Shown here: in pieces, positions 1-64,000 of the stretch
Layout of the letters: each line of letters opens with the position of its first letter
How positions within the stretch are numbered: position 1 is the stretch's first letter
NCBI RefSeq assembly: GCF_000494755.1
Contig: NC_022657.1
Span: 6,912,001 to 6,976,000, forward strand
DNA: 64,000 nucleotides
Origin: Amorphoplanes friuliensis DSM 7358
GTDB taxonomy: Bacteria; Actinomycetota; Actinomycetes; Mycobacteriales; Micromonosporaceae
Reading direction: 5' to 3'
Notes under the pieces: model-generated
Database searches by the model: none
Told to the model about the DNA's origin: nothing
Seen by the model: the letters and a program-made list of their open reading frames with translations, nothing else
Position numbers and translations under genes: made by a program

Positions 1-948
1 GAACCTGTCCTGGTCGGGGCCGGGCGCGTGGAAGACCAGGTGCTTGAAACCCATGTCGAGGTACTCGGTCACCTTGGCGGCGTGCTCCTCCGGGTCGGAG
101 GAGACGATCCACCGGGTCACGGTGCGGTCGACCGGGAGCTCGTCGGCCAGCCGCTGCATCTCGACCGGGTCCTCGACGCCGGTCTTCTCGTCCGGCGACA
201 GCGCCAGCGCACCCCAGTACTGCGTGTCGTTGCGCGCCTTCTCCAGGTCGGGGTCGAAGGAGACCTTGACCTCGATCATCAGGTCGACGTCGTCCAGCGA
301 GCGGTTCGCCTTCTCCGCCCCCTCGCGCACGGCGGGGAGCAACGTGTCCGTGTAGAGCTCGCTCCCCTTGCCGCTGGTGGTGATGAAGCCGTCGGCGATG
401 CGGCCGGCGAGCCGGGTCGCCGCCGGGCCGGACGCGCCGATGTAGATCGGCACCGGCTGCTCGGGCTTGTCGTAGATCGTGGCGAGCTCGGTGCGGTAGA
501 ACGTGCCGTCGAAGGTGACCCGGTCCTCGGTCCAGAGCTGCCGGATCAGGGTCACCGCCTCCTTGAGGCGGGCGAAACGCTCCTTGCCGTCCGGCCAGTG
601 GAGGCCGAGCGGCACCTCGTTGAGCGACTCCCCCGAGCCGACGCCGAGGATGACACGACCGGGCGCGAGGCAGCCGAGGGTCGCGAAGGCCTGCGCCACG
701 ACTGCCGGGTGGTACCGGAAGGTCGGGGTGAGCACGCTGGTGCCGATCAGCACCCGCTCGGTGCTCGTCGCGAGCGCGCCGAGCCAGGGCAGCGCGGCGG
801 GCGCGTGCCCGCCGTCGTGCCGCCACGGCTGGAAGTGGTCGCTGACGAACACCGAGTCGAAGCCCTGGCGCTCCGCCTCGATGCCGTACCCGAGGAGTTC
901 ACGCGGCGCGAACTGCTCCGCCGATGCCTTGTAGCCGAACCGAATCAT
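1..948 (-). CDS. fgd: F420-dependent glucose-6-phosphate dehydrogenase (3' truncated)
   Basis: Oxidises glucose-6-phosphate to 6-phosphogluconolactone with reduction of cofactor F420, supplying F420H2 in the cytoplasm. The 316 visible codons form a luciferase-like monooxygenase (LLM) barrel. The start MIRFGYKASAEQFAPRELL, SDHFQPWRH with the catalytic His (residue 38) and GVGSGESLNE with the catalytic Glu (residue 107) match the Fgd family closely. Mycobacterial Fgd1 is about 336 residues, so roughly 20 C-terminal residues lie outside the window. The ATG at 946-948 is the only start that keeps the family N-terminus. The neighbouring stop of the sigma-hydrolase gene lies 10 bp away on the same strand, so read-through from that gene is possible. 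Confidence 0.9.
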   Translation of the reverse strand, partial: MIRFGYKASAEQFAPRELLGYGIEAERQGFDSVFVSDHFQPWRHDGGHAPAALPWLGALATSTERVLIGTSVLTPTFRYHPAVVAQAFATLGCLAPGRVILGVGSGESLNEVPLGLHWPDGKERFARLKEAVTLIRQLWTEDRVTFDGTFYRTELATIYDKPEQPVPIYIGASGPAATRLAGRIADGFITTSGKGSELYTDTLLPAVREGAEKANRSLDDVDLMIEVKVSFDPDLEKARNDTQYWGALALSPDEKTGVEDPVEMQRLADELPVDRTVTRWIVSSDPEEHAAKVTEYLDMGFKHLVFHAPGPDQDRF

Positions 949-957
949 GATCCGACC

Positions 958-2823
958 CTATCCCGCGGCCTTGTACGCCTTACCCGCCTCGGTCGGAGTC
1001 GACGAGTCCTTGTAGAGCCCGAAGTCGACGCTGTCACCCACGGCGGGCAGGCCGAACCAGGCGTACCGCTCGACGAACGAGCGCTTCTCCATGCCGGCCG
1101 TGGTGCCCTTGATGAACGCCGCTTCCTGGGCGCCCGTCGGGTACTTCGGCGAGCCGGTGAAGTTCATCAGGCCGTACTCGGTGACCCAGATCGGCAGGTC
1201 GTACTTCTTGTGCACCGCGTCGACGTAACCCAGGAACTGCCCGACCGCGGCGTCGCTGAAGTCGGAGCCGTACCAGTGCAGGGTGATGAAGTCGACGCGC
1301 AGGTTCTTCGCCTTGGCGCCCTTCATGAAGCGGTCGAGCCAGCCGCCGTCCGTGTCACCGCCGTACGCCACCGCCGGACTGCCCAGGCGCATCCCGGTGT
1401 CCTGGAGCTTCGGCCAGTCGGCGAGGGCGTCCTCGACGCTCATGTTCGCCTGCCCGCCCATGTCCGGCTCGTTGAAGCCGAGCAGCACGTCGCCCTCCTT
1501 CTTCGCCTTGGCGAAGGTGGCGGAGGTGACGTTCGCCTTGCCCCAGATCATCGGCACGAACTCGACGTCCGACGGGGCCGGCATGGAGTCGTTGTCCGGT
1601 GCCCAGTTGTAGTACCAACCGGCGCCGACGTCGTCGAGCGCGCCCTTGATCCCCGCGAACTGCCAGGTGCCGACGCCCTTCTTGGCCGAGGTCTCGGTCG
1701 GCGGCACGGGTACGACGGGCGCCTTGGTCTTCTTCTTGGTCGGTGACGGCTTCGCGGACGGTGACACCGAGGTTGCGCTCGGGGTCGGTGCCGGCAGGGA
1801 GAGCTTCGGGGCGGGTGCCGCCGTCGACACGACGGCCGCGTTGGCGGCCGGCTTGTCGTCGTTGGTGTAGACCACCGCAGCGGCGCCACCACCGGCCACG
1901 GCGCCCGTCGCCAGCATGGCGGTCAGCACGCGGCGGCCGACACCGACGCCGCCCTTGACCGCGATCTTGGCCGCCAGGGCCTTGCCGGAGACCGCGTGGG
2001 CAACGTGCGAACCCGCCGCGTGGGCCGCGGTGTGTGCCCCGCCGAGTGCGGCCAGGCCGCCACCGCCGAGGGAGTGCGGCAGCGGGACGAGGGCCATGCC
2101 GACCAGGAGTTTCTCGGCGGCGACCAGCCCTGACCAGGCCGGCGAGCACTGCCGGCAGTCGCGGGTGTGCCGGGCGATGCGCTTGCGCCAGAGCGCGCCG
2201 GGCCGCCCGTCCCAGTCGGCGGTGAGCAGGCCCAGATCGGCGCAGGGCGGCGAGGCGGCGAGCGCCCGGACGACCACCCGGGCGGTCTCCAGCTGGCCCT
2301 TCATGCGCTGGATGCGGACCGCGGCGTGCTGGCGGGTCACCTCGATCGCGGAGACGATCTCGTCGCGGGTGAGCTCACCGGAGGCCTCCAGCCACCAGAG
2401 CGAGAGCAGCTCGCGGTTGTCCTCGTCGAGCCAGCGGGTGGCCTCGGCGGTCTCGCGGCGCTGGCCGGCCAGCTCGAGGCGGGTGATCGCCAGATCGGTG
2501 AAATCGGCACCCGGGTCGCGGACGTCGTCGGGCAGCAGCGCGTCGGGTGAGGCCCGGCGGACGCGGTACCGCTCGCGCACCTGGCGCACGGTGATCGCCA
2601 CCAGCCAGGACCGGAACGCCTCGGGTTCACGCAGGTCACCTAGGTTGCGCAGCACCCGGAGCATGGTGTCCTGCACGACGTCGTCGACGTCGGCGTGCCC
2701 GTCCAGGGCCCGGCCGACGATCGTGTAGACGAGCGGCAGGTACCCCGCGACGAGGCGATCGACCGCGGCCGGGTCGCCGGCGCGGGCGGCGACGACCGTC
2801 GCGGTGTCCGGTTGAAACGCCAT
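958..2823 (-). CDS. ECF sigma factor fused to a zinc motif, TM helix and GH128-like glycosidase
   Basis: A 621-residue multidomain protein. Residues about 8-90 are sigma region 2 and about 105-185 region 4 (helix-turn-helix). HTRDCRQC near residues 219-226 fits the Hx3Cx2C zinc motif of ZAS-type anti-sigma domains. One membrane helix follows near 300-318, then a Pro/Ser/Thr/Lys-rich linker to about 385. Residues about 386-620 resemble an Asl1-like/GH128 glycosyl hydrolase, with GFNEPD (Glu452) and WVTEYG (Glu549) as likely acid/base and nucleophile. The predicted topology puts the sigma domains inside and the hydrolase outside. The ATG at 2823 has GGAGAGG ten bases upstream; an ATG 27 bp further up lacks an RBS. 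It is divergent from an anti-sigma kinase gene. Domain calls are by motif; regulation by proteolytic release is inference. Confidence 0.85.
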   Translation of the reverse strand: MAFQPDTATVVAARAGDPAAVDRLVAGYLPLVYTIVGRALDGHADVDDVVQDTMLRVLRNLGDLREPEAFRSWLVAITVRQVRERYRVRRASPDALLPDDVRDPGADFTDLAITRLELAGQRRETAEATRWLDEDNRELLSLWWLEASGELTRDEIVSAIEVTRQHAAVRIQRMKGQLETARVVVRALAASPPCADLGLLTADWDGRPGALWRKRIARHTRDCRQCSPAWSGLVAAEKLLVGMALVPLPHSLGGGGLAALGGAHTAAHAAGSHVAHAVSGKALAAKIAVKGGVGVGRRVLTAMLATGAVAGGGAAAVVYTNDDKPAANAAVVSTAAPAPKLSLPAPTPSATSVSPSAKPSPTKKKTKAPVVPVPPTETSAKKGVGTWQFAGIKGALDDVGAGWYYNWAPDNDSMPAPSDVEFVPMIWGKANVTSATFAKAKKEGDVLLGFNEPDMGGQANMSVEDALADWPKLQDTGMRLGSPAVAYGGDTDGGWLDRFMKGAKAKNLRVDFITLHWYGSDFSDAAVGQFLGYVDAVHKKYDLPIWVTEYGLMNFTGSPKYPTGAQEAAFIKGTTAGMEKRSFVERYAWFGLPAVGDSVDFGLYKDSSTPTEAGKAYKAAG

Positions 2824-3051
2824 GGGTGTCGTGACCTCTCCGTGGAGCATCGATCATTGCTCGCGTCCGGCCTTTTGCCGACCACGGATAGGGAGACGGA
2901 CCGAACGGCCTGCGATAACAAGAAGTTCGGACGGCCGGTTCCGGGACTCCTCAGCGCGTTCCGCACCACACCCGGGGTTAGCCCCGGCCCGCAGAGGGAA
3001 CACCAAGGCATCAGCACGGACGACATCAGCTTCGGAGGGGGGCAGGATCTC

Positions 3052-3468
3052 ATGCGCATCTCGTTGAAGCTCAATCTGCCCCGCGAGGTCGACAGCGTCC
3101 CTGCCGTACGCCGCCTGCTCCGCTGTGCGCTGGCGGTTTTCCACGTGCCCCGCCAGGACGGCGAGGACCTGGAGATCGCGCTGACCGAGGCCTGCGCCAA
3201 CGTCGTCAAGCACGCTTCCGGTGCCGACGCCATCGAGGTCAGCCTCGACGTCGGTGCGGACCGCTGCGCCATCGACGTGTCCGACAACGGGTCGGGCTTC
3301 GACGCCCTCGCGGTGGCCGAGCCGGACGAGACCGGTGAGCACGGGCGCGGGCTGTTCCTGATCAAGGCCCTGAGCGACAACGTCCGGATGCAGTCGACCC
3401 CGCGCAACGGGAGCCTCATCCACTTCGAGAAGACGTTCGCACTGGCCGGAGGCCCCGGCTCACTCTGA
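3052..3468 (+). CDS. RsbW-like anti-sigma factor / ATP-binding protein
   Basis: A 138-residue stand-alone GHKL (HATPase_c) domain of the kind that binds and inhibits sigma factors and phosphorylates anti-anti-sigma proteins. Visible boxes are the N-box EALTEACANVVKHA-type stretch (about 41-54), G1 DNGSGFD (78-84) and G2 GEHGRGLFLIKAL (95-107). Start ATG is preceded by GGAGGGGGGCAGG. It lies 119 bp before a SpoIIE-type phosphatase on the same strand, the usual kinase/phosphatase opposition of a partner-switching module. No STAS-domain antagonist is present nearby, so the regulated sigma factor is unknown. The divergent ECF fusion gene is a neighbour but ECF factors are not normally RsbW clients. 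Confidence 0.88.
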   Translation: MRISLKLNLPREVDSVPAVRRLLRCALAVFHVPRQDGEDLEIALTEACANVVKHASGADAIEVSLDVGADRCAIDVSDNGSGFDALAVAEPDETGEHGRGLFLIKALSDNVRMQSTPRNGSLIHFEKTFALAGGPGSL

Positions 3469-3587
3469 GTCGTCATCACCCCCGGGGCACCTCGCTGCCC
3501 CTCACCGCGCTGAGACGCGCCCACCCCTATCATTCTTGCCGTACAGCAAATATTGCCGTACGACCAATGCCGGAGGGAGACCCGACC

Positions 3588-4727
3588 TTGTCCGACCGTC
3601 CGACGCCAGTCGGCGCGCTGCTGCGCGCGGCGCCGCCCGATCGGCTTCCCGAGGTGGTGGCGGACCATCTGCGCCGGCACTATGCCGCGGGCCGGACCGA
3701 GGTGCTGCTCGGTGACCTCATGCTCTCCAGCCTGTGGCCCGTGCTGGACCGCGACGGGCCCTCCGGCAACACCCTCGCGCTGCGCTGCTTCGGCAGCCAG
3801 CGGCCCGTCGTGGACATCGCCCACGACGCCAACCGGGTCTATCTGCCCTTGACCGCGTGGGGCGAACGCCTCGGCGTCCTGGTCGTGCAGACCACTCTGC
3901 CGTCCGGCACGGGACTGACCGACGAGTTGTCCGTGATCGCGGACGAGTTCGCCGTCGCCCTGCGCGCCGCCGACGTCGTCACCGACCGGTACAGGCAGGT
4001 CACGCGGCGCGAGCGCCTCACCATGGCGGCCGAGCTGCAATGGGAGATGCTCCCGGGCCGCTCACTGGGCGACGACCGCTTCCTGGTCGCCGGTCAGCTG
4101 CAGCCCGCGTACGCCGTGTTCGGCGACCACTACGACTGGTCGCTGATCGGTGACCGGCTGACGCTGACCGTGCTCAACGGTCACGGCGACGGTCTCGACG
4201 CCGCGGTGCTGACCACCGTGGCGGTCAACGCCATGCGGAACGCCCGCCGCTCCGGTGCCAACATCGTCGAGCAGGCCGAGCTCGCCTCCGACGCCCTCTA
4301 CTCCCGGTACGGCGGAGCCGCGCACGCCGCCACCCTGCTGCTCGAGATCGACCTGGTCGGCGGCCGGGTCGAGGCCGTGGACGCCGGCTCGCCGCGGGCC
4401 GTGCTGGCCCGCGAACGCGAGATCCGGCCGGTGACCCTGGAACAGCAGCTGCCGCTGGGCATGTTCGGCGAGACGCGGTACGAGACGCAGCGCTTCCTGC
4501 TCGAACCGGCCGACCGGCTGCTGGTGGTGAGCGACGGCGTGCACGCGGCGTCACCCGGCGGCCGGGCTCCCTACGGTGAATCTGCCCTGTTGACTGCTTT
4601 GCGCCGGACGCGCCTGCAGCCCGCCACCGAGGCAGTCGGTACGGTGATGCGTGGCCTCCGCGAATATCACGCCGGCACCGAACCGGAGGACGACGCCGTC
4701 ACCGTGTGCCTCGACTGGCGGCGATGA
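3588..4727 (+). CDS. SpoIIE/RsbU-type PP2C phosphatase with N-terminal GAF-like domain
   Basis: Predicted Ser/Thr phosphatase that would dephosphorylate an anti-anti-sigma factor. The first ~140 residues resemble a degenerate GAF sensor; a short helix linker (RERLTMAAELQWEMLPG) leads to the PP2C_SIG domain. Metal-site motifs are FGDHYD, SDG and DDAVTV. In the second Asp motif (DV-G-G-x-x-AA in the family) the sequence reads NGHGDGLDAA, so the usual Asp is Asn (about residue 197), which may alter activity. The TTG at 3588 has GGAGGGA 9 nt upstream; an ATG at 3567 would put that RBS inside the gene. Downstream of the RsbW-like gene. Confidence 0.82.
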   Translation: MSDRPTPVGALLRAAPPDRLPEVVADHLRRHYAAGRTEVLLGDLMLSSLWPVLDRDGPSGNTLALRCFGSQRPVVDIAHDANRVYLPLTAWGERLGVLVVQTTLPSGTGLTDELSVIADEFAVALRAADVVTDRYRQVTRRERLTMAAELQWEMLPGRSLGDDRFLVAGQLQPAYAVFGDHYDWSLIGDRLTLTVLNGHGDGLDAAVLTTVAVNAMRNARRSGANIVEQAELASDALYSRYGGAAHAATLLLEIDLVGGRVEAVDAGSPRAVLAREREIRPVTLEQQLPLGMFGETRYETQRFLLEPADRLLVVSDGVHAASPGGRAPYGESALLTALRRTRLQPATEAVGTVMRGLREYHAGTEPEDDAVTVCLDWRR

Positions 4728-4821
4728 CCATCGTGGTCCAGGCTTGAGGAATCCGATGAACCTGGTACGCCAGCCCGCCCCCAGTTCCAGCATTCCCAGT
4801 TCCAGCACACAGAGGACCGGC

Positions 4822-5286
4822 ATGGAGCGCGTCACAGACGTCGCCGCGGCGGTGGAGTCGACGGTCGAGTCGCTGCTCGGCGTCTTCGAGACGGCCCGGC
4901 TCGCGCAGTCACCGGCGGTCCCTCCGGCCCAGCTGCGCGTCCTCACGATCATCTCGCGTTCCCAGCACACCAACATGAGCCGCCTGGCCGAGGCCCTCGA
5001 CGTGGTGCCGTCGTCGGCGAGCCGGCTCTGCGACCGTCTGGAGGCCACCGGTCTGCTGCGCCGGGTGCCGGACCCCCGCGACCGGCGCGAGGTGCGGCTG
5101 CTGCTCACCCCCGCGGCCGGGCGTCTCCTCGACGAGCTGCGCGAACGCCGCCGTGCGGCCCTCGCCGAGGTGCTGGAACGCATGAGCCCGGCCCGCCGCG
5201 CCGATCTGGTGCTGGCCCTCGAGGCCTTCGACATCGCGGCCGGCACCGAGGCGGACGGTGACGCGGACGGTCTCCGTTCGGCTTGA
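4822..5286 (+). CDS. MarR-family transcriptional regulator
   Basis: A 154-residue winged-helix regulator. The HTH is visible around residues 45-70 (MSRLAEALDVVPSSASRL) and the wing after it (VPDPRDRREVRLLLTPAG-like), typical of MarR dimers. ATG 4822 has AGAGGA upstream. An alternative ATG at 4756, with GAGGA, adds 22 Ser/Pro-rich residues that do not look like the family. The stop overlaps the region just before the next oxidoreductase gene, which may be co-transcribed or use its own leaderless promoter. Ligand and targets cannot be told from sequence. Confidence 0.85.
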   Translation: MERVTDVAAAVESTVESLLGVFETARLAQSPAVPPAQLRVLTIISRSQHTNMSRLAEALDVVPSSASRLCDRLEATGLLRRVPDPRDRREVRLLLTPAAGRLLDELRERRRAALAEVLERMSPARRADLVLALEAFDIAAGTEADGDADGLRSA

Positions 5287-5300
5287 GCTATCGTCCTCGC

Positions 5301-6173
5301 GTGCGCATCGGCATCGTGATCCTTCCCGACGAACGCTGGTCCGTGGCGGGCCGCCGCTGGCGCCGGGCCGAGGAGTACGGCTTCGACCACGCCTGGACGT
5401 ACGACCACCTCGGCTGGCGTGACCTGGTCGACGGCCCGTGGTTCGACGCGGTGCCGACGCTGACCGCCGCGGCGATGGTGACCCGCCGGATCCGTCTCGG
5501 CACGTTCGTCGCGTCGCCGAACTTCCGCCACCCGGTGCACTTCACCCGGGAGATCACCGCGCTCGACGACATCTCCGAGGGCCGGCTGCTGCTGGGTGTG
5601 GGCGCGGGCGGCACCGGCTTCGACTCGGCCGTGCTGGGGCAGCCGGAGCTGACCCCGCGCCGGCGGGTCGACCGCTTCACGGAGTTCCTGACCGTGCTCG
5701 ACCTGCTCATGCGCAACGACCGGGCCGACTTCGAGGGCGAGTTCTACCGGGCGGTCGACGCCCGCAGCATTCCCGGGCCGGTCCAGCGCCCACGGCCGCC
5801 GTTCGTGGTCGCCGCCAACGGCCCCCGGGCCCTGCGGCTGGCAGCGCGTTTCGGCGACGGCTGGGTGACCACGGGTGCGCAGGCCGTCGACGACGAGGAG
5901 GCCTGGTGGCGCTCGGTCGCCGAGGTCAGCGAGCGTTTCGGTGAGGCCGAGGCCCAGGCGGGCCGCAAGCTCGACCGCTATCTCAACCTGGACTCGTCGC
6001 CGGTTCTCTCCCTGAGCAGCCCGGACGCTTTCACGGACGCCGTGGGCCGCGCGGCACGGCTCGGCTTCACCGACGTCATGACGCACTGGCCGCGGGCCAC
6101 GAGCTGGTACGCCGGCGACGAGAAGGTGCTGGAAACGATCGCGCCGATGCTGCCGGAACTCCGCGCTTCCTGA
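5301..6173 (+). CDS. LLM-class F420-dependent oxidoreductase
   Basis: A 290-residue member of the luciferase-like family that uses F420 or flavin. It starts MRIGIVILPDERW, and carries the conserved TYDHLGW and LLLGVGAGGTGFDSAVLG segments of actinobacterial TIM-barrel oxidoreductases. The substrate is unknown. The GTG at 5301 fits the family N-terminus and sits 6 nt after TATCGT, a possible leaderless -10. A TTG at 5283 that would overlap the MarR stop is the alternative. It lies directly downstream of the MarR gene, which is a candidate regulator. Confidence 0.85.
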   Translation: MRIGIVILPDERWSVAGRRWRRAEEYGFDHAWTYDHLGWRDLVDGPWFDAVPTLTAAAMVTRRIRLGTFVASPNFRHPVHFTREITALDDISEGRLLLGVGAGGTGFDSAVLGQPELTPRRRVDRFTEFLTVLDLLMRNDRADFEGEFYRAVDARSIPGPVQRPRPPFVVAANGPRALRLAARFGDGWVTTGAQAVDDEEAWWRSVAEVSERFGEAEAQAGRKLDRYLNLDSSPVLSLSSPDAFTDAVGRAARLGFTDVMTHWPRATSWYAGDEKVLETIAPMLPELRAS

Positions 6174-6566
6174 GCCCGCGGGACCGCTGTACCGGAATCT
6201 TTGCGGGGCCGGGCCATTCCGTCTCCGGGTGGCCCTATACCGGCCGGGATCGTTGCGCCGCAGCCATTCGCGCCACCGGCGGCCTTTACCGGGCCACACT
6301 TAGATGACCGTCACCGACCGGCTCACCCGGGGGACCCGGCGGAGCTTTCGGCCGCGGCCGGGCCTTTCCCGGCCCACCCCTGCCGTTAAGGCATCGCAGC
6401 ACCCGGTCTTAACACACCGGACGGCTTTCCGGGCCGTGTTTCCCCGCGGCGGCCCGAGCCTTTACCGGATCGCAAGCTGTGGTCCGGCGACGACTGCCGG
6501 GCGTTTAGCGGATCGGGGGCCGCGGTCCGGCCGCAACGGATCCGGTGGCCCGGCAATGGACACAGA
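6174..6566. other. Intergenic region without a credible gene
   Basis: About 390 bp between an oxidoreductase gene and the lsr2 terminator. It holds scattered degenerate copies of a TTTACCGG-like motif (for example near 6289, 6459 and, as TTTAGCGG, 6505) and low-complexity GC blocks. A 119-codon frame here is Pro/Arg-rich with no family resemblance and no RBS, so it is not called. Confidence 0.5.
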
Positions 6567-6600
6567 CACATCGACCGCGGGCATTGCCGCGGTCGATGTG
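6567..6600 (-). terminator. Terminator hairpin downstream of lsr2
   Basis: Perfect 14-bp stem (6567-6580 with 6587-6600) and a 6-nt loop, 28 bp past the lsr2 stop. There is no U-tract, as is common in actinomycetes. Confidence 0.7.
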
Positions 6601-6628
6601 GTCCGATCGTGTCCGGCCGGTGGCCCGG

Positions 6629-6979
6629 TCAGCGGCCGTGTGCCGCCCGGTAGGCGCTGCTGATGCTCTGCGGGATGCGGCCGCGCTCGGAGATCTGGTG
6701 GCCCTGCTCGGCCGCCCATTCCCGGATCAGGCGATTTTCGTCGCGGCTGCCCGCCGTGCGTGTAACGCTCGCGGGCCGGCCCGGGCCCCGGCCGGAACCG
6801 CTGCGGCCGATACGCGTTCCGGCGGTGATGAACGGATCCAGCGCCTTGCGGAGCTTGCCGGCATTGGCCTCGGAAAGGTCGATGGTGTAGCTCGTCCCGT
6901 CGAGGCTGAACTCGACCGTCCGGTCGGCCGGCTTTCCGTCCAGGTCGTCGATGAGGGTGGTGATTACCTGCCGCGCCAT
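6629..6979 (-). CDS. lsr2: Lsr2, nucleoid-associated silencing protein
   Basis: A 116-residue H-NS-like protein that bridges DNA and silences AT-rich, often horizontally acquired genes. The N-terminal dimerisation domain is recognisable (MARQVITTLIDDLDG, then EFSLDGTSYTIDLS). A Gly/Arg/Pro linker follows (RSGSGRGPGRPAS), then the DNA-binding domain with the RGR minor-groove motif (SERGRIPQ). ATG 6979 has GGAG five bases before it; an upstream in-frame ATG at 7084 has no RBS. The preceding 6980-7217 region is the most AT-rich in this part of the window, consistent with autoregulation. Confidence 0.96.
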   Translation of the reverse strand: MARQVITTLIDDLDGKPADRTVEFSLDGTSYTIDLSEANAGKLRKALDPFITAGTRIGRSGSGRGPGRPASVTRTAGSRDENRLIREWAAEQGHQISERGRIPQSISSAYRAAHGR

Positions 6980-7204
6980 AACGACTCCTGACGTAATCCG
7001 AAGAACCGCGCTCAGTCTCGCCTGTGACGCACTCCGCGCGCAACAGTTCTGCGGGATTTCACAGAATATCGGCGACGCGGGCAATTATCAGTGGTGTGAC
7101 CTTCACTAATTGCAACCGTCCTATTCCGGGGAATCGCCACCGGCGGAGATCGGAGGAGTCGCGGGCCCGCAAAACCCGGGTGGCTGACAGCGCCCGGATG
7201 CCGT

Positions 7205-7210
7205 TAGGGT
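7205..7210 (+). promoter_or_regulatory. Probable leaderless -10 hexamer (TAGGGT)
   Basis: TAGGGT ends 7 nt before the ATG at 7218 with no Shine-Dalgarno, so transcription would start at or next to the start codon. Confidence 0.5.
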
Positions 7211-7217
7211 CGTCGCC

Positions 7218-7655
7218 ATGGAAGCCGACGACGACCGTGCCGCCTGGCACGAGCAGCGCCGGCAGGCCGTCGCGGGCCACGCCGCCGCCCTCGAGGCCGG
7301 CCGGGCCGCCGAGGCCGCTCAGGCGGGCGAGCTGCTCACCGGCTTCGTCCGTGCGGCCGCCGAGCGCGGCCTGCCGCCCGGCCCGCTGAGCGCCCGGTCG
7401 TTCGACGGCGGCGCGACCTACCGCACCCGCCTGCGCGGGTGGTACCTGAAGGCGAACCGTTCGGTGGCCGTCGGCGACGACGGCTGTTTCTACGTTCTGA
7501 CCGTGCCCTCGTCGCTGCGGGCCCGTTTCACGGGTGCCGAGGTGTCCCCCAGCACGCCCCGGCTGATCGTCGGCGCGGGCGGCGGCGACGGTGAGACCAT
7601 GCCCTTGGCGCAGTTGCTGCAGCGCCGACTCGATGCGGGAGCCGTCTGGCCGTGA
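7218..7655 (+). CDS. Conserved hypothetical protein
   Basis: A 145-residue soluble protein without a recognised catalytic motif. An Ala/Glu-rich helical N-terminus (residues 1-50) precedes a mixed region with RLRGWYLKANRSVAVGDDG, reminiscent of small actinobacterial proteins of unknown function. The ATG appears leaderless. Its TGA overlaps the GTG of the following carboxypeptidase by 4 bp, implying translational coupling and joint expression. Confidence 0.72.
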   Translation: MEADDDRAAWHEQRRQAVAGHAAALEAGRAAEAAQAGELLTGFVRAAAERGLPPGPLSARSFDGGATYRTRLRGWYLKANRSVAVGDDGCFYVLTVPSSLRARFTGAEVSPSTPRLIVGAGGGDGETMPLAQLLQRRLDAGAVWP

Positions 7656-9022
7656 AAAGTGGCGACACCCCTTCCACGACCCGCCGACGTGTCGTGGCGG
7701 CCTTCGCCGCCGCCGTGACCACGTTCGCCGCCGCTGCCGTGCTGCCCGCCGGGATCACCCCGGCCCAGGCCGCCACCGCCAAAGCGGCCACTGCCAAGGC
7801 CGCCGCGGCCAAGGCCTCCACTACCAAGGCCGCCGCGGCCAAGGCCGACATTCCGTGTCCGCGGCCGAAGGTGAAGCCGCCCAAGGGGCGCCCGCCGCGA
7901 CCGGTCCCGCCGCCGGACGACCCCGTGCTGCGGGCTGTCGGCGGCGACGCCCTCGACACCGACGGGCTGATCGTGCCGCCGGGCTCGAAAAAGCCACCCG
8001 CCCTGACCGCCACCAGCTGGCTGGTCGCCGACCTGGACACCGGCGAGGTGCTCGGCAGCTGCGGCCCGCACGTCTACGGCACCCCGGCCAGCGTGCAGAA
8101 GCTCCTGCTGGTCGCCACCGTCATGGACAAGCTCGACCCGAAGCAGACCATGACCGTCACCGAGGGCGACCTCGACATCGAGGTCAACAGTTCCGCGGTG
8201 GGCCTGCTCAAGGGCGGGAAGTACGACATCCGCACGCTCTGGCTCGGCCTGCTGCTGCAGTCCGGCAACGACGCCGCGAACGCCCTGGCCCGCCTGGGCG
8301 GGGGCAAGGGCGGGCAGCCGGCCACCGTCGCCGCGATGAACGCCGAGGCGAAGCGGCTGGGTGCGTACCAGACGCACGCCGAGACGCCGTCCGGCCTCGA
8401 CGGGCCCGGGCAGTTCACCAGCGCGTACGACCTGGCGCTGATCGCGCGGCAGTGTTTCGAGAAACCGGACTTCCGCAAGTACGCGCTGACGGAGAGGACG
8501 CAGATCCCGGCCCAGAAGAAGTTGAAGAAGGGCGGGTTCCAGATCCAGAACGAGAACAAGCTCATCTACAACTACAAGGGCGCGCTCGGCGGCAAGACGG
8601 GCTTCACCACGCTGGCCCGGCACAGTTATGTCGGCGGGGCCGAGCGCAACGGCCGGCGCCTGGTCGCGACCGTGCTCGGCGCCGAGGCCGCACCGCTGCG
8701 CGGCTGGCAACAGGGCGCCGCCCTGCTGGACTGGGGCTTCTCGCTGCCCAAGGACGCCTCGGTCGGCAAGCTGGTCGAGCCCGACGGCGCCGACGTCAAG
8801 GGCACGGCCGCCGACGCGAGTGTGGCTCCGCCCGCGCCGGCCCCGTCAGCACCGGCCCCGGCCGCGGCCCGCGCGGCCGGAGGGCGTGGGCTGTCACTCG
8901 GCCTGGCCGCGGCGCTCGCGGTGATCCTGGCCGCCACCCCGCTGCTGCTCCTGCTCACCCAGCGACGCCGGCGCCGCCTCCGCCGCCGGCCCGGGCGCGA
9001 CCCGGTGGTCCTGCCCCGCTGA
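7652..9022 (+). CDS. D-alanyl-D-alanine carboxypeptidase (peptidase S11), membrane anchored
   Basis: Trims the terminal D-Ala from peptidoglycan stem peptides outside the cytoplasmic membrane. The N-terminal signal sequence (residues about 12-40) ends in AQA. The three serine-transferase motifs are present: S147-V-Q-K150, SGN (204-206) and KTG (315-317). Unusual are an Ala/Lys pseudo-repeat at 41-66 and a Pro-rich segment at 70-92, which may contact the wall. A C-terminal helix (about 425-445) followed by an Arg-rich tail anchors the enzyme. GTG start overlaps the preceding stop. Confidence 0.92.
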   Translation: MKSGDTPSTTRRRVVAAFAAAVTTFAAAAVLPAGITPAQAATAKAATAKAAAAKASTTKAAAAKADIPCPRPKVKPPKGRPPRPVPPPDDPVLRAVGGDALDTDGLIVPPGSKKPPALTATSWLVADLDTGEVLGSCGPHVYGTPASVQKLLLVATVMDKLDPKQTMTVTEGDLDIEVNSSAVGLLKGGKYDIRTLWLGLLLQSGNDAANALARLGGGKGGQPATVAAMNAEAKRLGAYQTHAETPSGLDGPGQFTSAYDLALIARQCFEKPDFRKYALTERTQIPAQKKLKKGGFQIQNENKLIYNYKGALGGKTGFTTLARHSYVGGAERNGRRLVATVLGAEAAPLRGWQQGAALLDWGFSLPKDASVGKLVEPDGADVKGTAADASVAPPAPAPSAPAPAAARAAGGRGLSLGLAAALAVILAATPLLLLLTQRRRRRLRRRPGRDPVVLPR

Positions 9023-9031
9023 GAGATCCGG

Positions 9032-9529
9032 TCAGGTCGCGAGGAGACCGAAGACCCAGATCACGGCGACGGCGAGCGCGGCGGCGAACTCGACCAGCAG
9101 TGACAGGCCCACGGCACCGAGGGCCTCCCGGGTCGACGGCCACGCCTGGCCGGGTCCGAGCCGGACGCGCTCGGCCAGCCACAGCCCCAGGATGAAGCCG
9201 AGCACCAGGCCCACCACCGGCACCACGAAGAAGCCGACAACTCCGAGCACCCCGCCCGCGAGCATCGACGAGGTCGGCACCCCGGTGCTCTTCAGGCGCT
9301 TGCCCGGCCACAGGTACTTGACGACCGTGCCACCGGCGGCGACCACCGTGGCCAGCGCGAGCACCACCCAGCGGCCGGTGCCGGCGTCACCCAGGAGCGC
9401 CCAGAAGAGCACCGCGAGCCAGCACAACAGCAGCCCCGGGAGCACCGGGATCACCACGCCGAGGATCCCGGCGAGCAGGACCACGGCGGTGATCAGACTG
9501 ACGGTGGTGCCGCTGTCGGTCAGATCCAT
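9032..9529 (-). CDS. DUF456 family membrane protein
   Basis: A 165-residue integral membrane protein with four to five hydrophobic helices and Gly-rich helical motifs (GVVIPVLPGLLLCWLAV; GGVLGVVGFFVVPVVGLVLG), the hallmark of DUF456. No function is known for the family. ATG 9529 starts MDLTDSG; an upstream in-frame start at 9559 adds ten residues with no better RBS. Convergent with the carboxypeptidase gene, 9 bp between stops. Confidence 0.85.
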   Translation of the reverse strand: MDLTDSGTTVSLITAVVLLAGILGVVIPVLPGLLLCWLAVLFWALLGDAGTGRWVVLALATVVAAGGTVVKYLWPGKRLKSTGVPTSSMLAGGVLGVVGFFVVPVVGLVLGFILGLWLAERVRLGPGQAWPSTREALGAVGLSLLVEFAAALAVAVIWVFGLLAT

Positions 9530-9585
9530 ACCGATCAGCCTGCCGTAGCCGCGCCACAACCCTCAACCCGGGGACCCGGCGGCCG

Positions 9586-9831
9586 ATGGACACTCAGCGC
9601 CGCCGAACCCCCTCGGCGGCGGCAGTCCCCCCGGAGGCCGCTGTGGCTCGTGTCTTCTCCTCGTGGACCGGACGGATAGCCCTCGTCACCGGTGCCACGG
9701 CGGCTGTCCTGGCCGTGATCACGATGCTGGTCGCGCTGGGTGCCGGCTCCGGTGGCCAGGTGGGCGCACTCGTGGTCAGCATCGTCTTCGCCGCCGGCGC
9801 CTTCGCCGTACGGAAAAGGAACCCGGCATGA
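9586..9831 (+). CDS. Small two-helix membrane protein
   Basis: An 81-residue protein with two predicted membrane helices (about residues 31-50 and 57-74) and a basic C-terminus ending RKRNPA. No family recognised. Its TGA overlaps the ATG of the PIG-L gene (ATGA), so the two are probably translated together. Confidence 0.65.
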   Translation: MDTQRRRTPSAAAVPPEAAVARVFSSWTGRIALVTGATAAVLAVITMLVALGAGSGGQVGALVVSIVFAAGAFAVRKRNPA

Positions 9832-10529
9832 CCCGCAGCGTCCTGGCCGTGGGCACCCACCCCGGCGACATCGAGTTCGGGTGCGCCGGCACCCTGGCGG
9901 CCCACCGGGCCGCCGGCGACTCCGTCACCATGCTGGTCCTGACCTGCGACGGGCCCGACACGGTACGCAGCCGGCAGGCCGAAGCCGCCGCCCGCGCCCT
10001 CGACTGCCTGCTCGTCTGGGGTCCGCAGGCCGCCGAACGCCGTTCCGGTGACCGCCGGGCGAACACCCGCGGGCCGGGCGACCGCCGTGCCCGCCACAAC
10101 CGTTCCGAGCTGCCCTGGGGCACCGGCCCGGTCGCCTCCGACGCGATGACGGTCGCCGCCATCGAGAACGTGCTCACCGGGGTCGACGCCGACGTCGTCT
10201 ACGTGCACGCGCCCGACGACGCGAACGCCGAGCACCGGGCCGCCGCGGTGGCCACGCTCGCCGCCGCCCGGCACAGCGGCCGCATCCTGCACTACGCCGG
10301 CGACTCGACCCTGAGTTTCGCCCCGGCGCTGTTCGTCGACATCTCGCCCTACCTGGAGCGCAAGCTGGCCGCGCTGGCCGAGGCGCCGCACCCGATCGAC
10401 CCGGAGCTGCCGACCGGGACAGCCCGCCACTTCGGCGCCCAGGCCCGGGTCCGGTACGCCGAGGCCTTCGCCCCGGCCCGTTTCGTGTGGGACCTGGCGA
10501 CCGCCGACCTCCTCGCCCGGAGCACTTGA
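9828..10529 (+). CDS. PIG-L/LmbE-family deacetylase-like protein
   Basis: A 233-residue member of the zinc-dependent N-acetylglucosaminyl deacetylase superfamily (MshB, BshB, LmbE). The metal motif reads H11-P-G-D14-IEFGCAG. The family has HPDD, so His and the second Asp (both zinc ligands) remain but the first Asp, the catalytic base, is Gly. The third ligand region DANAEHRAA is present. A charged Arg-rich insert (about 68-90) is also atypical. Either the protein is catalytically altered or another residue serves as base. The start overlaps the upstream small membrane protein. Confidence 0.82.
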   Translation: MTRSVLAVGTHPGDIEFGCAGTLAAHRAAGDSVTMLVLTCDGPDTVRSRQAEAAARALDCLLVWGPQAAERRSGDRRANTRGPGDRRARHNRSELPWGTGPVASDAMTVAAIENVLTGVDADVVYVHAPDDANAEHRAAAVATLAAARHSGRILHYAGDSTLSFAPALFVDISPYLERKLAALAEAPHPIDPELPTGTARHFGAQARVRYAEAFAPARFVWDLATADLLARST

Positions 10530-10658
10530 GGAAAAGATCCGGTGCAACCGGTACGCAACTGATTGCGACCGGAAGGTGTACCCAGCGTCACGCAAAGTTC
10601 TCCCTTGTCAGCCGGTGCCCACCAGCCGCGGGCCACCGACAACACACGGGGGATTCAC
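10530..10658 (+). promoter_or_regulatory. 5' region of the first FliA-type sigma gene
   Basis: A 129-bp leader with GGGGGA shortly before the ATG and a small inverted repeat CGCAA-N4-TTGCG at 10554-10567. No consensus promoter can be assigned confidently. Confidence 0.3.
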
Positions 10659-11576
10659 ATGACCAGCACCATGACGACCGCTGCCGACCTTGCCGCCGAC
10701 ACCGCGACCGCCGTGCCGGCCCTGTCCGCCCGCGAGCAGGAAGAGCTGATCCGCACCCACATGCCGCTCGTCGGCCACCTGGTGCGTGACATGCTCTCCC
10801 GCATCCCGAACCACATCCACCGCGACGACCTCACCAGCGCCGGCCTGCACGCCCTGGTGACCGCCGCCCGCGGCTGGGACCAGACCCGCGGCATCCCGTT
10901 CCACCGCTTCGCGACGACCCGCATCCGCGGCGCCATCCTCGACGAGCTCCGCTCGCTGGACTGGGCGACCCGCTCGGTGCGCACCAAGGCCCGCGCCACG
11001 GACACGACGCGTCAGCAGCTGACGACGACGCTGGGCCGCACCCCGACCAACGAGGAGCTGGCGCAGGCGCTCGGCACCACGACGACGGACCTGCACCAGA
11101 CGGACAACGACGTGCAGCGCGCCACCGTGCTGTCGCTGCAGGGCTTCACCACCAGCAGCGCGGACGACCTGGTCACCGAGCGCACCCCGGGCCCGGAGGA
11201 CATGCTGATCCGCCGCGAGCAGATCGGTTACCTGCACCACGCCATCGCCGCGCTGCCGGAGCGGCTCCAGGTCGTCATCACCGAGTACTTCCTCAAGGAG
11301 CGGCCGATGGCCGACATCGCCGCCGACCTGGGCGTGACCGAGAGCCGGATCAGCCAGCTGCGCGCCGAGGCGCTCTCGCTGCTCAAGGACGGCCTCAACA
11401 CGCACCTCGACCCGGAGCTGGCGCCGGCACCGGAGAACCCGGAGAGCATCACCGCGCGCCGCCGCGCCAGCTACTACGCCAACATCGCCGGCAACACCAA
11501 CCTGCACTCGCGTCTGGCCATGACCAACGCGCAGGGCTTCACGCCCCTGGCCACCCCGGTCCGGACGGCTGCCTGA
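10659..11576 (+). CDS. FliA/WhiG-type RNA polymerase sigma factor (paralogue 1)
   Basis: A 305-residue alternative sigma factor of the flagellar/sporulation class. Region 2 (HMPLVGHLVRDML to LDELRSLDW), region 3 (RTPTNEELAQALG) and region 4 (ERPMADIAADLGVTESRISQLRAEAL) are all clear. It closely resembles the sigma factor encoded at 14771-15619, sharing HMPLVGHLVR, LSLQGF/FSLQGF, EEMLIRRE-like and LLKDGLNTHLDP blocks. The 20-residue Thr/Ala-rich N-terminal extension is unique to this copy. ATG 10659 has GGGGGA upstream. In zoospore-forming actinomycetes such sigma factors drive flagellar and sporangium genes; a similar role here is inference. Confidence 0.9.
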   Translation: MTSTMTTAADLAADTATAVPALSAREQEELIRTHMPLVGHLVRDMLSRIPNHIHRDDLTSAGLHALVTAARGWDQTRGIPFHRFATTRIRGAILDELRSLDWATRSVRTKARATDTTRQQLTTTLGRTPTNEELAQALGTTTTDLHQTDNDVQRATVLSLQGFTTSSADDLVTERTPGPEDMLIRREQIGYLHHAIAALPERLQVVITEYFLKERPMADIAADLGVTESRISQLRAEALSLLKDGLNTHLDPELAPAPENPESITARRRASYYANIAGNTNLHSRLAMTNAQGFTPLATPVRTAA

Positions 11577-11583
11577 CCAGGGC

Positions 11584-11630
11584 GACAACGGTGAGGGCCG
11601 GCGCACACGCGCCGGCCCTCTTCCGTTGTC
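11584..11630. terminator. Bidirectional terminator between sigma and helicase genes
   Basis: Two nested stems: an inner 12-bp perfect stem (11593-11604/11609-11620, loop ACAC) and an outer 8-bp stem (11584-11591/11623-11630). It overlaps the stop of the convergent helicase gene. Confidence 0.8.
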
Positions 11631-13986
11631 AGGCCAGGGCGTTCAGCACCTTCGGCAGGTCGGCGGTGTGCAGCACACCGAGCCCGCGGGTCGCCCGCGT
11701 GACCGCGACGTAGAGGTCACTCAGCCCGCGCGGGCTCTCCGCGACGATCCGGTCCGGCTCGACGACGATCACGCTGTCGAACTCCAGACCCTTCGCCTGC
11801 CGCACGGTCAGCAGCACGATCTGGTTGAGCAGGTCGGGCTGCTCCCCCACGGCCGCCTCCGGGATCGCCGCGGTCAGCTCACGGCCGAGCGACTCCTCCA
11901 GCCCGGCCGGCACCAGTACGCCCACACGACCGTCCCCGACCTCGGACGCTTCCCTGCGTACCGTGGTGATCAGCTCCTCGGCGAGCGCGCCGGGCCGCAC
12001 GCGGGCCGCCCACGGCTCGACGCCGGCGGTCCGGACCGACCGGGGCGGCTGCAGCGACGGGTCGACCGCGGCGAGCACGTCCGCGGCCACCGCCATCACC
12101 TCGGCCGGGGTGCGGTAGTTCACGGTCAGCTCGGCGAGACGCCAGCGCTGCGCGACGTAGGGCTCGAACACCTGCTCCCAGGTGGTCGTGCCGGCCAGCT
12201 CACCGGTCTGCGCCACATCGCCGACGACGGTCATCGACCGGCTCGGGCAGCGGCGCATGAGCAGACGCCAGGCCATCGGCGACAGCTCCTGCGCCTCGTC
12301 GACGATCACGTGCCCGAAGACCCAGTTGCGGTCGGCCGCCGCACGCTCGGCCGCGGTCCGCGTGTCGATCACCTCGTGCCGCTCGACGAAGGAGCTCGCG
12401 TCCACGACGTCGATCGCGGACAGCACCTCTTCTTCCTCGTCCTCGAAGTCCAGCGAGCGCGAGCCCTCGACGATCTCGAGCACACCCTCGGCGTACTCGA
12501 TGGCCTGCTCGCGTTCGCGGGCCACCGCCCGGGACCGCAGTGTGTCGTCCACGCCGAGCAGCTCGGCCAGCTCGTCCAGCAGCGGCACGTCGGCCGGGGT
12601 CCAGCGGTCGCGGTGACCGCGCAGCAGCAGCGCCCGCTCGTCGCCGGTCAGCTCCGGCGCCGCCGAGGCCAGCCGGTCGGCGTCGCTGAGCAGGTCACGC
12701 AGCACCTGCCGCGGGGTGAGGACCGGCCACAGGTCGAAGAGCGCGGCCTGGACGTCGATGTCCTCGCGCAGCTCCCGCCGGGTCTCGGCCAGATCGGCCT
12801 CCTCCAGCAGGTTGTCACCGCCGAGCGGGTCGGCGCCGATGCGCTCGGCGATCTGCAGCGACAGCGTGTGGATCACCGACGTGACGAAGATCGACCGGGC
12901 CAGGTTGTGCGGGCGCCCCGAGTTGCGGGCCTCGGCACGCGCGTCCTCGCACACCTCACGGTCGATGCGCAGCGGGAAGCCGTCGTGATCGACCTCGACG
13001 TAGTCGTCCGGCACGGTCTGCCGGTCGGCGACCGCCGCCGCGAGCACGTCGAGCATGTCCGTCCGGCCCTTGAGCGCCGCGGCGGCCGGCGCCTCGTCGG
13101 CCCGGGCCGTCACGCCGGGAAACATATCCCCCAGGGTGGCGAGCAGCACGCCCGTCTCGGCCAGTGAGGGCAGCACCTGGGAGATGTAGCGCAGGAACGT
13201 CGCGTTCGGACCGAGGATCAGCACACCCTGCTTGGTGAGCTGCGCGCGATACGTGTAGAGCAGGTACGCGGCTCGGTGCAGCGCCACGGCCGTCTTGCCC
13301 GTACCCGGTCCGCCCTGAACGACCATGACCCCCGGCAAGCCGGCCCGGATCACCTCGTCCTGCTCGGTCTGGATCGTCTCGACGATGTCGCGCATGCGGC
13401 CGGTGCGGTTGGCGGTCAGCGCGGAGAGCAGCGCCGCCTCACCGGTCACATCCTCACGACCGCCGTCGGTGCCGGCGGCCAGGTCGAGCACCTCGTCGTC
13501 GATGCCGGTCAGCTCGCGGCCCCGGGTCCGCAGATGGCGCCGGCGGGTCACCCCCTCGGGGGACACCGCGGTGGCCAGATAAAAGGCCCGCGCCGCGGGC
13601 GCGCGCCAGTCGACGAGGAGCGGATCCTGATCACGGTCCTCGGCGAAGAGCCCGATCCGGCCGATGTAGCGGGGATTGTCGGCCGAAAAATCGAGCCGGC
13701 CGAAGGCCAGACCGTTCTCGACCGCATTCATCTGGGCGAGCTGCTCGGCCCAGTGACTCCGGGTCGCCTCCCGCTGGGAGCGGCCCTGCGGCGTGCCGCC
13801 CGCCTCGAGCAGAATCGCCCGCAGCCGCTCGTCGGCCTGGTCACGCAGCAGGTCGAGGCGGTCGTAGAGCGTCGCGAGGTAGGCCTTTTCGGACTCGATG
13901 TCGTCGTTCCGCAATGTTTCCGTACCGGCGGCGGAGCTTGACAAAGCTACTCCCTGTTGTGGTAGCATTCCGAGGTCAGCGACCAT
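11629..13986 (-). CDS. HelD-type UvrD/Rep-family helicase, RNA polymerase recycling factor
   Basis: A ~785-residue superfamily 1 ATPase. The N-terminal coiled coil (about 30-100) reaches into the RNA polymerase secondary channel in studied HelD proteins. Walker A GGPGTGKTAVALH starts near residue 225; Walker B VIVDEAQ, the NYRTPAEV motif, QAKGLEFDSVIVV and YVAVTRATRGL follow in order. The family removes RNA polymerase from stalled complexes, and some members protect against rifamycins. Start is uncertain: the ATG at 13986 has no RBS and lies in a terminator loop, an ATG lies at 13968, and a TTG at 13944 has GGGAG just upstream. I favour 13944 or 13968. Confidence 0.88.
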   Translation of the reverse strand: MVADLGMLPQQGVALSSSAAGTETLRNDDIESEKAYLATLYDRLDLLRDQADERLRAILLEAGGTPQGRSQREATRSHWAEQLAQMNAVENGLAFGRLDFSADNPRYIGRIGLFAEDRDQDPLLVDWRAPAARAFYLATAVSPEGVTRRRHLRTRGRELTGIDDEVLDLAAGTDGGREDVTGEAALLSALTANRTGRMRDIVETIQTEQDEVIRAGLPGVMVVQGGPGTGKTAVALHRAAYLLYTYRAQLTKQGVLILGPNATFLRYISQVLPSLAETGVLLATLGDMFPGVTARADEAPAAAALKGRTDMLDVLAAAVADRQTVPDDYVEVDHDGFPLRIDREVCEDARAEARNSGRPHNLARSIFVTSVIHTLSLQIAERIGADPLGGDNLLEEADLAETRRELREDIDVQAALFDLWPVLTPRQVLRDLLSDADRLASAAPELTGDERALLLRGHRDRWTPADVPLLDELAELLGVDDTLRSRAVAREREQAIEYAEGVLEIVEGSRSLDFEDEEEEVLSAIDVVDASSFVERHEVIDTRTAAERAAADRNWVFGHVIVDEAQELSPMAWRLLMRRCPSRSMTVVGDVAQTGELAGTTTWEQVFEPYVAQRWRLAELTVNYRTPAEVMAVAADVLAAVDPSLQPPRSVRTAGVEPWAARVRPGALAEELITTVRREASEVGDGRVGVLVPAGLEESLGRELTAAIPEAAVGEQPDLLNQIVLLTVRQAKGLEFDSVIVVEPDRIVAESPRGLSDLYVAVTRATRGLGVLHTADLPKVLNALA
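13938..13968 (+). promoter_or_regulatory. Promoter-like TTGACA...TAGCAT reading away from the helicase gene
   Basis: A perfect TTGACA (13938-13943) with TAGCAT 19 nt downstream (13963-13968). Transcription from it would meet the terminator at 13978-14002 at once, giving only a tiny RNA antisense to the helicase 5' end. Confidence 0.35.
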
Positions 13987-14002
13987 TTGTGGTCGCTTTT
14001 TT
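13978..14002 (+). terminator. Rho-independent terminator with U-tract
   Basis: Perfect 8-bp stem (13978-13985/13990-13997), 4-nt loop, then six T's. U-tract terminators are rare in such GC-rich DNA, so this one is deliberate-looking; it overlaps the most upstream helicase start codon. Confidence 0.75.
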
Positions 14003-14102
14003 CGTTTCCTGGAAACGGCCAGAATAGCCCACGCTCGTGTCGGGCGGCGACCTCTGTTGCCCGGGTTACGGCCGGACGGGCAAGTGTAAGGAATCCGTCA
14101 CC

Positions 14103-14114
14103 GCAAGGCCTTGC
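14103..14114. promoter_or_regulatory. 12-bp perfect palindrome upstream of lipoprotein gene
   Basis: GCAAGGCCTTGC, 37 bp before the lipoprotein start and in the helicase/lipoprotein divergent region. It is a candidate operator; the binding protein is unknown. Confidence 0.35.
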
Positions 14115-14151
14115 CCGTTACGCCGGGCGGCCCATCGACATTAAGCGGTGC

Positions 14152-14670
14152 ATGAACCACAGCCACCCGTTCCGACGCCTCGGCGCGCTGGCGCTCATCG
14201 CCGCCGCCGCACTCACCTTCACCTCCGCCTGCACCGACGACGAGGCCGACGCCCCCGCCGGCAACGCGGCCGCCGCGGCAGCAGCCGGGCCCGAAGCCAA
14301 GACCATCGAGGGCGCGAAGGCCGCCGCTCAGATCACGTTCGACCGTTTCAGCGGAGGTGACTTCGCCGGCGCCTGGGACATGTACACCGCAGCCGGCAAG
14401 AAGGCCATCACCAAGGAAGACTACGTAAAGCTCAACACCGCCTGCTCCCGCAAGGGTCTCGCGATCCAGCTCAGCAGCGCCCGCATGGAGGGCGCCGACC
14501 GCGCCGTCGTGATCGCGAAGCAGCTGGTCGCGGCGCAGTCGTACACCATGGTCTACGAGGCCGAGGGCTGGCGCCTCGAGCCCGCCAAGGAGGGCCTGGC
14601 CCTCTACGCCAAGGGCGCCGACAAGGCCATCGCGGCCCAGAAGAAGGCCGGGACCTGCGCCAACGCGTGA
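14152..14670 (+). CDS. Secreted lipoprotein of unknown function
   Basis: A 172-residue protein with a basic N-terminus, hydrophobic core and lipobox FTSAC, so it should be lipid-anchored on the outer face of the membrane. An Ala-rich linker is followed by a compact alpha/beta domain (ITFDRFSGGDFAGAWDMY..., VYEAEGWRLE) resembling the NTF2-like/DUF4878 class of small lipoproteins; this assignment is tentative. It is divergent from the HelD-type helicase. ATG 14152 lacks a clear Shine-Dalgarno. Confidence 0.8.
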   Translation: MNHSHPFRRLGALALIAAAALTFTSACTDDEADAPAGNAAAAAAAGPEAKTIEGAKAAAQITFDRFSGGDFAGAWDMYTAAGKKAITKEDYVKLNTACSRKGLAIQLSSARMEGADRAVVIAKQLVAAQSYTMVYEAEGWRLEPAKEGLALYAKGADKAIAAQKKAGTCANA

Positions 14671-14684
14671 TCCCCCGTTCTTGC

Positions 14685-14715
14685 TGAGGCCGGTCCCGTT
14701 CGGGGCCGGCCTCAG
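14685..14715. terminator. Hairpin terminator between convergent genes
   Basis: The GAGGCCGG-rich arm near 14686-14697 pairs with the CCGGCCTC arm near 14704-14713, just after the lipoprotein stop. It merges into the 30-bp repeat array. Confidence 0.5.
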
Positions 14716-14770
14716 GCCGCCGCTTTCGTTCGGGGCCGGCTTCAGGCCGCCGTTTTCGTTCGGGCCGGCC
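14697..14770. repeat. 30-bp tandem repeat, about 2.5 copies
   Basis: Units begin at 14697, 14727 and 14757, each starting CGTTCGGGGCCGGC and containing CAGGCCGC. Units 1 and 2 differ at two positions. The array fills the space between two convergent stop codons, and each unit can fold into a GGCC-rich hairpin. Confidence 0.75.
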
Positions 14771-15619
14771 TCAGGCCGCTACCGGGAGGCCGTCGAGGCC
14801 GGTCACCGCGAGGCGGTCACGCAGGCCACCACGGGTGGCGATCTGGTCGTAGTACGCCGCCCGGCGACGGGCGACACACCCCTCCTTGGCCGGGCTCTGG
14901 GCGGCCAGCGCCGGGTCGAGGTGCGTGTTGAGGCCGTCCTTCAGCAGAGCCAGCGCCTCCGCCCGCAACTGCGAGACCCGCGACTCCGTCACCCCGAGCT
15001 CCACTGCGATCTGCGCCATCGGACGCTCCTCGAAGAAGTACCCGGTGATGACCGCCCGCAGCCGCTCCGGCAGCACGTCGATGGCGTGCTTCAGATAACC
15101 GAGGCGCTCCCGGCGGATCAGCATCTCCTCCGGGCCGGCACTCGGCTCGGTCACCATGTCGTCGGCGCCGGCCGTCGCAAAACCCTGCAGGCTGAACACC
15201 ACGGCCCGCTGCACGTCGTCGTCGGCGGACTCGATGTCCTCCACCGAACACCCCAGATGCCCCGCCACCTCGGCGATCGTCGGCGTCCGCCCCAGCTCGG
15301 CCGTCAGTTCCTGCCGGGCCGTGTCGGTGCGCCGGGCCCGCTGCCGCACAGACCGCGACGCCCAGTCCAGGCCGCGCAACTCATCCAGCAGAGCCCCGCG
15401 TACGCGAGCAGCGGCGAACCGCGCGAACGGCACACCACGCTCGTCGTCGAAACCACGGGCCGCCGCCACCAGGGCCGCGTACCCGGCGGACAGCAGATCG
15501 TCCCGGTTCACATGGGCCGGTACCCGGGCCAGCATCTCCCGCACCAGGTGGCCGACGAGCGGCATGTGCGCGCGTACGACGTCCTCGCGACGGCGGTCGA
15601 AGACAACAACACCGTTCAT
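14771..15619 (-). CDS. FliA/WhiG-type RNA polymerase sigma factor (paralogue 2)
   Basis: A 282-residue sigma factor with regions 2, 3 and 4 intact (HMPLVGHLVREML; LDELRGLDWASRSVR; RTPTIAEVAGHLG; VELGVTESRVSQLRAEAL). It is highly similar along its length to the sigma factor at 10659-11576 but is transcribed on the opposite strand and lacks the Thr/Ala-rich N-terminal extension. ATG has GAGGAG nine bases upstream. The pair suggests a duplication followed by inversion, with the helicase and lipoprotein genes between. A role in flagellar/sporangial gene expression is inferred from the class only. Confidence 0.9.
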   Translation of the reverse strand: MNGVVVFDRRREDVVRAHMPLVGHLVREMLARVPAHVNRDDLLSAGYAALVAAARGFDDERGVPFARFAAARVRGALLDELRGLDWASRSVRQRARRTDTARQELTAELGRTPTIAEVAGHLGCSVEDIESADDDVQRAVVFSLQGFATAGADDMVTEPSAGPEEMLIRRERLGYLKHAIDVLPERLRAVITGYFFEERPMAQIAVELGVTESRVSQLRAEALALLKDGLNTHLDPALAAQSPAKEGCVARRRAAYYDQIATRGGLRDRLAVTGLDGLPVAA

Positions 15620-15868
15620 GGGGGGTCACTCCTCGGGTACCGGCCGGCGGGGGGAGACCGGCACTGAGGAGAAACGGTGATCGTCAGCGGGTGCAGGACA
15701 GGTCACACACGGGTGCAGGGGGGTTGCAGTCGATCGGCGCGTACACTTGATCTCGCGGCCCGCCCAGTTCTGCCTCGGGCCGCCTTTGGATCGACCACCA
15801 CGCGCCGCGACCCGTGTAGGTCTGCGCCGGGCAGGACGACCCCTTCAAACTTCGGAGTCAACACCTAC
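15620..15868 (+). promoter_or_regulatory. Divergent intergenic region and long leader of the DEAD-box gene
   Basis: About 250 bp between the divergent sigma and DEAD-box genes. A TACACT hexamer at 15742-15747 could be a -10, which would leave a ~115-nt untranslated leader. Long leaders are common for cold-shock helicases; no specific structure was identified. Confidence 0.3.
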
Positions 15869-17392
15869 ATGTCCTCGTTCATTGACCTCGGCGTGCCCAC
15901 CAAGCTCGCCGCGGCCCTTGCCGACCTCGGCATCACTTCTCCTTTCCCGATCCAGGCCGCCACGCTGCCCGACTCGCTCGCCGGCCGTGACGTCCTCGGC
16001 CGCGGCCGCACCGGCTCCGGCAAGACGTACGCCTTCGTGCTGCCCGTCCTGGCCCGCCTCGCGGAGAGCAAGGCCCCGCGCCGCCCGATGCGGCCCCGCG
16101 CGCTGATCCTGGCGCCGACCCGCGAGCTCGCCACCCAGATCGAGGCGACGCTGGCACCCCTGGCCGAGCTGCTGGGCCTGCGCACCCTCACCGTCTTCGG
16201 CGGTGTCGGCGCCAACCCGCAGATCCGCGGTCTCAAGGCCGGCGTCGACGTGCTCGTCGCCTGCCCCGGCCGGCTCGCCGACCACATCCAGCAGGGTTAC
16301 GCCAGCCTGGACGCGGTCCAGATCACCGTGCTCGACGAGGCCGACCACATGGCCGACCTCGGCTTCCTCCCGGTGGTCCGCCGCCTGATGGACGGCACAC
16401 CCCGCGACGGCCAGCGCATGCTCTTCTCCGCCACCCTCGACGGCGGCGTGGACGTCCTGGTCAAGCGCTTCATGCACAAGCCGGTCACCCACCACGTCGA
16501 CTCGGCCGCCGAAGCCCCGATCGAGATGGCCCACCACGTCCTGCACGTGCGCCACGACGACCGCTTCCCGGTCCTGGTCGACCTGACCGCGGCGCCGGGC
16601 CGCACGGTCGTCTTCACCCGCACCAAGCGCCGGGCGAAGACCCTGACCCGCCAGCTGGTCCAGGCCGGCGTCCCCGCGGTCGAACTCCACGGCAACCTCG
16701 CCCAGAACGCCCGCAACCGCAACATGGCGGCGTTCTCGGACGGCACCGCGCAGACCCTCGTCGCCACGGACATCGCCGCCCGCGGCATCCACGTCGACGA
16801 CGTCGCCATCGTGATCCACGCCGACCCGCCGGTCGAGCACAAGGCCTACCTGCACCGCTCCGGGCGTACGGCCCGGGCCGGCGCGCAGGGCACGGTCATC
16901 ACGCTGATGACCGACGACCAGCAGAGTGAGGTCCGCGACCTCACCCGCAAGGCCGGCATCAAGCCGACCACCACCAAGGCCCGCCCGGGTGACGCCCTCC
17001 TCGCCCAGCTGGCACCGGGCGAGCGCACCTACAGCGCGCCGGTCTCCCCGGTCCCCGAGCCGGAGACCGACAACGCCGGCGGTCGCACCCGTCGCCCCCG
17101 CCCGGCAGGCACGGGCGGTGGCCGCGGTGCCGGCGCAGCCCGCGGCACGGGAGCCGCTCGCGGCTCCGGTGCGGCCCGCGGTGCCGGTGCGCCCCGCACG
17201 GGCGGCGACCAGCCGACCCGCGGCGGCCAAGGCGGCGGTCGCTCCCAGAGCGGCCACACCCAGGGCACCCGCTCCCAGGGCGGCGCCTCCCGCGGCCGTC
17301 GCGGCGGCACGGGCTCCACGGCCGTCCACACCAGCCAGTCCTCCAGCGGCGGCGCCGCGGCCTTCTCCTCCCGGAGCCGGGCCGCCCGCTAG
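15869..17392 (+). CDS. DEAD-box ATP-dependent RNA helicase
   Basis: A 507-residue RNA helicase. Visible motifs in order: the Q-motif region (SPFPIQAATLP), motif I GRTGSGKT (46-53), PTRELATQ, DEADHMADLGF, SAT, ARGIHVDDV and HRSGRTARAG. From about residue 385 the C-terminus is a low-complexity Gly/Arg/Ser/Thr tail with RGxGAARG repeats, typical of RNA-binding extensions. It likely unwinds structured RNA or assists ribosome assembly. ATG 15869 starts MSSFIDLGVP with GGAG 11 nt upstream; the upstream in-frame extension is not family-like. Confidence 0.93.
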   Translation: MSSFIDLGVPTKLAAALADLGITSPFPIQAATLPDSLAGRDVLGRGRTGSGKTYAFVLPVLARLAESKAPRRPMRPRALILAPTRELATQIEATLAPLAELLGLRTLTVFGGVGANPQIRGLKAGVDVLVACPGRLADHIQQGYASLDAVQITVLDEADHMADLGFLPVVRRLMDGTPRDGQRMLFSATLDGGVDVLVKRFMHKPVTHHVDSAAEAPIEMAHHVLHVRHDDRFPVLVDLTAAPGRTVVFTRTKRRAKTLTRQLVQAGVPAVELHGNLAQNARNRNMAAFSDGTAQTLVATDIAARGIHVDDVAIVIHADPPVEHKAYLHRSGRTARAGAQGTVITLMTDDQQSEVRDLTRKAGIKPTTTKARPGDALLAQLAPGERTYSAPVSPVPEPETDNAGGRTRRPRPAGTGGGRGAGAARGTGAARGSGAARGAGAPRTGGDQPTRGGQGGGRSQSGHTQGTRSQGGASRGRRGGTGSTAVHTSQSSSGGAAAFSSRSRAAR

Positions 17393-17401
17393 ATCGTCAA
17401 C

Positions 17402-17449
17402 CGGGCGCCCGTCCGCGACTGCCTCCCAGCAGCCGCAGACGGGCGCCCG
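17402..17449. terminator. Terminator after the DEAD-box gene
   Basis: Perfect 12-bp stem (17402-17413/17438-17449) with a 24-nt loop, between two convergent stop codons. Confidence 0.75.
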
Positions 17450-17460
17450 TTGTCATCCCC

Positions 17461-17982
17461 TCAGGACTGTGACGTCCAGCCCGCCAACCCGATGACCTCA
17501 GCGGCAATGTCGGCGACCGGCCGCCCGTCGGTGGCAACCCGATGCACCCACCCCGGGCTGAACTCATCAAGCTCCCGAGCAGCCACGTCGCTACGCTCGA
17601 CATGCCGCTCCAACGCCGACCCGATCTCACGCCGCGCCAGCCGCACCCTCGCCGTGGCGTCACTGGCCGTGAGCAGCACCGCCACAACCCGCGGATCGTC
17701 ACCCATGGCCGCGGTCAGCTCGTCGACAAACCGGACGCTCACCGTGTTGGTGTAGACCATCCGCCGATAACCGAGCTCCCGGTAGTTGGCCCACATCGCG
17801 CCCAGGTTCCGCGCACCCAGGTTGTGCTCCCACGGCGGCGGATAGGCGAGATCGAGGTTGTCACCCTCGATCAGGCAATGGTGGATCCGGGCCTCGGACA
17901 GCTGCTCGTGGATCTCGTTGCCCACGCTGCTCTTCCCCACCCCGGACCGCCCACCAAGAAAAACCACCTCACTCCGCCCCAC
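17461..17982 (-). CDS. P-loop kinase-like protein
   Basis: A 173-residue nucleotide-binding protein. It begins at a GTG giving VGRSEVVFLGGRSGVGKSS, with Walker A GGRSGVGKS at 10-18. EGDNLDLAYPPPW and LTASDATARVRLARREIGS further on resemble small-molecule kinases of the gluconate/adenylylsulfate kinase type, as does the lid-like Arg-rich segment. The substrate is unknown. The reading frame is open upstream into the repeat region to 18309, but that part is low complexity and is not counted as protein. Confidence 0.75.
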   Translation of the reverse strand: MGRSEVVFLGGRSGVGKSSVGNEIHEQLSEARIHHCLIEGDNLDLAYPPPWEHNLGARNLGAMWANYRELGYRRMVYTNTVSVRFVDELTAAMGDDPRVVAVLLTASDATARVRLARREIGSALERHVERSDVAARELDEFSPGWVHRVATDGRPVADIAAEVIGLAGWTSQS

Positions 17983-19339
17983 CAACCCACCGTAACCAAA
18001 CCCCCTCCACCCACCGCCCAGCCACTCCACAGACCCACACTCATCCGCCCAGCGATGCCCGATCAGCCAGCCGGTTCGGCGACGGCCGGATCGAGCACCA
18101 GGCGGGTCGCTCCAGCCGGGGCGGCCACGGCCGAACCGGGCCCGGCGACCAGACCGACCAACAGCAGGATTGGATGACCGACTGGACCCGGCGCGGCTGG
18201 GTCGCGCGCCGGGCGGGTCGGGCACCGGGCGGGTCGAGAACCCGGCCAAGTAGCGCCACACCAGCCGGAACGGGCGCAGCCGGGTCGGATGAGCGGCCAG
18301 ATCGCGCAACGGCCAGGGCGGGCACCAGCCGGGCGGGCAGCCGGATCCGGCACGGGCCGGGTCAGATGTCCGGCCAGATCAAACGCGGCCGGATCGAGCA
18401 ACGACCAGGTCGGGCAACGGCCGGGGTGGCGCGACGAGATCGGGCACCGGCCCCGTTGTATTGCCCCCTTGGGTCGCGCGCGTCGGCTGGGTCGGGTAAC
18501 GCCCAGATCCAGCAACGATTAGATCGGGCAACGCCCAAATCGGATGCGCCCAGATCGGGCACCGGCCGGATCGGATGGCCAGCTGGCCGAATCGGGCTTG
18601 GCCAGGTTGCACAACCGGCTGGATCGGGCGCCAGATGGATCGGGCACCGGCCGGATCGGGCGCGACGGGGTCACGCGCCGTGCGAATCACGGACCGGCCG
18701 GGCGGGCGCAGCCGAATCCGGCACCGGCCGGGTTTGGATAACCGGCCCGGGGTCACGCGCATCGGCTAGGTCGGGCACCGGCCGGGCCGGGCGCGACGGG
18801 GTCTGGCACTGGCCGGGTCGGGCGCGACAGGATCGGGCGCGACACGATCGGGCGCGACAGGATCGGGCGCGGCACGATCGGGCGCGACAGGATCGGGCGC
18901 GGCACGATCGGGCGCGACAGGATCGGGCGCGACAGGATCGGGCGCGGCAGGATCGGGCACCCGCGGACCTGGACAGCAAGCTGCAGCAACCATGCCGCCG
19001 GACCACCTCTCGCCCTCGCCTCCGAGCCCCAGAAGTCCCGGTGGGCGAGGTAGAGAAAGGCCTTTAATCCGAGAAACGACGGGCCCCACAGTGTCCAAAG
19101 CGGACAGCTGCTCAAAGGCCATCGTGCTGCGATGCCTTGCCTGGCGCGGGTTTTGGGAAGCACGGAGCTGGCAGGGTGGGGGTGGCTGCTCATGAGCCGC
19201 CAGGCGATTGGCCACCCCCGCCCGGTCTCGGCGGGAGCGACGGCCGGCGCCATGCAACCACGCACGACATGACTTTGAACTTCGCCCTGAGCCGGAAACC
19301 GTCTCGGCGGAAGCGATGGTCGCAACTACGAGGCTGCGA
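17983..19339. other. Gene-free, repeat-rich region
   Basis: About 1.36 kb with no convincing gene on either strand. Long frames exist only because the sequence is made of 15-18 bp GC-rich repeats without stops. The distal part (18970-19339) is unique sequence containing a 9-bp inverted repeat (19178-19186/19211-19219) that could terminate the YceI transcript. Confidence 0.6.
18050..18960. repeat. Degenerate 15-18 bp minisatellite with a sharp 15-bp core
   Basis: The whole stretch is built from variants of GATCGGGCACCGGCC. Divergence falls from left to right. From 18816 to 18960 there are nine full 15-bp units plus a partial one of GATCGGGCGCGACAG, differing only by A/G in GACA/GGCA and by the last base. 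Some units alternate in a 30-bp higher-order pattern (GACAG then GGCAC). Confidence 0.85.
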
Positions 19340-19858
19340 TCAGCCCGCTGTCGCGACGCACTCGATCCTTACCTTTACGTGGCGGGCGATCAGGCCGCGG
19401 CCTGCTGTCACGCCGGCGGCGATGCGGTCGATCGTGGTCGTTGCGGTGAAGCGGTAGCCGTCCGCGACCGGAACCGCTTCGGTGAGGTGCAGGTTGATCG
19501 GGGCGGAGCCGCCGCGCAGGGCGAGGATGCCGGTCAGCTGCCAGCCTTCGGGGGTGCGGGTCACGGCGGTGCTGCGGAAGCTGATCACCGGGTGGCTGTC
19601 GGTGGCGAGGAAGCGGTGGCCGAGGACGTCTTTGTCGCGGCGTTTGTCGTCGGTGGTGAAGCTGGTGGCGTCGAGTTCGGCGGAGACCGTGGAGTGTTCG
19701 GGGTCGGCGGCGATCATCAGGGTGCCGGAGCGGACCGTCAGGGTGGCGTCGACCGGTTTCAGGCCGAGGAAGTGCGTGGCCGTGAGGTGGACGGTCGTGC
19801 GGCGCGGGTCGATGCGGTAAGTGCCGGGGCGGGCTGTGGTGGTCACATCGGGTGTCAT
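19340..19858 (-). CDS. YceI-family lipid-binding-like protein
   Basis: A 172-residue lipocalin-like beta-barrel of the YceI family, whose members bind isoprenoid or other amphiphilic ligands. The family pattern is clear: TYRIDPRRTTVHLTATHF, HSTVSAELDATSFTTDD, RDKDVLGHRFLATDSHPVISF and GYRFTATTTIDR. No signal peptide is present, so a cytoplasmic location is likely. ATG 19858 lacks a strong RBS but lies 41 bp after the LuxR-type regulator stop on the same strand, so co-transcription is likely. Confidence 0.9.
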   Translation of the reverse strand: MTPDVTTTARPGTYRIDPRRTTVHLTATHFLGLKPVDATLTVRSGTLMIAADPEHSTVSAELDATSFTTDDKRRDKDVLGHRFLATDSHPVISFRSTAVTRTPEGWQLTGILALRGGSAPINLHLTEAVPVADGYRFTATTTIDRIAAGVTAGRGLIARHVKVRIECVATAG

Positions 19859-19899
19859 GGTGGGAAGCCTGGTCGGCCGCGGCGGGAAAGGCCTCAGTG

Positions 19900-22557
19900 C
19901 TACCGCTGAGAGGTGGTACGTATCCAGGTGGCGATCTGGGTGCGGTTGGTCAGACCCAGCTTGGCGAGCAGGTTGCGGACGTGGGTTTCGACGGTGCGTT
20001 CGGAGAGGACCAGGTCGGCGGCGATGGTGCGGTTCGGGTGGCCTTCGGCGACCAGGTGGGCGATTTCGCGTTCGCGGGTGGTGAGGGCGCCGGCGCCGGA
20101 GGTTTTGTCGGCGAGGGTTTGGGCGGCGGTGGCTACCGGGGGCATACCGAGGCGGCGGGCAGCGGTGGCTGCCTCGGTCGCGAGGTCTTGCGCTCGGCGG
20201 CGGTCGCCCGGTGCGGCACGGGAGATAAGGGCTTGGGCGAGGCCGAGTTTGGCGTGGGCTTCGAAGGGTGGTGAGGACGCGTCCATCGTGACCGCGGTGG
20301 TGAGGTGGCGGACCGCGGCGTCGTGGTCGCCCAGGGCGGAGGCGATCGTGCCGAGGGAGCGGGCGGTCGCGCCGTAGCAGCTGGTGGTGTTGTTCAGGTG
20401 GATGTGTTCGTAGCGGACCGTGCGGTCGTAGCACTTGCGGGCTGATTCGAGGTCGCCCAGCCAGGCGGCCAGTTCGCCGGAGGTGATCAGCACGTAGGTG
20501 CGGCGGCCGTCCGGGGGCAGGCCGGCGAGGATCGGGCGGAGGTTCTGCCAGCACAGTTCGACGGTGGTGGTGTCGCCCGCGTCCATCGCTGTCCGGCCCA
20601 GCTGGGCGGCCGCGATCGGGACCGTCAGGAGCGAGGTCAGCCATTCCGCGGCCCGGCCCAGGTACTGCTCCGACCGGCCGGTGTGCAGGGCCAGCCCGCC
20701 GCCGAACGCGTAGAAGAGCTGGGCGCCGGCGCCGTCCTGGGTGCGTACGGCCAGGTCGCGGGCTTCCAGGGCGAGCTGTTCGGCCTCGGTGAACCGGCCC
20801 GCGAGGAGGCTGCGGGCGGCCCGGGCGCGCAGCAGGTGCCAGCGGGCGAGCGGCCAGCCGAGCCGGTCCGCGAGCGTGGACAGCCGCGCGGTCTCCTGTT
20901 CGACGGCCGTGGTGTCGCCGCGCATCAGGAACATGTCGATGCGCCACGTGCGGCCCCACAGCTCGGCGTCCGGGCGGTCGAGGGAGCAGCTGCGGTCGGC
21001 GAGGGCCAGGACAACCTCGGGCTGGTCGAACGGGTCGACGATCTGGTGCCGGGCGTGAACGGCCGCGGCCACGTCGTCGGGGTCACCGGACTCCTCGGCC
21101 AGGGTCATGGCCTCGGCGCTGATCTCGCCGGCCCGGCGCACGTCACCACGCTCGGCCAGCAGGTACGCGTACTGCGCGAGCACCCGCGGATGACGTCCGG
21201 CGAGGGCCAGGGCGCGTTCACACAGGACCTCGAGCGCCGGGCCGTGCGCGCCGGCGACACCACGCACCACGAGCGCAGCCTCGACGGCCAGGGTGGGGAC
21301 ACCCGCGCGTTGCACGGCGGTGCAGTCGGCGATGGCGTGATCGAGGCGGCCGTCCGCATAAGAGGCGAGCGCCCGCGCCAGCCGGTCGGCGGGTGAGTCG
21401 GCGAGGTCGATCGTGTGGTCGTGCCAGCGGATCGCCTCGGCGAAGTCCAGCGCGGCCGCGGCGGCAGCACGGCAGGCCGCCACGGCGGCCTGCCGCGACT
21501 CGGCGTCCACGGCGCAGCGCACCCGGTGCCGGGCGATCTCGGCGGGTGCGGCACCGGCGTCGGCGAGGGCATCGGCCAGGCGGTGGTGCCAGGCGATGCG
21601 TTCGGCGCGGGCCAGGTCGTCGTAGCGGGCCTGGCGGACGAGGTCGTGCGCAAAACGCAGCAGTGCCGGCCGCCACGGGTCGTCGGTCAGGACCCCGGCG
21701 TCCAGGGCTTCCGTGAGCAGGTCGTCGACGGCGGCCGGCTCCGGGGCGGCCGCCCGCAGCACGGCGACGTCGATCTCGGCGCCGAGAGCCGCGGCGCCGC
21801 CGAGCAGGTCACGGCAGGCGGCGCCGAGCTGGGCCGTCCGCCGGCCGACGAGGCGGCGCAGCTCGGTGGGCACGCCGACACCACCGGCCGGGCGGCGCAG
21901 TCTGTCCTCACGGGACAGTTGCCGGGTCAGTTCCCTGACGTAGAGAGGGTTTCCGCCGCTGAGGCGGTGCACGACCGGCGTCCAGGAGGCGTGCGCGGCG
22001 GGACCGAGGTACGCACCCACGGCCGCGGGCTCCCACGGCTCGAGGCGCAGCACCTCCGCACCCGGCACGTCGTCGAGCGGGAACGGCGGCCGGGCCGTGG
22101 CGATCACCAGCAGGCGGGAGCCGGGCAGCTCACGGCTGAGCAGCCGCAGCAACGCCAGCGACCCCGCGTCGGCCCAGTGGAGGTCCTCGAGCACCAGCAC
22201 GAGGTGGCCGGTTTCGCGGAGCGCGCGCACGGTCCGCTGCGCCACCCGGAAGCGTGCCGCCGCCGGGGACTCCCCCGCCGCCGTGGCCGCGGTGAGCAGC
22301 TCGGGCGGCAGACCGGGAAGGTCCTCGATCAGCCGCAACCACGGCCAGTACGCGGGTGCGCCCTCGTCGGGCACCGCCCGACCGGTGGCCACGGTGGCGC
22401 CGGCCGCCGTAGCCCGGGCCACCGCCTCCTCGACCACCGTGGTCTTGCCCATGCCGGCCTCGCCGACGAGCAGCGCGGCACCGCCCTCCCCGGCAGCGGC
22501 GGCAGCACGCAGCCGGTCGAGGGCGACCACCTCGGGCACCCGTCCGACCAAGCCCAC
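19900..22557 (-). CDS. LuxR-family ATPase regulator (LAL type)
   Basis: An 885-residue large ATP-binding LuxR regulator. An AAA-type domain occupies the N-terminus (Walker A GEAGMGKTT near 32-40, Walker B LVLVLEDLHWAD). The middle is TPR-like helical repeats, and the last ~65 residues are a LuxR/GerE HTH (LTTREREIAHLVAEGHPNRTIAADL, SERTVETHV). Such proteins sense a ligand or nucleotide state and activate nearby operons. The start is GTG at 22557. Downstream YceI gene and the upstream YiiX-like gene (9 bp away) are on the same strand, so this is probably one operon. Confidence 0.93.
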   Translation of the reverse strand: MGLVGRVPEVVALDRLRAAAAAGEGGAALLVGEAGMGKTTVVEEAVARATAAGATVATGRAVPDEGAPAYWPWLRLIEDLPGLPPELLTAATAAGESPAAARFRVAQRTVRALRETGHLVLVLEDLHWADAGSLALLRLLSRELPGSRLLVIATARPPFPLDDVPGAEVLRLEPWEPAAVGAYLGPAAHASWTPVVHRLSGGNPLYVRELTRQLSREDRLRRPAGGVGVPTELRRLVGRRTAQLGAACRDLLGGAAALGAEIDVAVLRAAAPEPAAVDDLLTEALDAGVLTDDPWRPALLRFAHDLVRQARYDDLARAERIAWHHRLADALADAGAAPAEIARHRVRCAVDAESRQAAVAACRAAAAAALDFAEAIRWHDHTIDLADSPADRLARALASYADGRLDHAIADCTAVQRAGVPTLAVEAALVVRGVAGAHGPALEVLCERALALAGRHPRVLAQYAYLLAERGDVRRAGEISAEAMTLAEESGDPDDVAAAVHARHQIVDPFDQPEVVLALADRSCSLDRPDAELWGRTWRIDMFLMRGDTTAVEQETARLSTLADRLGWPLARWHLLRARAARSLLAGRFTEAEQLALEARDLAVRTQDGAGAQLFYAFGGGLALHTGRSEQYLGRAAEWLTSLLTVPIAAAQLGRTAMDAGDTTTVELCWQNLRPILAGLPPDGRRTYVLITSGELAAWLGDLESARKCYDRTVRYEHIHLNNTTSCYGATARSLGTIASALGDHDAAVRHLTTAVTMDASSPPFEAHAKLGLAQALISRAAPGDRRRAQDLATEAATAARRLGMPPVATAAQTLADKTSGAGALTTREREIAHLVAEGHPNRTIAADLVLSERTVETHVRNLLAKLGLTNRTQIATWIRTTSQR

Positions 22558-22566
22558 GGCATCACC

Positions 22567-23211
22567 CTAGGTCGTGCGGACTGCGATCTCCGCGCCGAGG
22601 CTGTAGCCGTCGGTCAGCTCCAGGGTGTCGCCGCTCCAGAAACGGCCCGGGTCGTACCAGCTGGGCTGCTTCCCCCGCGGCAGCAGCCCCATGTCTTCGT
22701 AGGTCACGGCGACGACCTCGGCGCAGTACGCCGTCTCGAGGTCGGCGTCGGCTTCCGCCTTCTCCTGCCAGGGGAGGCGGATCTGCGGGACCCGGCCGCG
22801 GGCCCAGCGCCAGGCGAGCTGCGCGCTGGACGGGAACGGTGTGCCGTCCAGCCGGGCGACCGTCTTGAGCGCCTTGTCCTCCATGGCGGCGGTGGCGGGC
22901 GGTTCCAGCTGCCGGAGCCAGCCGCGCTGGCCGTACCGCTTGGCCCAGACGGTGACCGCGTCGCGCAGGTCGTGGAGCTGGACGCCGCGCTGGAACGTGC
23001 CCGACCACAGGTCGGGCAGCGACTTGCCCAGCTCGGCGTGCCACATGAGCGGCGGCATGTCCTCGATCACGAGCGACATGCCGACGTGGTTGACCGGGCT
23101 GTTGGTCATCGTCTGGATGGCACGATCCGGTCCTGAGCGGCCCCGGAAGATCCAGATGTCACCCGTACGCGTGAGATCGATGGCCTCGTCGAGGCTGATG
23201 TCGGCAACCAC
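22567..23211 (-). CDS. YiiX/permuted papain-like hydrolase
   Basis: A 214-residue protein resembling the circularly permuted NlpC/P60 (YiiX/YebB-like) superfamily. It has TGDIWIFRG at the N-terminus, SPVNHVGMSLV with the candidate catalytic His (about residue 42), and ETAYCAEVVAVTYEDMG with the candidate Cys (about 163). These enzymes cleave amide or ester bonds in lipids or peptides; the substrate here is unknown. No signal peptide. GTG 23211 has GAGG eight bases upstream. It lies back to back with a 59-residue protein gene, only 17 bp apart. Confidence 0.75.
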   Translation of the reverse strand: MVADISLDEAIDLTRTGDIWIFRGRSGPDRAIQTMTNSPVNHVGMSLVIEDMPPLMWHAELGKSLPDLWSGTFQRGVQLHDLRDAVTVWAKRYGQRGWLRQLEPPATAAMEDKALKTVARLDGTPFPSSAQLAWRWARGRVPQIRLPWQEKAEADADLETAYCAEVVAVTYEDMGLLPRGKQPSWYDPGRFWSGDTLELTDGYSLGAEIAVRTT

Positions 23212-23216
23212 TTGTC

Positions 23217-23222
23217 TATCCT
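23217..23222 (+). promoter_or_regulatory. Leaderless -10 hexamer (TATCCT)
   Basis: TATCCT ends 6 nt before the ATG of the small membrane protein and lies within the RBS/start area of the divergent hydrolase gene. Confidence 0.5.
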
Positions 23223-23228
23223 CAGCAG

Positions 23229-23408
23229 ATGCGTTGGTGGAAGGTAGCGGGATTGGCCGGGCTGGCAGGAGTCGCCGCCACGGGTGCGGTGCTGGCGCGT
23301 TCGGAGCGTAAGCGACGGGCGTACACGCCGGACGAGATCCGGGGGCGATTGCACGCCCGGGTCGCGGAGGCGGCGGACGAGGCGCCCGCCACCACCGGTG
23401 AGGACTGA
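23229..23408 (+). CDS. 59-residue single-helix membrane protein
   Basis: A short gene (60 codons) with start MRWWKVAGLAGLAGVAATG, one hydrophobic helix (about residues 6-23), a basic stretch RSERKRRAYTPDEIRGRLHARV and an acidic tail. It appears leaderless behind TATCCT. Codon positions show the strong third-position GC bias of real genes here. Function unknown; the cytoplasmic tail could be a docking peptide. It ends 3 bp before the convergent App1-like gene. Confidence 0.65.
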   Translation: MRWWKVAGLAGLAGVAATGAVLARSERKRRAYTPDEIRGRLHARVAEAADEAPATTGED

Positions 23409-23411
23409 CCC

Positions 23412-24452
23412 TCAGACGACATCGGTGTCCTTGAGCAGGGAATACAGGCCTGCGCCGTCGGGAGCCGCAAACCACGTCTTGCCCCCGGAGCCGACCGCCT
23501 CCGGGGTGCCCGACGGCCCGGGGACGGCGCCGGCGAGCACGGCCTGCGTCGGCGAGAGCCGGCGGATGGCGACCGCGGCGACACTCTCCGGGTGGGTGTG
23601 CGCAAACTCGGAGTAGATCTCCTGGTCGTGCTGGCCGTCGTCACCGATGAGCAGCCACTTGATGTCGGGGAACTCCGCCGAGAGCCGCCGCAGGGTGTTG
23701 CGCTTGTGCTCCTGACCGCTGCGGAACCAGCGGTCCGGGGTCGGGCCCCAGTCGGTGAGCAGCAGCGGACCGGCCGGGTAGAGGTGCCGGGAGAGAAAGC
23801 GGGTCAGCGTCGGCGCGACGTTCCACGCGCCGGTGGAGAGGTAGAAGACGGGCGCGCCGGGGTTGGCGGTCACCAGGCGCTCGTAGAGCACGGCCATGCC
23901 GGGAACGGCCATGCGGGCGTGCTCGTCGAGGACAAACGTGTTCCACGCGGCGAGCAGCGGCCGTGGCAGCGCGGTCACCATGATCGTGTCGTCGATGTCG
24001 GACACGACACCGAACTTCATGGCCGGGTCGACCACGCGGATCGGGGCCTCGACCGGCTCGGCGCCGTCGGTGGTCAGCCGCACCTTCGCCCAGCCGGGCT
24101 CGAGATCACCCTTGACCCGGGTGTCGACATACCCGCTGCGGTCCGTCCGGGTCTCGTGGATCTGGTCGCCGACCTGGATCTGGACGGGCGCGTTGTTCAC
24201 CGGCGACGTGGTGAAGCTGCGCCAGCCGCGCGTCTTCTCCAGCCGCCGGACGGCCTGGCTGCGCCGGGTGAGCACGACGCGGGCCATGACGCGGGCCCAG
24301 CCGGGTGCGCCGTAACCCGTGTACGCGGTGATCACCGGCTCCCAGCCGCGGTTCCGCAGCCGTCGCTCGATCACCTCGTGCACGGCGTCCTCGATGCGCG
24401 CGGCCCGGTGCAGGCGCACGACGCTCGGTCGACCCGCCGGGGTCAAGGACAC
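23412..24452 (-). CDS. App1-family phosphatase (DUF2183), phosphatidate phosphatase-like
   Basis: A 346-residue HAD-superfamily enzyme. The catalytic DxDxT is D151-I-D-D-T155 in KFGVVSDIDDTIMVT; STGAWNV, LLLTDWG and LIGDDGQHDQEIY are further family signatures. Yeast App1 dephosphorylates phosphatidate; bacterial substrates are not established. An N-terminal beta-rich region (about residues 85-135) precedes the HAD domain. GTG 24452 has AGGAGG five bases upstream. The in-frame sequence upstream of it is not family-like. Confidence 0.88.
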   Translation of the reverse strand: MSLTPAGRPSVVRLHRAARIEDAVHEVIERRLRNRGWEPVITAYTGYGAPGWARVMARVVLTRRSQAVRRLEKTRGWRSFTTSPVNNAPVQIQVGDQIHETRTDRSGYVDTRVKGDLEPGWAKVRLTTDGAEPVEAPIRVVDPAMKFGVVSDIDDTIMVTALPRPLLAAWNTFVLDEHARMAVPGMAVLYERLVTANPGAPVFYLSTGAWNVAPTLTRFLSRHLYPAGPLLLTDWGPTPDRWFRSGQEHKRNTLRRLSAEFPDIKWLLIGDDGQHDQEIYSEFAHTHPESVAAVAIRRLSPTQAVLAGAVPGPSGTPEAVGSGGKTWFAAPDGAGLYSLLKDTDVV

Positions 24453-24565
24453 TTCGGCCTCCTGCCGTCTGTCATCAGCGACCCTGTGACGGTACCTGGC
24501 CTGCCTGTGTTCCGCGCCGCAACGCCCGGGCCGCGGCGATGCCGGTCCACAGAGGACAGAGCGGC

Positions 24566-25243
24566 TCAGTGCACCGCAAGACGCGCCTTGGCCGGCCGCA
24601 CCGAGGTCCACTGCTCCTCGTAGTGCACGTCGCGCCCGGCGCGGGCACGCACCTGCAGGGCCTCCGCCCGAAGACTACGCACCGTGGCGGCTGCCCGCTC
24701 GGCATCCTGCCAGGCCTGCCGCTCCCGGCCGGTCGCCGCCTGGTAGTCGGCGAACCGGTGCTCGCGGACGGCGGCACGCAGGGCGGCCTCCTGGGCGACC
24801 GGATGCCGGCGCGGGTTCCAGCCGCCGCGATGCGCCAGCACCTCGTTGAGCTGGGCGATCGACAACTCCCGGCGGCGGCAGTAGGCCGTCGCCGAGCGGT
24901 GCAGGTGGCGCTCCCGGTCGGCGAGCTCGGCCCGGGTGCGGCGCTGCTTGAAGACCGGGAAGGCGGCCGCGGCGGCATAGCGGCGGGCGTCACGGTCAGC
25001 GACGTCGAACGCCGCCCAGGCCGCGTCGACCTCCTCCTGGGCGCGGGTCCAGTCGGCGCGGCGGCGGCGGGCGATGGCGGCCGCCTGCTCAGCGGCCAGC
25101 GCGACCTGCTCGGCGTAGGGGTCCGCGGCCGGGAGGGCGGCGGCGCGGGACGGACGGCGGGGCACGGCGAGGATGGCCGTCGCGGCAGCGACGGCCAGCA
25201 GCACGATCATCCAGACGGTTGCAGCGGTTTCCACGATGAACAC
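24566..25243 (-). CDS. Single-pass membrane protein with coiled coil
   Basis: A 225-residue protein: one N-terminal membrane helix (about residues 7-26), then a long Ala/Arg/Glu-rich helical region (about 45-215) predicted as coiled coil, ending with a short unstructured tail. No enzymatic motif. ATG begins MFIVETAATVWMIVLL. It lies 113 bp upstream of the App1-like gene on the same strand. Function unknown. Confidence 0.75.
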   Translation of the reverse strand: MFIVETAATVWMIVLLAVAAATAILAVPRRPSRAAALPAADPYAEQVALAAEQAAAIARRRRADWTRAQEEVDAAWAAFDVADRDARRYAAAAAFPVFKQRRTRAELADRERHLHRSATAYCRRRELSIAQLNEVLAHRGGWNPRRHPVAQEAALRAAVREHRFADYQAATGRERQAWQDAERAAATVRSLRAEALQVRARAGRDVHYEEQWTSVRPAKARLAVH

Positions 25244-25428
25244 CGGCTTCTCTCAGGATCTCAGCGGTGGGTGACGGTCTCCGGGCCGCTCTCGGCGGCG
25301 GCCGGTGGCAGATCCGGATCCCGTACGCGCACAGGAGTGACGGAGCCACCGGAACGACGGGTCAGCGGGCTCTGCGGTGCTCGGAGCCACGGGCCGACGC
25401 CGTCGGATGCGGGAGTGGTGCGACGTGC

Positions 25429-25776
25429 TCAGATGCGCGGCGGTCCGCGCTCACCGTTCGCGTCGACGGTGGTGCCGTGCAGCCGTCCGGCCGCATCGGT
25501 GCAGATCTCGTCGTCGCCGCCGGCCTCGCCGAGGGCAGCGCCCGCGGAGGCATCGGGGGCGGTGACGTCCGGACTTCCGACCTCGACCCGGGCGGGTGCC
25601 ACCGGCGTGTCGACCGTGGTCACGACCGTGAAGGCGGGCTCCTGAGGGGCGTCCACGGGTGTCCCGGCGAGGGCCGGGGCCGCAAAAGCCAGCGCGATCA
25701 GGGCCAGCCCGGTCAGAAATTGCAGCAGGCGGCGCCCGTCCCAGTGACGGGGGAGCAGGCGCACGACGACAGCCAC
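25429..25776 (-). CDS. Small secreted or membrane-anchored protein
   Basis: A 115-residue protein. The GTG start gives VAVVVRLLPRHWDGRRLLQ, followed by a hydrophobic helix and an ALA site that could be a signal peptide cleavage point (about residue 36). The rest is Ala/Asp/Thr-rich with one Cys, no recognised fold. TATCTT ends six bases before GTG, so a leaderless start is likely. It is divergent from the sirtuin gene. Could be a false positive, but the signal sequence and promoter placement argue for it. Confidence 0.55.
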   Translation of the reverse strand: MAVVVRLLPRHWDGRRLLQFLTGLALIALAFAAPALAGTPVDAPQEPAFTVVTTVDTPVAPARVEVGSPDVTAPDASAGAALGEAGGDDEICTDAAGRLHGTTVDANGERGPPRI

Positions 25777-25867
25777 CCGATCAAGATACCGTTCTCGGCC
25801 CGTCCGTGCACAGATAGTGGTGACTGCGTCCTTCGTCCCACTCCGGCGAGTGAGGGACCATGGGTGA

Positions 25868-26716
25868 GTGACACAGATCGAACAGCTCGTCGAGTGGACC
25901 GGCGACGGCGGCGTGGTGGTGCTCAGCGGGGCCGGCCTGTCCACCGAATCGGGCATCCCGGACTACCGTGGCCCGTCGGGCGCGGCCCGGCGCAGCGCCA
26001 CGCCGATGACCTATCAGGCCTTCACCCGGGACCCCGTGGCCCGCCGGCGGTACTGGGCGCGCAGCCACCTCGGCTGGCGCACGATCGGCGACGCCCGGCC
26101 CAACGACGGGCACCGGGCGGTCGCGCGTCTTCAGGAGCTGGCCCGGGTCGACGGCATCATCACCCAGAACGTCGACGGGCTGCACCAGGCCGGCGGCGCG
26201 CACGGCGTGGTCGAGCTGCACGGCAACCTGTCCCGGATCACCTGTCTGGACTGCGGTGAGCTGACCGCCCGTGAGGAGCACTCCGAGCGCCTGGACGCGG
26301 CCAACGCCGGCTTTGCGGCCGCGGTGACCGCGGTCAACCCCGACGGTGACGTGGACATCGACGACGCCGAGCTGGACGGCTTCACGGTGGTCGACTGTCT
26401 CGCCTGCGGCGGCATGCTCAAGCCCGACGTCGTCTACTTCGGCGAGACGGTTCCGCCCGCCCGCGTGAGCCGCAGCTTCGAGCTCGTCGCCGGTGCGCGG
26501 ACACTGCTGGTGCTGGGTTCGTCCCTGACGGTCATGTCGGGGCGGCGCTTCGTCCTGCGTGCGGCCAAGGACGGCATCCGCGTGGCGATCGTCAACCAGG
26601 GCGTCACGCGCGGCGAGCCGTACGCCGGTCTGATCGTCGATGCCGCACTGGGTGAGGTGCTGCCCGAACTGGTGCGCCGGATCGAGGGCGCGGGGCGGTT
26701 TGCACCGCTTGGATGA
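25868..26716 (+). CDS. Sir2-family NAD-dependent protein deacylase
   Basis: A 282-residue sirtuin that removes acyl groups from lysines using NAD+. Motifs: GAGLSTESGIPDYRG (21-35) for NAD binding, TQNVDGLH with the catalytic region, HG (VVELHGN), and two CxxC pairs (CLDC, CLAC) that bind structural zinc. GSSLTV and IVNQG complete the Rossmann core. The insert between the zinc pairs is acidic (DGDVDIDDAELD). Start is GTG with GAGGGA about 14 nt upstream, so spacing is loose. Monocistronic by context. Confidence 0.93.
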   Translation: MTQIEQLVEWTGDGGVVVLSGAGLSTESGIPDYRGPSGAARRSATPMTYQAFTRDPVARRRYWARSHLGWRTIGDARPNDGHRAVARLQELARVDGIITQNVDGLHQAGGAHGVVELHGNLSRITCLDCGELTAREEHSERLDAANAGFAAAVTAVNPDGDVDIDDAELDGFTVVDCLACGGMLKPDVVYFGETVPPARVSRSFELVAGARTLLVLGSSLTVMSGRRFVLRAAKDGIRVAIVNQGVTRGEPYAGLIVDAALGEVLPELVRRIEGAGRFAPLG

Positions 26717-26790
26717 CCGTTGCGAACCTTGTAAACGAGCGAGCATCCCCTTGGTTATCGTCTCGAAACCTAAATAAAGCTTCCGACTCG

Positions 26791-26820
26791 TTGACGTGAG
26801 CCGGGTCACCAGAGTTAACT
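26791..26820 (+). promoter_or_regulatory. Promoter of the LacI-family gene
   Basis: TTGACG (26791-26796), 18-nt spacer, TTAACT (26815-26820). It is followed directly by the operator-like repeats. Confidence 0.5.
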
Positions 26821-26822
26821 GC

Positions 26823-26848
26823 CGGAACCGCTCCCGAAACCGGTTCCG
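26823..26848. promoter_or_regulatory. LacI-type operator candidates
   Basis: CGGAACCG (26823-26830) and CGGTTCCG (26841-26848) form an inverted repeat, and a second near-palindrome CGAAACCGGTTCCG (26835-26848) has the central CG typical of LacI-family operators. Position just after the -10 suggests autorepression. Confidence 0.5.
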
Positions 26849-26899
26849 AAACTGCGGTGACACCATCCGGACACGTTCGCGGTAACAGTCGGAGGACAC

Positions 26900-27922
26900 G
26901 TGCCAATCACCATCGCCGATGTGGCGGCCCGGGCAAAGGTCAGCAAGACCACTGTCTCCCGGGTGCTCAACGGCAAGGGTGAACTGGACGAGTCGACCGC
27001 CGCCCGGGTCCGCAAGGTCATCGAGGAAATGGGCTACGTGCCCAGCTCACGGGCGGTCGGCCTGGCCCGTGGCCGCACCCGCGTGGTCGGCATGCTGGTC
27101 CCCTCGCTCACCTGGCCGTGGATCGGCGACGTCCTGCAGGGCGCCGTCGACGTCCTCGAGACCGAGCGGTACGGCCTGCTGCTGTTCACCTGCAACCGCG
27201 GCGAGGAGTCCATGCGCCAGTTCGGCGCCCAGGTCTCCGCCAAGAGCTTCGACGGCCTGCTGGTGATCGAGCCGGAAGGCACCCTCGACTACATCGCCAC
27301 CCTGCACGCCCGCGGGCTGCCGGTGGTGCTCATCGACGACCGCGACGTGCAGCCGGTGCAGATCCCGAGCGTCGGCACCACCAACCACACCGGCGCCGGC
27401 GCGGCCGCCCGGCACCTGCTCGAGATCGGGCGGCACAAGCCGCTCGTCATCGCGGGGCCGGAGCGCTTCGGCTGCACCGCCCAGCGGCTCGACGGGTTCG
27501 CCGCCGTCTACGCCGAGGCCGGCCACCCCGTCACCGCGGACCGCGTGCTGCCGGGCGACTTCACCATCGCCTGCGGCTTCGAGGCTGTCCAGTCCGCGTA
27601 CGAGGCGGGCCTGGAGTTCGACGCGATCTTCGCGCACAACGATCTCTCCGCCACCGGCGCGATGCAGGCCGTGCTCGACAGCGGCCGGCGCATCCCGCAG
27701 GACGTCGCGGTGGTGGGCTTCGACGACATTCCCATGGCGGCGCACACCCAGCCGCCGCTGACCACCGTGCACCAACCGCTGCGGGAGATGGGCGAGGCCG
27801 CGGCACGCACGCTGCTCGCCCACTTCGAGGGCTCACCCCTGCCCAACCGCCCGACCGTCATTCCCGCCACCTTCACCGCCCGCGGCTCGACCGGCGCGGG
27901 CCCCTATGCCGAACCTTCGTAA
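26900..27922 (+). CDS. LacI-family transcriptional regulator
   Basis: A 340-residue sugar-responsive repressor. The N-terminal HTH ([24 protein letters not shown], hinge [16 protein letters not shown]) is canonical, followed by a periplasmic-binding-like sensor domain ([19 protein letters not shown] near the C-terminus). GTG has GGAGG upstream. It directly precedes a solute-binding protein, ABC transporter and beta-glucosidase on the same strand, so it very likely represses them until a beta-glucoside binds. Confidence 0.92.
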
Positions 27923-28041
27923 CACGTACCTCGCAAGTCCCCCGGAATAGCACCTACAGCCGTTGCTCCGGCACCGGCGCACCCGCCCTTCCTCGGGGCA
28001 CCCCTCTCACCCGAATCCGTAACACCTGAGGAGAATTAGAG

Positions 28042-29727
<1,686 letters not shown>

Positions 29728-29735
29728 TCCGCACC

Positions 29736-29767
29736 GCCGCCCCCGGGACCTGTGTCCCGGGGGCGGC
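29736..29767 (+). terminator. Attenuating hairpin between binding protein and ATPase genes
   Basis: Perfect 14-bp GC-only-rich stem (29736-29749/29754-29767) and 4-nt loop with no U-tract, inside the operon. Confidence 0.65.
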
Positions 29768-29807
29768 ACCGCGGCAGTTCCGACACCCCCTGCGAAGGAA
29801 CTCGGCA

Positions 29808-30937
29808 ATGACGTTGAGCCAAGAGGCCGAGGCGCCGGCCAACGAGGTGGTGCTTGAGGCGATCGGCCTGACCAAGCACTTCCCCGTCCGCCGGCGGCTG
29901 CGCGACCTTTTCAACCGCACGCACGACGCCGTCCACGCGGTTGATGACGTACATCTCACGCTGCGGCGCGGCCGCGTGACCGCCCTGGTCGGCGAGTCCG
30001 GCTCCGGCAAATCCACCGTCGCCCGCCTGCTCGCGCAGCTCTACCCGCGCACCGCCGGCGACATCCAGCTCCACGGTCAGAGCACCAAGGTCCGGGGCGG
30101 CCGGCACTTCCGCCAGTACGCCGCCCGGGTCCAGATGATCTTCCAGGACCCGTTCGCGTCGCTGAACCCGGTGCACACCATCCGGTACCACCTGACACGG
30201 TCGCTGAAGATCCACCACAACGCGGGCAGCAACGCGGCGGAGCTCGAAGAGGCCCTGACCAACCTGCTCACCCGGGTCAGCCTGACCCCGCCGGAGCGTT
30301 ACCTCGACAAGTTCCCGCACGAGCTCTCCGGTGGTCAGCGGCAGCGTGTCGCCATCGCCCGGGCGCTGGGCGCGGACCCCGAGGCCCTGCTCGCCGACGA
30401 GCCGGTGTCCATGCTGGACGTCTCGATCCGCCTCGGCGTGCTCAACCTCCTGCGGGACCTCAAGGAACGCCTCAACCTCGCCATCCTCTACATCACCCAT
30501 GACATCGCCTCGGCCCGGTACTTCGCCGACGACACGATGGTGATGTACGCGGGCCGCATGGTCGAGGGCGGTGACAGCGAGACCGTCACCCAGACGCCGG
30601 CGCACCCGTACACCCGGCTGCTGATCGACTCGGCGCCGGACCCGGACCGCATCGCGAACATGCTCGGTGACCACGCCGACCGCGGTAACGGTGAGCCGCC
30701 CAGCCTGATCAAGCCGCCGAGCGGCTGCCGTTTCCACCCGCGCTGCCCGATGGCGATGCCGCGGTGCACGACGGACCTGCCGGTCCGGCTCGAGATCGGC
30801 GACAAGCCGGGGCACTGGGCCGCCTGCTGGCTCTACGACGAGGCCACCGTCGCGGCCGAGAAGCCCGGCTCCGCGGCGATCGATCACTCCCCCGAGGCCG
30901 TCACGGTCGCCGACCACGCGCACCCGGAGGAGGTCCG

Positions 30938-30941
<4 letters not shown>
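29808..30941 (+). CDS. Opp-type ABC transporter ATP-binding protein (OppF-like)
   Basis: A 377-residue ATPase energising sugar or peptide import. Walker [10 protein letters not shown] (62-70), Q-loop [11 protein letters not shown], signature LSGGQRQR, Walker B-type [11 protein letters not shown] and the His switch THD are present. The C-terminal oligopeptide-type extension is there, with a Cys-containing CRFHPRCPM...RC pattern, and a further acidic tail. Its TGA overlaps the permease ATG. One ATPase sits before the permeases and the other after them. Confidence 0.93.
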
Positions 30942-31918
<977 letters not shown>

Positions 31919-31921
31919 CAG

Positions 31922-33003
31922 GTGACCATTCCCACCTCCAGCATCGACCAGGTCATCCCCGGCCAGGGCGCGATGGCCCAGCCCGAGCCGGCCAAGCCCA
32001 AGAAGGAGAAGCGCCGGCGGTTCCGGTTCGTCTCCAACCGCAAGGCCGCGACCGGCATCATCGTCCTGGGTATCTACCTGCTCTTCGCGATCATCGGTCC
32101 CTGGGTCGCTCCGTACGACCCGGACGCCCGCGGTGACCAGTTCGTGGCGCCGCCGTCGGCGGACCACTGGTTCGGCACCACCCACCTGGGCCAGGACATC
32201 TTCAGCCAGATCCTGGTCGGTACGCGGGCCGTCATGCTGGTCGGCCTGGCCGCCGGCGTGCTCGCCACGCTGCTGTCGGTGCTCATCGGTGTCACCGCCG
32301 GCTACCTCGGCGGCGGCTGGGACGACAGCCTCTCGGCGCTGTCCAACGTCTTCCTGGTGATCCCGGCGCTGCCGCTGATCATCATCGTGACGGCGGCGGT
32401 CCCGGGTGGTGGTGACACCCTGGTCGCCCTGATCATCGGCTTCACGTCGTGGGCCTGGGGCGCCCGGGTGCTGAGAGCCCAGACACTGTCGTTGCGCAGA
32501 CGCGACTACATCGAGGCCTCCCGGGCCAACGGCGAGTCGACCTGGCGCATCGTGATCTTCGAGATCCTGCCCAACCTCACGGCGATCATCGCGTCCGGCT
32601 TCGTCGGCACGGTCATCTTCGCGGTCACCTCGGAGATCACCCTCGCGTTCATCGGCATCGGCTCGGTGTCCTCGTGGAACTGGGGCACGATCCTCTTCTG
32701 GGCGCAGAGCCAGCAGGCGCTGGCCCAGGGGGCGTGGTGGTGGTTCGTCCCGGCCGGTCTCGCGATCGCGTTCCTGGGCACCGCCCTCTCGCTGATCAAC
32801 TTCGGTATCGACGAGTTCGTCAGCCCCCGCCTGCGCAGCATGGGCAAGACCAAGGTGAAGACCGCCTCGGGTCGTACCGTCCGGATGCGCGTCGGCTTCA
32901 CCCCGGTCCTCGACAACTCGGCGGCGCCGCACACCCACGCCAGCCCGATCCCGGTCATCGGCGGCAAGCCGACCCCGGTGAACCGCAGCAAGGAGGCGGC
33001 ACA

Positions 33004-33007
<4 letters not shown>
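31922..33007 (+). CDS. ABC transporter permease (OppC-like)
   Basis: A 361-residue second permease. After a Lys-rich cytoplasmic N-terminus come helices with [29 protein letters not shown] (OppC signature) and the EAA loop [19 protein letters not shown]. The C-terminus is a ~55-residue basic, Pro-rich tail unusual for the family. GTG start 3 bp after the OppB-like stop. Confidence 0.92.
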
Positions 33008-34011
<1,004 letters not shown>

Positions 34012-34023
34012 AACACCGACACC

Positions 34024-34053
34024 GACGGCCCCGGCCTTACCGCCGGGGCCGTC
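34024..34053 (+). terminator. Hairpin between transporter and beta-glucosidase genes
   Basis: Perfect 12-bp stem (34024-34035/34042-34053), 6-nt loop, 13 bp past the ATPase stop. Confidence 0.65.
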
Positions 34054-34084
34054 CTCGTACCCATCCCCGCTCCTCAGGAGAACC

Positions 34085-35488
<1,404 letters not shown>

Positions 35489-35495
35489 TCGGGGG

Positions 35496-35531
35496 AGATG
35501 AACGGCCCGGCTCCGGCCGGGCCTTTCATCT
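35496..35531. terminator. Terminator between beta-glucosidase and ROK genes
   Basis: Outer 7-bp stem (35496-35502/35525-35531) enclosing an inner 7-bp GC stem (35504-35510/35517-35523). It serves the + strand; the convergent ROK stop is 20 bp further. Confidence 0.7.
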
Positions 35532-35551
35532 GTCCGGGCCGGTGCTCGTTC

Positions 35552-36811
35552 TCAGTGACGGCCCCGGCTCATCGAGCGGCGGTGGGCGGCGCGCGACAGC
35601 GGCGCCGCCTGCCCCGACGTGACCGGCAGGCCGCCGTCGGCGAGCAGCCGAGCGATCGGCAGCGTGGCCGCCCCCATCGCCACGGCGTCGGGGCCGAGCT
35701 GGCAGAGATCGATCCGGGTCCGCGAGTACGGCTGCTTCAGGGCGTTTCGTGCGGCTGCGGCCCGAATGTCGGGAAGAAAGCGCTCTCCCAACGCCAAACC
35801 GGCCGGGCCACCGAGCACGATGCGCTCCGGGGAGAAGAGATTGACCAGCCCCGCGATGCCCGCACCCAGATAGCCGACGGTCTCGGCGATGATGTCGGCG
35901 GCCTCACCCTCCAGCGCGCCGTCGGCGGCCAGCATCCGGCTGAGCAGTTTCGGCTCCGGCTGCTGCCCGGTCGCCGCGGCAAGCCGGGCGATGACCTTCT
36001 CCGCGCCGATGTACGCCTCGAGGCACCCCCGGGCACCGCACCGGCAGACGTCCCCGTCGTACACCAGGGTGGTGTGGCCCCACTCCCCCGCGTTGCTGAA
36101 CGCGCCGCGGTAGCTGCGCCCGTCCATCACGACGGCCGCACCGACGCCGGTCCCGACCATGACTATCACCGCGTGCCGGGCGCCCCGGCCCGCGCCGAAC
36201 CACATCTCGGCCTGGCCGACGGTCTTCGCACCGTTCTCCACGAAGATCTGCACGTCGGTGCCGGCCGCGAGCATGTCGCCCAGCGGAACGGCGTCCCAGC
36301 CGGTCGTCTGCGAGTGGACCACCGGCGAGCCGCCGGTCTGATCCACGACCCCGGCGACACCGACGCCGTAACCGAGCACCTCCGAGCGGGCGATGCCGGC
36401 CTCGGCGACAACCGAGTCGAGACCCTCGAGCAGCTTTGCCGCCGCCACCTCCGGGTCGGGGCCGCCGGTGCCGAGCGAATACTGCGCGACACCCAGACGC
36501 GACATGGCCAGGTCGTACAGCTCCACCAGGACCCGTGTCTCACCGACGTCGGCGCCCACGACGTAGCCGTACCCGGGGGCGACGCGCAGGAGCGCGCGGG
36601 GCCGCCCGCCGTCCGAACCGACCAGGCCGGCCTCCTCGACCAGACCCTCGTCGATCATCTCGCCGATCAGGTTGCTCACGCTCGCCTGGCTCAGCGCCGT
36701 CGTGTCACCGAGCTGTTGCCGGCTCTGCCGGCCGCCGTGGAACAGGTCCGTGAGCAGGCTGGCCCGGTTCGCGCGGCGGACATCCCGCACCGTCGTACGC
36801 CTGGTCTCCAA
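35552..36811 (-). CDS. ROK-family transcriptional regulator
   Basis: A 419-residue repressor of the NagC/XylR class. An N-terminal winged helix (TTALSQASVSNLIGEMIDEGLV, about residues 37-60) precedes the ROK sugar-kinase fold, with GADVGETRV, GTGVGAAVVMDG and the zinc motif CRCGARGCLE. Such regulators respond to sugars or sugar phosphates. It is convergent with the GH1 operon, so it may report the sugar status for that locus, but its operator at 36860-36880 points to autoregulation. Confidence 0.92.
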   Translation of the reverse strand: METRRTTVRDVRRANRASLLTDLFHGGRQSRQQLGDTTALSQASVSNLIGEMIDEGLVEEAGLVGSDGGRPRALLRVAPGYGYVVGADVGETRVLVELYDLAMSRLGVAQYSLGTGGPDPEVAAAKLLEGLDSVVAEAGIARSEVLGYGVGVAGVVDQTGGSPVVHSQTTGWDAVPLGDMLAAGTDVQIFVENGAKTVGQAEMWFGAGRGARHAVIVMVGTGVGAAVVMDGRSYRGAFSNAGEWGHTTLVYDGDVCRCGARGCLEAYIGAEKVIARLAAATGQQPEPKLLSRMLAADGALEGEAADIIAETVGYLGAGIAGLVNLFSPERIVLGGPAGLALGERFLPDIRAAAARNALKQPYSRTRIDLCQLGPDAVAMGAATLPIARLLADGGLPVTSGQAAPLSRAAHRRSMSRGRH

Positions 36812-36859
36812 CCTCTACCACCTTCACATTCAGCCCTGTCGACCTGCCATCTAACGCTA

Positions 36860-36880
36860 TGCCACTGACATCATGTGGCA
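36860..36880. promoter_or_regulatory. Inverted repeat, possible ROK operator
   Basis: TGCCAC and GTGGCA separated by 9 bp, 49 bp before the ROK gene and in the divergent region with the methyltransferase gene. Confidence 0.4.
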
Positions 36881-36924
36881 CGGGCGGCACGGAAACCACC
36901 ACGCGGACCGGCCCGGAGCTGCGA

Positions 36925-36930
36925 TAGCGT
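36925..36930 (+). promoter_or_regulatory. Leaderless -10 hexamer (TAGCGT)
   Basis: TAGCGT ends 6 nt before the GTG of the methyltransferase gene; no Shine-Dalgarno is present. Confidence 0.45.
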
Positions 36931-36936
36931 CGCGCC

Positions 36937-37770
36937 GTGACCGACTATCGCGACCTCAACCGGGCCAATTGGGACGAGCGGGCGCGGGCCCACGCCGCGT
37001 CCGCCGACTACCGGGTGACCGATTTTGCCGCCGACCCCGAGCACCTGAGCGACGTGGTCCGCTTCGACCTCCCGCTGCTCGGCGACGTCAAGGGCCTGCG
37101 CGGCGTGCACCTGCAGTGCCACATCGGCACCGACACGGTCTCACTGGCCCGCCTCGGCGCCACCATGACCGGCGTCGACTTCTCCTCCGCCTCGCTGGCC
37201 GAGGCACGCCGCATCTCAGGGCTCGCGGGCAACCCGGTCGAGTTCGTCGAGTCCGAGCTCTACAGCGCCGCCGACAAGCTGGGCCGCGGCGGCTTCGACC
37301 TCGTCTACACCGGGATCGGCGCGCTGTGCTGGCTGCCCGACATCCGGGGGTGGGCGCGGGTCGTCGCCGACCTGCTGCGCCCCGGCGGCCGCCTCTTCCT
37401 CCGCGAGGGCCACCCGATCCTGTGGGCGCTCGCCGACCCGCTGCCCGCCGGCGGGACGCTCGCGCTCGACTACTCCTACTTCGAGCAGGCGGAGCCGCAG
37501 ATCTGGAACGAGGGCGGCACCTACGTCGAGACCGACGCCGTTTTCACCCACAACACCACCCACGAGTGGAACCACGGCCTCGGCGAGATCGTGACCGCCC
37601 TGCTCGACGCCGGTCTGAGCGTGACCGGGCTCGTCGAGCACACCTCGGTGCCGTGGGAGGCGCTCCGGGGTCACATGCACCAGTTGGACAACGGCGAATG
37701 GCAGCTCACGGACCGCCCGGAACGGCTTCCGCACTCGTACACGCTGCAGGCGGTCCGCAACGCCGTTTAA
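36937..37770 (+). CDS. Class I SAM-dependent methyltransferase
   Basis: A 277-residue methyltransferase. Motif I is GVHLQCHIGTDTVSLARLGA with the Gly-rich loop; the acidic loop TGVDFSSASL and FDLVYTGIGALCWL follow. The N-terminal start TDYRDLNRANWDERA is typical of small-molecule methyltransferases of actinomycetes. Substrate unknown. GTG start looks leaderless. The gene is monocistronic. Confidence 0.85.
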   Translation: MTDYRDLNRANWDERARAHAASADYRVTDFAADPEHLSDVVRFDLPLLGDVKGLRGVHLQCHIGTDTVSLARLGATMTGVDFSSASLAEARRISGLAGNPVEFVESELYSAADKLGRGGFDLVYTGIGALCWLPDIRGWARVVADLLRPGGRLFLREGHPILWALADPLPAGGTLALDYSYFEQAEPQIWNEGGTYVETDAVFTHNTTHEWNHGLGEIVTALLDAGLSVTGLVEHTSVPWEALRGHMHQLDNGEWQLTDRPERLPHSYTLQAVRNAV

Positions 37771-37826
37771 AGATCGAAGCATTTGGGGTATCTCGCGGCC
37801 AGTCCCCCCACGACATAGGAGCCCCG

Positions 37827-38036
37827 ATGCGCGCAGGATCAATCGGCGGAGTCATCGTCATCATCTGGCTCGTCCTCGGCGCCGTCGCCGCGTTCGAGCG
37901 TGGTTACTTCAAGGACACCGGCGACGCCAGCTGTGCCGAGGCCGGCACGGTCGTCGTCACGGTGGTCGCCGGCCCGCTCAACTGGCTGGGCGTCAACCCG
38001 AAAATCACCTGCGACATCCCGGAGCCGTCGAAGTAG
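37827..38036 (+). CDS. Small membrane protein (69 residues)
   Basis: A short protein with two hydrophobic segments (about residues 6-24 and 38-53), and two Cys (Cys36 and Cys62) that could pair outside. ATG has TAGGAG five bases before it. No characterised family. The C-terminal NPKITCDIPEPSK is hydrophilic. Independent of the neighbouring genes. Confidence 0.72.
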   Translation: MRAGSIGGVIVIIWLVLGAVAAFERGYFKDTGDASCAEAGTVVVTVVAGPLNWLGVNPKITCDIPEPSK

Positions 38037-38059
38037 ATCGCAGTGGATGGGTTACCCCC

Positions 38060-38065
38060 TATCCT
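38060..38065 (+). promoter_or_regulatory. Leaderless -10 hexamer (TATCCT)
   Basis: TATCCT ends 6 nt before the GTG of the diguanylate cyclase gene. Confidence 0.5.
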
Positions 38066-38071
38066 GGCTCA

Positions 38072-39691
38072 GTGCTCTTCGTCGCAGGACGCCGTCGTTC
38101 GCTTGAGAACGGCGGCGTCCCGCCGATGGTGCCTGTGTCTCCTGCCCGGGAGGCGGTGGAGCGACCACAGGCAGGCGTGATGAGACAGATCCTGACCGGC
38201 TTACGCCGTGATCGACTGCTGCTCGCCCTGTGTGCCACGACCGCCGGCCTCGTTCTCTGGTACGCGACAGCACCCGCGAGCCGCACCGCCCAGGTCGTGA
38301 CCGCCTGGGTTTTTGTTGCGGCAGTGCACATCTGCCTCATCGGGATCACCCGCTCCTTCACACGTACGCCCGGACTGCCCGCCGTCGCCCGGAGGTTCTG
38401 GCGTGCCGTCCTCGCCGGCGCGATCGTCTACCTCATCGGCGACCTGGCGCAGATCGTCGAAGCGGCCTCCCACCCGGCCCTCGCCACCGCCGCGACCGGC
38501 GGCAAGATCCAGGTGGCCACCCTCTCGGCCGGCAGCGCCTGGCTGATGATCACGCTGCTCACCGCACCGCTCGGACTCACCACCCGCCGCGAACGCCTCC
38601 GCTTCTGGCTGGACGTCGCGACGGTCATGGTCGCGGCCGTGGTCGTCGGCTGGTCCCTGATCGTCCCCGACCACCCGGCCGCCCTGCTCGACGCCGCCGC
38701 GCCGGTGCTGATGGGCCCGGTCGTCCTGCTCCTCTGCGTGTTCGTCGTCGTGAAGCTGACGATGTCCGGCACCACACTCTTCACCCGCTCCTGCGCCCTG
38801 ATCGGCACCGCCGCGGCGGCGCTCAAGTCCGGCGCGGACGGCCTCGGCCCCGAGCAGCTGCACTGGTTCCTGGCCCTGACGATCACCGCGCACGCGATGC
38901 TGACGATCGCGGTCCGCATCACGCATCTCCAGGTGCTCCACAACCCGTCGGCTCTGGAGACCCGCCGTCGCCGGCGTCCGTACAGCCCGCTGCCGTACGG
39001 CGCGATCGTCGTCACGTACGGCCTGCTGACCGTGGCGATCTGGCGACAGGAGACGGCCACCATCCCGATCGCCCTCGCCGGCGCCGCGATCAGCACGTTG
39101 CTGGTCGTGCTCCGCCAGCTCGACGCGTTCCGGGAGAACGCTCTGCTGCTGAGCCGGTTGCACCAGTCGCTGGAGCAACGCGACACCCTCGCGGCCCGCC
39201 TCCAGCACCAGGCTTTCCACGACGGCCTCACCGGCCTGCCGAACCGTCAGCTCTACTCCCAGCGGCTGGACGCGGCGCTGGCGGCGGACGGTCCCGTGGT
39301 CGTCATGCTGATCGACCTCGACGACTTCAAGCCGGTCAACGACGCGTACGGCCACGCCGCCGGCGACGCGCTCCTCAAAGTGATCGCCGACCGCATGCGC
39401 GCCTGCGTCCGCGAAACCGACACGGTCGCCCGCATCGGCGGCGACGAGTTCGCGGTCCTGCTGTCATCCCTGCCCGGCGGTGACCCGTTGGAGATCGCCG
39501 CCCGCATCGTCCGCGAGGTCGAAGCCCCGGTCCCCGTCGACGGAGGGGTAGCCCAGGTCGGCGCCAGCGTCGGCATCGCCTTCGCCCGCCCGGACCTCCA
39601 CGACGCCGAGGCCCTCCTCCGCGAAGCCGACCACGCGATGTACGCGGTCAAGCGCGACGGCAAGGGCTCGTACGCCGTATCGCCGGGCTGA
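38072..39691 (+). CDS. Membrane-bound diguanylate cyclase (GGDEF)
   Basis: A 539-residue protein. The N-terminal ~330 residues form eight to ten membrane helices; a short coiled coil (ENALLLSRLHQSLEQRDTLAARLQ) links to the GGDEF domain. RIGGDEFAVL at 455-463 is intact, and an RETD at 447-450 five residues upstream fits the inhibitory I-site, so it should make c-di-GMP and be product-inhibited. GTG 38072 is leaderless behind TATCCT; alternatives are ATG 38126 and ATG 38180, each lacking a clear RBS. A 13-bp hairpin lies at 38088-38119 inside the first codons. Confidence 0.88.
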   Translation: MLFVAGRRRSLENGGVPPMVPVSPAREAVERPQAGVMRQILTGLRRDRLLLALCATTAGLVLWYATAPASRTAQVVTAWVFVAAVHICLIGITRSFTRTPGLPAVARRFWRAVLAGAIVYLIGDLAQIVEAASHPALATAATGGKIQVATLSAGSAWLMITLLTAPLGLTTRRERLRFWLDVATVMVAAVVVGWSLIVPDHPAALLDAAAPVLMGPVVLLLCVFVVVKLTMSGTTLFTRSCALIGTAAAALKSGADGLGPEQLHWFLALTITAHAMLTIAVRITHLQVLHNPSALETRRRRRPYSPLPYGAIVVTYGLLTVAIWRQETATIPIALAGAAISTLLVVLRQLDAFRENALLLSRLHQSLEQRDTLAARLQHQAFHDGLTGLPNRQLYSQRLDAALAADGPVVVMLIDLDDFKPVNDAYGHAAGDALLKVIADRMRACVRETDTVARIGGDEFAVLLSSLPGGDPLEIAARIVREVEAPVPVDGGVAQVGASVGIAFARPDLHDAEALLREADHAMYAVKRDGKGSYAVSPG

Positions 39692-39709
39692 TCCCGTAAC
39701 TTGGGGGTC

Positions 39710-40129
39710 ATGCCAGCGGATGCCCGGGACGACGTGAGCCTGTGGCTGTTCTGGAAACGTACCGGTGAAATGGTCCGCAGCAACGTGGTCGCCGAGGTGA
39801 CCGCGGGCAGCGGGCTGTCGGAGCCCGAGCTCACCGTGCTGGTCCAGGTCAACGAGGCCGGCGGCCGGCTGCGCCAGAATTCTCTCGCCGCGGCGACCGG
39901 CTGGGACCGCGGCCGCCTGTCCCACCTGCTCACCCGGATGGAGTCACGCGGGTACGTGTCCCGCGAGCGCCTCCGCAACGGCGTGGAGATCGTCATGCTC
40001 GCGCCCGGGCAGGACGTCATCACCGCCGCCCAGCCTCACCTGGCCGCAGCGGTCGACCGGCACCTGACGGGAAAGCTCACCCCCGCCCAGCGCGAGGCTC
40101 TGCGGGAGATCCTGACGCACCTCTGTTGA
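39710..40129 (+). CDS. MarR-family transcriptional regulator
   Basis: A 139-residue winged-helix repressor (RLRQNSLAAATGWDRGRLSHLLTRM, wing about 85-100). ATG is leaderless behind TAACTT. The gene's last codons overlap the first of two palindromic operators that lie before the aldo/keto reductase gene, so it most likely controls that gene. No ligand can be deduced. Confidence 0.85.
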   Translation: MPADARDDVSLWLFWKRTGEMVRSNVVAEVTAGSGLSEPELTVLVQVNEAGGRLRQNSLAAATGWDRGRLSHLLTRMESRGYVSRERLRNGVEIVMLAPGQDVITAAQPHLAAAVDRHLTGKLTPAQREALREILTHLC

Positions 40130-40167
40130 CATTTCAACACCTTGCCAGCACTGTTGAAATGTCAACA
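40124..40167. promoter_or_regulatory. Twin palindromic MarR operators
   Basis: Two 16-bp sites, TGTTGACATTTCAACA (40124-40139) and TGTTGAAATGTCAACA (40152-40167), are exact reverse complements, separated by 12 bp. Each alone is a TGTTGA-N4-TCAACA palindrome. The first contains a TTGACA -35-like hexamer (40126-40131), so binding would block transcription of the reductase gene. Confidence 0.85.
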
Positions 40168-40187
40168 CTGCTGCCGAGGAGACACGC

Positions 40188-41063
40188 ATGACCTACCCCC
40201 TGGCCGGCCGCCCGGTCCCGCGCATCGGATACGGGTTGCGACGGCTCGCATCCCGCACTGCGGAGCTGGGCGAGACGGCGGCGATCGGGGTGCTGCACCA
40301 CGCTTACGACCTCGGGATCCGGCACTTCGACACCGCCGAGTTCTACGACGCCGGACTGGCCAACCACCTCCTGCACGCGGCCTTCCAGGGACGGCGCGAC
40401 GAGGTCATCCTGGCCACGAAGGCCGGCGCCCGCCCGATCACCGGCGGCCCGGCCCCGATGACCGCCGCACAGCAACCCCACGAGCTGCGCGAGGCGGTCG
40501 AGGCCAACCTGAAGTCCCTCGGCACTGAATACCTGGACGTGGTCAACCTCCGCCGCATGGACTTCCGCCCCGGCCTCCTCGCGTCGGGCGACCAGTCCGT
40601 ACCCCTGGAAGACCAGCTCGCCGAACTCACAGCCCTGCGCGACGAAGGCAAGATCCGGGCCATCGGCCTCAGCCACGTGCGCCAGAACCAGTTCGAGGCC
40701 GCACTGCCGGCCGGAATCACGTGCGTCCAGAACCTCTACTACCTGCTCGACCGCTCGGACGAGCCGCTGCTGACCGCCTGCCGGGAGGCAGAAGTGGCCT
40801 GGGTGCCCTACTTCCCGCTGGGCGACGGCGGTCCGCCGTTCAACCTCCCGAAGGTTGTGGACGACCCGGTCGTGCTGGCGGTCGCGGCGGACCTGGGCGT
40901 CACGGCAACGCAGGTCGGGTTGGCCTGGCAGCTCAACCACTCCCCGAACACGATGCTCATCGCCGGCTCCGCCGACCCGGAGCACCTGGCCGAGAACCTC
41001 GCCGCGGCCGACCTCGACCTCGACTCCGCCACGATGACCCGCCTCGAGGCCGTCAGGTCCTAG
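40188..41063 (+). CDS. Aldo/keto reductase family oxidoreductase
   Basis: A 291-residue (alpha/beta)8 NADPH-dependent reductase. Of the family catalytic residues, Asp and Tyr (FDTAEFYD) and Lys (LATKAG) are present, but the usual His in LHRxD is Arg (NLRRMD). The first residues up to GYGLRRLA and the C-terminal NADP-binding NTMLIAGSADPEHLAEN are typical. Regulated probably by the upstream MarR through the twin operators. Substrate unknown. Confidence 0.9.
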   Translation: MTYPLAGRPVPRIGYGLRRLASRTAELGETAAIGVLHHAYDLGIRHFDTAEFYDAGLANHLLHAAFQGRRDEVILATKAGARPITGGPAPMTAAQQPHELREAVEANLKSLGTEYLDVVNLRRMDFRPGLLASGDQSVPLEDQLAELTALRDEGKIRAIGLSHVRQNQFEAALPAGITCVQNLYYLLDRSDEPLLTACREAEVAWVPYFPLGDGGPPFNLPKVVDDPVVLAVAADLGVTATQVGLAWQLNHSPNTMLIAGSADPEHLAENLAAADLDLDSATMTRLEAVRS

Positions 41064-41095
41064 GGTCTCCTCCACCGTGACGCAGGCACGCCCGA

Positions 41096-41121
41096 TTGCA
41101 GGCCCAACTTCACCGATGTTG
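41096..41121 (+). repeat. 26-bp direct repeat, copy 1 (terminator-associated)
   Basis: TTGCAGGCCCAACTTCACCG plus GATGTTG; 25/26 matches to copy 2 at 41315-41340. Copy 1 continues into an 8-bp inverted repeat (41101-41108/41117-41124) that likely terminates the reductase transcript. Confidence 0.7.
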
Positions 41122-41372
41122 GGCCTTCGCAAGCGTCATGCGAGGGCCCTGCGCCGGGTCGAGCCGTTCGGTGTTGTGTGCGGTTGGTGGCGCGCATCCG
41201 CTCCAAAACCTCGGCCCGGGGCCGGCCGGCCCACCGCTTCGCGGGACATGAGGACCTCGTTGGTGTGGAGCTGTCAGTCGGCGGGGCCAACCGATCACGT
41301 CGCGGTGGACACCCTTGCAGGCCCAACTTCAACGATGTTGTGGTGACCTTGCGCTGCCCGTGGACGGAACGC
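41122..41372. other. Region between direct repeats; no gene assigned
   Basis: About 250 bp containing the second repeat copy. Short frames on both strands have no recognisable family. Could be a relic of an insertion or of a lost gene. Confidence 0.4.
41315..41340 (+). repeat. 26-bp direct repeat, copy 2
   Basis: Matches copy 1 except A instead of C at one position. It lacks the 3' arm that makes copy 1 a hairpin. Confidence 0.7.
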
Positions 41373-41747
41373 CTAGCGCACCCAGGGCGGGCTGATCGAC
41401 GAACCGTCCGCGAGGGTGGCTTCGAGCCCGACCGTTGTGGTCACCCAGGCGGACGCCGGCCCCCCGGAAGTGTTGTCGACGCCGAACGACGCGCCCGCGG
41501 GCACAAAGATGACCTCACCGGGCCGGACCGTGGTGGCCGCCCCGTCGACGGTCGCCATGATCTCGCCGGACATGATCAGCAGGATTTCCTCCCGGCTGAC
41601 CCGATGCGGCACACCGACCGTGCCGGCGGCAATGTCCAACCGCCAGGCGCAGAGCTCGGCACTGCCCGACGAGGGCGCAACAAACGAGTGGAAGGTCGCC
41701 CCGTGCAGTTGATGGGCGACGGCTTGGTGCTCACGGATTACCGACAT
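41373..41747 (-). CDS. Cupin-domain protein
   Basis: A 124-residue single-domain cupin. VPHRVSREEILLIMSGEIMATVDG and RPGEVIFVPAGASFG correspond to the two cupin motifs, though the metal-ligand pattern is partial (one His and one Glu in motif 1). Function unknown; small stand-alone cupins are often isomerases or dioxygenase-like. It is divergent from a MarR gene with a shared palindromic operator, so it is that regulator's likely target. Confidence 0.85.
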   Translation of the reverse strand: MSVIREHQAVAHQLHGATFHSFVAPSSGSAELCAWRLDIAAGTVGVPHRVSREEILLIMSGEIMATVDGAATTVRPGEVIFVPAGASFGVDNTSGGPASAWVTTTVGLEATLADGSSISPPWVR

Positions 41748-41763
41748 CGTGATCTCCTCAATT

Positions 41764-41801
41764 GGTCAAGCTACTTGACTAAATAGTCAAGCAGCTTGAC
41801 C
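41764..41801. promoter_or_regulatory. 38-bp palindromic operator between cupin and MarR genes
   Basis: Near-perfect palindrome from GGTCAAGC to GCTTGACC with four TTGAC/GTCAA half-sites; 17 of 19 positions pair. It is 20 bp before the MarR start and 17 bp from the cupin start, ideal for divergent repression. Confidence 0.85.
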
Positions 41802-41820
41802 TGTCTGTCAAACTGGCCCG

Positions 41821-42264
41821 GTGGAACGTGATCTCCTCGACCTGCCGGTGCTCCTGCTGAGCGCCGCCCGCGGCTTGGTGGACGGCGTCGATGCGGGCGT
41901 CCGGGCCCGGGGCTTCGACGACATCCGGCCGGCCCACGGCTTCGCCTTCGCCCGTCTGGCCGGGGACGGCGCAACGGTGGGGCAGCTCGCCGAGCATCTC
42001 GACGTGACGAAGCAGGCCGCCAGCCAGATGGTCGAGGAACTCGTCACCAAGGGCTACGTGGAGCGCCGCCCCCACCCGGAGGACGCCCGCGCCCGCCTCA
42101 TCGTCCTCAGCGCGAAGGGCTGGGCCTGCACCCGCGCCGCCGACGAAGCAGCGACCGAGGTGCTCCGCCCCTGGGCAGACACCCTCGGTCCGAAGCGCCT
42201 CGCCGCCCTCCGCGCCGACCTGTCCCTCCTGGCCACACCCGGTCGCCTACGCCCGACCTGGTAG
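41821..42264 (+). CDS. MarR-family transcriptional regulator
   Basis: A 147-residue winged-helix protein: TVGQLAEHLDVTKQAASQMVEEL recognition helix (about 55-75) and RRPHPEDARARLIVLS wing. GTG 41821 has no Shine-Dalgarno; a CAAACT hexamer ends six bases before it. It probably represses itself and the divergent cupin gene through the 38-bp palindrome. Confidence 0.88.
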   Translation: MERDLLDLPVLLLSAARGLVDGVDAGVRARGFDDIRPAHGFAFARLAGDGATVGQLAEHLDVTKQAASQMVEELVTKGYVERRPHPEDARARLIVLSAKGWACTRAADEAATEVLRPWADTLGPKRLAALRADLSLLATPGRLRPTW

Positions 42265-42301
42265 CCCGATCAGTTCCGGCCCGCCGGCGCGTATACCTGG
42301 C

Positions 42302-42904
42302 ATGGACCTTCGGAAAGCATTGATCGCGGAACGCACTGAGCAGGCCGACCTACTCGCCGGGTTGCGCCCCGACCAGTGGGACGCACCCACCCTGTGCGAG
42401 GGCTGGCGGGTACGCGAGGTCGTCGCCCATCTCACCATGCCGTTCCGGGCCTCGCTCGGCCGCACGATGCTCGACCTGGCAAAGGCCCGCGGCGACTTCA
42501 ATCGAATGGCCGACACCACCGCCCGTCACGACGCTCTTCAACTGTCGGCAGCCGACCTGTTGGCCTGCATGCGTCAGAACATCGACCACCGCTGGAAGCC
42601 ACCCGGCGGCGGAACCCACGGCGCACTTGCGCACCAGGTGATCCATGGTCTCGACGTCACAGTCGGACTCGGCCTGGACCGCCGCGTGCCGCCCGAGCGA
42701 GTGGCCCTGGTCCTCACCGGCATGAAGCCGAGAAACATCAAGTTCTTCGGTACCGAACTCGACGGCCTCCAGTTGCAGGCCACCGATGTGAATTGGACTC
42801 ACGGCACCGGAACACCGGTCCGCGGGTCGGCGCAGGATCTGCTGCTCTTCGTCTGTGGACGACGTCTGCCGCCGGGCCGGCTCAGCGGGACAGAATCTCC
42901 GTGA
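42302..42904 (+). CDS. Maleylpyruvate isomerase-family (DinB-like) mycothiol-dependent protein
   Basis: A 200-residue protein of the TIGR03083/MDMPI class. The start MDLRKALIAERTEQADLLAGL, the LCEGWRVREVVAHLTMP segment with its metal-binding His, and HGALAHQVIHGLDV are characteristic. Characterised relatives use mycothiol as cofactor; function here is unknown. No Shine-Dalgarno; TATACC lies just upstream, so initiation may be leaderless. Confidence 0.82.
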   Translation: MDLRKALIAERTEQADLLAGLRPDQWDAPTLCEGWRVREVVAHLTMPFRASLGRTMLDLAKARGDFNRMADTTARHDALQLSAADLLACMRQNIDHRWKPPGGGTHGALAHQVIHGLDVTVGLGLDRRVPPERVALVLTGMKPRNIKFFGTELDGLQLQATDVNWTHGTGTPVRGSAQDLLLFVCGRRLPPGRLSGTESP

Positions 42905-42927
42905 CTCGGACGTGGCCGACCTGATTC

Positions 42928-42955
42928 TGCCGGGCGGCACCGGCACCGCCCGGCA
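42928..42955 (+). terminator. Terminator hairpin
   Basis: Perfect 10-bp stem (42928-42937/42946-42955), 8-nt loop, 23 bp after the preceding stop. Confidence 0.65.
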
Positions 42956-43115
42956 GGACGGGACAGGCAAGCCATTCGGACAGCATTCGGCACCATGGAG
43001 GGAAACACTGCGTCACGCGTGGCCTTTACTGGTGACAACTAGTTGAATCACAGATGCAAGGGGGTGGTGTCGTGGCGGACCATAGATCAACGTCGCCTTA
43101 TTCAGGTGATCTGGC

Positions 43116-43121
43116 TAGACT
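43116..43121 (+). promoter_or_regulatory. Leaderless -10 hexamer (TAGACT)
   Basis: TAGACT ends 7 nt before the ATG of the following membrane protein gene. Confidence 0.5.
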
Positions 43122-43128
43122 CGACCGC

Positions 43129-43440
43129 ATGCCGACCTATTCGCATCCTGCGGAATCGGCGACGGACGGCACGACTCACCAGCCCAGGGCTGCCACGAAA
43201 AAGCCGACGGTACGGATACGACCCGCCCTGTTGCTGGCAGGCTTGATGACGTCTTCAGCCCTCGCAGCAACCTCACTCATCGTCTGTGCCGTCGTGGTGC
43301 GTTCGTTGCTCGGGGATCGATCCAGCTTTCTGTCCACTGTGCTGATCGCCTCGGGAACCCTGGCGCTCACGTGTGTCGGTAGTTGGTGGAGCCAGCCGCG
43401 TGTCACCCGGCTCGTCACCCGGTGGCTCAGTACCCGCTGA
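43129..43440 (+). CDS. Small two-helix membrane protein
   Basis: A 103-residue protein: a polar, Thr/Lys-rich N-terminus (about 1-32), two hydrophobic helices (about 33-57 and 66-82), and a basic tail RVTRLVTRWLSTR. ATG 43129 is leaderless behind TAGACT; an in-frame ATG at 43054 gives a 128-residue form without better signals. GC content here is lower than in most of the window. Function unknown. Convergent with the next gene, 2 bp apart. Confidence 0.6.
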   Translation: MPTYSHPAESATDGTTHQPRAATKKPTVRIRPALLLAGLMTSSALAATSLIVCAVVVRSLLGDRSSFLSTVLIASGTLALTCVGSWWSQPRVTRLVTRWLSTR

Positions 43441-43442
43441 AG

Positions 43443-44099
43443 TCAGCTCTTCGGCGACTCCCCCGCCTCCGTGGCATCCGGTGACGTCGACTCCGTCGCC
43501 GTGGAACCTGAAGTAGGCCCCGTCGCCGGAGGCGTCGCATCCCGCTGGGCCCGTTTGACAAACACTGCGCCGCCGGCCGATGCCGCGAGAACAACGATCG
43601 ACGTGATTCCCGGCCACGTGCCGATCGAGATGACGTTGACGACCAGGACGACGGCACCACCGATGACAACCGCGACGGTCAGCAGAATCATCAAGACGTA
43701 GACGATGAACATCGTCAGGTGCTCGCGGAGCGAGGTGGTGCGGCCGGTGGCTCGCTCGATGAAGTCGAGCACGGCGAGCAACCAGGCCGGACCACGGGTC
43801 GGCGAGGCCGAAGGCTCCGCTTCGGGCGGCTGCACGGGCAAGGGCTGCCAGGCACCGGGCTTTGCGACGCCCTCGGTGGCATCGGCGGGCAACACCTCGT
43901 CGGGCTGATCCAGCCTCTCGATGGCTTGGCCGTCGACGCCGTCGGCCTTTCCGGATCGCGGCAGAAACCGTCGCAGGCGATCCGTCCAGGGGCGCCGAGA
44001 TTCCGAGCCGGTGGGCCTCGGTTCGGTGGGCAGGCCCGTCGTCTCTCGATCTGACTCTGGCGTCCTGGTCACGCTGACTCCGGTCTCGAAGCTGGACAC
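43443..44099 (-). CDS. Two-helix membrane protein with long polar termini
   Basis: A 218-residue protein. Residues 1-120 are polar and Pro/Glu/Arg-rich, two strongly hydrophobic helices follow (about 128-158 and 164-180), and the C-terminal ~35 residues are Thr/Ser/Ala-rich. No domain recognised. GTG start with no clear RBS. Convergent with the small membrane protein gene. Might be partly a sporulation or envelope protein, but there is no direct evidence. Confidence 0.62.
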   Translation of the reverse strand: MSSFETGVSVTRTPESDRETTGLPTEPRPTGSESRRPWTDRLRRFLPRSGKADGVDGQAIERLDQPDEVLPADATEGVAKPGAWQPLPVQPPEAEPSASPTRGPAWLLAVLDFIERATGRTTSLREHLTMFIVYVLMILLTVAVVIGGAVVLVVNVISIGTWPGITSIVVLAASAGGAVFVKRAQRDATPPATGPTSGSTATESTSPDATEAGESPKS

Positions 44100-44393
44100 C
44101 TCGGGGGCTCGTCTTGATCGGCGGGTGGGACGCGGATCAAAGCAGGCCCGATTTGCAGGTACCCACGACGGTGGACAGGTAGTCTCCGGTGGGAGGTCGC
44201 ACTTGGTATGCGGCGACTTGCAGGTGCAGGTAGCTGGTAGCTGTTCGTCTAGAGTATCGTCCGATGCCAGCCAACCGCTACACGCACGCGGTTACCTTCA
44301 ATCTGCTACCAGCTGTTTGTTGCTCACTATACGTAAGTTGCAAGATTGAACCCACGATGTACACCAATAACCCACGCAGGGGGACTGTCGGTC
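44100..44393. promoter_or_regulatory. AT-richer region upstream of the XRE gene
   Basis: A 294-bp region unlike its surroundings in base composition. TTGCAGGT occurs at 44153 and 44218 and TTGCAAG at 44338. A 10-bp inverted repeat AGCTGGTAGC/GCTACCAGCT lies at 44232-44241 and 44305-44314. It could hold operators of the XRE regulator. Confidence 0.4.
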
Positions 44394-45275
44394 ATGGAGC
44401 AACACCTCGATCCCACGGTGCAGCGACGTCGCTTGAGGGTCGAGCTACGCCGAGCCAGGTCAGAGACGGGACTCACCCAGAAACAGGTCGCCGACGAGCT
44501 CGGCTGGTCACCGTCCAAACTCCTGCGGATCGAGAACGGCCAGGTCGGGATCTCGCAAACTGATCTCCGGGCTTTGCTGGGCCATTACGAGGTCACGGAT
44601 CCGGAGTTGATCAGAACGCTCACCGAACTGGCCCAGCAGGGACGCAAGCAGCAGACCTGGAGCCAGTACCGTGATGTCCTGCTTCCCGACTTCATGGCGT
44701 ACCTGAGCTACGAGGGATCTGCTTCGCTGCTGCGTCAGAGCGATCCACTTCTTGTCCCCGGCCTGCTGCAGACCGAGGAGTACGCGCGGGCGATCAACAA
44801 TGCGTACGCGTCGGCCGACACCACCGAGCACGACATCGAACGGCAGACAGAAGCCCGATTGCTGCGTCAAGGCATCTTGGAGCGCGATGATCCGCCGGAG
44901 ATGTTCTTCATTCTGGACGAGGCAGTCGTCAGCCGCTGGGTGGGCCTGAAGCCCCGTGACGCGAAAATCATGATCAATCAGCTGCGCCGCCTTCAGGAAC
45001 TGAACGAGTATCCCCGGGTCAGCATTCAGATCATGCCGTTCTCGCAGGGATTCCACTTCGGCATGCAGGGCGGCTTCACCATGCTGGAGTTTCCCGACCC
45101 CGAGGACGACGAGCTTCTGTTCCTGGAGAACAGAGCGGCCAGCGTGTCCGCCAGGGAGGGCGCAGACGTGATCGCCCGTTACAAGGAGGAGTTCTACAAA
45201 CTGGAAGAGGCCGCCGTCGGGGGACCCACCGACCTCGGCGACTTCCTCGGAAAGATCATCGAAAGGATGAGCTGA
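44394..45275 (+). CDS. XRE-family HTH regulator with DUF5753
   Basis: A 293-residue actinobacterial regulator. The N-terminal HTH reads RRARSETGLTQKQVADELGWSPSKLLRIENG; the C-terminal two-thirds is DUF5753 (LLVPGLLQTEEYARAI, FFILDEAVVSRWVG, VSIQIMPFSQGFHFGMQGGFTMLEF). Such WhiJ/Scr1-like proteins usually act with a DUF397 partner, which here lies just downstream but on the opposite strand. ATG 44394 has AGGGGGA eight nucleotides upstream. Lower GC than neighbours suggests acquisition or weak selection. Confidence 0.92.
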   Translation: MEQHLDPTVQRRRLRVELRRARSETGLTQKQVADELGWSPSKLLRIENGQVGISQTDLRALLGHYEVTDPELIRTLTELAQQGRKQQTWSQYRDVLLPDFMAYLSYEGSASLLRQSDPLLVPGLLQTEEYARAINNAYASADTTEHDIERQTEARLLRQGILERDDPPEMFFILDEAVVSRWVGLKPRDAKIMINQLRRLQELNEYPRVSIQIMPFSQGFHFGMQGGFTMLEFPDPEDDELLFLENRAASVSAREGADVIARYKEEFYKLEEAAVGGPTDLGDFLGKIIERMS

Positions 45276-45290
45276 CGGCCGATCAGAAGG

Positions 45291-45506
45291 TCATCGGCCG
45301 AGGTTGGTGAGTTCGTCATTGTCGACGATCCAGCCGAGAAACGACTGCCATGTCCGAGCCGGGAAGATCAGCATGGCGCCGTCCGGGTCCTTGGAATCAC
45401 GAACCGCAACCAGGTCCGCGTGAACAGCGATCTCGACACATTGACCACCACCGTTGCTGCGGGAGCTCTTGTGCCATACAGCATCGGTCCAGATTGAGTC
45501 GGTCAC
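45291..45506 (-). CDS. DUF397 small protein, partner of the XRE regulator
   Basis: A 71-residue DUF397 protein: WHKSSRSNGGGQCVEIAV and VRDSKDPDGAMLIFPARTWQSFL are diagnostic. In studied pairs DUF397 proteins modulate or antagonise the WhiJ-like regulator, and such loci are often multicopy in actinomycete genomes. The gene is convergent with its presumed regulator, 15 bp between stops, instead of following it. GTG start with GGGAGAGG upstream. Confidence 0.9.
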   Translation of the reverse strand: MTDSIWTDAVWHKSSRSNGGGQCVEIAVHADLVAVRDSKDPDGAMLIFPARTWQSFLGWIVDNDELTNLGR

Positions 45507-45735
45507 TGCCTCTCCCGCCTACAGAAGCCGCCATGCGATCCTGCCATGCCTTCCGACAACAGCGTCGAGTTCCGGCGGCGCCATGGTCGACTATGTATGT
45601 GCAGTCGCCGGCCGATCTTCGGCATGCGATGAACAGTGGATCTAGATTGACGACCTTGATTCTGCCATGTCGCCGACGCTTTACGCCACCACGCCTGCAC
45701 AGGGCGTCACATCAACGATTGCCGGACACAAATAG

Positions 45736-45768
45736 GCGGGGCCCGACGGATCTTCCGTCGGGCCCCGC
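45736..45768 (-). terminator. Terminator of the parE-parC operon
   Basis: Perfect 15-bp stem (45736-45750/45754-45768), 3-nt loop, 18 bp past the parC stop. Confidence 0.85.
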
Positions 45769-45785
45769 GCTTCGACCTCGTGGTA

Positions 45786-48308
45786 TCAGCCGCGTTCGAT
45801 GAGGTGGCCGATGATTTGGGGGCCCATGAGGACGGCTTCGCCGGAGCCGTCGCGGCGGGGGTCGGTGGCCGGGAGTTCGACCGGGTCGCCGGTGCTGCTG
45901 GCTCCGACCGGGCGGGGGCCGACCCAGGAGACCGTCAGGCGGGTTTCGCCCTTCAGGAAACGTTGGACGCGGACGCCGCCGGTGGCGCGGCCCTTGGCCG
46001 GGTACGTGGAGAACGGGGTGACCTTCACCTGGGTGCCGGTGGAGGTGACGACCATCGGCTCGCCGTGCTGGGCGTCGGTGGTGTTGACGACGTTGAACGA
46101 GACGACGTCGGCGCCGGATGACAGGTTCATGCCGGCCATGCCGCCGCCCTTGAGGCCTTGGGGGCGGACCAGTTTGGCGGGGAAGCGCAGCATCGACGCG
46201 TCCGAGGAGACGAACGCGACGGACTCGGAGCCGTCGGTGAGCCAGGTTGCGCCGAGGACCTCGTCGCCGTCCTTGAGGGTGATGACTTCGAACTCGTCGG
46301 AGCGGACCGGCCACTCCGGGGCGCACACCTTGACGACGCCCTGGCGGGTGCCGAGGGCGAGGCCGGGTGAGCCTTCGGCGGTGAGCGGGGCCAGGCCGAC
46401 GACCTTCTCCCCCGGCTCGAGGGGGATCAGCTCGGAGGCGGACATGCCGCCGCGGACCGACACCGTGCCCGACTGTTCGGGGAGGACCGGCAGGGGCAGC
46501 ACGTCGACCTTGAAGGCACGGCCGGTGCTCGTCACCAGCAGCACCCGGCCGCGGGCGGTCGAGTGGACCACCGCTCGGACGGCGTCGTGCTTGACGCGGC
46601 CGCTGCGGCGGCGGCCCTCGGTGGCTTCCTCGCTCTCCGCGGCGGTCCGGGCGATGAGGCCGGTGGCGGAGAGGATGACCTGGCAGGGGTCGTCGGCCAC
46701 CTCGAGCGGGCCGGCCGGCACGGAGGCCGCGAGGACCTCCTTGAGGTCGCCGTCGATCAGCGTGGTGCGGCGGGGGCCGCCGAACTCCGACGCGACCTCG
46801 GCGAGTTCGTCGGAGACGACCTGCTTGAGCACGTCGTTGTTGTCGAGGATGCGGCTGAGCTCGGCGATCTCGGTGCGCAGGCGCTCCTGCTCGGTCTCCA
46901 GCTCGATGCGGTCGAAGCGGGTGAGCCGGCGCAGCGGGGTGTCCAGGATGTACGTCGCCTGGATGTCGGTGAGACCGAACTCGGTCATCAGGCCCTGCTT
47001 GGCGGCCGCGGCGTCGTCGCTGCCCCGGATGATCGCGACCACGCGGTCGATGTCGATCAGGGCGATGAGCAGGCCGTCGACCAGGTGCAGGCGGTCCTGC
47101 CGCTTGGTCCGCCGGTGGGTGGTCCGCCGGGTGACCACCTCGTAGCGGTGGGCCAGGAACACCTCGAGCAGCGCCTTGAGGCCCAGCGTCTGCGGCTGAC
47201 CGTCGACCAGCACCAGGTTGTTGATGCCGAAGGACGACTCCAGCGGTGTCAGGCGGTAGAGGTCGGCCAGCAGGGCCTGGGGGTTGACGCCGACCTTGCA
47301 CTCGACGACCAGCCGGATGCCGTGCTCGCGGTCGGTGAGGTCCTTGACGTCGGCGATGCCCTGCAGGCGGGCCGGCTGGCGCTGGCCCTTGCGCGGGCCG
47401 GAGGTGATGAGCTTGCCCTTCACCTCGTCGGTGATGGCCTCGATGATCTTCTCGGTGCCGACGCCGTAGGGCAGCTCGACCACGGTGATCGCCTGGCGGC
47501 CGCGGCCACCCTCGAGCGGGCCGGTCTGGGCGCGGGCGCGCATGCGGACCACACCGCGGCCGGTCTCGTACGCCCGGCGGACCTCGTCGAGGCCGAGCAG
47601 CTGGCCGCCCGTGGGCAGGTCGGGGCCGGGCACGAACCGCATGAGCGCGTCGAGGTCGGCCTCCGGCGTGGTGATCAGGTGCCGGGCGGCCGCGACGACC
47701 TCGCCGAGGTTGTGCGGGATCATGTTGGTCGCCATGCCGACGGCGATGCCGGACGTGCCGTTGACCAGCAGGTTGGGGAACGCCGCGGGCAGCACCCGGG
47801 GCTCCAGCTCGGAGCCGTCGTAGTTGGGCTTGAAGTCGACCGTGCCCTCGCCGAGCTCGCCGACCAGCAGCATCGCCTCGCGGGACATGCGAGCCTCGGT
47901 GTACCGGGAGGCGGCCGGGCCGTCGTCGGGTGAGCCGAAGTTGCCGTGCCCGTCGATCAGCGGCGCGTTGAGCGAGAAGTCCTGTGCGAGCCGGACCATC
48001 GCGTCGTAGATCGCCAGGTCGCCGTGCGGGTGGTACTTACCCATCACGTCACCGACGACGCGGGCCGACTTCACGTACGCCCGGTCGGGGCGGTGGCCCT
48101 GCTCCTGCATCGACCACAGGATGCGGCGGTGGACCGGCTTGAGGCCGTCGCGCGCGTCGGGCAGGGCACGGGAGTGGATGACCGAGTACGCGTACTCCAG
48201 GTAGGAGTCCTCGACCTCGGTGGTCAGCGGGTTGTCGATGATCCGGGCGCCGGCCTGGTCGAAGGCCGACAGGTCCACCCGGGACTGCTCGTTCTTGCGG
48301 CGTGCCAT
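45786..48308 (-). CDS. parC: DNA topoisomerase IV subunit A
   Basis: An 840-residue type II topoisomerase A subunit that breaks and rejoins DNA, here the decatenase half. The N-terminal winged helix has [15 protein letters not shown], the catalytic Tyr is in [11 protein letters not shown], and the C-terminal beta-propeller follows from about residue 520. ParC rather than GyrA is favoured because the gene follows a B subunit in a parE-parC operon away from an origin and lacks a clear GyrA-box; this is a judgement. The quinolone-resistance region has Leu where the residue is usually Ser or Ala. Confidence 0.9.
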
Positions 48309-48324
48309 GTCTGGTAACAGCCCC

Positions 48325-50379
48325 TCAGGCGTCGATCGTTTCCTGGTCGATGCGGCCCGCGGCCTCGATCAACCAGTTCTTCCGCGGCTCCACGCGCTCA
48401 CCCATCAGCAACTCGAGCGTGGCCTCGGCCCGCTCGACATCCTGCAGGGTGATGCGCCGGACCGTCCGGGTGGCGGGGTTCATCGTGGTGTCCCACAGCT
48501 CGTCGGCGTCCATCTCACCGAGACCCTTGAACCGGCTCACGGGAGCGATCGACTTGCCGGAGCGCTCCAGCTTGCGGAGCGTGGTCTCCATCTCCTGCTG
48601 GGTGTACGTGAAGATCGTCTCGGCGTTCCGGCCCTTGGTCGTGATCTTGTGGAGCGGGGGCATCGCGGCGAACAGCCGGCCGTCCTCGATCACCGGGCGC
48701 ATGTACTTCGCGAAGAGCGTGATCAGCAGCGTGCGGATGTGCGAGCCATCGACGTCGGCGTCCGCCATGATCATGACGCGGCCGTAGCGCATCGTGCTCA
48801 TGTCGAAGGTGCGGCCGGAGCCGGCTCCGAGGACCTGGACGATCGCCGAGCACTCGACGTTGTCGAGGACCTGCTGCAGGCTCGCCTTCTGGACGTTGAG
48901 GATCTTGCCGCGGATCGGGAGCAGCGCCTGGTATTCGGAGCTGCGGGCCATCCGGGCGGTGCCGAGCGCACTGTCACCCTCGACGATGTAGAGCTCGCTG
49001 CGGCCGATGCCGGTGGAGCGGCAGTCGACCAGCTTGGGCGGCATCGAGGCGCCCTCGAGCGCGGTCTTGCGGCGGGCCGCGTCCTTCTGCTGTTTCTGGG
49101 TGAGGCGCACCCGGGCCGCGTCGACGACCTTCTGCAGGACCGTCCGGGCCTCGCTCTTGGTGCGCCGGTCGTCGATCCAGCTCTTGAGGTGCTGCTCGAC
49201 CAGACCCTGCAGGACCCGGGTGATGCCCGCGGTGGAGAGCTCGTCCTTGGTCTGCGAGGTGAACTGCGGCTCGGGCACCCGCACGTGGATGACCGCGGTC
49301 ATGCCCTCGAGCAGATCGTCCAGGACCGGCGGGTCCTCCTTGGGCTTGAGCAGCCCGCGGGCGTTGCGGATGGCCTCGGTCAGCGCGCGGACCAGGGCCC
49401 GCTCGAAACCCTTGCGGTGGGTGCCGCCGTGCACGTTGCGGATCGTGTTGGTGAAGGACTCGACCGTGCGGTCGTAACCGGTGCCCCAGCGGAAGGCCAC
49501 CTCGACCTGGGCCACACGCGAGACGTTGGACTGCATGACACCGTTGGCGTCGGCGGCGTTCTCCTTGTAGGTGCCCTCGCCGGCGACCATCAGGATCCCG
49601 GAGACGGGCTTGTCGCCGGCCGGCGAGAGGAACTCCACCATGTCCGTCAGTCCGTGCGGATAGTGGAACTTCTCCTCGAGCGGCTCCTCGCCCGTCTGGT
49701 CCCGAAGGACGTACGCCACCCCGGGCACCAGGAAGGCCGTGTTGCGCAGCTTGGCCCGCACCACGTCGACGTCGAGACGCGCGCCGGTCTCGAAGTAGCG
49801 GGAGTCGTACCAGTAGCGGATCGAGGTGCCGGTGCGCTCGCCGCGCTTCATCTTGCGGGCCACGCGCAGGCCGGACTCGGGCACGAACGACGCCTCCGGG
49901 CCGGGACCCGAGAAGACGCCGGGCACACCACGCTGGAAGGACAGCTCGTGCACCTTGCCGTCGCGCTTGACCGTCACGTCGAAACGCAGCGACAAAGCGT
50001 TGACCGCGGACGCGCCGACGCCGTGCAGGCCGCCGGAGGTCTTGTAACCGGAGCCGCCGAACTTGCCGCCGGCGTGCAGGCGGGTGAGCACGAGCTCGAC
50101 ACCGTTGAGACCGGACTTGGCGTTGATGTCGGTCGGGATGCCCCGGCCGTCGTCGTCCACCTGCACCGAACCGTCGGCGTGCAGAGTGACCTCGACGTGC
50201 TCGGCGTGCCCGCCGACACCCTCGTCGGTGGAGTTGTCGAGGATCTCGTTGACGAGGTGGTTGACACCGCGGCTGTCCGTGGAGCCGATGTACATACCCG
50301 GCCGCTTACGGACAGCGTCGAGTCCTTCGAGGTGCGTGAGGTCATCAGCCCCGTAGAGGATCTCTGGTTGCGCAGTCAC
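48325..50379 (-). CDS. parE: DNA topoisomerase IV subunit B
   Basis: A 684-residue ATPase subunit. GHKL ATP site: NEILDNSTDEG, DDDGRGIPTD and GGLHGVGASAVNALS; the Toprim domain has VEGDSALG, LPIRGKILNV and MIMADADVDGSHIRTLL. The GTG start at 50379 gives the expected N-terminus LYGADDLTHLEGLDAVRKRPGMYIGS. Sixteen bp separate it from parC, forming an operon with the terminator beyond parC. Confidence 0.92.
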   Translation of the reverse strand: MTAQPEILYGADDLTHLEGLDAVRKRPGMYIGSTDSRGVNHLVNEILDNSTDEGVGGHAEHVEVTLHADGSVQVDDDGRGIPTDINAKSGLNGVELVLTRLHAGGKFGGSGYKTSGGLHGVGASAVNALSLRFDVTVKRDGKVHELSFQRGVPGVFSGPGPEASFVPESGLRVARKMKRGERTGTSIRYWYDSRYFETGARLDVDVVRAKLRNTAFLVPGVAYVLRDQTGEEPLEEKFHYPHGLTDMVEFLSPAGDKPVSGILMVAGEGTYKENAADANGVMQSNVSRVAQVEVAFRWGTGYDRTVESFTNTIRNVHGGTHRKGFERALVRALTEAIRNARGLLKPKEDPPVLDDLLEGMTAVIHVRVPEPQFTSQTKDELSTAGITRVLQGLVEQHLKSWIDDRRTKSEARTVLQKVVDAARVRLTQKQQKDAARRKTALEGASMPPKLVDCRSTGIGRSELYIVEGDSALGTARMARSSEYQALLPIRGKILNVQKASLQQVLDNVECSAIVQVLGAGSGRTFDMSTMRYGRVMIMADADVDGSHIRTLLITLFAKYMRPVIEDGRLFAAMPPLHKITTKGRNAETIFTYTQQEMETTLRKLERSGKSIAPVSRFKGLGEMDADELWDTTMNPATRTVRRITLQDVERAEATLELLMGERVEPRKNWLIEAAGRIDQETIDA

Positions 50380-50498
50380 GAAGCACTACTCCCGGCAATG
50401 GCAGCTGTCAACGACGCGGCGAGCCTACCGGGCACCACCGACGAGTTTCGTCAGGCCGACCGCGAGCGCCACCACATAACACGCGACCAATGGGGCAT

Positions 50499-53400
50499 TT
50501 ACTCCACGTCGTGAGCCACGACACGGTTCCGACCGGCTTGTTTGGCCGCGTAGAGGCCGGCGTCGGCCCGGCCCAGGAGGGTGTCGGCGGTGGTGTCGCC
50601 GGGGCGCAGCCGGGCCAGCCCGACGCTGATCGTGACCGGGATCGGCCCCGACCGGGTGTCGAGCGGCGTGCCGGCGACCGCGCCCCGCAGCGCCTCGGCC
50701 AGTGCCGGGCCCTCGGCGTCGACGCGGGGCAGCAGGACCGCGAACTCCTCGCCGCCGTACCGGGCGACCAGACCCGCCACCGGCAGACCCTCGAGCAGAC
50801 GGTTGACCACACCCTTGATCACGTCGTCACCGGTCTGGTGCCCGTACGCGTCGTTGATCCGCTTGAAGTGGTCGATGTCGACCATGAGCGCGGTGACCGG
50901 GCCGTCCTCCGTCCGGGCCGTGGTCAGGGACCGCTCGGCCAGCTCGAAGAACCGCCGCCGGTTGGCGACACCGGTGAGGCTGTCGGTGGTGGCCAGCTCG
51001 TTCACGCGGCTGAACAGCCGGGCGTTGTCGTAGGCGACCATGCCCTGGCCGACCAGTGCGGCCGCGACGCCGAGGTCCGCGGCGGCGTACGCCCCGGGCC
51101 GGTCCGACGACAGCACCAGGACGCCCACCGCGCCGTTGCGGTCGTCGAGGGTGACGGTCAGCCAGCTCTGCCCGGTCGAGTCGGAGAGCGCGTCGGCCCA
51201 GGCCGGCGTACCGGAGATGAGGTCTGCCTGGCGGTTGTCGAGCAGCGGCCGCAGGGCCGGGTGCTCGGCCAGGACCAGCGTGAGCGGGACCGGCCCGCCC
51301 AGCACGGTGAGCTCGGTGGACTCCGACGTGCCGAGCAGCAGCCAGCCGCGGTTGGCGCCGGGCGTCTGCCGGGCGGTGAGCAGCAGCCGGCGCAGCACCA
51401 GCTCCGGGTCGAGGGTGCCGGTGAGCCGGGCCATCGCGCGGCGCAGCGTCTCGGCGATGTCCCGCTGGCGGTTGGCGGCGGCCACCGCGACCTCGAGCTG
51501 GGCGGCGCGGGCCGTCTCCAGGCCGACGGCGATGTGGTGGGTGATCGCGGTGAGGATGTCGGCGTCGTCGACGGTGAAAACGCCCTTGGCGACGCGGCTG
51601 TCCAGGTAGACCACGCCGAGCAGGCGGTCGTCGAGCTCGAGCGGCGCGACGAGGATGCTGCGCAGGCCGTACTGCACGACGCTCTGCGCCCCGAGTGCCT
51701 CGCCCTCCTCGGTGCCGGTGATCACGAGCGGCTCGCGGCTGTGCCGGACCCGGTCCACGACCGTGGCGCTGTACCCCGTCAGCTCGGTCAGGTCCTGACC
51801 GCCGGCGTCACGACCCACGTACGGCGTGAGCACCTGCGTGTCGGCGTCCATCAGGAATAGGATGGCGCGTTCGGCGCCGAGCAGCCGGGTGGTCTCGTCC
51901 AGCGCGACCCGTGTGAGGCGTTCGGGGTCGATGACCCGCGACGCGGCCAGGCTGAGCTGTTCCAGAGCGGCCCAGCGCTGCCCGGCCCGGCCCCGGGCGG
52001 CGACCACGGGTACGCGGTGACGCCGCCCCGCGTCGAGCCGGAACTCCGCGGCGACCCGGCGGGCGCGGTGCGGCCAGCCCTGTGCCTCGGCGATGCCGGC
52101 GGCCATCCGCGCCTGGCGTTCGGCTTCTCCGGTGCTGCCGGTGGCGGTGAGCGCGCGGGCGCGTACCAGGGCGGTCTCGAAAGCTGTCAGCGGCGCATCC
52201 ACCCGGCGCAGCAGGGGCTCGGCCTTGGCCAGCAGCCGGAGGGCCTCCGCACTGTGCTCGGGGGTCAGCGCGAGCAGAGCGGCCCGGGTGATCCGGTGGT
52301 GGGCAGCGACGATCGGGCGGCGGGTGACGTGACCGAGGGCCGTGACGGCCCGGCGGGCCGCTTCGACGGCGGCGTCGCGCTCGGCGGGTGCGGCCCGGCG
52401 GGCCTGCTCCAGACGGCCGTACGCCAGGTAGACGTAGAAGCCGTGCTGCGCCGGGAGGATGTCGGTGGCCCGCAGTCCCAGCCCTTCGAACTCGGCGACG
52501 GCGTCGTCGAAGGCCGTGCCGAGGTCGTCGCGTTCGAGGGCGGACAGCATCCGGGCGACGATCGTGTCGACGACCTCGTGGATCTCCTTGGGTCCCGCGC
52601 CGGCCCGGGCCAGCGCCGCGATGGCCTCTCCGGCCCGGCCGCGCAGGGCCAGCAGGCCCGCGTCGACGGCCACGACGGCGCTGCGGTCGGCGTGCCCACC
52701 GGCGTCGAGCCAGCGCTGCCGCCCGGTACGCGCGGACTCGGCCACGCCGGCCTCGCCACGGAGCAGCCAGTCCCAGCCCAGCACGGCGTAGCAGTCGAGG
52801 ATGAGGCCGACGTCGAGGAAGCGGTCGCGTTCGGCGACGACCTGCCGGACGCGTTCGCCGGAGTCGCCGCCGCTGCCGTGCACGGCGACCGCGGTCATCC
52901 AGTCGAGACGGGCGACCAGGGTGGGGTCGCCGAGCTCGTGGGCCTGCGCGAGCGCGCCGCGGGTGATCCGGTCGGAGATCCTCCGCAGGCCGAGCATGCG
53001 CAGGGCCAGGGTCAGGGCGACCAGGTCGCGGGCGCGCTCCGGTGACGGTCCGAGCCGGCTCGTCGGGTGGACCATCCGCATGCCGTAGAGCAGCGACCTC
53101 AGGGGCTGCAAGCGGCGCACACTGCCGGAAGCGCCGTAGTGGTAGAGCGTCGTCTGCAGGCGCAGCCGCTCGCGGTGCGCATCCTTGGCCGTGCCGTACC
53201 CGAGCCGGGTGACCCGGATCAGGCACCCGATGATCAGCAGCCAGAAGCCGGCGAGCCCGGAGAGCACCGGGTTGCCCGGCAGCGGGCGGCCCAGCTCGGC
53301 GAGACCGTCCTCGACGGCCCGCAGCTGCGCGGCGGCGCCCCAGTTGCTCTCGTGCACGCGGGCGAGCATGAGATGGATCTGCGCGCGTTCGGTGCCGTCG

Positions 53401-54845
53401 GTGGTCCGCTCGAGCGCCGCGTGGAAGGTCTCGATGGCCTCGTCGAACCGGCCGTTCTGGTGGTAGGCCACCCCGAGCAGCTGCAGGACCGAGCTGCCCA
53501 TCGGCAGTCCGCCGAGCTGGGCGGCCTCGGACGCGTACTGCAGGTAGACCAGTGCCGTGTCCGGGGCGTGCTCGGCCAGGGCGCGGGCGCCGGCGGCGTG
53601 ACCGGCGCGCAGCATCCGGGCGGGGTTCGCGGCCGGGTCACCCAGCGCGCAGTGCCGGGCGAGGGCGTAGACGTCGGCGCCGTCCCGGCGGTCCAGGACG
53701 TCGGCGGTGCGGCGGTGCAGGTCGCGAAGCGTGTCCTCGTCCACGCCGTCGAGCAGCGCGATGCGGATGCTGTCGTGCAGGAAGCGGTGGACACCGTCGC
53801 GGTGCTCCACGAGTCCGCGGCGGCCGGCGTCGGAGAGCACGTCGAGGACCCGCCGGCGGTCGACCCCGGCGACCTCGGCCACCAGGCCGGGGCCGAACGA
53901 GATGCCGATGACCCCGGCGACCCGCAGCAGACGGCGGCTCTCCGGGCCGAGGTCGTCCGCCCGGCGCAGCAGGAGCTGGGCGGAGTCCGCGGGCAGGGCC
54001 AGGTCACGGATGCCGGCGACGTCGATCTGCCACGCGCCCCAGTCCGGCAGGAGCAGGCCCGCGTCCATCACGGCCTTGGCGTACGCCAGAGCGACGAACG
54101 GGTTGCCGCCGGTCAGCATCGTGATGGCGGCGGCGCCTCGCGGGTCGATGCCGATGCCACCGGACAGCGAGCCGATCAGGTCCCCGATGGCTTCCGGGGT
54201 CAGAGCGGGCAGCGTGATGTCGGTGTCGCGGGCCCGGCCGAACTGGTCGAGCGTGGCCGCGGACGCATCGTCACGGACGGTGGCCAGCACGAGCAGCGGT
54301 ACGCCGGGCAGCCCGGCGGCGAGCTGCTCGAGCACCCGGACCGTGCCGTCGTCGTACCACTGGGCGTCGTCGAGGTGCAGCAGCACCGGCCCCCCGGTGC
54401 GGGCCAGACCGGTGAGCAGGTCGGCGACGGCCGCCGAGTGGCGTTCGAGACCGATCTCGCCGGCCACCTCGGGCACGTCGAGGAGCTCGGCCAGGACCGG
54501 CGACAGGCTCGTGACCAGGGCGGCGCCCTGTCCCGCCGCGGCTCGCAGCCGGGCGGCGGCGGCGATCCGGCCGCCGGGCCCGCGCAGCAGGCCCCGCACG
54601 TGATCGTCGACGGCCGCCCGGAGCGTGGCCATCGGCCGGCGGTCACTCGGCGAGCCGCCGCCGCGCAGCACGGTCCCGCCCGCGGCGGTGATCTCGCGGC
54701 CGAGCTCGGCCGCGAGGCGCGTCTTGCCCGATCCGGACGGCCCGTGCAGCACCGCGACGCCGCCCCGGCCCGCTGCCGCCTGCGCCCAGCGCTTCCGGAG
54801 AGTCTCGAGCTCCGCGTCGCGGCCGGTCAGCGGCGCCTCGAGCAC
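50499..54845 (-). CDS. AAA/TPR/GAF/GGDEF region of a frame-broken signalling protein
   Basis: The 3' part (about 1,449 residues) of a gene whose 5' part encodes a kinase domain. It begins with the AAA domain (Walker A GPSGSGKT, LLHLDDAQW Walker B), then TPR-like helical repeats, a GAF domain, and a C-terminal GGDEF domain (YGGEEFAVLLP) that should make c-di-GMP; no RxxD inhibitory site precedes it. A GTG at 54845 is the first in-frame start, but the natural protein very likely continues into the kinase through the point near 54866-54869, where one G is missing in a run of four. Whether the loss is real or a sequencing error cannot be told here. Confidence 0.8.
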   Translation of the reverse strand: MLEAPLTGRDAELETLRKRWAQAAAGRGGVAVLHGPSGSGKTRLAAELGREITAAGGTVLRGGGSPSDRRPMATLRAAVDDHVRGLLRGPGGRIAAAARLRAAAGQGAALVTSLSPVLAELLDVPEVAGEIGLERHSAAVADLLTGLARTGGPVLLHLDDAQWYDDGTVRVLEQLAAGLPGVPLLVLATVRDDASAATLDQFGRARDTDITLPALTPEAIGDLIGSLSGGIGIDPRGAAAITMLTGGNPFVALAYAKAVMDAGLLLPDWGAWQIDVAGIRDLALPADSAQLLLRRADDLGPESRRLLRVAGVIGISFGPGLVAEVAGVDRRRVLDVLSDAGRRGLVEHRDGVHRFLHDSIRIALLDGVDEDTLRDLHRRTADVLDRRDGADVYALARHCALGDPAANPARMLRAGHAAGARALAEHAPDTALVYLQYASEAAQLGGLPMGSSVLQLLGVAYHQNGRFDEAIETFHAALERTTDGTERAQIHLMLARVHESNWGAAAQLRAVEDGLAELGRPLPGNPVLSGLAGFWLLIIGCLIRVTRLGYGTAKDAHRERLRLQTTLYHYGASGSVRRLQPLRSLLYGMRMVHPTSRLGPSPERARDLVALTLALRMLGLRRISDRITRGALAQAHELGDPTLVARLDWMTAVAVHGSGGDSGERVRQVVAERDRFLDVGLILDCYAVLGWDWLLRGEAGVAESARTGRQRWLDAGGHADRSAVVAVDAGLLALRGRAGEAIAALARAGAGPKEIHEVVDTIVARMLSALERDDLGTAFDDAVAEFEGLGLRATDILPAQHGFYVYLAYGRLEQARRAAPAERDAAVEAARRAVTALGHVTRRPIVAAHHRITRAALLALTPEHSAEALRLLAKAEPLLRRVDAPLTAFETALVRARALTATGSTGEAERQARMAAGIAEAQGWPHRARRVAAEFRLDAGRRHRVPVVAARGRAGQRWAALEQLSLAASRVIDPERLTRVALDETTRLLGAERAILFLMDADTQVLTPYVGRDAGGQDLTELTGYSATVVDRVRHSREPLVITGTEEGEALGAQSVVQYGLRSILVAPLELDDRLLGVVYLDSRVAKGVFTVDDADILTAITHHIAVGLETARAAQLEVAVAAANRQRDIAETLRRAMARLTGTLDPELVLRRLLLTARQTPGANRGWLLLGTSESTELTVLGGPVPLTLVLAEHPALRPLLDNRQADLISGTPAWADALSDSTGQSWLTVTLDDRNGAVGVLVLSSDRPGAYAAADLGVAAALVGQGMVAYDNARLFSRVNELATTDSLTGVANRRRFFELAERSLTTARTEDGPVTALMVDIDHFKRINDAYGHQTGDDVIKGVVNRLLEGLPVAGLVARYGGEEFAVLLPRVDAEGPALAEALRGAVAGTPLDTRSGPIPVTISVGLARLRPGDTTADTLLGRADAGLYAAKQAGRNRVVAHDVE

Positions 54846-55732
54846 GGCGGCCGGCCCGTCGTCCTCCCCGGCGCGAAGGTCGCGCCCGGTTCGGCGCCGA
54901 GCCGGCGCAGGTCGGCCAGCAGACCCTGGGCACTCTGATAACGGTCGTCCGGGTCCTTGGCCAGCAGCCGCACGATGATCGCCGCGAAGGTCGCGCTCAG
55001 ACCGGGAGCCAGAGCCCGGGGATCGGGTACGGGCGCAGTCGCGTGCAGGTGCAGCAACTCGCCGACGTCGGCCGCGGCGAAGGGCGGCGCACCGGTGACG
55101 CACTCGAAGAGGACCGCGCCCAGGGCGTACAGGTCGGAACGGGCGTCGACCGGCCGGTTGAGCATGCCGGACTGCTCGGGTGCGCAGTAGACGAGCGTGC
55201 CGGCCACGGCGTCGGTCGTCCCGGCGGCCGGTGCCGCCAGGCCGAAGTCGACCAGCCGGCCGGCGCCCTCGGGCGTGACGATGATGTTGTCCGGTTTGAC
55301 GTCGCGGTGCACGAGGTCGTGCTCGTGGGCCGTCCGCAGCGCGCCGGCCACGTCGGCGCCGATCTGCACGGCGGCACGCTCACGGATCGGGCCGCGGGTC
55401 AGCCGGGCGCCGAGCGCCTCACCGTCGACCAGGTCCATCACCACGTACGGGCGGCCACCGGCCAGACCCACCTTGTGCACGCGGGGCAGCCCCGGGCTCT
55501 GCATCGAGGCGAGGAGGGCGCTCTGCCGGCGGAACTCGCGGGCCTGGCCGGGGTGCTGCGCGGCGTCGTGGTGCAGCAGGCGCAGGGCGTAGTCGGTGCC
55601 CCGGTGGCGGACGCGGTGGACGACGGCCTGCGCGCCCCGGCCGATCTCGCCCAGCACTTCGAGCCCGGCGGCGTCGCCGGGCTCGAACTGGACCAGCGCC
55701 GGCTCAGCCGGCAGCGATGGCGAGGCACCCAC
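54827..55732 (-). CDS. Kinase-domain part of the frame-broken protein (pseudokinase-like)
   Basis: A 301-residue open frame with a PknB-like protein kinase fold: LGEIGRGAQAVVH glycine loop, HRDVKPDNIIV catalytic loop (141-151), VDFGLA (161-166) and APEQSGMLN. Two conserved residues differ: the beta-3 Lys is Arg51 (YALRLL) and the helix-C Glu appears as Gln70. Beyond about residue 288 the frame runs into unrelated sequence and stops, while another frame continues into the AAA domain (GEDDGPAAVLEAPL). Adding one G restores a ~1,744-residue protein. GTG 55732 has AGAGG upstream. Follows the cyclase gene by 40 bp. Confidence 0.78.
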   Translation of the reverse strand: MGASPSLPAEPALVQFEPGDAAGLEVLGEIGRGAQAVVHRVRHRGTDYALRLLHHDAAQHPGQAREFRRQSALLASMQSPGLPRVHKVGLAGGRPYVVMDLVDGEALGARLTRGPIRERAAVQIGADVAGALRTAHEHDLVHRDVKPDNIIVTPEGAGRLVDFGLAAPAAGTTDAVAGTLVYCAPEQSGMLNRPVDARSDLYALGAVLFECVTGAPPFAAADVGELLHLHATAPVPDPRALAPGLSATFAAIIVRLLAKDPDDRYQSAQGLLADLRRLGAEPGATFAPGRTTGRPPCSRRR

Positions 55733-55772
55733 AGTGCCTCTATCGGCGCGCGCCGCGTCCGCTGAAGGATTG

Positions 55773-56408
55773 TCAGCCGCACGCCTGCAGCGAACGACCC
55801 GCGGGCACGACCTGCGGGTGCAGGGCCCGCCAGATCTCCACCGGCGCCGCCTTGCCGGCCACGGACACCGGCGGCATCTCCTGGTACGCCACCGCGGTGT
55901 CGGTGACCTCACGGGTCGCGGCGCAGACCACGACCGTGTCGTGCGGGGCGTACGCCTGCAGCCGCGAGGCGGTGCTCACCACGCTGCCGCTGACCATGCC
56001 GTACCCGCCGTCGCGGGTCTCTTCCAGGTCGACGATGGCGTCGCCGGTGGCCAGGCCCACCCGGGTCAGCACCGGGTACCGGCCGGCCAGGAGGCGCCCC
56101 CGCAGCGCTTCCTGGACCCGCAGGCCCGCTTCGACGGCGCTCGCCGCCGCGCACCCGATCTCCTCCGCCGAGCCCGCGGCCGGGCCGGTGGTGCCGAAGA
56201 CCGCCATCACGGCGTCCCCGATGAACTTCTCCACGATCCCGCCCGCCGCCCGCACCCGGTCCGACACGACCGAGAAGTAGTCGACCTGCAGATCCCGGAC
56301 GTCCGAGCAGTCGAGCTCGTCGACGAGGCTGGTGAAGCCCACGATGTCGACGAACAACACCGTCACTGTCTGTCGCCGGCACCGCAGGCCGGCCGTCGTA
56401 CCGTTCAT
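55773..56408 (-). CDS. Class III adenylate/guanylate cyclase-like protein, degenerate active site
   Basis: A 211-residue stand-alone cyclase homology domain. LFVDIVGFTSL supplies metal-binding Asp21, and EKFIGDAVMAVFG supplies Lys61 and Asp65. In the substrate/transition-state region the family has GDxVNxAxRL, but here it is SGSVVSTASRL: the Asp and Asn positions are Ser142 and Ser145, while the Arg149 remains. It may be inactive, or act as a nucleotide sensor. ATG has AAGGAG eight bases upstream. The kinase/GGDEF gene follows by 40 bp on the same strand. Confidence 0.85.
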   Translation of the reverse strand: MNGTTAGLRCRRQTVTVLFVDIVGFTSLVDELDCSDVRDLQVDYFSVVSDRVRAAGGIVEKFIGDAVMAVFGTTGPAAGSAEEIGCAAASAVEAGLRVQEALRGRLLAGRYPVLTRVGLATGDAIVDLEETRDGGYGMVSGSVVSTASRLQAYAPHDTVVVCAATREVTDTAVAYQEMPPVSVAGKAAPVEIWRALHPQVVPAGRSLQACG

Positions 56409-56564
56409 GTCCCACGCTCCTTCGCCGCGTTGGCGAGGCAACGGTGTCATCGGGGGGCGGGACGGCGGATCGGCAGAATGACGTATCTGTGACACGCGCC
56501 TCACGGTCGAATTTGTGACGCAGAACAGTCCGAACCGACGAGAACCTGCTACCCGGATCGGCAT

Positions 56565-56570
56565 TAGGCT
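56565..56570 (+). promoter_or_regulatory. Leaderless -10 hexamer (TAGGCT)
   Basis: TAGGCT ends 7 nt before the ATG of the LuxR-type ATPase regulator. Confidence 0.5.
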
Positions 56571-56577
56571 GCCACGC

Positions 56578-59430
56578 ATGGCCAGCGAGGGGGACGACGC
56601 GCCACTTGTCGGACGTTCCGGCACTTTGACCGCAGTTCGCACCGATCTGCTGGCGGCCGGTCCCGGCGGGACGGCCGCGGTGTTCGTCACCGGGGAGAGC
56701 GGAGTCGGCAAGAGCCGGTTACTCCGTGAGACGGCGGAGGCGCTGCGCTCCGCCGGAGCCGCCGTGCTCTCCGGCACCTGCCTCGACATCGGTGACGCCT
56801 CTCCCCTGCACCCGGTGCTGCAGGCGCTGCGGCGCGCCGGGGTGCACACCGAGCCCGGCCCGGCCGACTCGGGCACCGGTCAGGACGGCGCCGGCGCGCT
56901 GCTCGAGCGGGTCTCCCGGGAGCTGCGCTCGCTGGCGCAGGGACGCCGGCTGCTGCTGGTCCTCGACGACCTCCAGTGGGCCGACCGCAGCACCCGTCAG
57001 CTGCTGCTCTACCTGCTGGCCGGTCTCGGCGAGCTCAACCTGTCGGTGCTGGCGGCGGTGCGAGCGGAGTCCCTGCACGGTTCCCACCCGTTGCGGCGGG
57101 TGCTGGCCGAGTTGCGGCGGCTCCGGTCCGTACGCGTGCTCGATCTGGCCCCGCTCGACCGTGACGCCACCGATGAGCTGGTGGCGGCCATCGCCGGGGC
57201 GGACGTGGCGCCGGAGGACGCCGACCGGGTCTACAAGCGCAGCGGCGGCAACCCGTTCGTGGTCGAGGAGCTGGCCCGGGACCTGCGCGACGGCCGGGTC
57301 GAGCTGTCCGACACCCTGCGCGAGATCTTCCTGTCCCGCGTCGACGAGCTGCCCCCGCACGCTCACGAGGTGGTGCACGCCGTCGCCGCCGGTGTCGAGC
57401 CGGTCGAGCACGCACTGCTGGCCCGCGTGCTGCCGCTGCCCGAGACCGAGTTGATCGAGGCGATCCGCGCCGCGGTCGCGCACCGCTTCGTGACCAGCGC
57501 CGCCGACGGCTACCGGCTGCGGCACCGGGTGGTCGCCGAGGTGCTGGAGCACGAGGTCCTGCCGGCCGAGAGTGCTGCCCGCCACCGCCGCTACGCGGAG
57601 GCCATCGAGGCGTCTCCCTGCGGCCCGGACCATGCCCGGCTGGCCCACCACTGGCGGCAGGCGGGTGAGCCGGTCCGCGCGCTGCCGTCGGTGATCGCCG
57701 CCGCGCGCGACGCCGAGCAGCTCTACGGCTACGTCGAGTCCCACCGGTACTGGACGCTGGCCCTCGAGCTGACCGGCGACGACGATGCCCAGCGCACCGA
57801 GCTGCTCTCCCGCGCCGCGGAGGCCGCCCACCGCTGCGGCGAGCACCAGCGGGCGCTGACCCGCATCGAGGAGCTGGCCGCGCGCCCGGACGGCCCCGGC
57901 AAGTGCGAGATCCACCTGCGCCGGGCCCGCTATCTGGCGGCGGCCGGGCGGTCCGCCACCGCCGAGATCGAGTACGAACGCGCGCTCGCCGTCGGGGAGT
58001 GCACACCCGCGGAGCAGGCAAGCGCGGCGGCGCACCTCGCCGAGCTCCTGGTCCACCTGGGGCGTTATGCCGACGCCGGTGTCCGCGCCCGCGACGCCCT
58101 GGAGCTGTCCGAAGCCTCCGACGGGTCGACCGCCGATCTGGTCCGGGCCAGCGCCGCGCTCGGTTTCAGCCTGGCCTTCCGGGAGGACCCGGACGCCGGG
58201 CTCGCGGTGATCCGGCAGGCTGTCGAGATCGCGGAGCGGTCGGGGCACCCGGACGACGTCGGCTGCGCCTATCTGCACCTCGCCGAGCTGCTCACGGGCC
58301 CGCTCAACAGCGTCGAGGAGGGTGTGCTCGTCGCCCGCCGCGGCGCCGAGAAGCTCGCCGCGATGGGTCTGGGCCGCAGCTATCAGACGCGTCTGCTGGC
58401 GATCGCCGCGAACGGTCTCTTCCGGGTCGGCGACTGGGCCGAGGCCGAGCGGGTGCTGGACACGGCGATGCGGCACCGCCCGTCCGGCGCCGACGCGGTG
58501 GAGCTGCTGCTCTCGCGGTGCCGGCTGTGGGTCGGCTTCGGTGACGTCGAGCAGGCCAACCGCGACCTGGACGCGGTCGCCACGATCCTGGCCGGTGGCG
58601 GCGCCCGCCACGTGCTGCCGATGCTGACGCTGCGTGCCGGACTGGCCATGTGGCAGGGCCGGCACGCCGAGGCCCGGACGGCCGTGCAGCGCGGCCTGAC
58701 CGAGACCCGTTCCGACGATCTGGTGCTGCTCGGTGTGCTGGCCTGGCACGGGCTGCGCGCCGAGGCCGAGGCGCAGGCCGGCGGTGAGGTGCCGGTCGAT
58801 CCGGCGGCGGTGCGCCGGCTGCAGACCGTGGTCGAGCGGATGGCCAAGGGCGCGGGCAACGCCGCGCCGGCGGTCCGGGCCGTCGTCGACGGATATCTCG
58901 ACCTGTGCGCGGCCGAGCAGAGCCGGATCGACGAGCGCAACGACCCCGAGCTGTGGGCGCGCGCGGCCGCGTCCTGGGACAGGCGCAAGCAGCCCTATCC
59001 GGCGGCGTACTCGCGGCTCAGGCAGGCCGAGGCGTCGTTCGCCCGGCGGCCGAGCCGGTCGGCCCGCAGCCGGGCGGCGGCCACGACGGCGCTGCGCGAG
59101 GCGTACGCGACCGCCCGCGCGATGGGCGCCAAACCGTTCGCGGCCGAGATCACCGCGGTGGCCACCCGTGCGCGCGTGGCGCTGACCGGTGACGAGGACA
59201 CCGTGCCGCTGCGTGCGCCCGACCGCGACACCGGTGACGAGCTGGGCGTTCTCACCGATCGTGAGCGTGAGGTACTGGTTCTGGTGGCCGAGGGGCTGAC
59301 CAACCGCGAGATCGGCCAGGCGCTGTTCATCAGCGAGCGGACGGTCGGCGTGCACGTGGGGCACATCTTCGACAAGCTCCAGGTCCGCACCCGGGTGCAG
59401 GCCAGCCGTGTTTTCCTCCGGGCGGCGTGA
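56578..59430 (+). CDS. LuxR-family ATPase regulator (LAL type), second copy
   Basis: A 950-residue ATP-binding LuxR-type regulator. An AAA domain has GESGVGKSRLL and LLVLDDLQWAD; the centre is helical TPR-like repeats; the LuxR HTH ends the protein (LTDREREVLVLVAEGLTNREIGQALFISERTVGVHVGHIF). The ATPase/TPR parts resemble the one at 19900-22557 in layout. ATG 56578 appears leaderless; an upstream ATG at 56515 has no support. It is divergent from the cyclase gene, 169 bp apart, and may control that block. Confidence 0.9.
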   Translation: MASEGDDAPLVGRSGTLTAVRTDLLAAGPGGTAAVFVTGESGVGKSRLLRETAEALRSAGAAVLSGTCLDIGDASPLHPVLQALRRAGVHTEPGPADSGTGQDGAGALLERVSRELRSLAQGRRLLLVLDDLQWADRSTRQLLLYLLAGLGELNLSVLAAVRAESLHGSHPLRRVLAELRRLRSVRVLDLAPLDRDATDELVAAIAGADVAPEDADRVYKRSGGNPFVVEELARDLRDGRVELSDTLREIFLSRVDELPPHAHEVVHAVAAGVEPVEHALLARVLPLPETELIEAIRAAVAHRFVTSAADGYRLRHRVVAEVLEHEVLPAESAARHRRYAEAIEASPCGPDHARLAHHWRQAGEPVRALPSVIAAARDAEQLYGYVESHRYWTLALELTGDDDAQRTELLSRAAEAAHRCGEHQRALTRIEELAARPDGPGKCEIHLRRARYLAAAGRSATAEIEYERALAVGECTPAEQASAAAHLAELLVHLGRYADAGVRARDALELSEASDGSTADLVRASAALGFSLAFREDPDAGLAVIRQAVEIAERSGHPDDVGCAYLHLAELLTGPLNSVEEGVLVARRGAEKLAAMGLGRSYQTRLLAIAANGLFRVGDWAEAERVLDTAMRHRPSGADAVELLLSRCRLWVGFGDVEQANRDLDAVATILAGGGARHVLPMLTLRAGLAMWQGRHAEARTAVQRGLTETRSDDLVLLGVLAWHGLRAEAEAQAGGEVPVDPAAVRRLQTVVERMAKGAGNAAPAVRAVVDGYLDLCAAEQSRIDERNDPELWARAAASWDRRKQPYPAAYSRLRQAEASFARRPSRSARSRAAATTALREAYATARAMGAKPFAAEITAVATRARVALTGDEDTVPLRAPDRDTGDELGVLTDREREVLVLVAEGLTNREIGQALFISERTVGVHVGHIFDKLQVRTRVQASRVFLRAA

Positions 59431-59594
59431 CCTTTTCGTTACATACGTATCACGAATACGTCGTTCTACCGATCCCCCCGTACGTCGCCGGTGACAGGCT
59501 GACTCTCGTTCGGGGGAGCACCGCCCGGTGGCCCGAGGTCGCCGGGCGGTGCTGGAGGGCCTCCGCCGTGAAGTTCCGTCTGTGGAGGACCGTT

Positions 59595-60368
59595 ATGACC
59601 GCCGACTCCGTCTGGGGGCCTGTGCAACAGGACATGGCCGATGTGCTGGCCGGACACCCCGACGACGTGCCGGCGGTGGTCGATCAGCTCACGAAGCTCC
59701 AGGACGTGCTGCTCCGGGTGCCACCCCTGCTCGGCAGCAACCCGCTCGCCGACTTCAACAAGCTCTACCTGACCATCACGACCAGCGTGCTCGAGCGCCT
59801 GTACGCGGGCCGGTTCGCCGACCCGGCGTTCCTGTCCCGGCTCGACGTCGAGTTCGCCGCCCGGTATTTCGACGCCCTGCGGCAGTGGTCCGACATGAGC
59901 GCCGGCTGCCCGCGCGCCTGGTCCGTGCTGTTCCACCGCATCCCGGGGCCGGACGCCCGGCCGCTGCCGTCGGCTGCCGCCGGGGTCAACGCCCACATCA
60001 ACTTCGACCTGCCGTTCGCCCTGGTCACGACGTTCGACCACCTCGGGTCGGACCCGTGCGACGGCAGCGACCAGCACCACGACTACCTGCAGATCAACGC
60101 CATCTTCGCCGAGTCGATCCCGGGTCTGCGCCGCGGCTTCCTGGAGAAGTGGCAGCTGATCATCGACATGATGAACGGCGACCTGGACGACTGGTGGCAG
60201 GGCGAGCTCGTCGAATACACCCGCAACGTCGCCTGGCGCAATTCCCAGAAGCTCTGGGCCGTACGCCACGACCTGAAGGCCCTGGGCCGCGAGCGGGAGC
60301 GGCTGGACTGCACCGCGGAGGCCTTCGGCAAGCTGCTGATGTCGCCGATGGGTGCGGTCCTGCAGTAA
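59595..60368 (+). CDS. DUF5995-family protein
   Basis: A 257-residue protein of unknown function. LLGSNPLADFNKLYLTITTSVL and AGVNAHINFDLPFALVTT are the family hallmarks, along with the acidic and His-rich segment DGSDQHHDYLQINAIF that could bind metal. All-alpha, no signal peptide. ATG has GGAGG seven bases upstream. It follows the LuxR-type gene by 164 bp. Confidence 0.85.
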   Translation: MTADSVWGPVQQDMADVLAGHPDDVPAVVDQLTKLQDVLLRVPPLLGSNPLADFNKLYLTITTSVLERLYAGRFADPAFLSRLDVEFAARYFDALRQWSDMSAGCPRAWSVLFHRIPGPDARPLPSAAAGVNAHINFDLPFALVTTFDHLGSDPCDGSDQHHDYLQINAIFAESIPGLRRGFLEKWQLIIDMMNGDLDDWWQGELVEYTRNVAWRNSQKLWAVRHDLKALGRERERLDCTAEAFGKLLMSPMGAVLQ

Positions 60369-60396
60369 CCACGATCTTTATCGAGGGGGCGGGGAA

Positions 60397-60426
60397 GGGC
60401 CCGCGTTCCACCAGGAACGCGGGCCC
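60397..60426. terminator. Bidirectional terminator
   Basis: Perfect 13-bp stem (60397-60409/60414-60426), 4-nt loop, between convergent stops. Confidence 0.85.
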
Positions 60427-60433
60427 TGACCCA

Positions 60434-60955
60434 TTACTTGATCGCGACGAGCCGGGCGACACTCTTGTCGCCGTCCTTGGCACCGGCGACGCCGACCTCG
60501 GTGCCGCTCTTCAACGACGAAGCCTCGACCGCCTTCTTGTCCTGGACGATCCGGGCCTTGTCGCCCAGCGTCCACGTCAGGCTGAAGCCGTCGGCCGACT
60601 TGACGCTGACGGTCGTCCCGTCGACCGCGGTGATGGTGCCGCGCTGCACCACGACGGTCTTGACGCCGTCCTTGCCCTGCATCGTGATCTCGCCGTGCAG
60701 GGTGTTCTTGCGCAGGAACTTGCGGGCGCCGGGGTGCTTCCGGCCCTTGTCCTTCCCGGTGCCGGCCGAGGCGGACGGGGCCGGGGCGGCCTCGACACCG
60801 GTCTCCAGACCGACCGCCTGCAGGGCGAAAGCCTCGTCGGCGACATCGGCCGCCGGAGCTTCCGCCGGGCCCGTGCCGGCTCCGCAGGCTGTCAGCCCGA
60901 GCAGACCGGCGAGTCCCAGCGTGGTCAGGGTCAGCGCGATACGGGTTCGTGTCAT
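60434..60955 (-). CDS. Lipoprotein with OB/SH3-like C-terminal domain
   Basis: A 173-residue protein with signal sequence and lipobox LGLTAC (Cys24), so membrane-anchored outside. After an acidic, Ala/Pro-rich linker comes a basic region (KDKGRKHPGARKFLRKN) and a small beta domain (GTITAVDGTTVSVKSADGFSLTWTLG) resembling DUF5666-type OB-like folds. ATG 60955 has no clear RBS. Transcribed after the histidine kinase operon, 41 bp downstream, so it may belong to it. Confidence 0.8.
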   Translation of the reverse strand: MTRTRIALTLTTLGLAGLLGLTACGAGTGPAEAPAADVADEAFALQAVGLETGVEAAPAPSASAGTGKDKGRKHPGARKFLRKNTLHGEITMQGKDGVKTVVVQRGTITAVDGTTVSVKSADGFSLTWTLGDKARIVQDKKAVEASSLKSGTEVGVAGAKDGDKSVARLVAIK

Positions 60956-60996
60956 GGGGGAAAGACTGCGCCGGCCGTGCTCGGGCCGGATCAGCG

Positions 60997-62346
60997 TCAC
61001 GTTCGGGTTGTGTAAGGAAGTGTCACCGTGAACATCGCGCCGCCCTCCGGGGCGTGGCCCGCGCTGATGGCACCTCCGAGCCGGGTGACCAGCCGCGCCG
61101 CCAGGGCCAGGCCGAGACCGCTGCCCGTCCGGCGGATCCCCCTGTACCGCTGGTGCAGGGCGCCGCGCTGGAAAGCCACCGCCAGGTCCTCGTCGGTGAA
61201 GCCCGGGCCGCCGTCGCGGATCTCGACCACACCGCCGCGCTCACCGGCCCGCACCGCGAGGACCAGCGGCGCACCGGCCGGCACGACCCGCAGGGCGTTC
61301 TCGCAGAGCCCGTCGACGACCTGCCGGATGCGACCGGCGTCCGTGTCGACGAGCACCGGCCCGGAGTTCAGCTCGGTCAGCAGCCGCGGGCCGTCCGGCG
61401 CACACCTCGGCGCCCAGGCCTCGGCGGCCGCCCGGACCAGCTCGACCAGGTCCACCGCCACGATGTCGACCGGCAGATCCGCCGCTTCGAGCCGGGAGAG
61501 CACCAGCAGGTCGGAGATGAGGCGGTCCAGCCGGTCGGCCTCCGCGACCATGGTCTCCCCCGCGCGGGACACACCGTCGGCTTCGATCACCCCGTCGGTC
61601 AGGGCTTCCGCGTACCCCCGGATCGTGGCCAGAGGCGTACGCAGCTCGTGGGAGACAGAAAGCAGGAAGTCGCGTTCGCGGCCTTCACTGATCTGCAGCG
61701 CCGCGCCGAGCTGGTTGAGGGCGGAGGCGATCTCGGCCACCTCCTCGGGCGGGCGGACCACCAGCCGGACCGAGCGGTCACCGGCGGTGAGTCGGCCCGC
61801 GGCGACGGCGGCCTGCCGCAGCGGCCGGGCGATGAACCGGGCCAGCAGCGCTCCGGCCAGGACCCCGCCGACCAGGCCGGCCAGCAGCGCGACCCACACC
61901 CCGCCGAGGACCCGGGCGGCCGTGCCGGACGCCGTGTCGCGGGTCAGCACCACGCCGCTGTTGTTGCCGCGCAACGGGCGCCCGACGATCAGGACGGACC
62001 GCTCCCCGACCAGGCCGCGGGTGTCGACGATCGTGCCGCCCGCGACGTCGGTCACCACCCGGTCCGGCAGCCCGGCCCGGTCGACGGTGCCGCGCCGGAT
62101 CAGGTAGACGTCGACGCCGTCGGCGCGCAGGCGCGAGACGATGCGTTCGCGGGCGACCTGGCGCTCGGTGGTGAGGAGCTCGACAGCGAGCGCCGATTTT
62201 TCGATCAGGTCCTCGCGGGCGGCGTTGTTGGCGGACCGCACGGCGATCGGGAGGGCCACGAGCGCGGTGATGATCACGGCAACGACCGCGGTGGCCGCCG
62301 TGACCAGCACCGTCCGCCCGGACAGGGTGCCGAGGAACCTACGCAT
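60997..62346 (-). CDS. Sensor histidine kinase
   Basis: A 449-residue two-component sensor. Two membrane helices (about 12-34 and 150-175) flank an extracytoplasmic sensor; a HAMP linker (RPLRQAAVAAGRLTAGD), HisKA with SVSHELRTPLA phospho-acceptor His, and HATPase boxes (LCENALRVVP, IRDGGPGFTDED, GSGLGLAL) follow. ATG 62346 overlaps the response regulator stop by 8 bp. The signal is unknown. Confidence 0.93.
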   Translation of the reverse strand: MRRFLGTLSGRTVLVTAATAVVAVIITALVALPIAVRSANNAAREDLIEKSALAVELLTTERQVARERIVSRLRADGVDVYLIRRGTVDRAGLPDRVVTDVAGGTIVDTRGLVGERSVLIVGRPLRGNNSGVVLTRDTASGTAARVLGGVWVALLAGLVGGVLAGALLARFIARPLRQAAVAAGRLTAGDRSVRLVVRPPEEVAEIASALNQLGAALQISEGRERDFLLSVSHELRTPLATIRGYAEALTDGVIEADGVSRAGETMVAEADRLDRLISDLLVLSRLEAADLPVDIVAVDLVELVRAAAEAWAPRCAPDGPRLLTELNSGPVLVDTDAGRIRQVVDGLCENALRVVPAGAPLVLAVRAGERGGVVEIRDGGPGFTDEDLAVAFQRGALHQRYRGIRRTGSGLGLALAARLVTRLGGAISAGHAPEGGAMFTVTLPYTTRT

Positions 62347-63019
62347 CGGCGGTGTAACCGACGCCGCGCACGGTGCGGATCAGGCCCGCGGCCGGGCCCA
62401 GCTTGGCGCGGACCTGGGCCACGTGCACGTCGACCGTCCGTGTGCCGGCGTGCGCCGCGTAGCCCCAGACACTGGCCAGCAGCTGCTCGCGGGTGAAGAC
62501 CTGTCCCGGGCGGGCGAGCAGGTGACCGAGCAGGTCGAACTCCGTCGGGGTCAGCGCCAGGGGTGAGCCGTCCACCGTGGCCAGGCGCCGGCCGGGGTCG
62601 AGCTGCAGCGGCCCGAGGGTCCGGACCCGCCCGCCGTCGGGAGGACCCGAGGCACGCCTCAGCAGCGCCCGCACCCGCGCCACGAGCTCCCGCGGGCTGA
62701 ACGGCTTGGTCAGGTAGTCGTCGCCGCCGAGCTCGAGCCCGAGGATCCGGTCGACCTCGTCGTCGCGGGCGGTGAGGAACACGACCGGTGTCCAGTCGCC
62801 GTCCTCCCGCAGCCGTCGGCAGATCTCGGTGCCCTCCAGACCCGGCAGCGCGATGTCGAGCACACACGCGACCGGTCGCAGCCGCCGCGCCGCCGCCAGC
62901 CCGGCCGTGCCGTCGTGCTCGACGTGCACACCGAAGCCGTCCCGGGTCAGGTAGAGCCGGACCAGGTCCGCGATGGGCCGCTCGTCCTCGACGAGCAGAA
63001 TCAGACCTTTGTCGCTCAC
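62339..63019 (-). CDS. OmpR-family response regulator
   Basis: A 226-residue regulator: receiver domain with acidic pocket (EDERPIAD), phospho-acceptor Asp55 in VLDIALPG, and Lys in YLTKPFS. The C-terminal winged helix has LALTPTEFDLLGHLLARPGQ and RTVDVHVAQVRAKLG. GTG 63019 with CATGAT six bases before it; leaderless or weak. First gene of the operon with the kinase. Confidence 0.94.
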   Translation of the reverse strand: MSDKGLILLVEDERPIADLVRLYLTRDGFGVHVEHDGTAGLAAARRLRPVACVLDIALPGLEGTEICRRLREDGDWTPVVFLTARDDEVDRILGLELGGDDYLTKPFSPRELVARVRALLRRASGPPDGGRVRTLGPLQLDPGRRLATVDGSPLALTPTEFDLLGHLLARPGQVFTREQLLASVWGYAAHAGTRTVDVHVAQVRAKLGPAAGLIRTVRGVGYTADA

Positions 63020-63048
63020 CGCACCATCATGCCCGTCCGGGCGGCGGC

Positions 63049-64000
63049 TCAATGTTCGGATGTTGTACGGGTCGCGAGCGCGGCAGCCCGCAGTGTCAGA
63101 TAGCGCTGCTCGGGCAGGCTGGCCGTCATCTCCGCCGCCCGCAGGTAACAGGCGTGCGCGGCCGCGGTGTCACCGGCGAGCTCGAGCAGATGGGCCCGGA
63201 CCGACTCGAGCCGGTGGTTGGCGGCCATCCGCTCGTCGCTGTCCAGCTCGGCGAGCACGGCCAGACCGGCCAGCGGTCCCCGGGCGCGAGCCACGGCGAC
63301 CGCGCGGTTCAGCGTGACCACCGGCCCGGGTGAGACGCGTTCGAGCACGTCGTAGAGCGCGAGGATCTGCGGCCAGTCGGTCGCCGCGGCGGTCGTGGCC
63401 TCGTCGTGCAGCGCGGCGATCGCGGCCTGCAACTGGTACGCCCCGATCGGCCCACGGCCGAGCGTTCCCGAGACCAGCGCCACCCCCTCGGTGATGAAGG
63501 CGGTGTTCCACAACGTCCGGTCCTGCTCGTCGAGCGGGACCAGCGCACCGTGGGCGTCCGTCCGGGCGGCCCGGCGCGCGTCGGTGAGCAGCATCAGCGC
63601 CAGCAGCCCGGCGGTCTCGCCGTCACCGGGGACCAGCCGGTGCAGCATCCGGGTCAGCCGGATCGCCTCGGCGGTCAGGTCGGCACGGTGCAGCTGCGCC
63701 CCGGCGCTGGTCGTGTAGCCCTCGTTGAAGACGAGGTAGAGCACCTGCCGCACCACCCGCAGCCGCTCGGCGCGCTCACCCTCGGGTGGTGCGGTGAAAC
63801 CCAGCCCGCTGGCCCGGATCCGCTGTTTGGCGCGGCTGATGCGCTGCGCCATCGTGGCCTCGGGGACGAGGAAGGCTCGGGCAATCTCGGCCGTGCTGAG
63901 GCCACCGACCGCCCGCAGGGTCAGCGCGAGCTGCGAGGGCCCGGACAGCGAGGGATGGCAGCACAGGAACAGCAGGGTGAGGGTGTCGTCCTCCTCCGGC
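63049..64000 (-). CDS. ECF42-type sigma factor with DUF6596 (5' truncated)
   Basis: The visible 316 codons begin inside region 4 (LFLCCHPSLSG, LSTAEIARAFLVPEATMAQRISRAK), typical of ECF42 sigma factors. The long C-terminal extension (about 220 residues) is a DUF6596/TPR-like region: YLVFNEGYTTSAGA, LLTDARRAARTD, LYDVLERVSPGPVVTLNRAVAVA. Family members usually pair with a YCII/DGPF-type protein gene, which would lie outside this window. N-terminus missing. Only the C-terminus is within view, so start and promoter are unknown. Confidence 0.92.
   Translation of the reverse strand, partial: PEEDDTLTLLFLCCHPSLSGPSQLALTLRAVGGLSTAEIARAFLVPEATMAQRISRAKQRIRASGLGFTAPPEGERAERLRVVRQVLYLVFNEGYTTSAGAQLHRADLTAEAIRLTRMLHRLVPGDGETAGLLALMLLTDARRAARTDAHGALVPLDEQDRTLWNTAFITEGVALVSGTLGRGPIGAYQLQAAIAALHDEATTAAATDWPQILALYDVLERVSPGPVVTLNRAVAVARARGPLAGLAVLAELDSDERMAANHRLESVRAHLLELAGDTAAAHACYLRAAEMTASLPEQRYLTLRAAALATRTTSEH

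Follow-up and report, generated by a model that had tools for sequence, protein, structure and literature searches.

A single reading frame in a 64,000-nucleotide stretch of Amorphoplanes friuliensis DSM 7358 DNA (the window) joins an ECF sigma factor to a glycosidase domain, which raises the question of what such a protein would sense and which genes it would control. An earlier note on this DNA had suggested that it ties glycan sensing to a sigma factor, and had called its function open.

One reading frame for a sigma factor and a glycosidase

The frame at 958-2823 on the minus strand is single and uninterrupted and encodes 621 aa from ATG 2823. An alternative start at ATG 2850 would give 630 aa; the GGAGAGG run sits before 2823. 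The features of the gene and its product are as follows:

958..2823, minus: coding sequence with stop, 621 aa, running from ECF sigma through anti-sigma-like segment, membrane segment and linker to GH128 (ORF reading and Pfam)
2257..2808, minus: ECF sigma regions 2 and 4, residues 6-189 (Pfam, TIGR02937, family profile, AlphaFold, Foldseek)
2101..2241, minus: anti-sigma (ZAS)-like helical segment, residues 195-241 (AlphaFold helices and HX3CX2C)
2146..2169, minus: HX3CX2C motif HTRDCRQC, residues 219-226 (sequence and homologue conservation)
1864..1929, minus: putative transmembrane segment, residues 299-320 (hydropathy and charge bias; weak in the window sequence alone)
1684..1863, minus: Pro/Thr/Ser/Ala-rich linker, residues 321-380 (composition, homologue conservation)
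961..1683, minus: GH128 subgroup I-like domain, residues 381-621 (Pfam, 6uaq alignment, Foldseek)
1468..1470, minus: codon of E452 (NEPD), counterpart of AmGH128_I E102 (alignment to 6uaq)
1177..1179, minus: codon of E549 (TEYG), counterpart of AmGH128_I E199 (opposite the mutant Q in the alignment to the E199Q chain)
2835..2841, minus: ribosome-binding-site-like GGAGAGG ahead of ATG 2823 (sequence)

The earlier note had read this frame as one polypeptide with ECF sigma regions 2 and 4, and the domain-by-domain profile searches that it proposed agree. The sigma part matched Pfam Sigma70_r2 (3.4e-13), the whole-sigma model TIGR02937 spans residues 20-180, and a four-sequence family profile aligns across both regions of CnrH, SigE/RpoE and SigH. 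At E ≤ 1, Pfam returned no separate region-4 match and no zinc-finger family, and its only matches to the window protein were Sigma70_r2, Glyco_hydro_cc and a weak Glyco_hydro_39. In the AlphaFold model (mean pLDDT 67), sigma helices occupy residues 7-189, four more helices at 195-241 surround HX3CX2C, and the enzyme domain begins at residue 382. Further down the Foldseek list for the sigma part stood two sigma/anti-sigma complexes, CnrH/CnrY (E 3.7e-4) and SigW/RsiW (E 7.5e-4). The HX3CX2C motif was likewise correctly seen; it is kept in 120/120 listed homologues and in each of the 112 frames extracted, of which 111 are distinct, and may bind zinc.

A search with the sigma part listed 120 proteins, comprising 119 sigma-GH128 fusions, whose names as shown were mostly Actinoplanes and kin, and one fragment; homologue P0062, which stops before GH128, was dropped from the 120. 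Because 119 of the 120 have the same fusion in their precomputed Pfam domains (the window protein included), the two halves are not the product of a stop or frame error, a possibility that the earlier note had raised. Conservation among the listed homologues is 0.92 in the sigma part, 0.80 in GH128 and 0.50 in the linker. The fused frame is real and intact.

The earlier note's GH128-like domain with two candidate Glu residues also held. The domain matched PF11790 (4.6e-51) and 6uaq (1.1e-86), and its top Foldseek match was AmGH128_I (TMt 0.92, 56% identity in the structural alignment), an endo-β-1,3-glucanase with the same fold and both Glu residues. The spacing from E452 to E549 is 97 residues, equal to that of E102 and E199 in AmGH128_I. 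NEPD is conserved in 119/119 homologues and the second Glu in 99%, and both motifs occur in 40/40 GH128-class loci. The solved AmGH128_I chain is a free catalytic domain, whereas the window GH128 is fused to a sigma factor. By fold and by its two catalytic Glu residues the domain belongs to GH128 subgroup I, with predicted endo-β-1,3-glucanase activity.

The predicted promoter and its candidate regulon

Conserved upstream blocks and motif scans point to a promoter at the sigma gene:

2892..2919, minus: predicted autoregulated ECF promoter, -35 GTTATC at 2914-2919, -10 GTCTCC at 2892-2897, spacer 16

This GTTATC-N16-GTCTCC element ends 68 bp ahead of the sigma start codon. In an alignment of genus loci, TGTTATC and GTCT-CCC blocks were common to at least 12 of 14 upstream regions amid diverged sequence, and a dyad count across 111 upstream regions placed GTTAT-N17-GTCT among the leading pairs, with 30 cases versus at most 5 in one shuffle. 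The strict form GTTAT-N15-18-CGTC preceded 28/40 GH128-class sigma genes versus 1/71 others, that one being of the CAP class. In named organisms, 23/25 GH128-class loci had a looser form; their genomes overlap in part with those of the strict count.

We infer that the window sigma itself reads this promoter. The element might instead belong to another sigma factor or activator that governs the whole set, fused sigma gene included, with the fused sigma having a different regulon; its looser form also precedes 25/41 CAP-ectodomain sigma genes and so is independent of GH128. We consider this improbable, as the element accompanies the window sigma clade in the genomes compared, its strict form is missing before CBM42-class (0/28) and beta-helix-class (0/20) sigma genes, and, of nine divergent GH128-class genes inspected, at least five (these five from a single subclade) have GTAAT as their -35 box.

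The adjoining genes are not those of glycan use. Divergent HATPase_c_2 (RsbW-like) and SpoIIE phosphatase genes (window 3052-3468 and 3567-4727, plus strand) lie upstream of the sigma gene, with HATPase in 13/14 and SpoIIE in 12/14 genus loci. An F420-dependent LLM-type enzyme gene, named by eye, occupies 1-948 on the minus strand and starts about 10 bp past the sigma gene; as such a gene lies downstream in 14/14 genus loci, it is possibly co-transcribed. Among the families listed (25 of 32) for 42 ORFs next to GH128-class genes outside the genus there was no β-glucanase and no GH62, GH10, GH43 or arabinofuranosidase B; four CBM20/alpha-amylase matches and one DUF1996 did occur. We rejected a local operon logic for the GH128 class, since the neighbours conserved in the genus are HATPase, SpoIIE and the F420-dependent enzyme.

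Genome scans led to other candidate targets. In its own genome, GTTAT-N16-18-GTCTCC occurs seven times (reversed control, 0). Five of these sites precede the sigma gene, a GH16 gene that also encodes a ricin-type domain, and genes for F5/8C, SARP and antiporter proteins (the last with GTTATG, probably chance); the other two have no clear gene. The relaxed GTTATY/GTCYCC pattern added no further site in this genome, where a TGTTAT-CGTC site likewise lacks a clear gene. The nearest solved chains to the GH16 target are 3atg (glucanase) and 2hyk (β-1,3-glucanase), and the genome has only nine PF00722 matches. At 3.096 Mb it also encodes a ricin-lectin GH128 enzyme of secreted type (locus L002, 859-2166; names partly by eye), whose domain is 69% identical to the sigma-fused GH128. 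This paralogue was rejected as a regulon target, having no promoter site in strict scans of the own genome.

Across 40 genomes of the genus, GTTATC-N15-17-GTCTCC occurs 105 times (reversed-pattern control, 3), counts that are not independent events because the genomes are related. Seventy-six sites lie before five families: sigma 33, BTAD/SARP 17, GH16-cluster 16, DUF1996 9 and GH64 β-1,3-glucanase 1. The other 29 have no target-family gene. We examined 100 of the 105, the remaining five being sigma-gene promoters taken from earlier loci; 28 of these 100 were sigma-gene sites, 27 assigned by script and one (L187) by reading. The GH16-cluster sites comprise 14 with a GH16 match and two with F5/8C matches only (one cut by the locus end), and the GH64 gene, in genome G173, is divergent to the sigma gene. 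None of the seven spacer-15 sites belongs to the four large families, and a spacer-shifted control with half-sites 20-22 apart gave 15 sites, nine with an ORF and none in the target families. Seven of the 40 genomes lack a strict site at the sigma gene: G056 is without such a gene, a CGTCCCC variant is present in G153, G167 and G179, the stretch printed for G168 contains no site, and G157 and G173 were left unassigned by the script.

Two features of these targets were recorded by eye. The palindrome GGTTCCGGAACC lies in the spacer of 11/16 GH16-cluster promoters (for example, L129 1792-1820) and, placed between the two boxes, might serve as an operator for a repressor. The DUF1996 proteins with the same promoter also have a hydrophobic N-terminal segment (L136, L137, L151, L156, L157, L165, L183, L200 and L212). 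The one member tried, L136, had no solved relative at E ≤ 1. In the record labelled Nocardia sp. NRRL S-836, a GH128-class sigma gene starts no more than about 2.2 kb from a DUF1996 gene. From signal-like N-termini judged by eye, we infer that the target proteins are secreted.

In other genera, 12/12 chosen genomes with a GH128-class gene have the site at that gene; these were picked mostly after the motif had been seen there, with the GTTATT and GTAAT subclades left out. Among 12 genomes in which no GH128-class gene was seen, nine had no site and three had one each, with no recognisable target gene. A tally of sites lying inside genes is left aside here, since open frames extend upstream of true starts. 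In another genus, a membrane protein of 182-183 residues shares the element in 4/5 genomes (L261, L268, L269 and L271). Because the genomes sampled from other genera have the site mainly in its autoregulatory place, evidence for the glucanase regulon is confined to the genus of the window.

The recurrence of the sigma-gene element before GH16 and GH64 β-1,3-glucanases, the substrate class of GH128, gives independent support to the link between glycan sensing and the sigma factor that the earlier note had drawn, and suggests that the function it left open can be narrowed to a β-1,3-glucan response.

Ectodomain classes on a common chassis

The same chassis was found in at least 80 of 150 family genomes, with up to seven matches per genome at E ≤ 1e-30 among the matches listed; at most 17 candidates were scored per genome, and the family and genus searches are samples. 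Among 111 distinct proteins, Pfam detected the ectodomains GH128 (40), AbfB/CBM42 (28), beta-helix families (about 20), CAP (5) and Lcl_C (3), and found pectate lyase, ricin lectin and DUF4185 once each. Left out were L001 (a copy of L006) and L002 and L114 (no chassis match). The 80 loci of named organisms included six without a readable ectodomain and six more fitting no class. Further ectodomain classes are visible on the same chassis (L037, L039, L046, L047 and L059; L032 and L042; L057 and L073); those of L042 and L046, each scanned alone, had no Pfam match at E ≤ 0.01. A Streptantibioticus query listed 120 relatives, of which 112 carry CAP; in the other eight, several of them partial records, only the sigma domain shows.

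On the sigma-part tree, ectodomain class changes 16 times, compared with a least possible 14 and a shuffled mean of 61.6. Class labels follow the sigma tree, and we rejected frequent shuffling that spreads one ectodomain. The ectodomains vary yet stay stably paired with their own sigma clade.

CBM42 binds arabinofuranose. Besides the GH128 protein, the window genome encodes two further chassis proteins, a CBM42 pair in near-tandem at 3.21 Mb that adjoins GH62, GH43 and GH10 genes. At this locus (L126, own genome 3207500-3221500), an RCC1-like repeat gene, identified by eye, lies between the two CBM42 sigma genes, and the nearby GH62, GH43 and GH10 each have a CBM2. Neighbours were scanned for the CBM42 and GH128 classes, with the 40 beta-helix neighbours outside the scan; ORFs were hand-picked (44 of 62 for CBM42; 42 of 94 for GH128, minus genus loci and shorter ORFs). 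The 44 CBM42-class ORFs, one of them from the own genome, gave four GH62, four GH10, four GH43 and one arabinofuranosidase B catalytic domain. Ectodomain and predicted substrate agree twice, GH128 with GH16/GH64 β-1,3-glucanases and CBM42 with GH62, GH43 and GH10. The CBM42 paralogues beside arabinoxylan enzymes also favour the glycan sensing that had been suggested.

Catalytic residues that are intact in 40/40 GH128-class members, and genus neighbours that are not glycan genes, would also suit a GH128 that serves mostly as an enzyme at the cell surface or as a tether to the wall, with the sigma factor answering another signal, such as envelope damage, and the glucanase link being secondary. 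We judge this no more probable than control by another regulator, as the target genes share the ectodomain's substrate, ectodomain type is stable within sigma clades and the CBM42 class has matching neighbour genes.

GH128 is predicted to lie outside the cell. The earlier note had proposed a single membrane helix. In the window protein this is weak: the best 19-residue hydropathy, 1.67, was matched by 165/1000 shuffles of the same stretch, and AlphaFold gives residues 241-370 a pLDDT below 50 and no helix. Across the family, however, the segment holds, with 106/111 relatives reaching a hydropathy of 1.6 and 111/111 exceeding their own shuffled mean. Net charge is higher before the segment than after it in 98/111 relatives and equal in eight, a bias that predicts an outside C-terminus. 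A two-helix topology, in which a second helix, formed by the hydrophobic stretch downstream of HX3CX2C, crosses the membrane and leaves GH128 in the cytoplasm, could draw on a hydrophobic peak about 20 residues past the motif in many relatives and on passages of PMC8999054 that mention one to two helices, but it seems very unlikely given the Glu and Lys and the lower score (1.44) of this stretch in the window protein, the inside-to-outside bias at the later segment in those 98 relatives, and the extracellular polymer on which GH128-type enzymes would work.

A putative β-1,3-glucan receptor and its known relatives

Together, these data, all of them computational, point to the window protein as a putative ECF53-type, one-polypeptide transmembrane β-1,3-glucan sensor that is autoregulated and would control β-1,3-glucanases, a reading to which we give a probability of roughly 0.7. 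The fused anti-sigma-like segment would keep the N-terminal ECF sigma inactive at the membrane while the outward GH128 engages β-1,3-glucan, probably of the fungal wall, curdlan or laminarin type. Engagement would lead to removal of the outer part, probably through successive proteolytic cuts, the last by a site-2 protease. The own genome has four PF02163 matches in three genes as candidates for this step; such matches occur in all 14 control genomes too and lend it weak support. The freed sigma would then transcribe its own gene, a positive feedback, and through GTTATC-N16/17-GTCTCC a small regulon of GH16 and GH64 β-1,3-glucanases, a SARP regulator and DUF1996 proteins.

Neither the fused architecture nor the proteolysis idea is new. 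As the earlier note had remarked for C-terminal ECF extensions in principle, membrane-anchored extensions with glycosidase or carbohydrate-binding domains are in print for ECF52 and ECF53 sigma factors (PMC8999054, PMC10766802, PMC5826349), and proteolytic sigma release, which the earlier note had suggested for the window protein, has been proposed for them (PMC8999054, PMC5826349). In passages of these sources, ECF52 and ECF53 proteins (e.g. SCO4117, ECF52) have an ECF sigma, a proline-rich linker and an outside glycosidase or carbohydrate-binding domain, as predicted for the window protein, and a zinc-finger-type segment and a membrane helix, to which its HX3CX2C segment and putative helix would correspond. 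Likened by described features, the window protein has the regions 2 and 4 and the large glycosidase extension of ECF53; for the zinc-finger feature it offers HX3CX2C and the sigma/anti-sigma complex matches, yet no Pfam zinc-finger match at E ≤ 1, and for the one or two membrane helices of ECF53 a signal that the family supports but that is weak in this protein. SCO4117 differs in carrying a carbohydrate-binding module (smart00776) and is described as controlling development, whereas the window protein has GH128. A review describes the glycosidase-bearing ECF52/53 proteins as computational predictions without experimental validation (PMC10766802).

In the favoured reading the window protein would function in the manner of clostridial SigI/RsgI, one of two known systems that bear on the mechanism. 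In passages on Clostridium thermocellum SigI/RsgI, polysaccharide-binding, GH10 or CBM42 ectodomains sit on a membrane anti-sigma, with autoregulation and a matching-enzyme regulon (PMC4711584), and RseP and ClpXP steps are described (PMC12203970). In that system two separate proteins, of another family, act as sigma and anti-sigma; the window protein is one polypeptide with an ECF sigma, is accompanied by no separate membrane anti-sigma in this scheme, and has no RsgI N-terminal domain (Pfam, E ≤ 1). The GH10 of RsgI6 is described as having very low activity, whereas the window GH128 retains its catalytic residues and may be active. IutY (ECF243) of Pseudomonas putida is a sigma fused to a membrane anti-sigma and freed by Prc and RseP; it responds to the siderophore aerobactin, and the passages on it mention no glycosidase (PMC8999054). 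If ClpXP acted as on RsgI, it would have to halt before the sigma; otherwise membrane release alone would suffice, as with IutY.

The new part is the evidence for a GTTATC-N16-GTCTCC regulon, from which ligand and regulon are proposed here. We found no report of a GH128-sigma regulon in the open-access literature, as far as its available passages go; those on ECF53 give neither regulon nor ligand for the GH128 form, and neither promoter box was found in those of PMC9205884.

More broadly, and with the chances in our judgement evenly balanced, the chassis may represent a family of single-protein polysaccharide receptors in Actinobacteria, each sigma clade with its own ectodomain, promoter code and matching-sugar enzyme regulon; the window protein would be the β-1,3-glucan receptor of Actinoplanes-type bacteria, and DUF1996, here linked to the β-1,3-glucan response, would be part of β-1,3-glucan use. 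Naming a promoter element, its target genes and a probable ligand makes the ECF52/53 prediction directly testable, and the ectodomains offer a way to infer the ligands of other family members.
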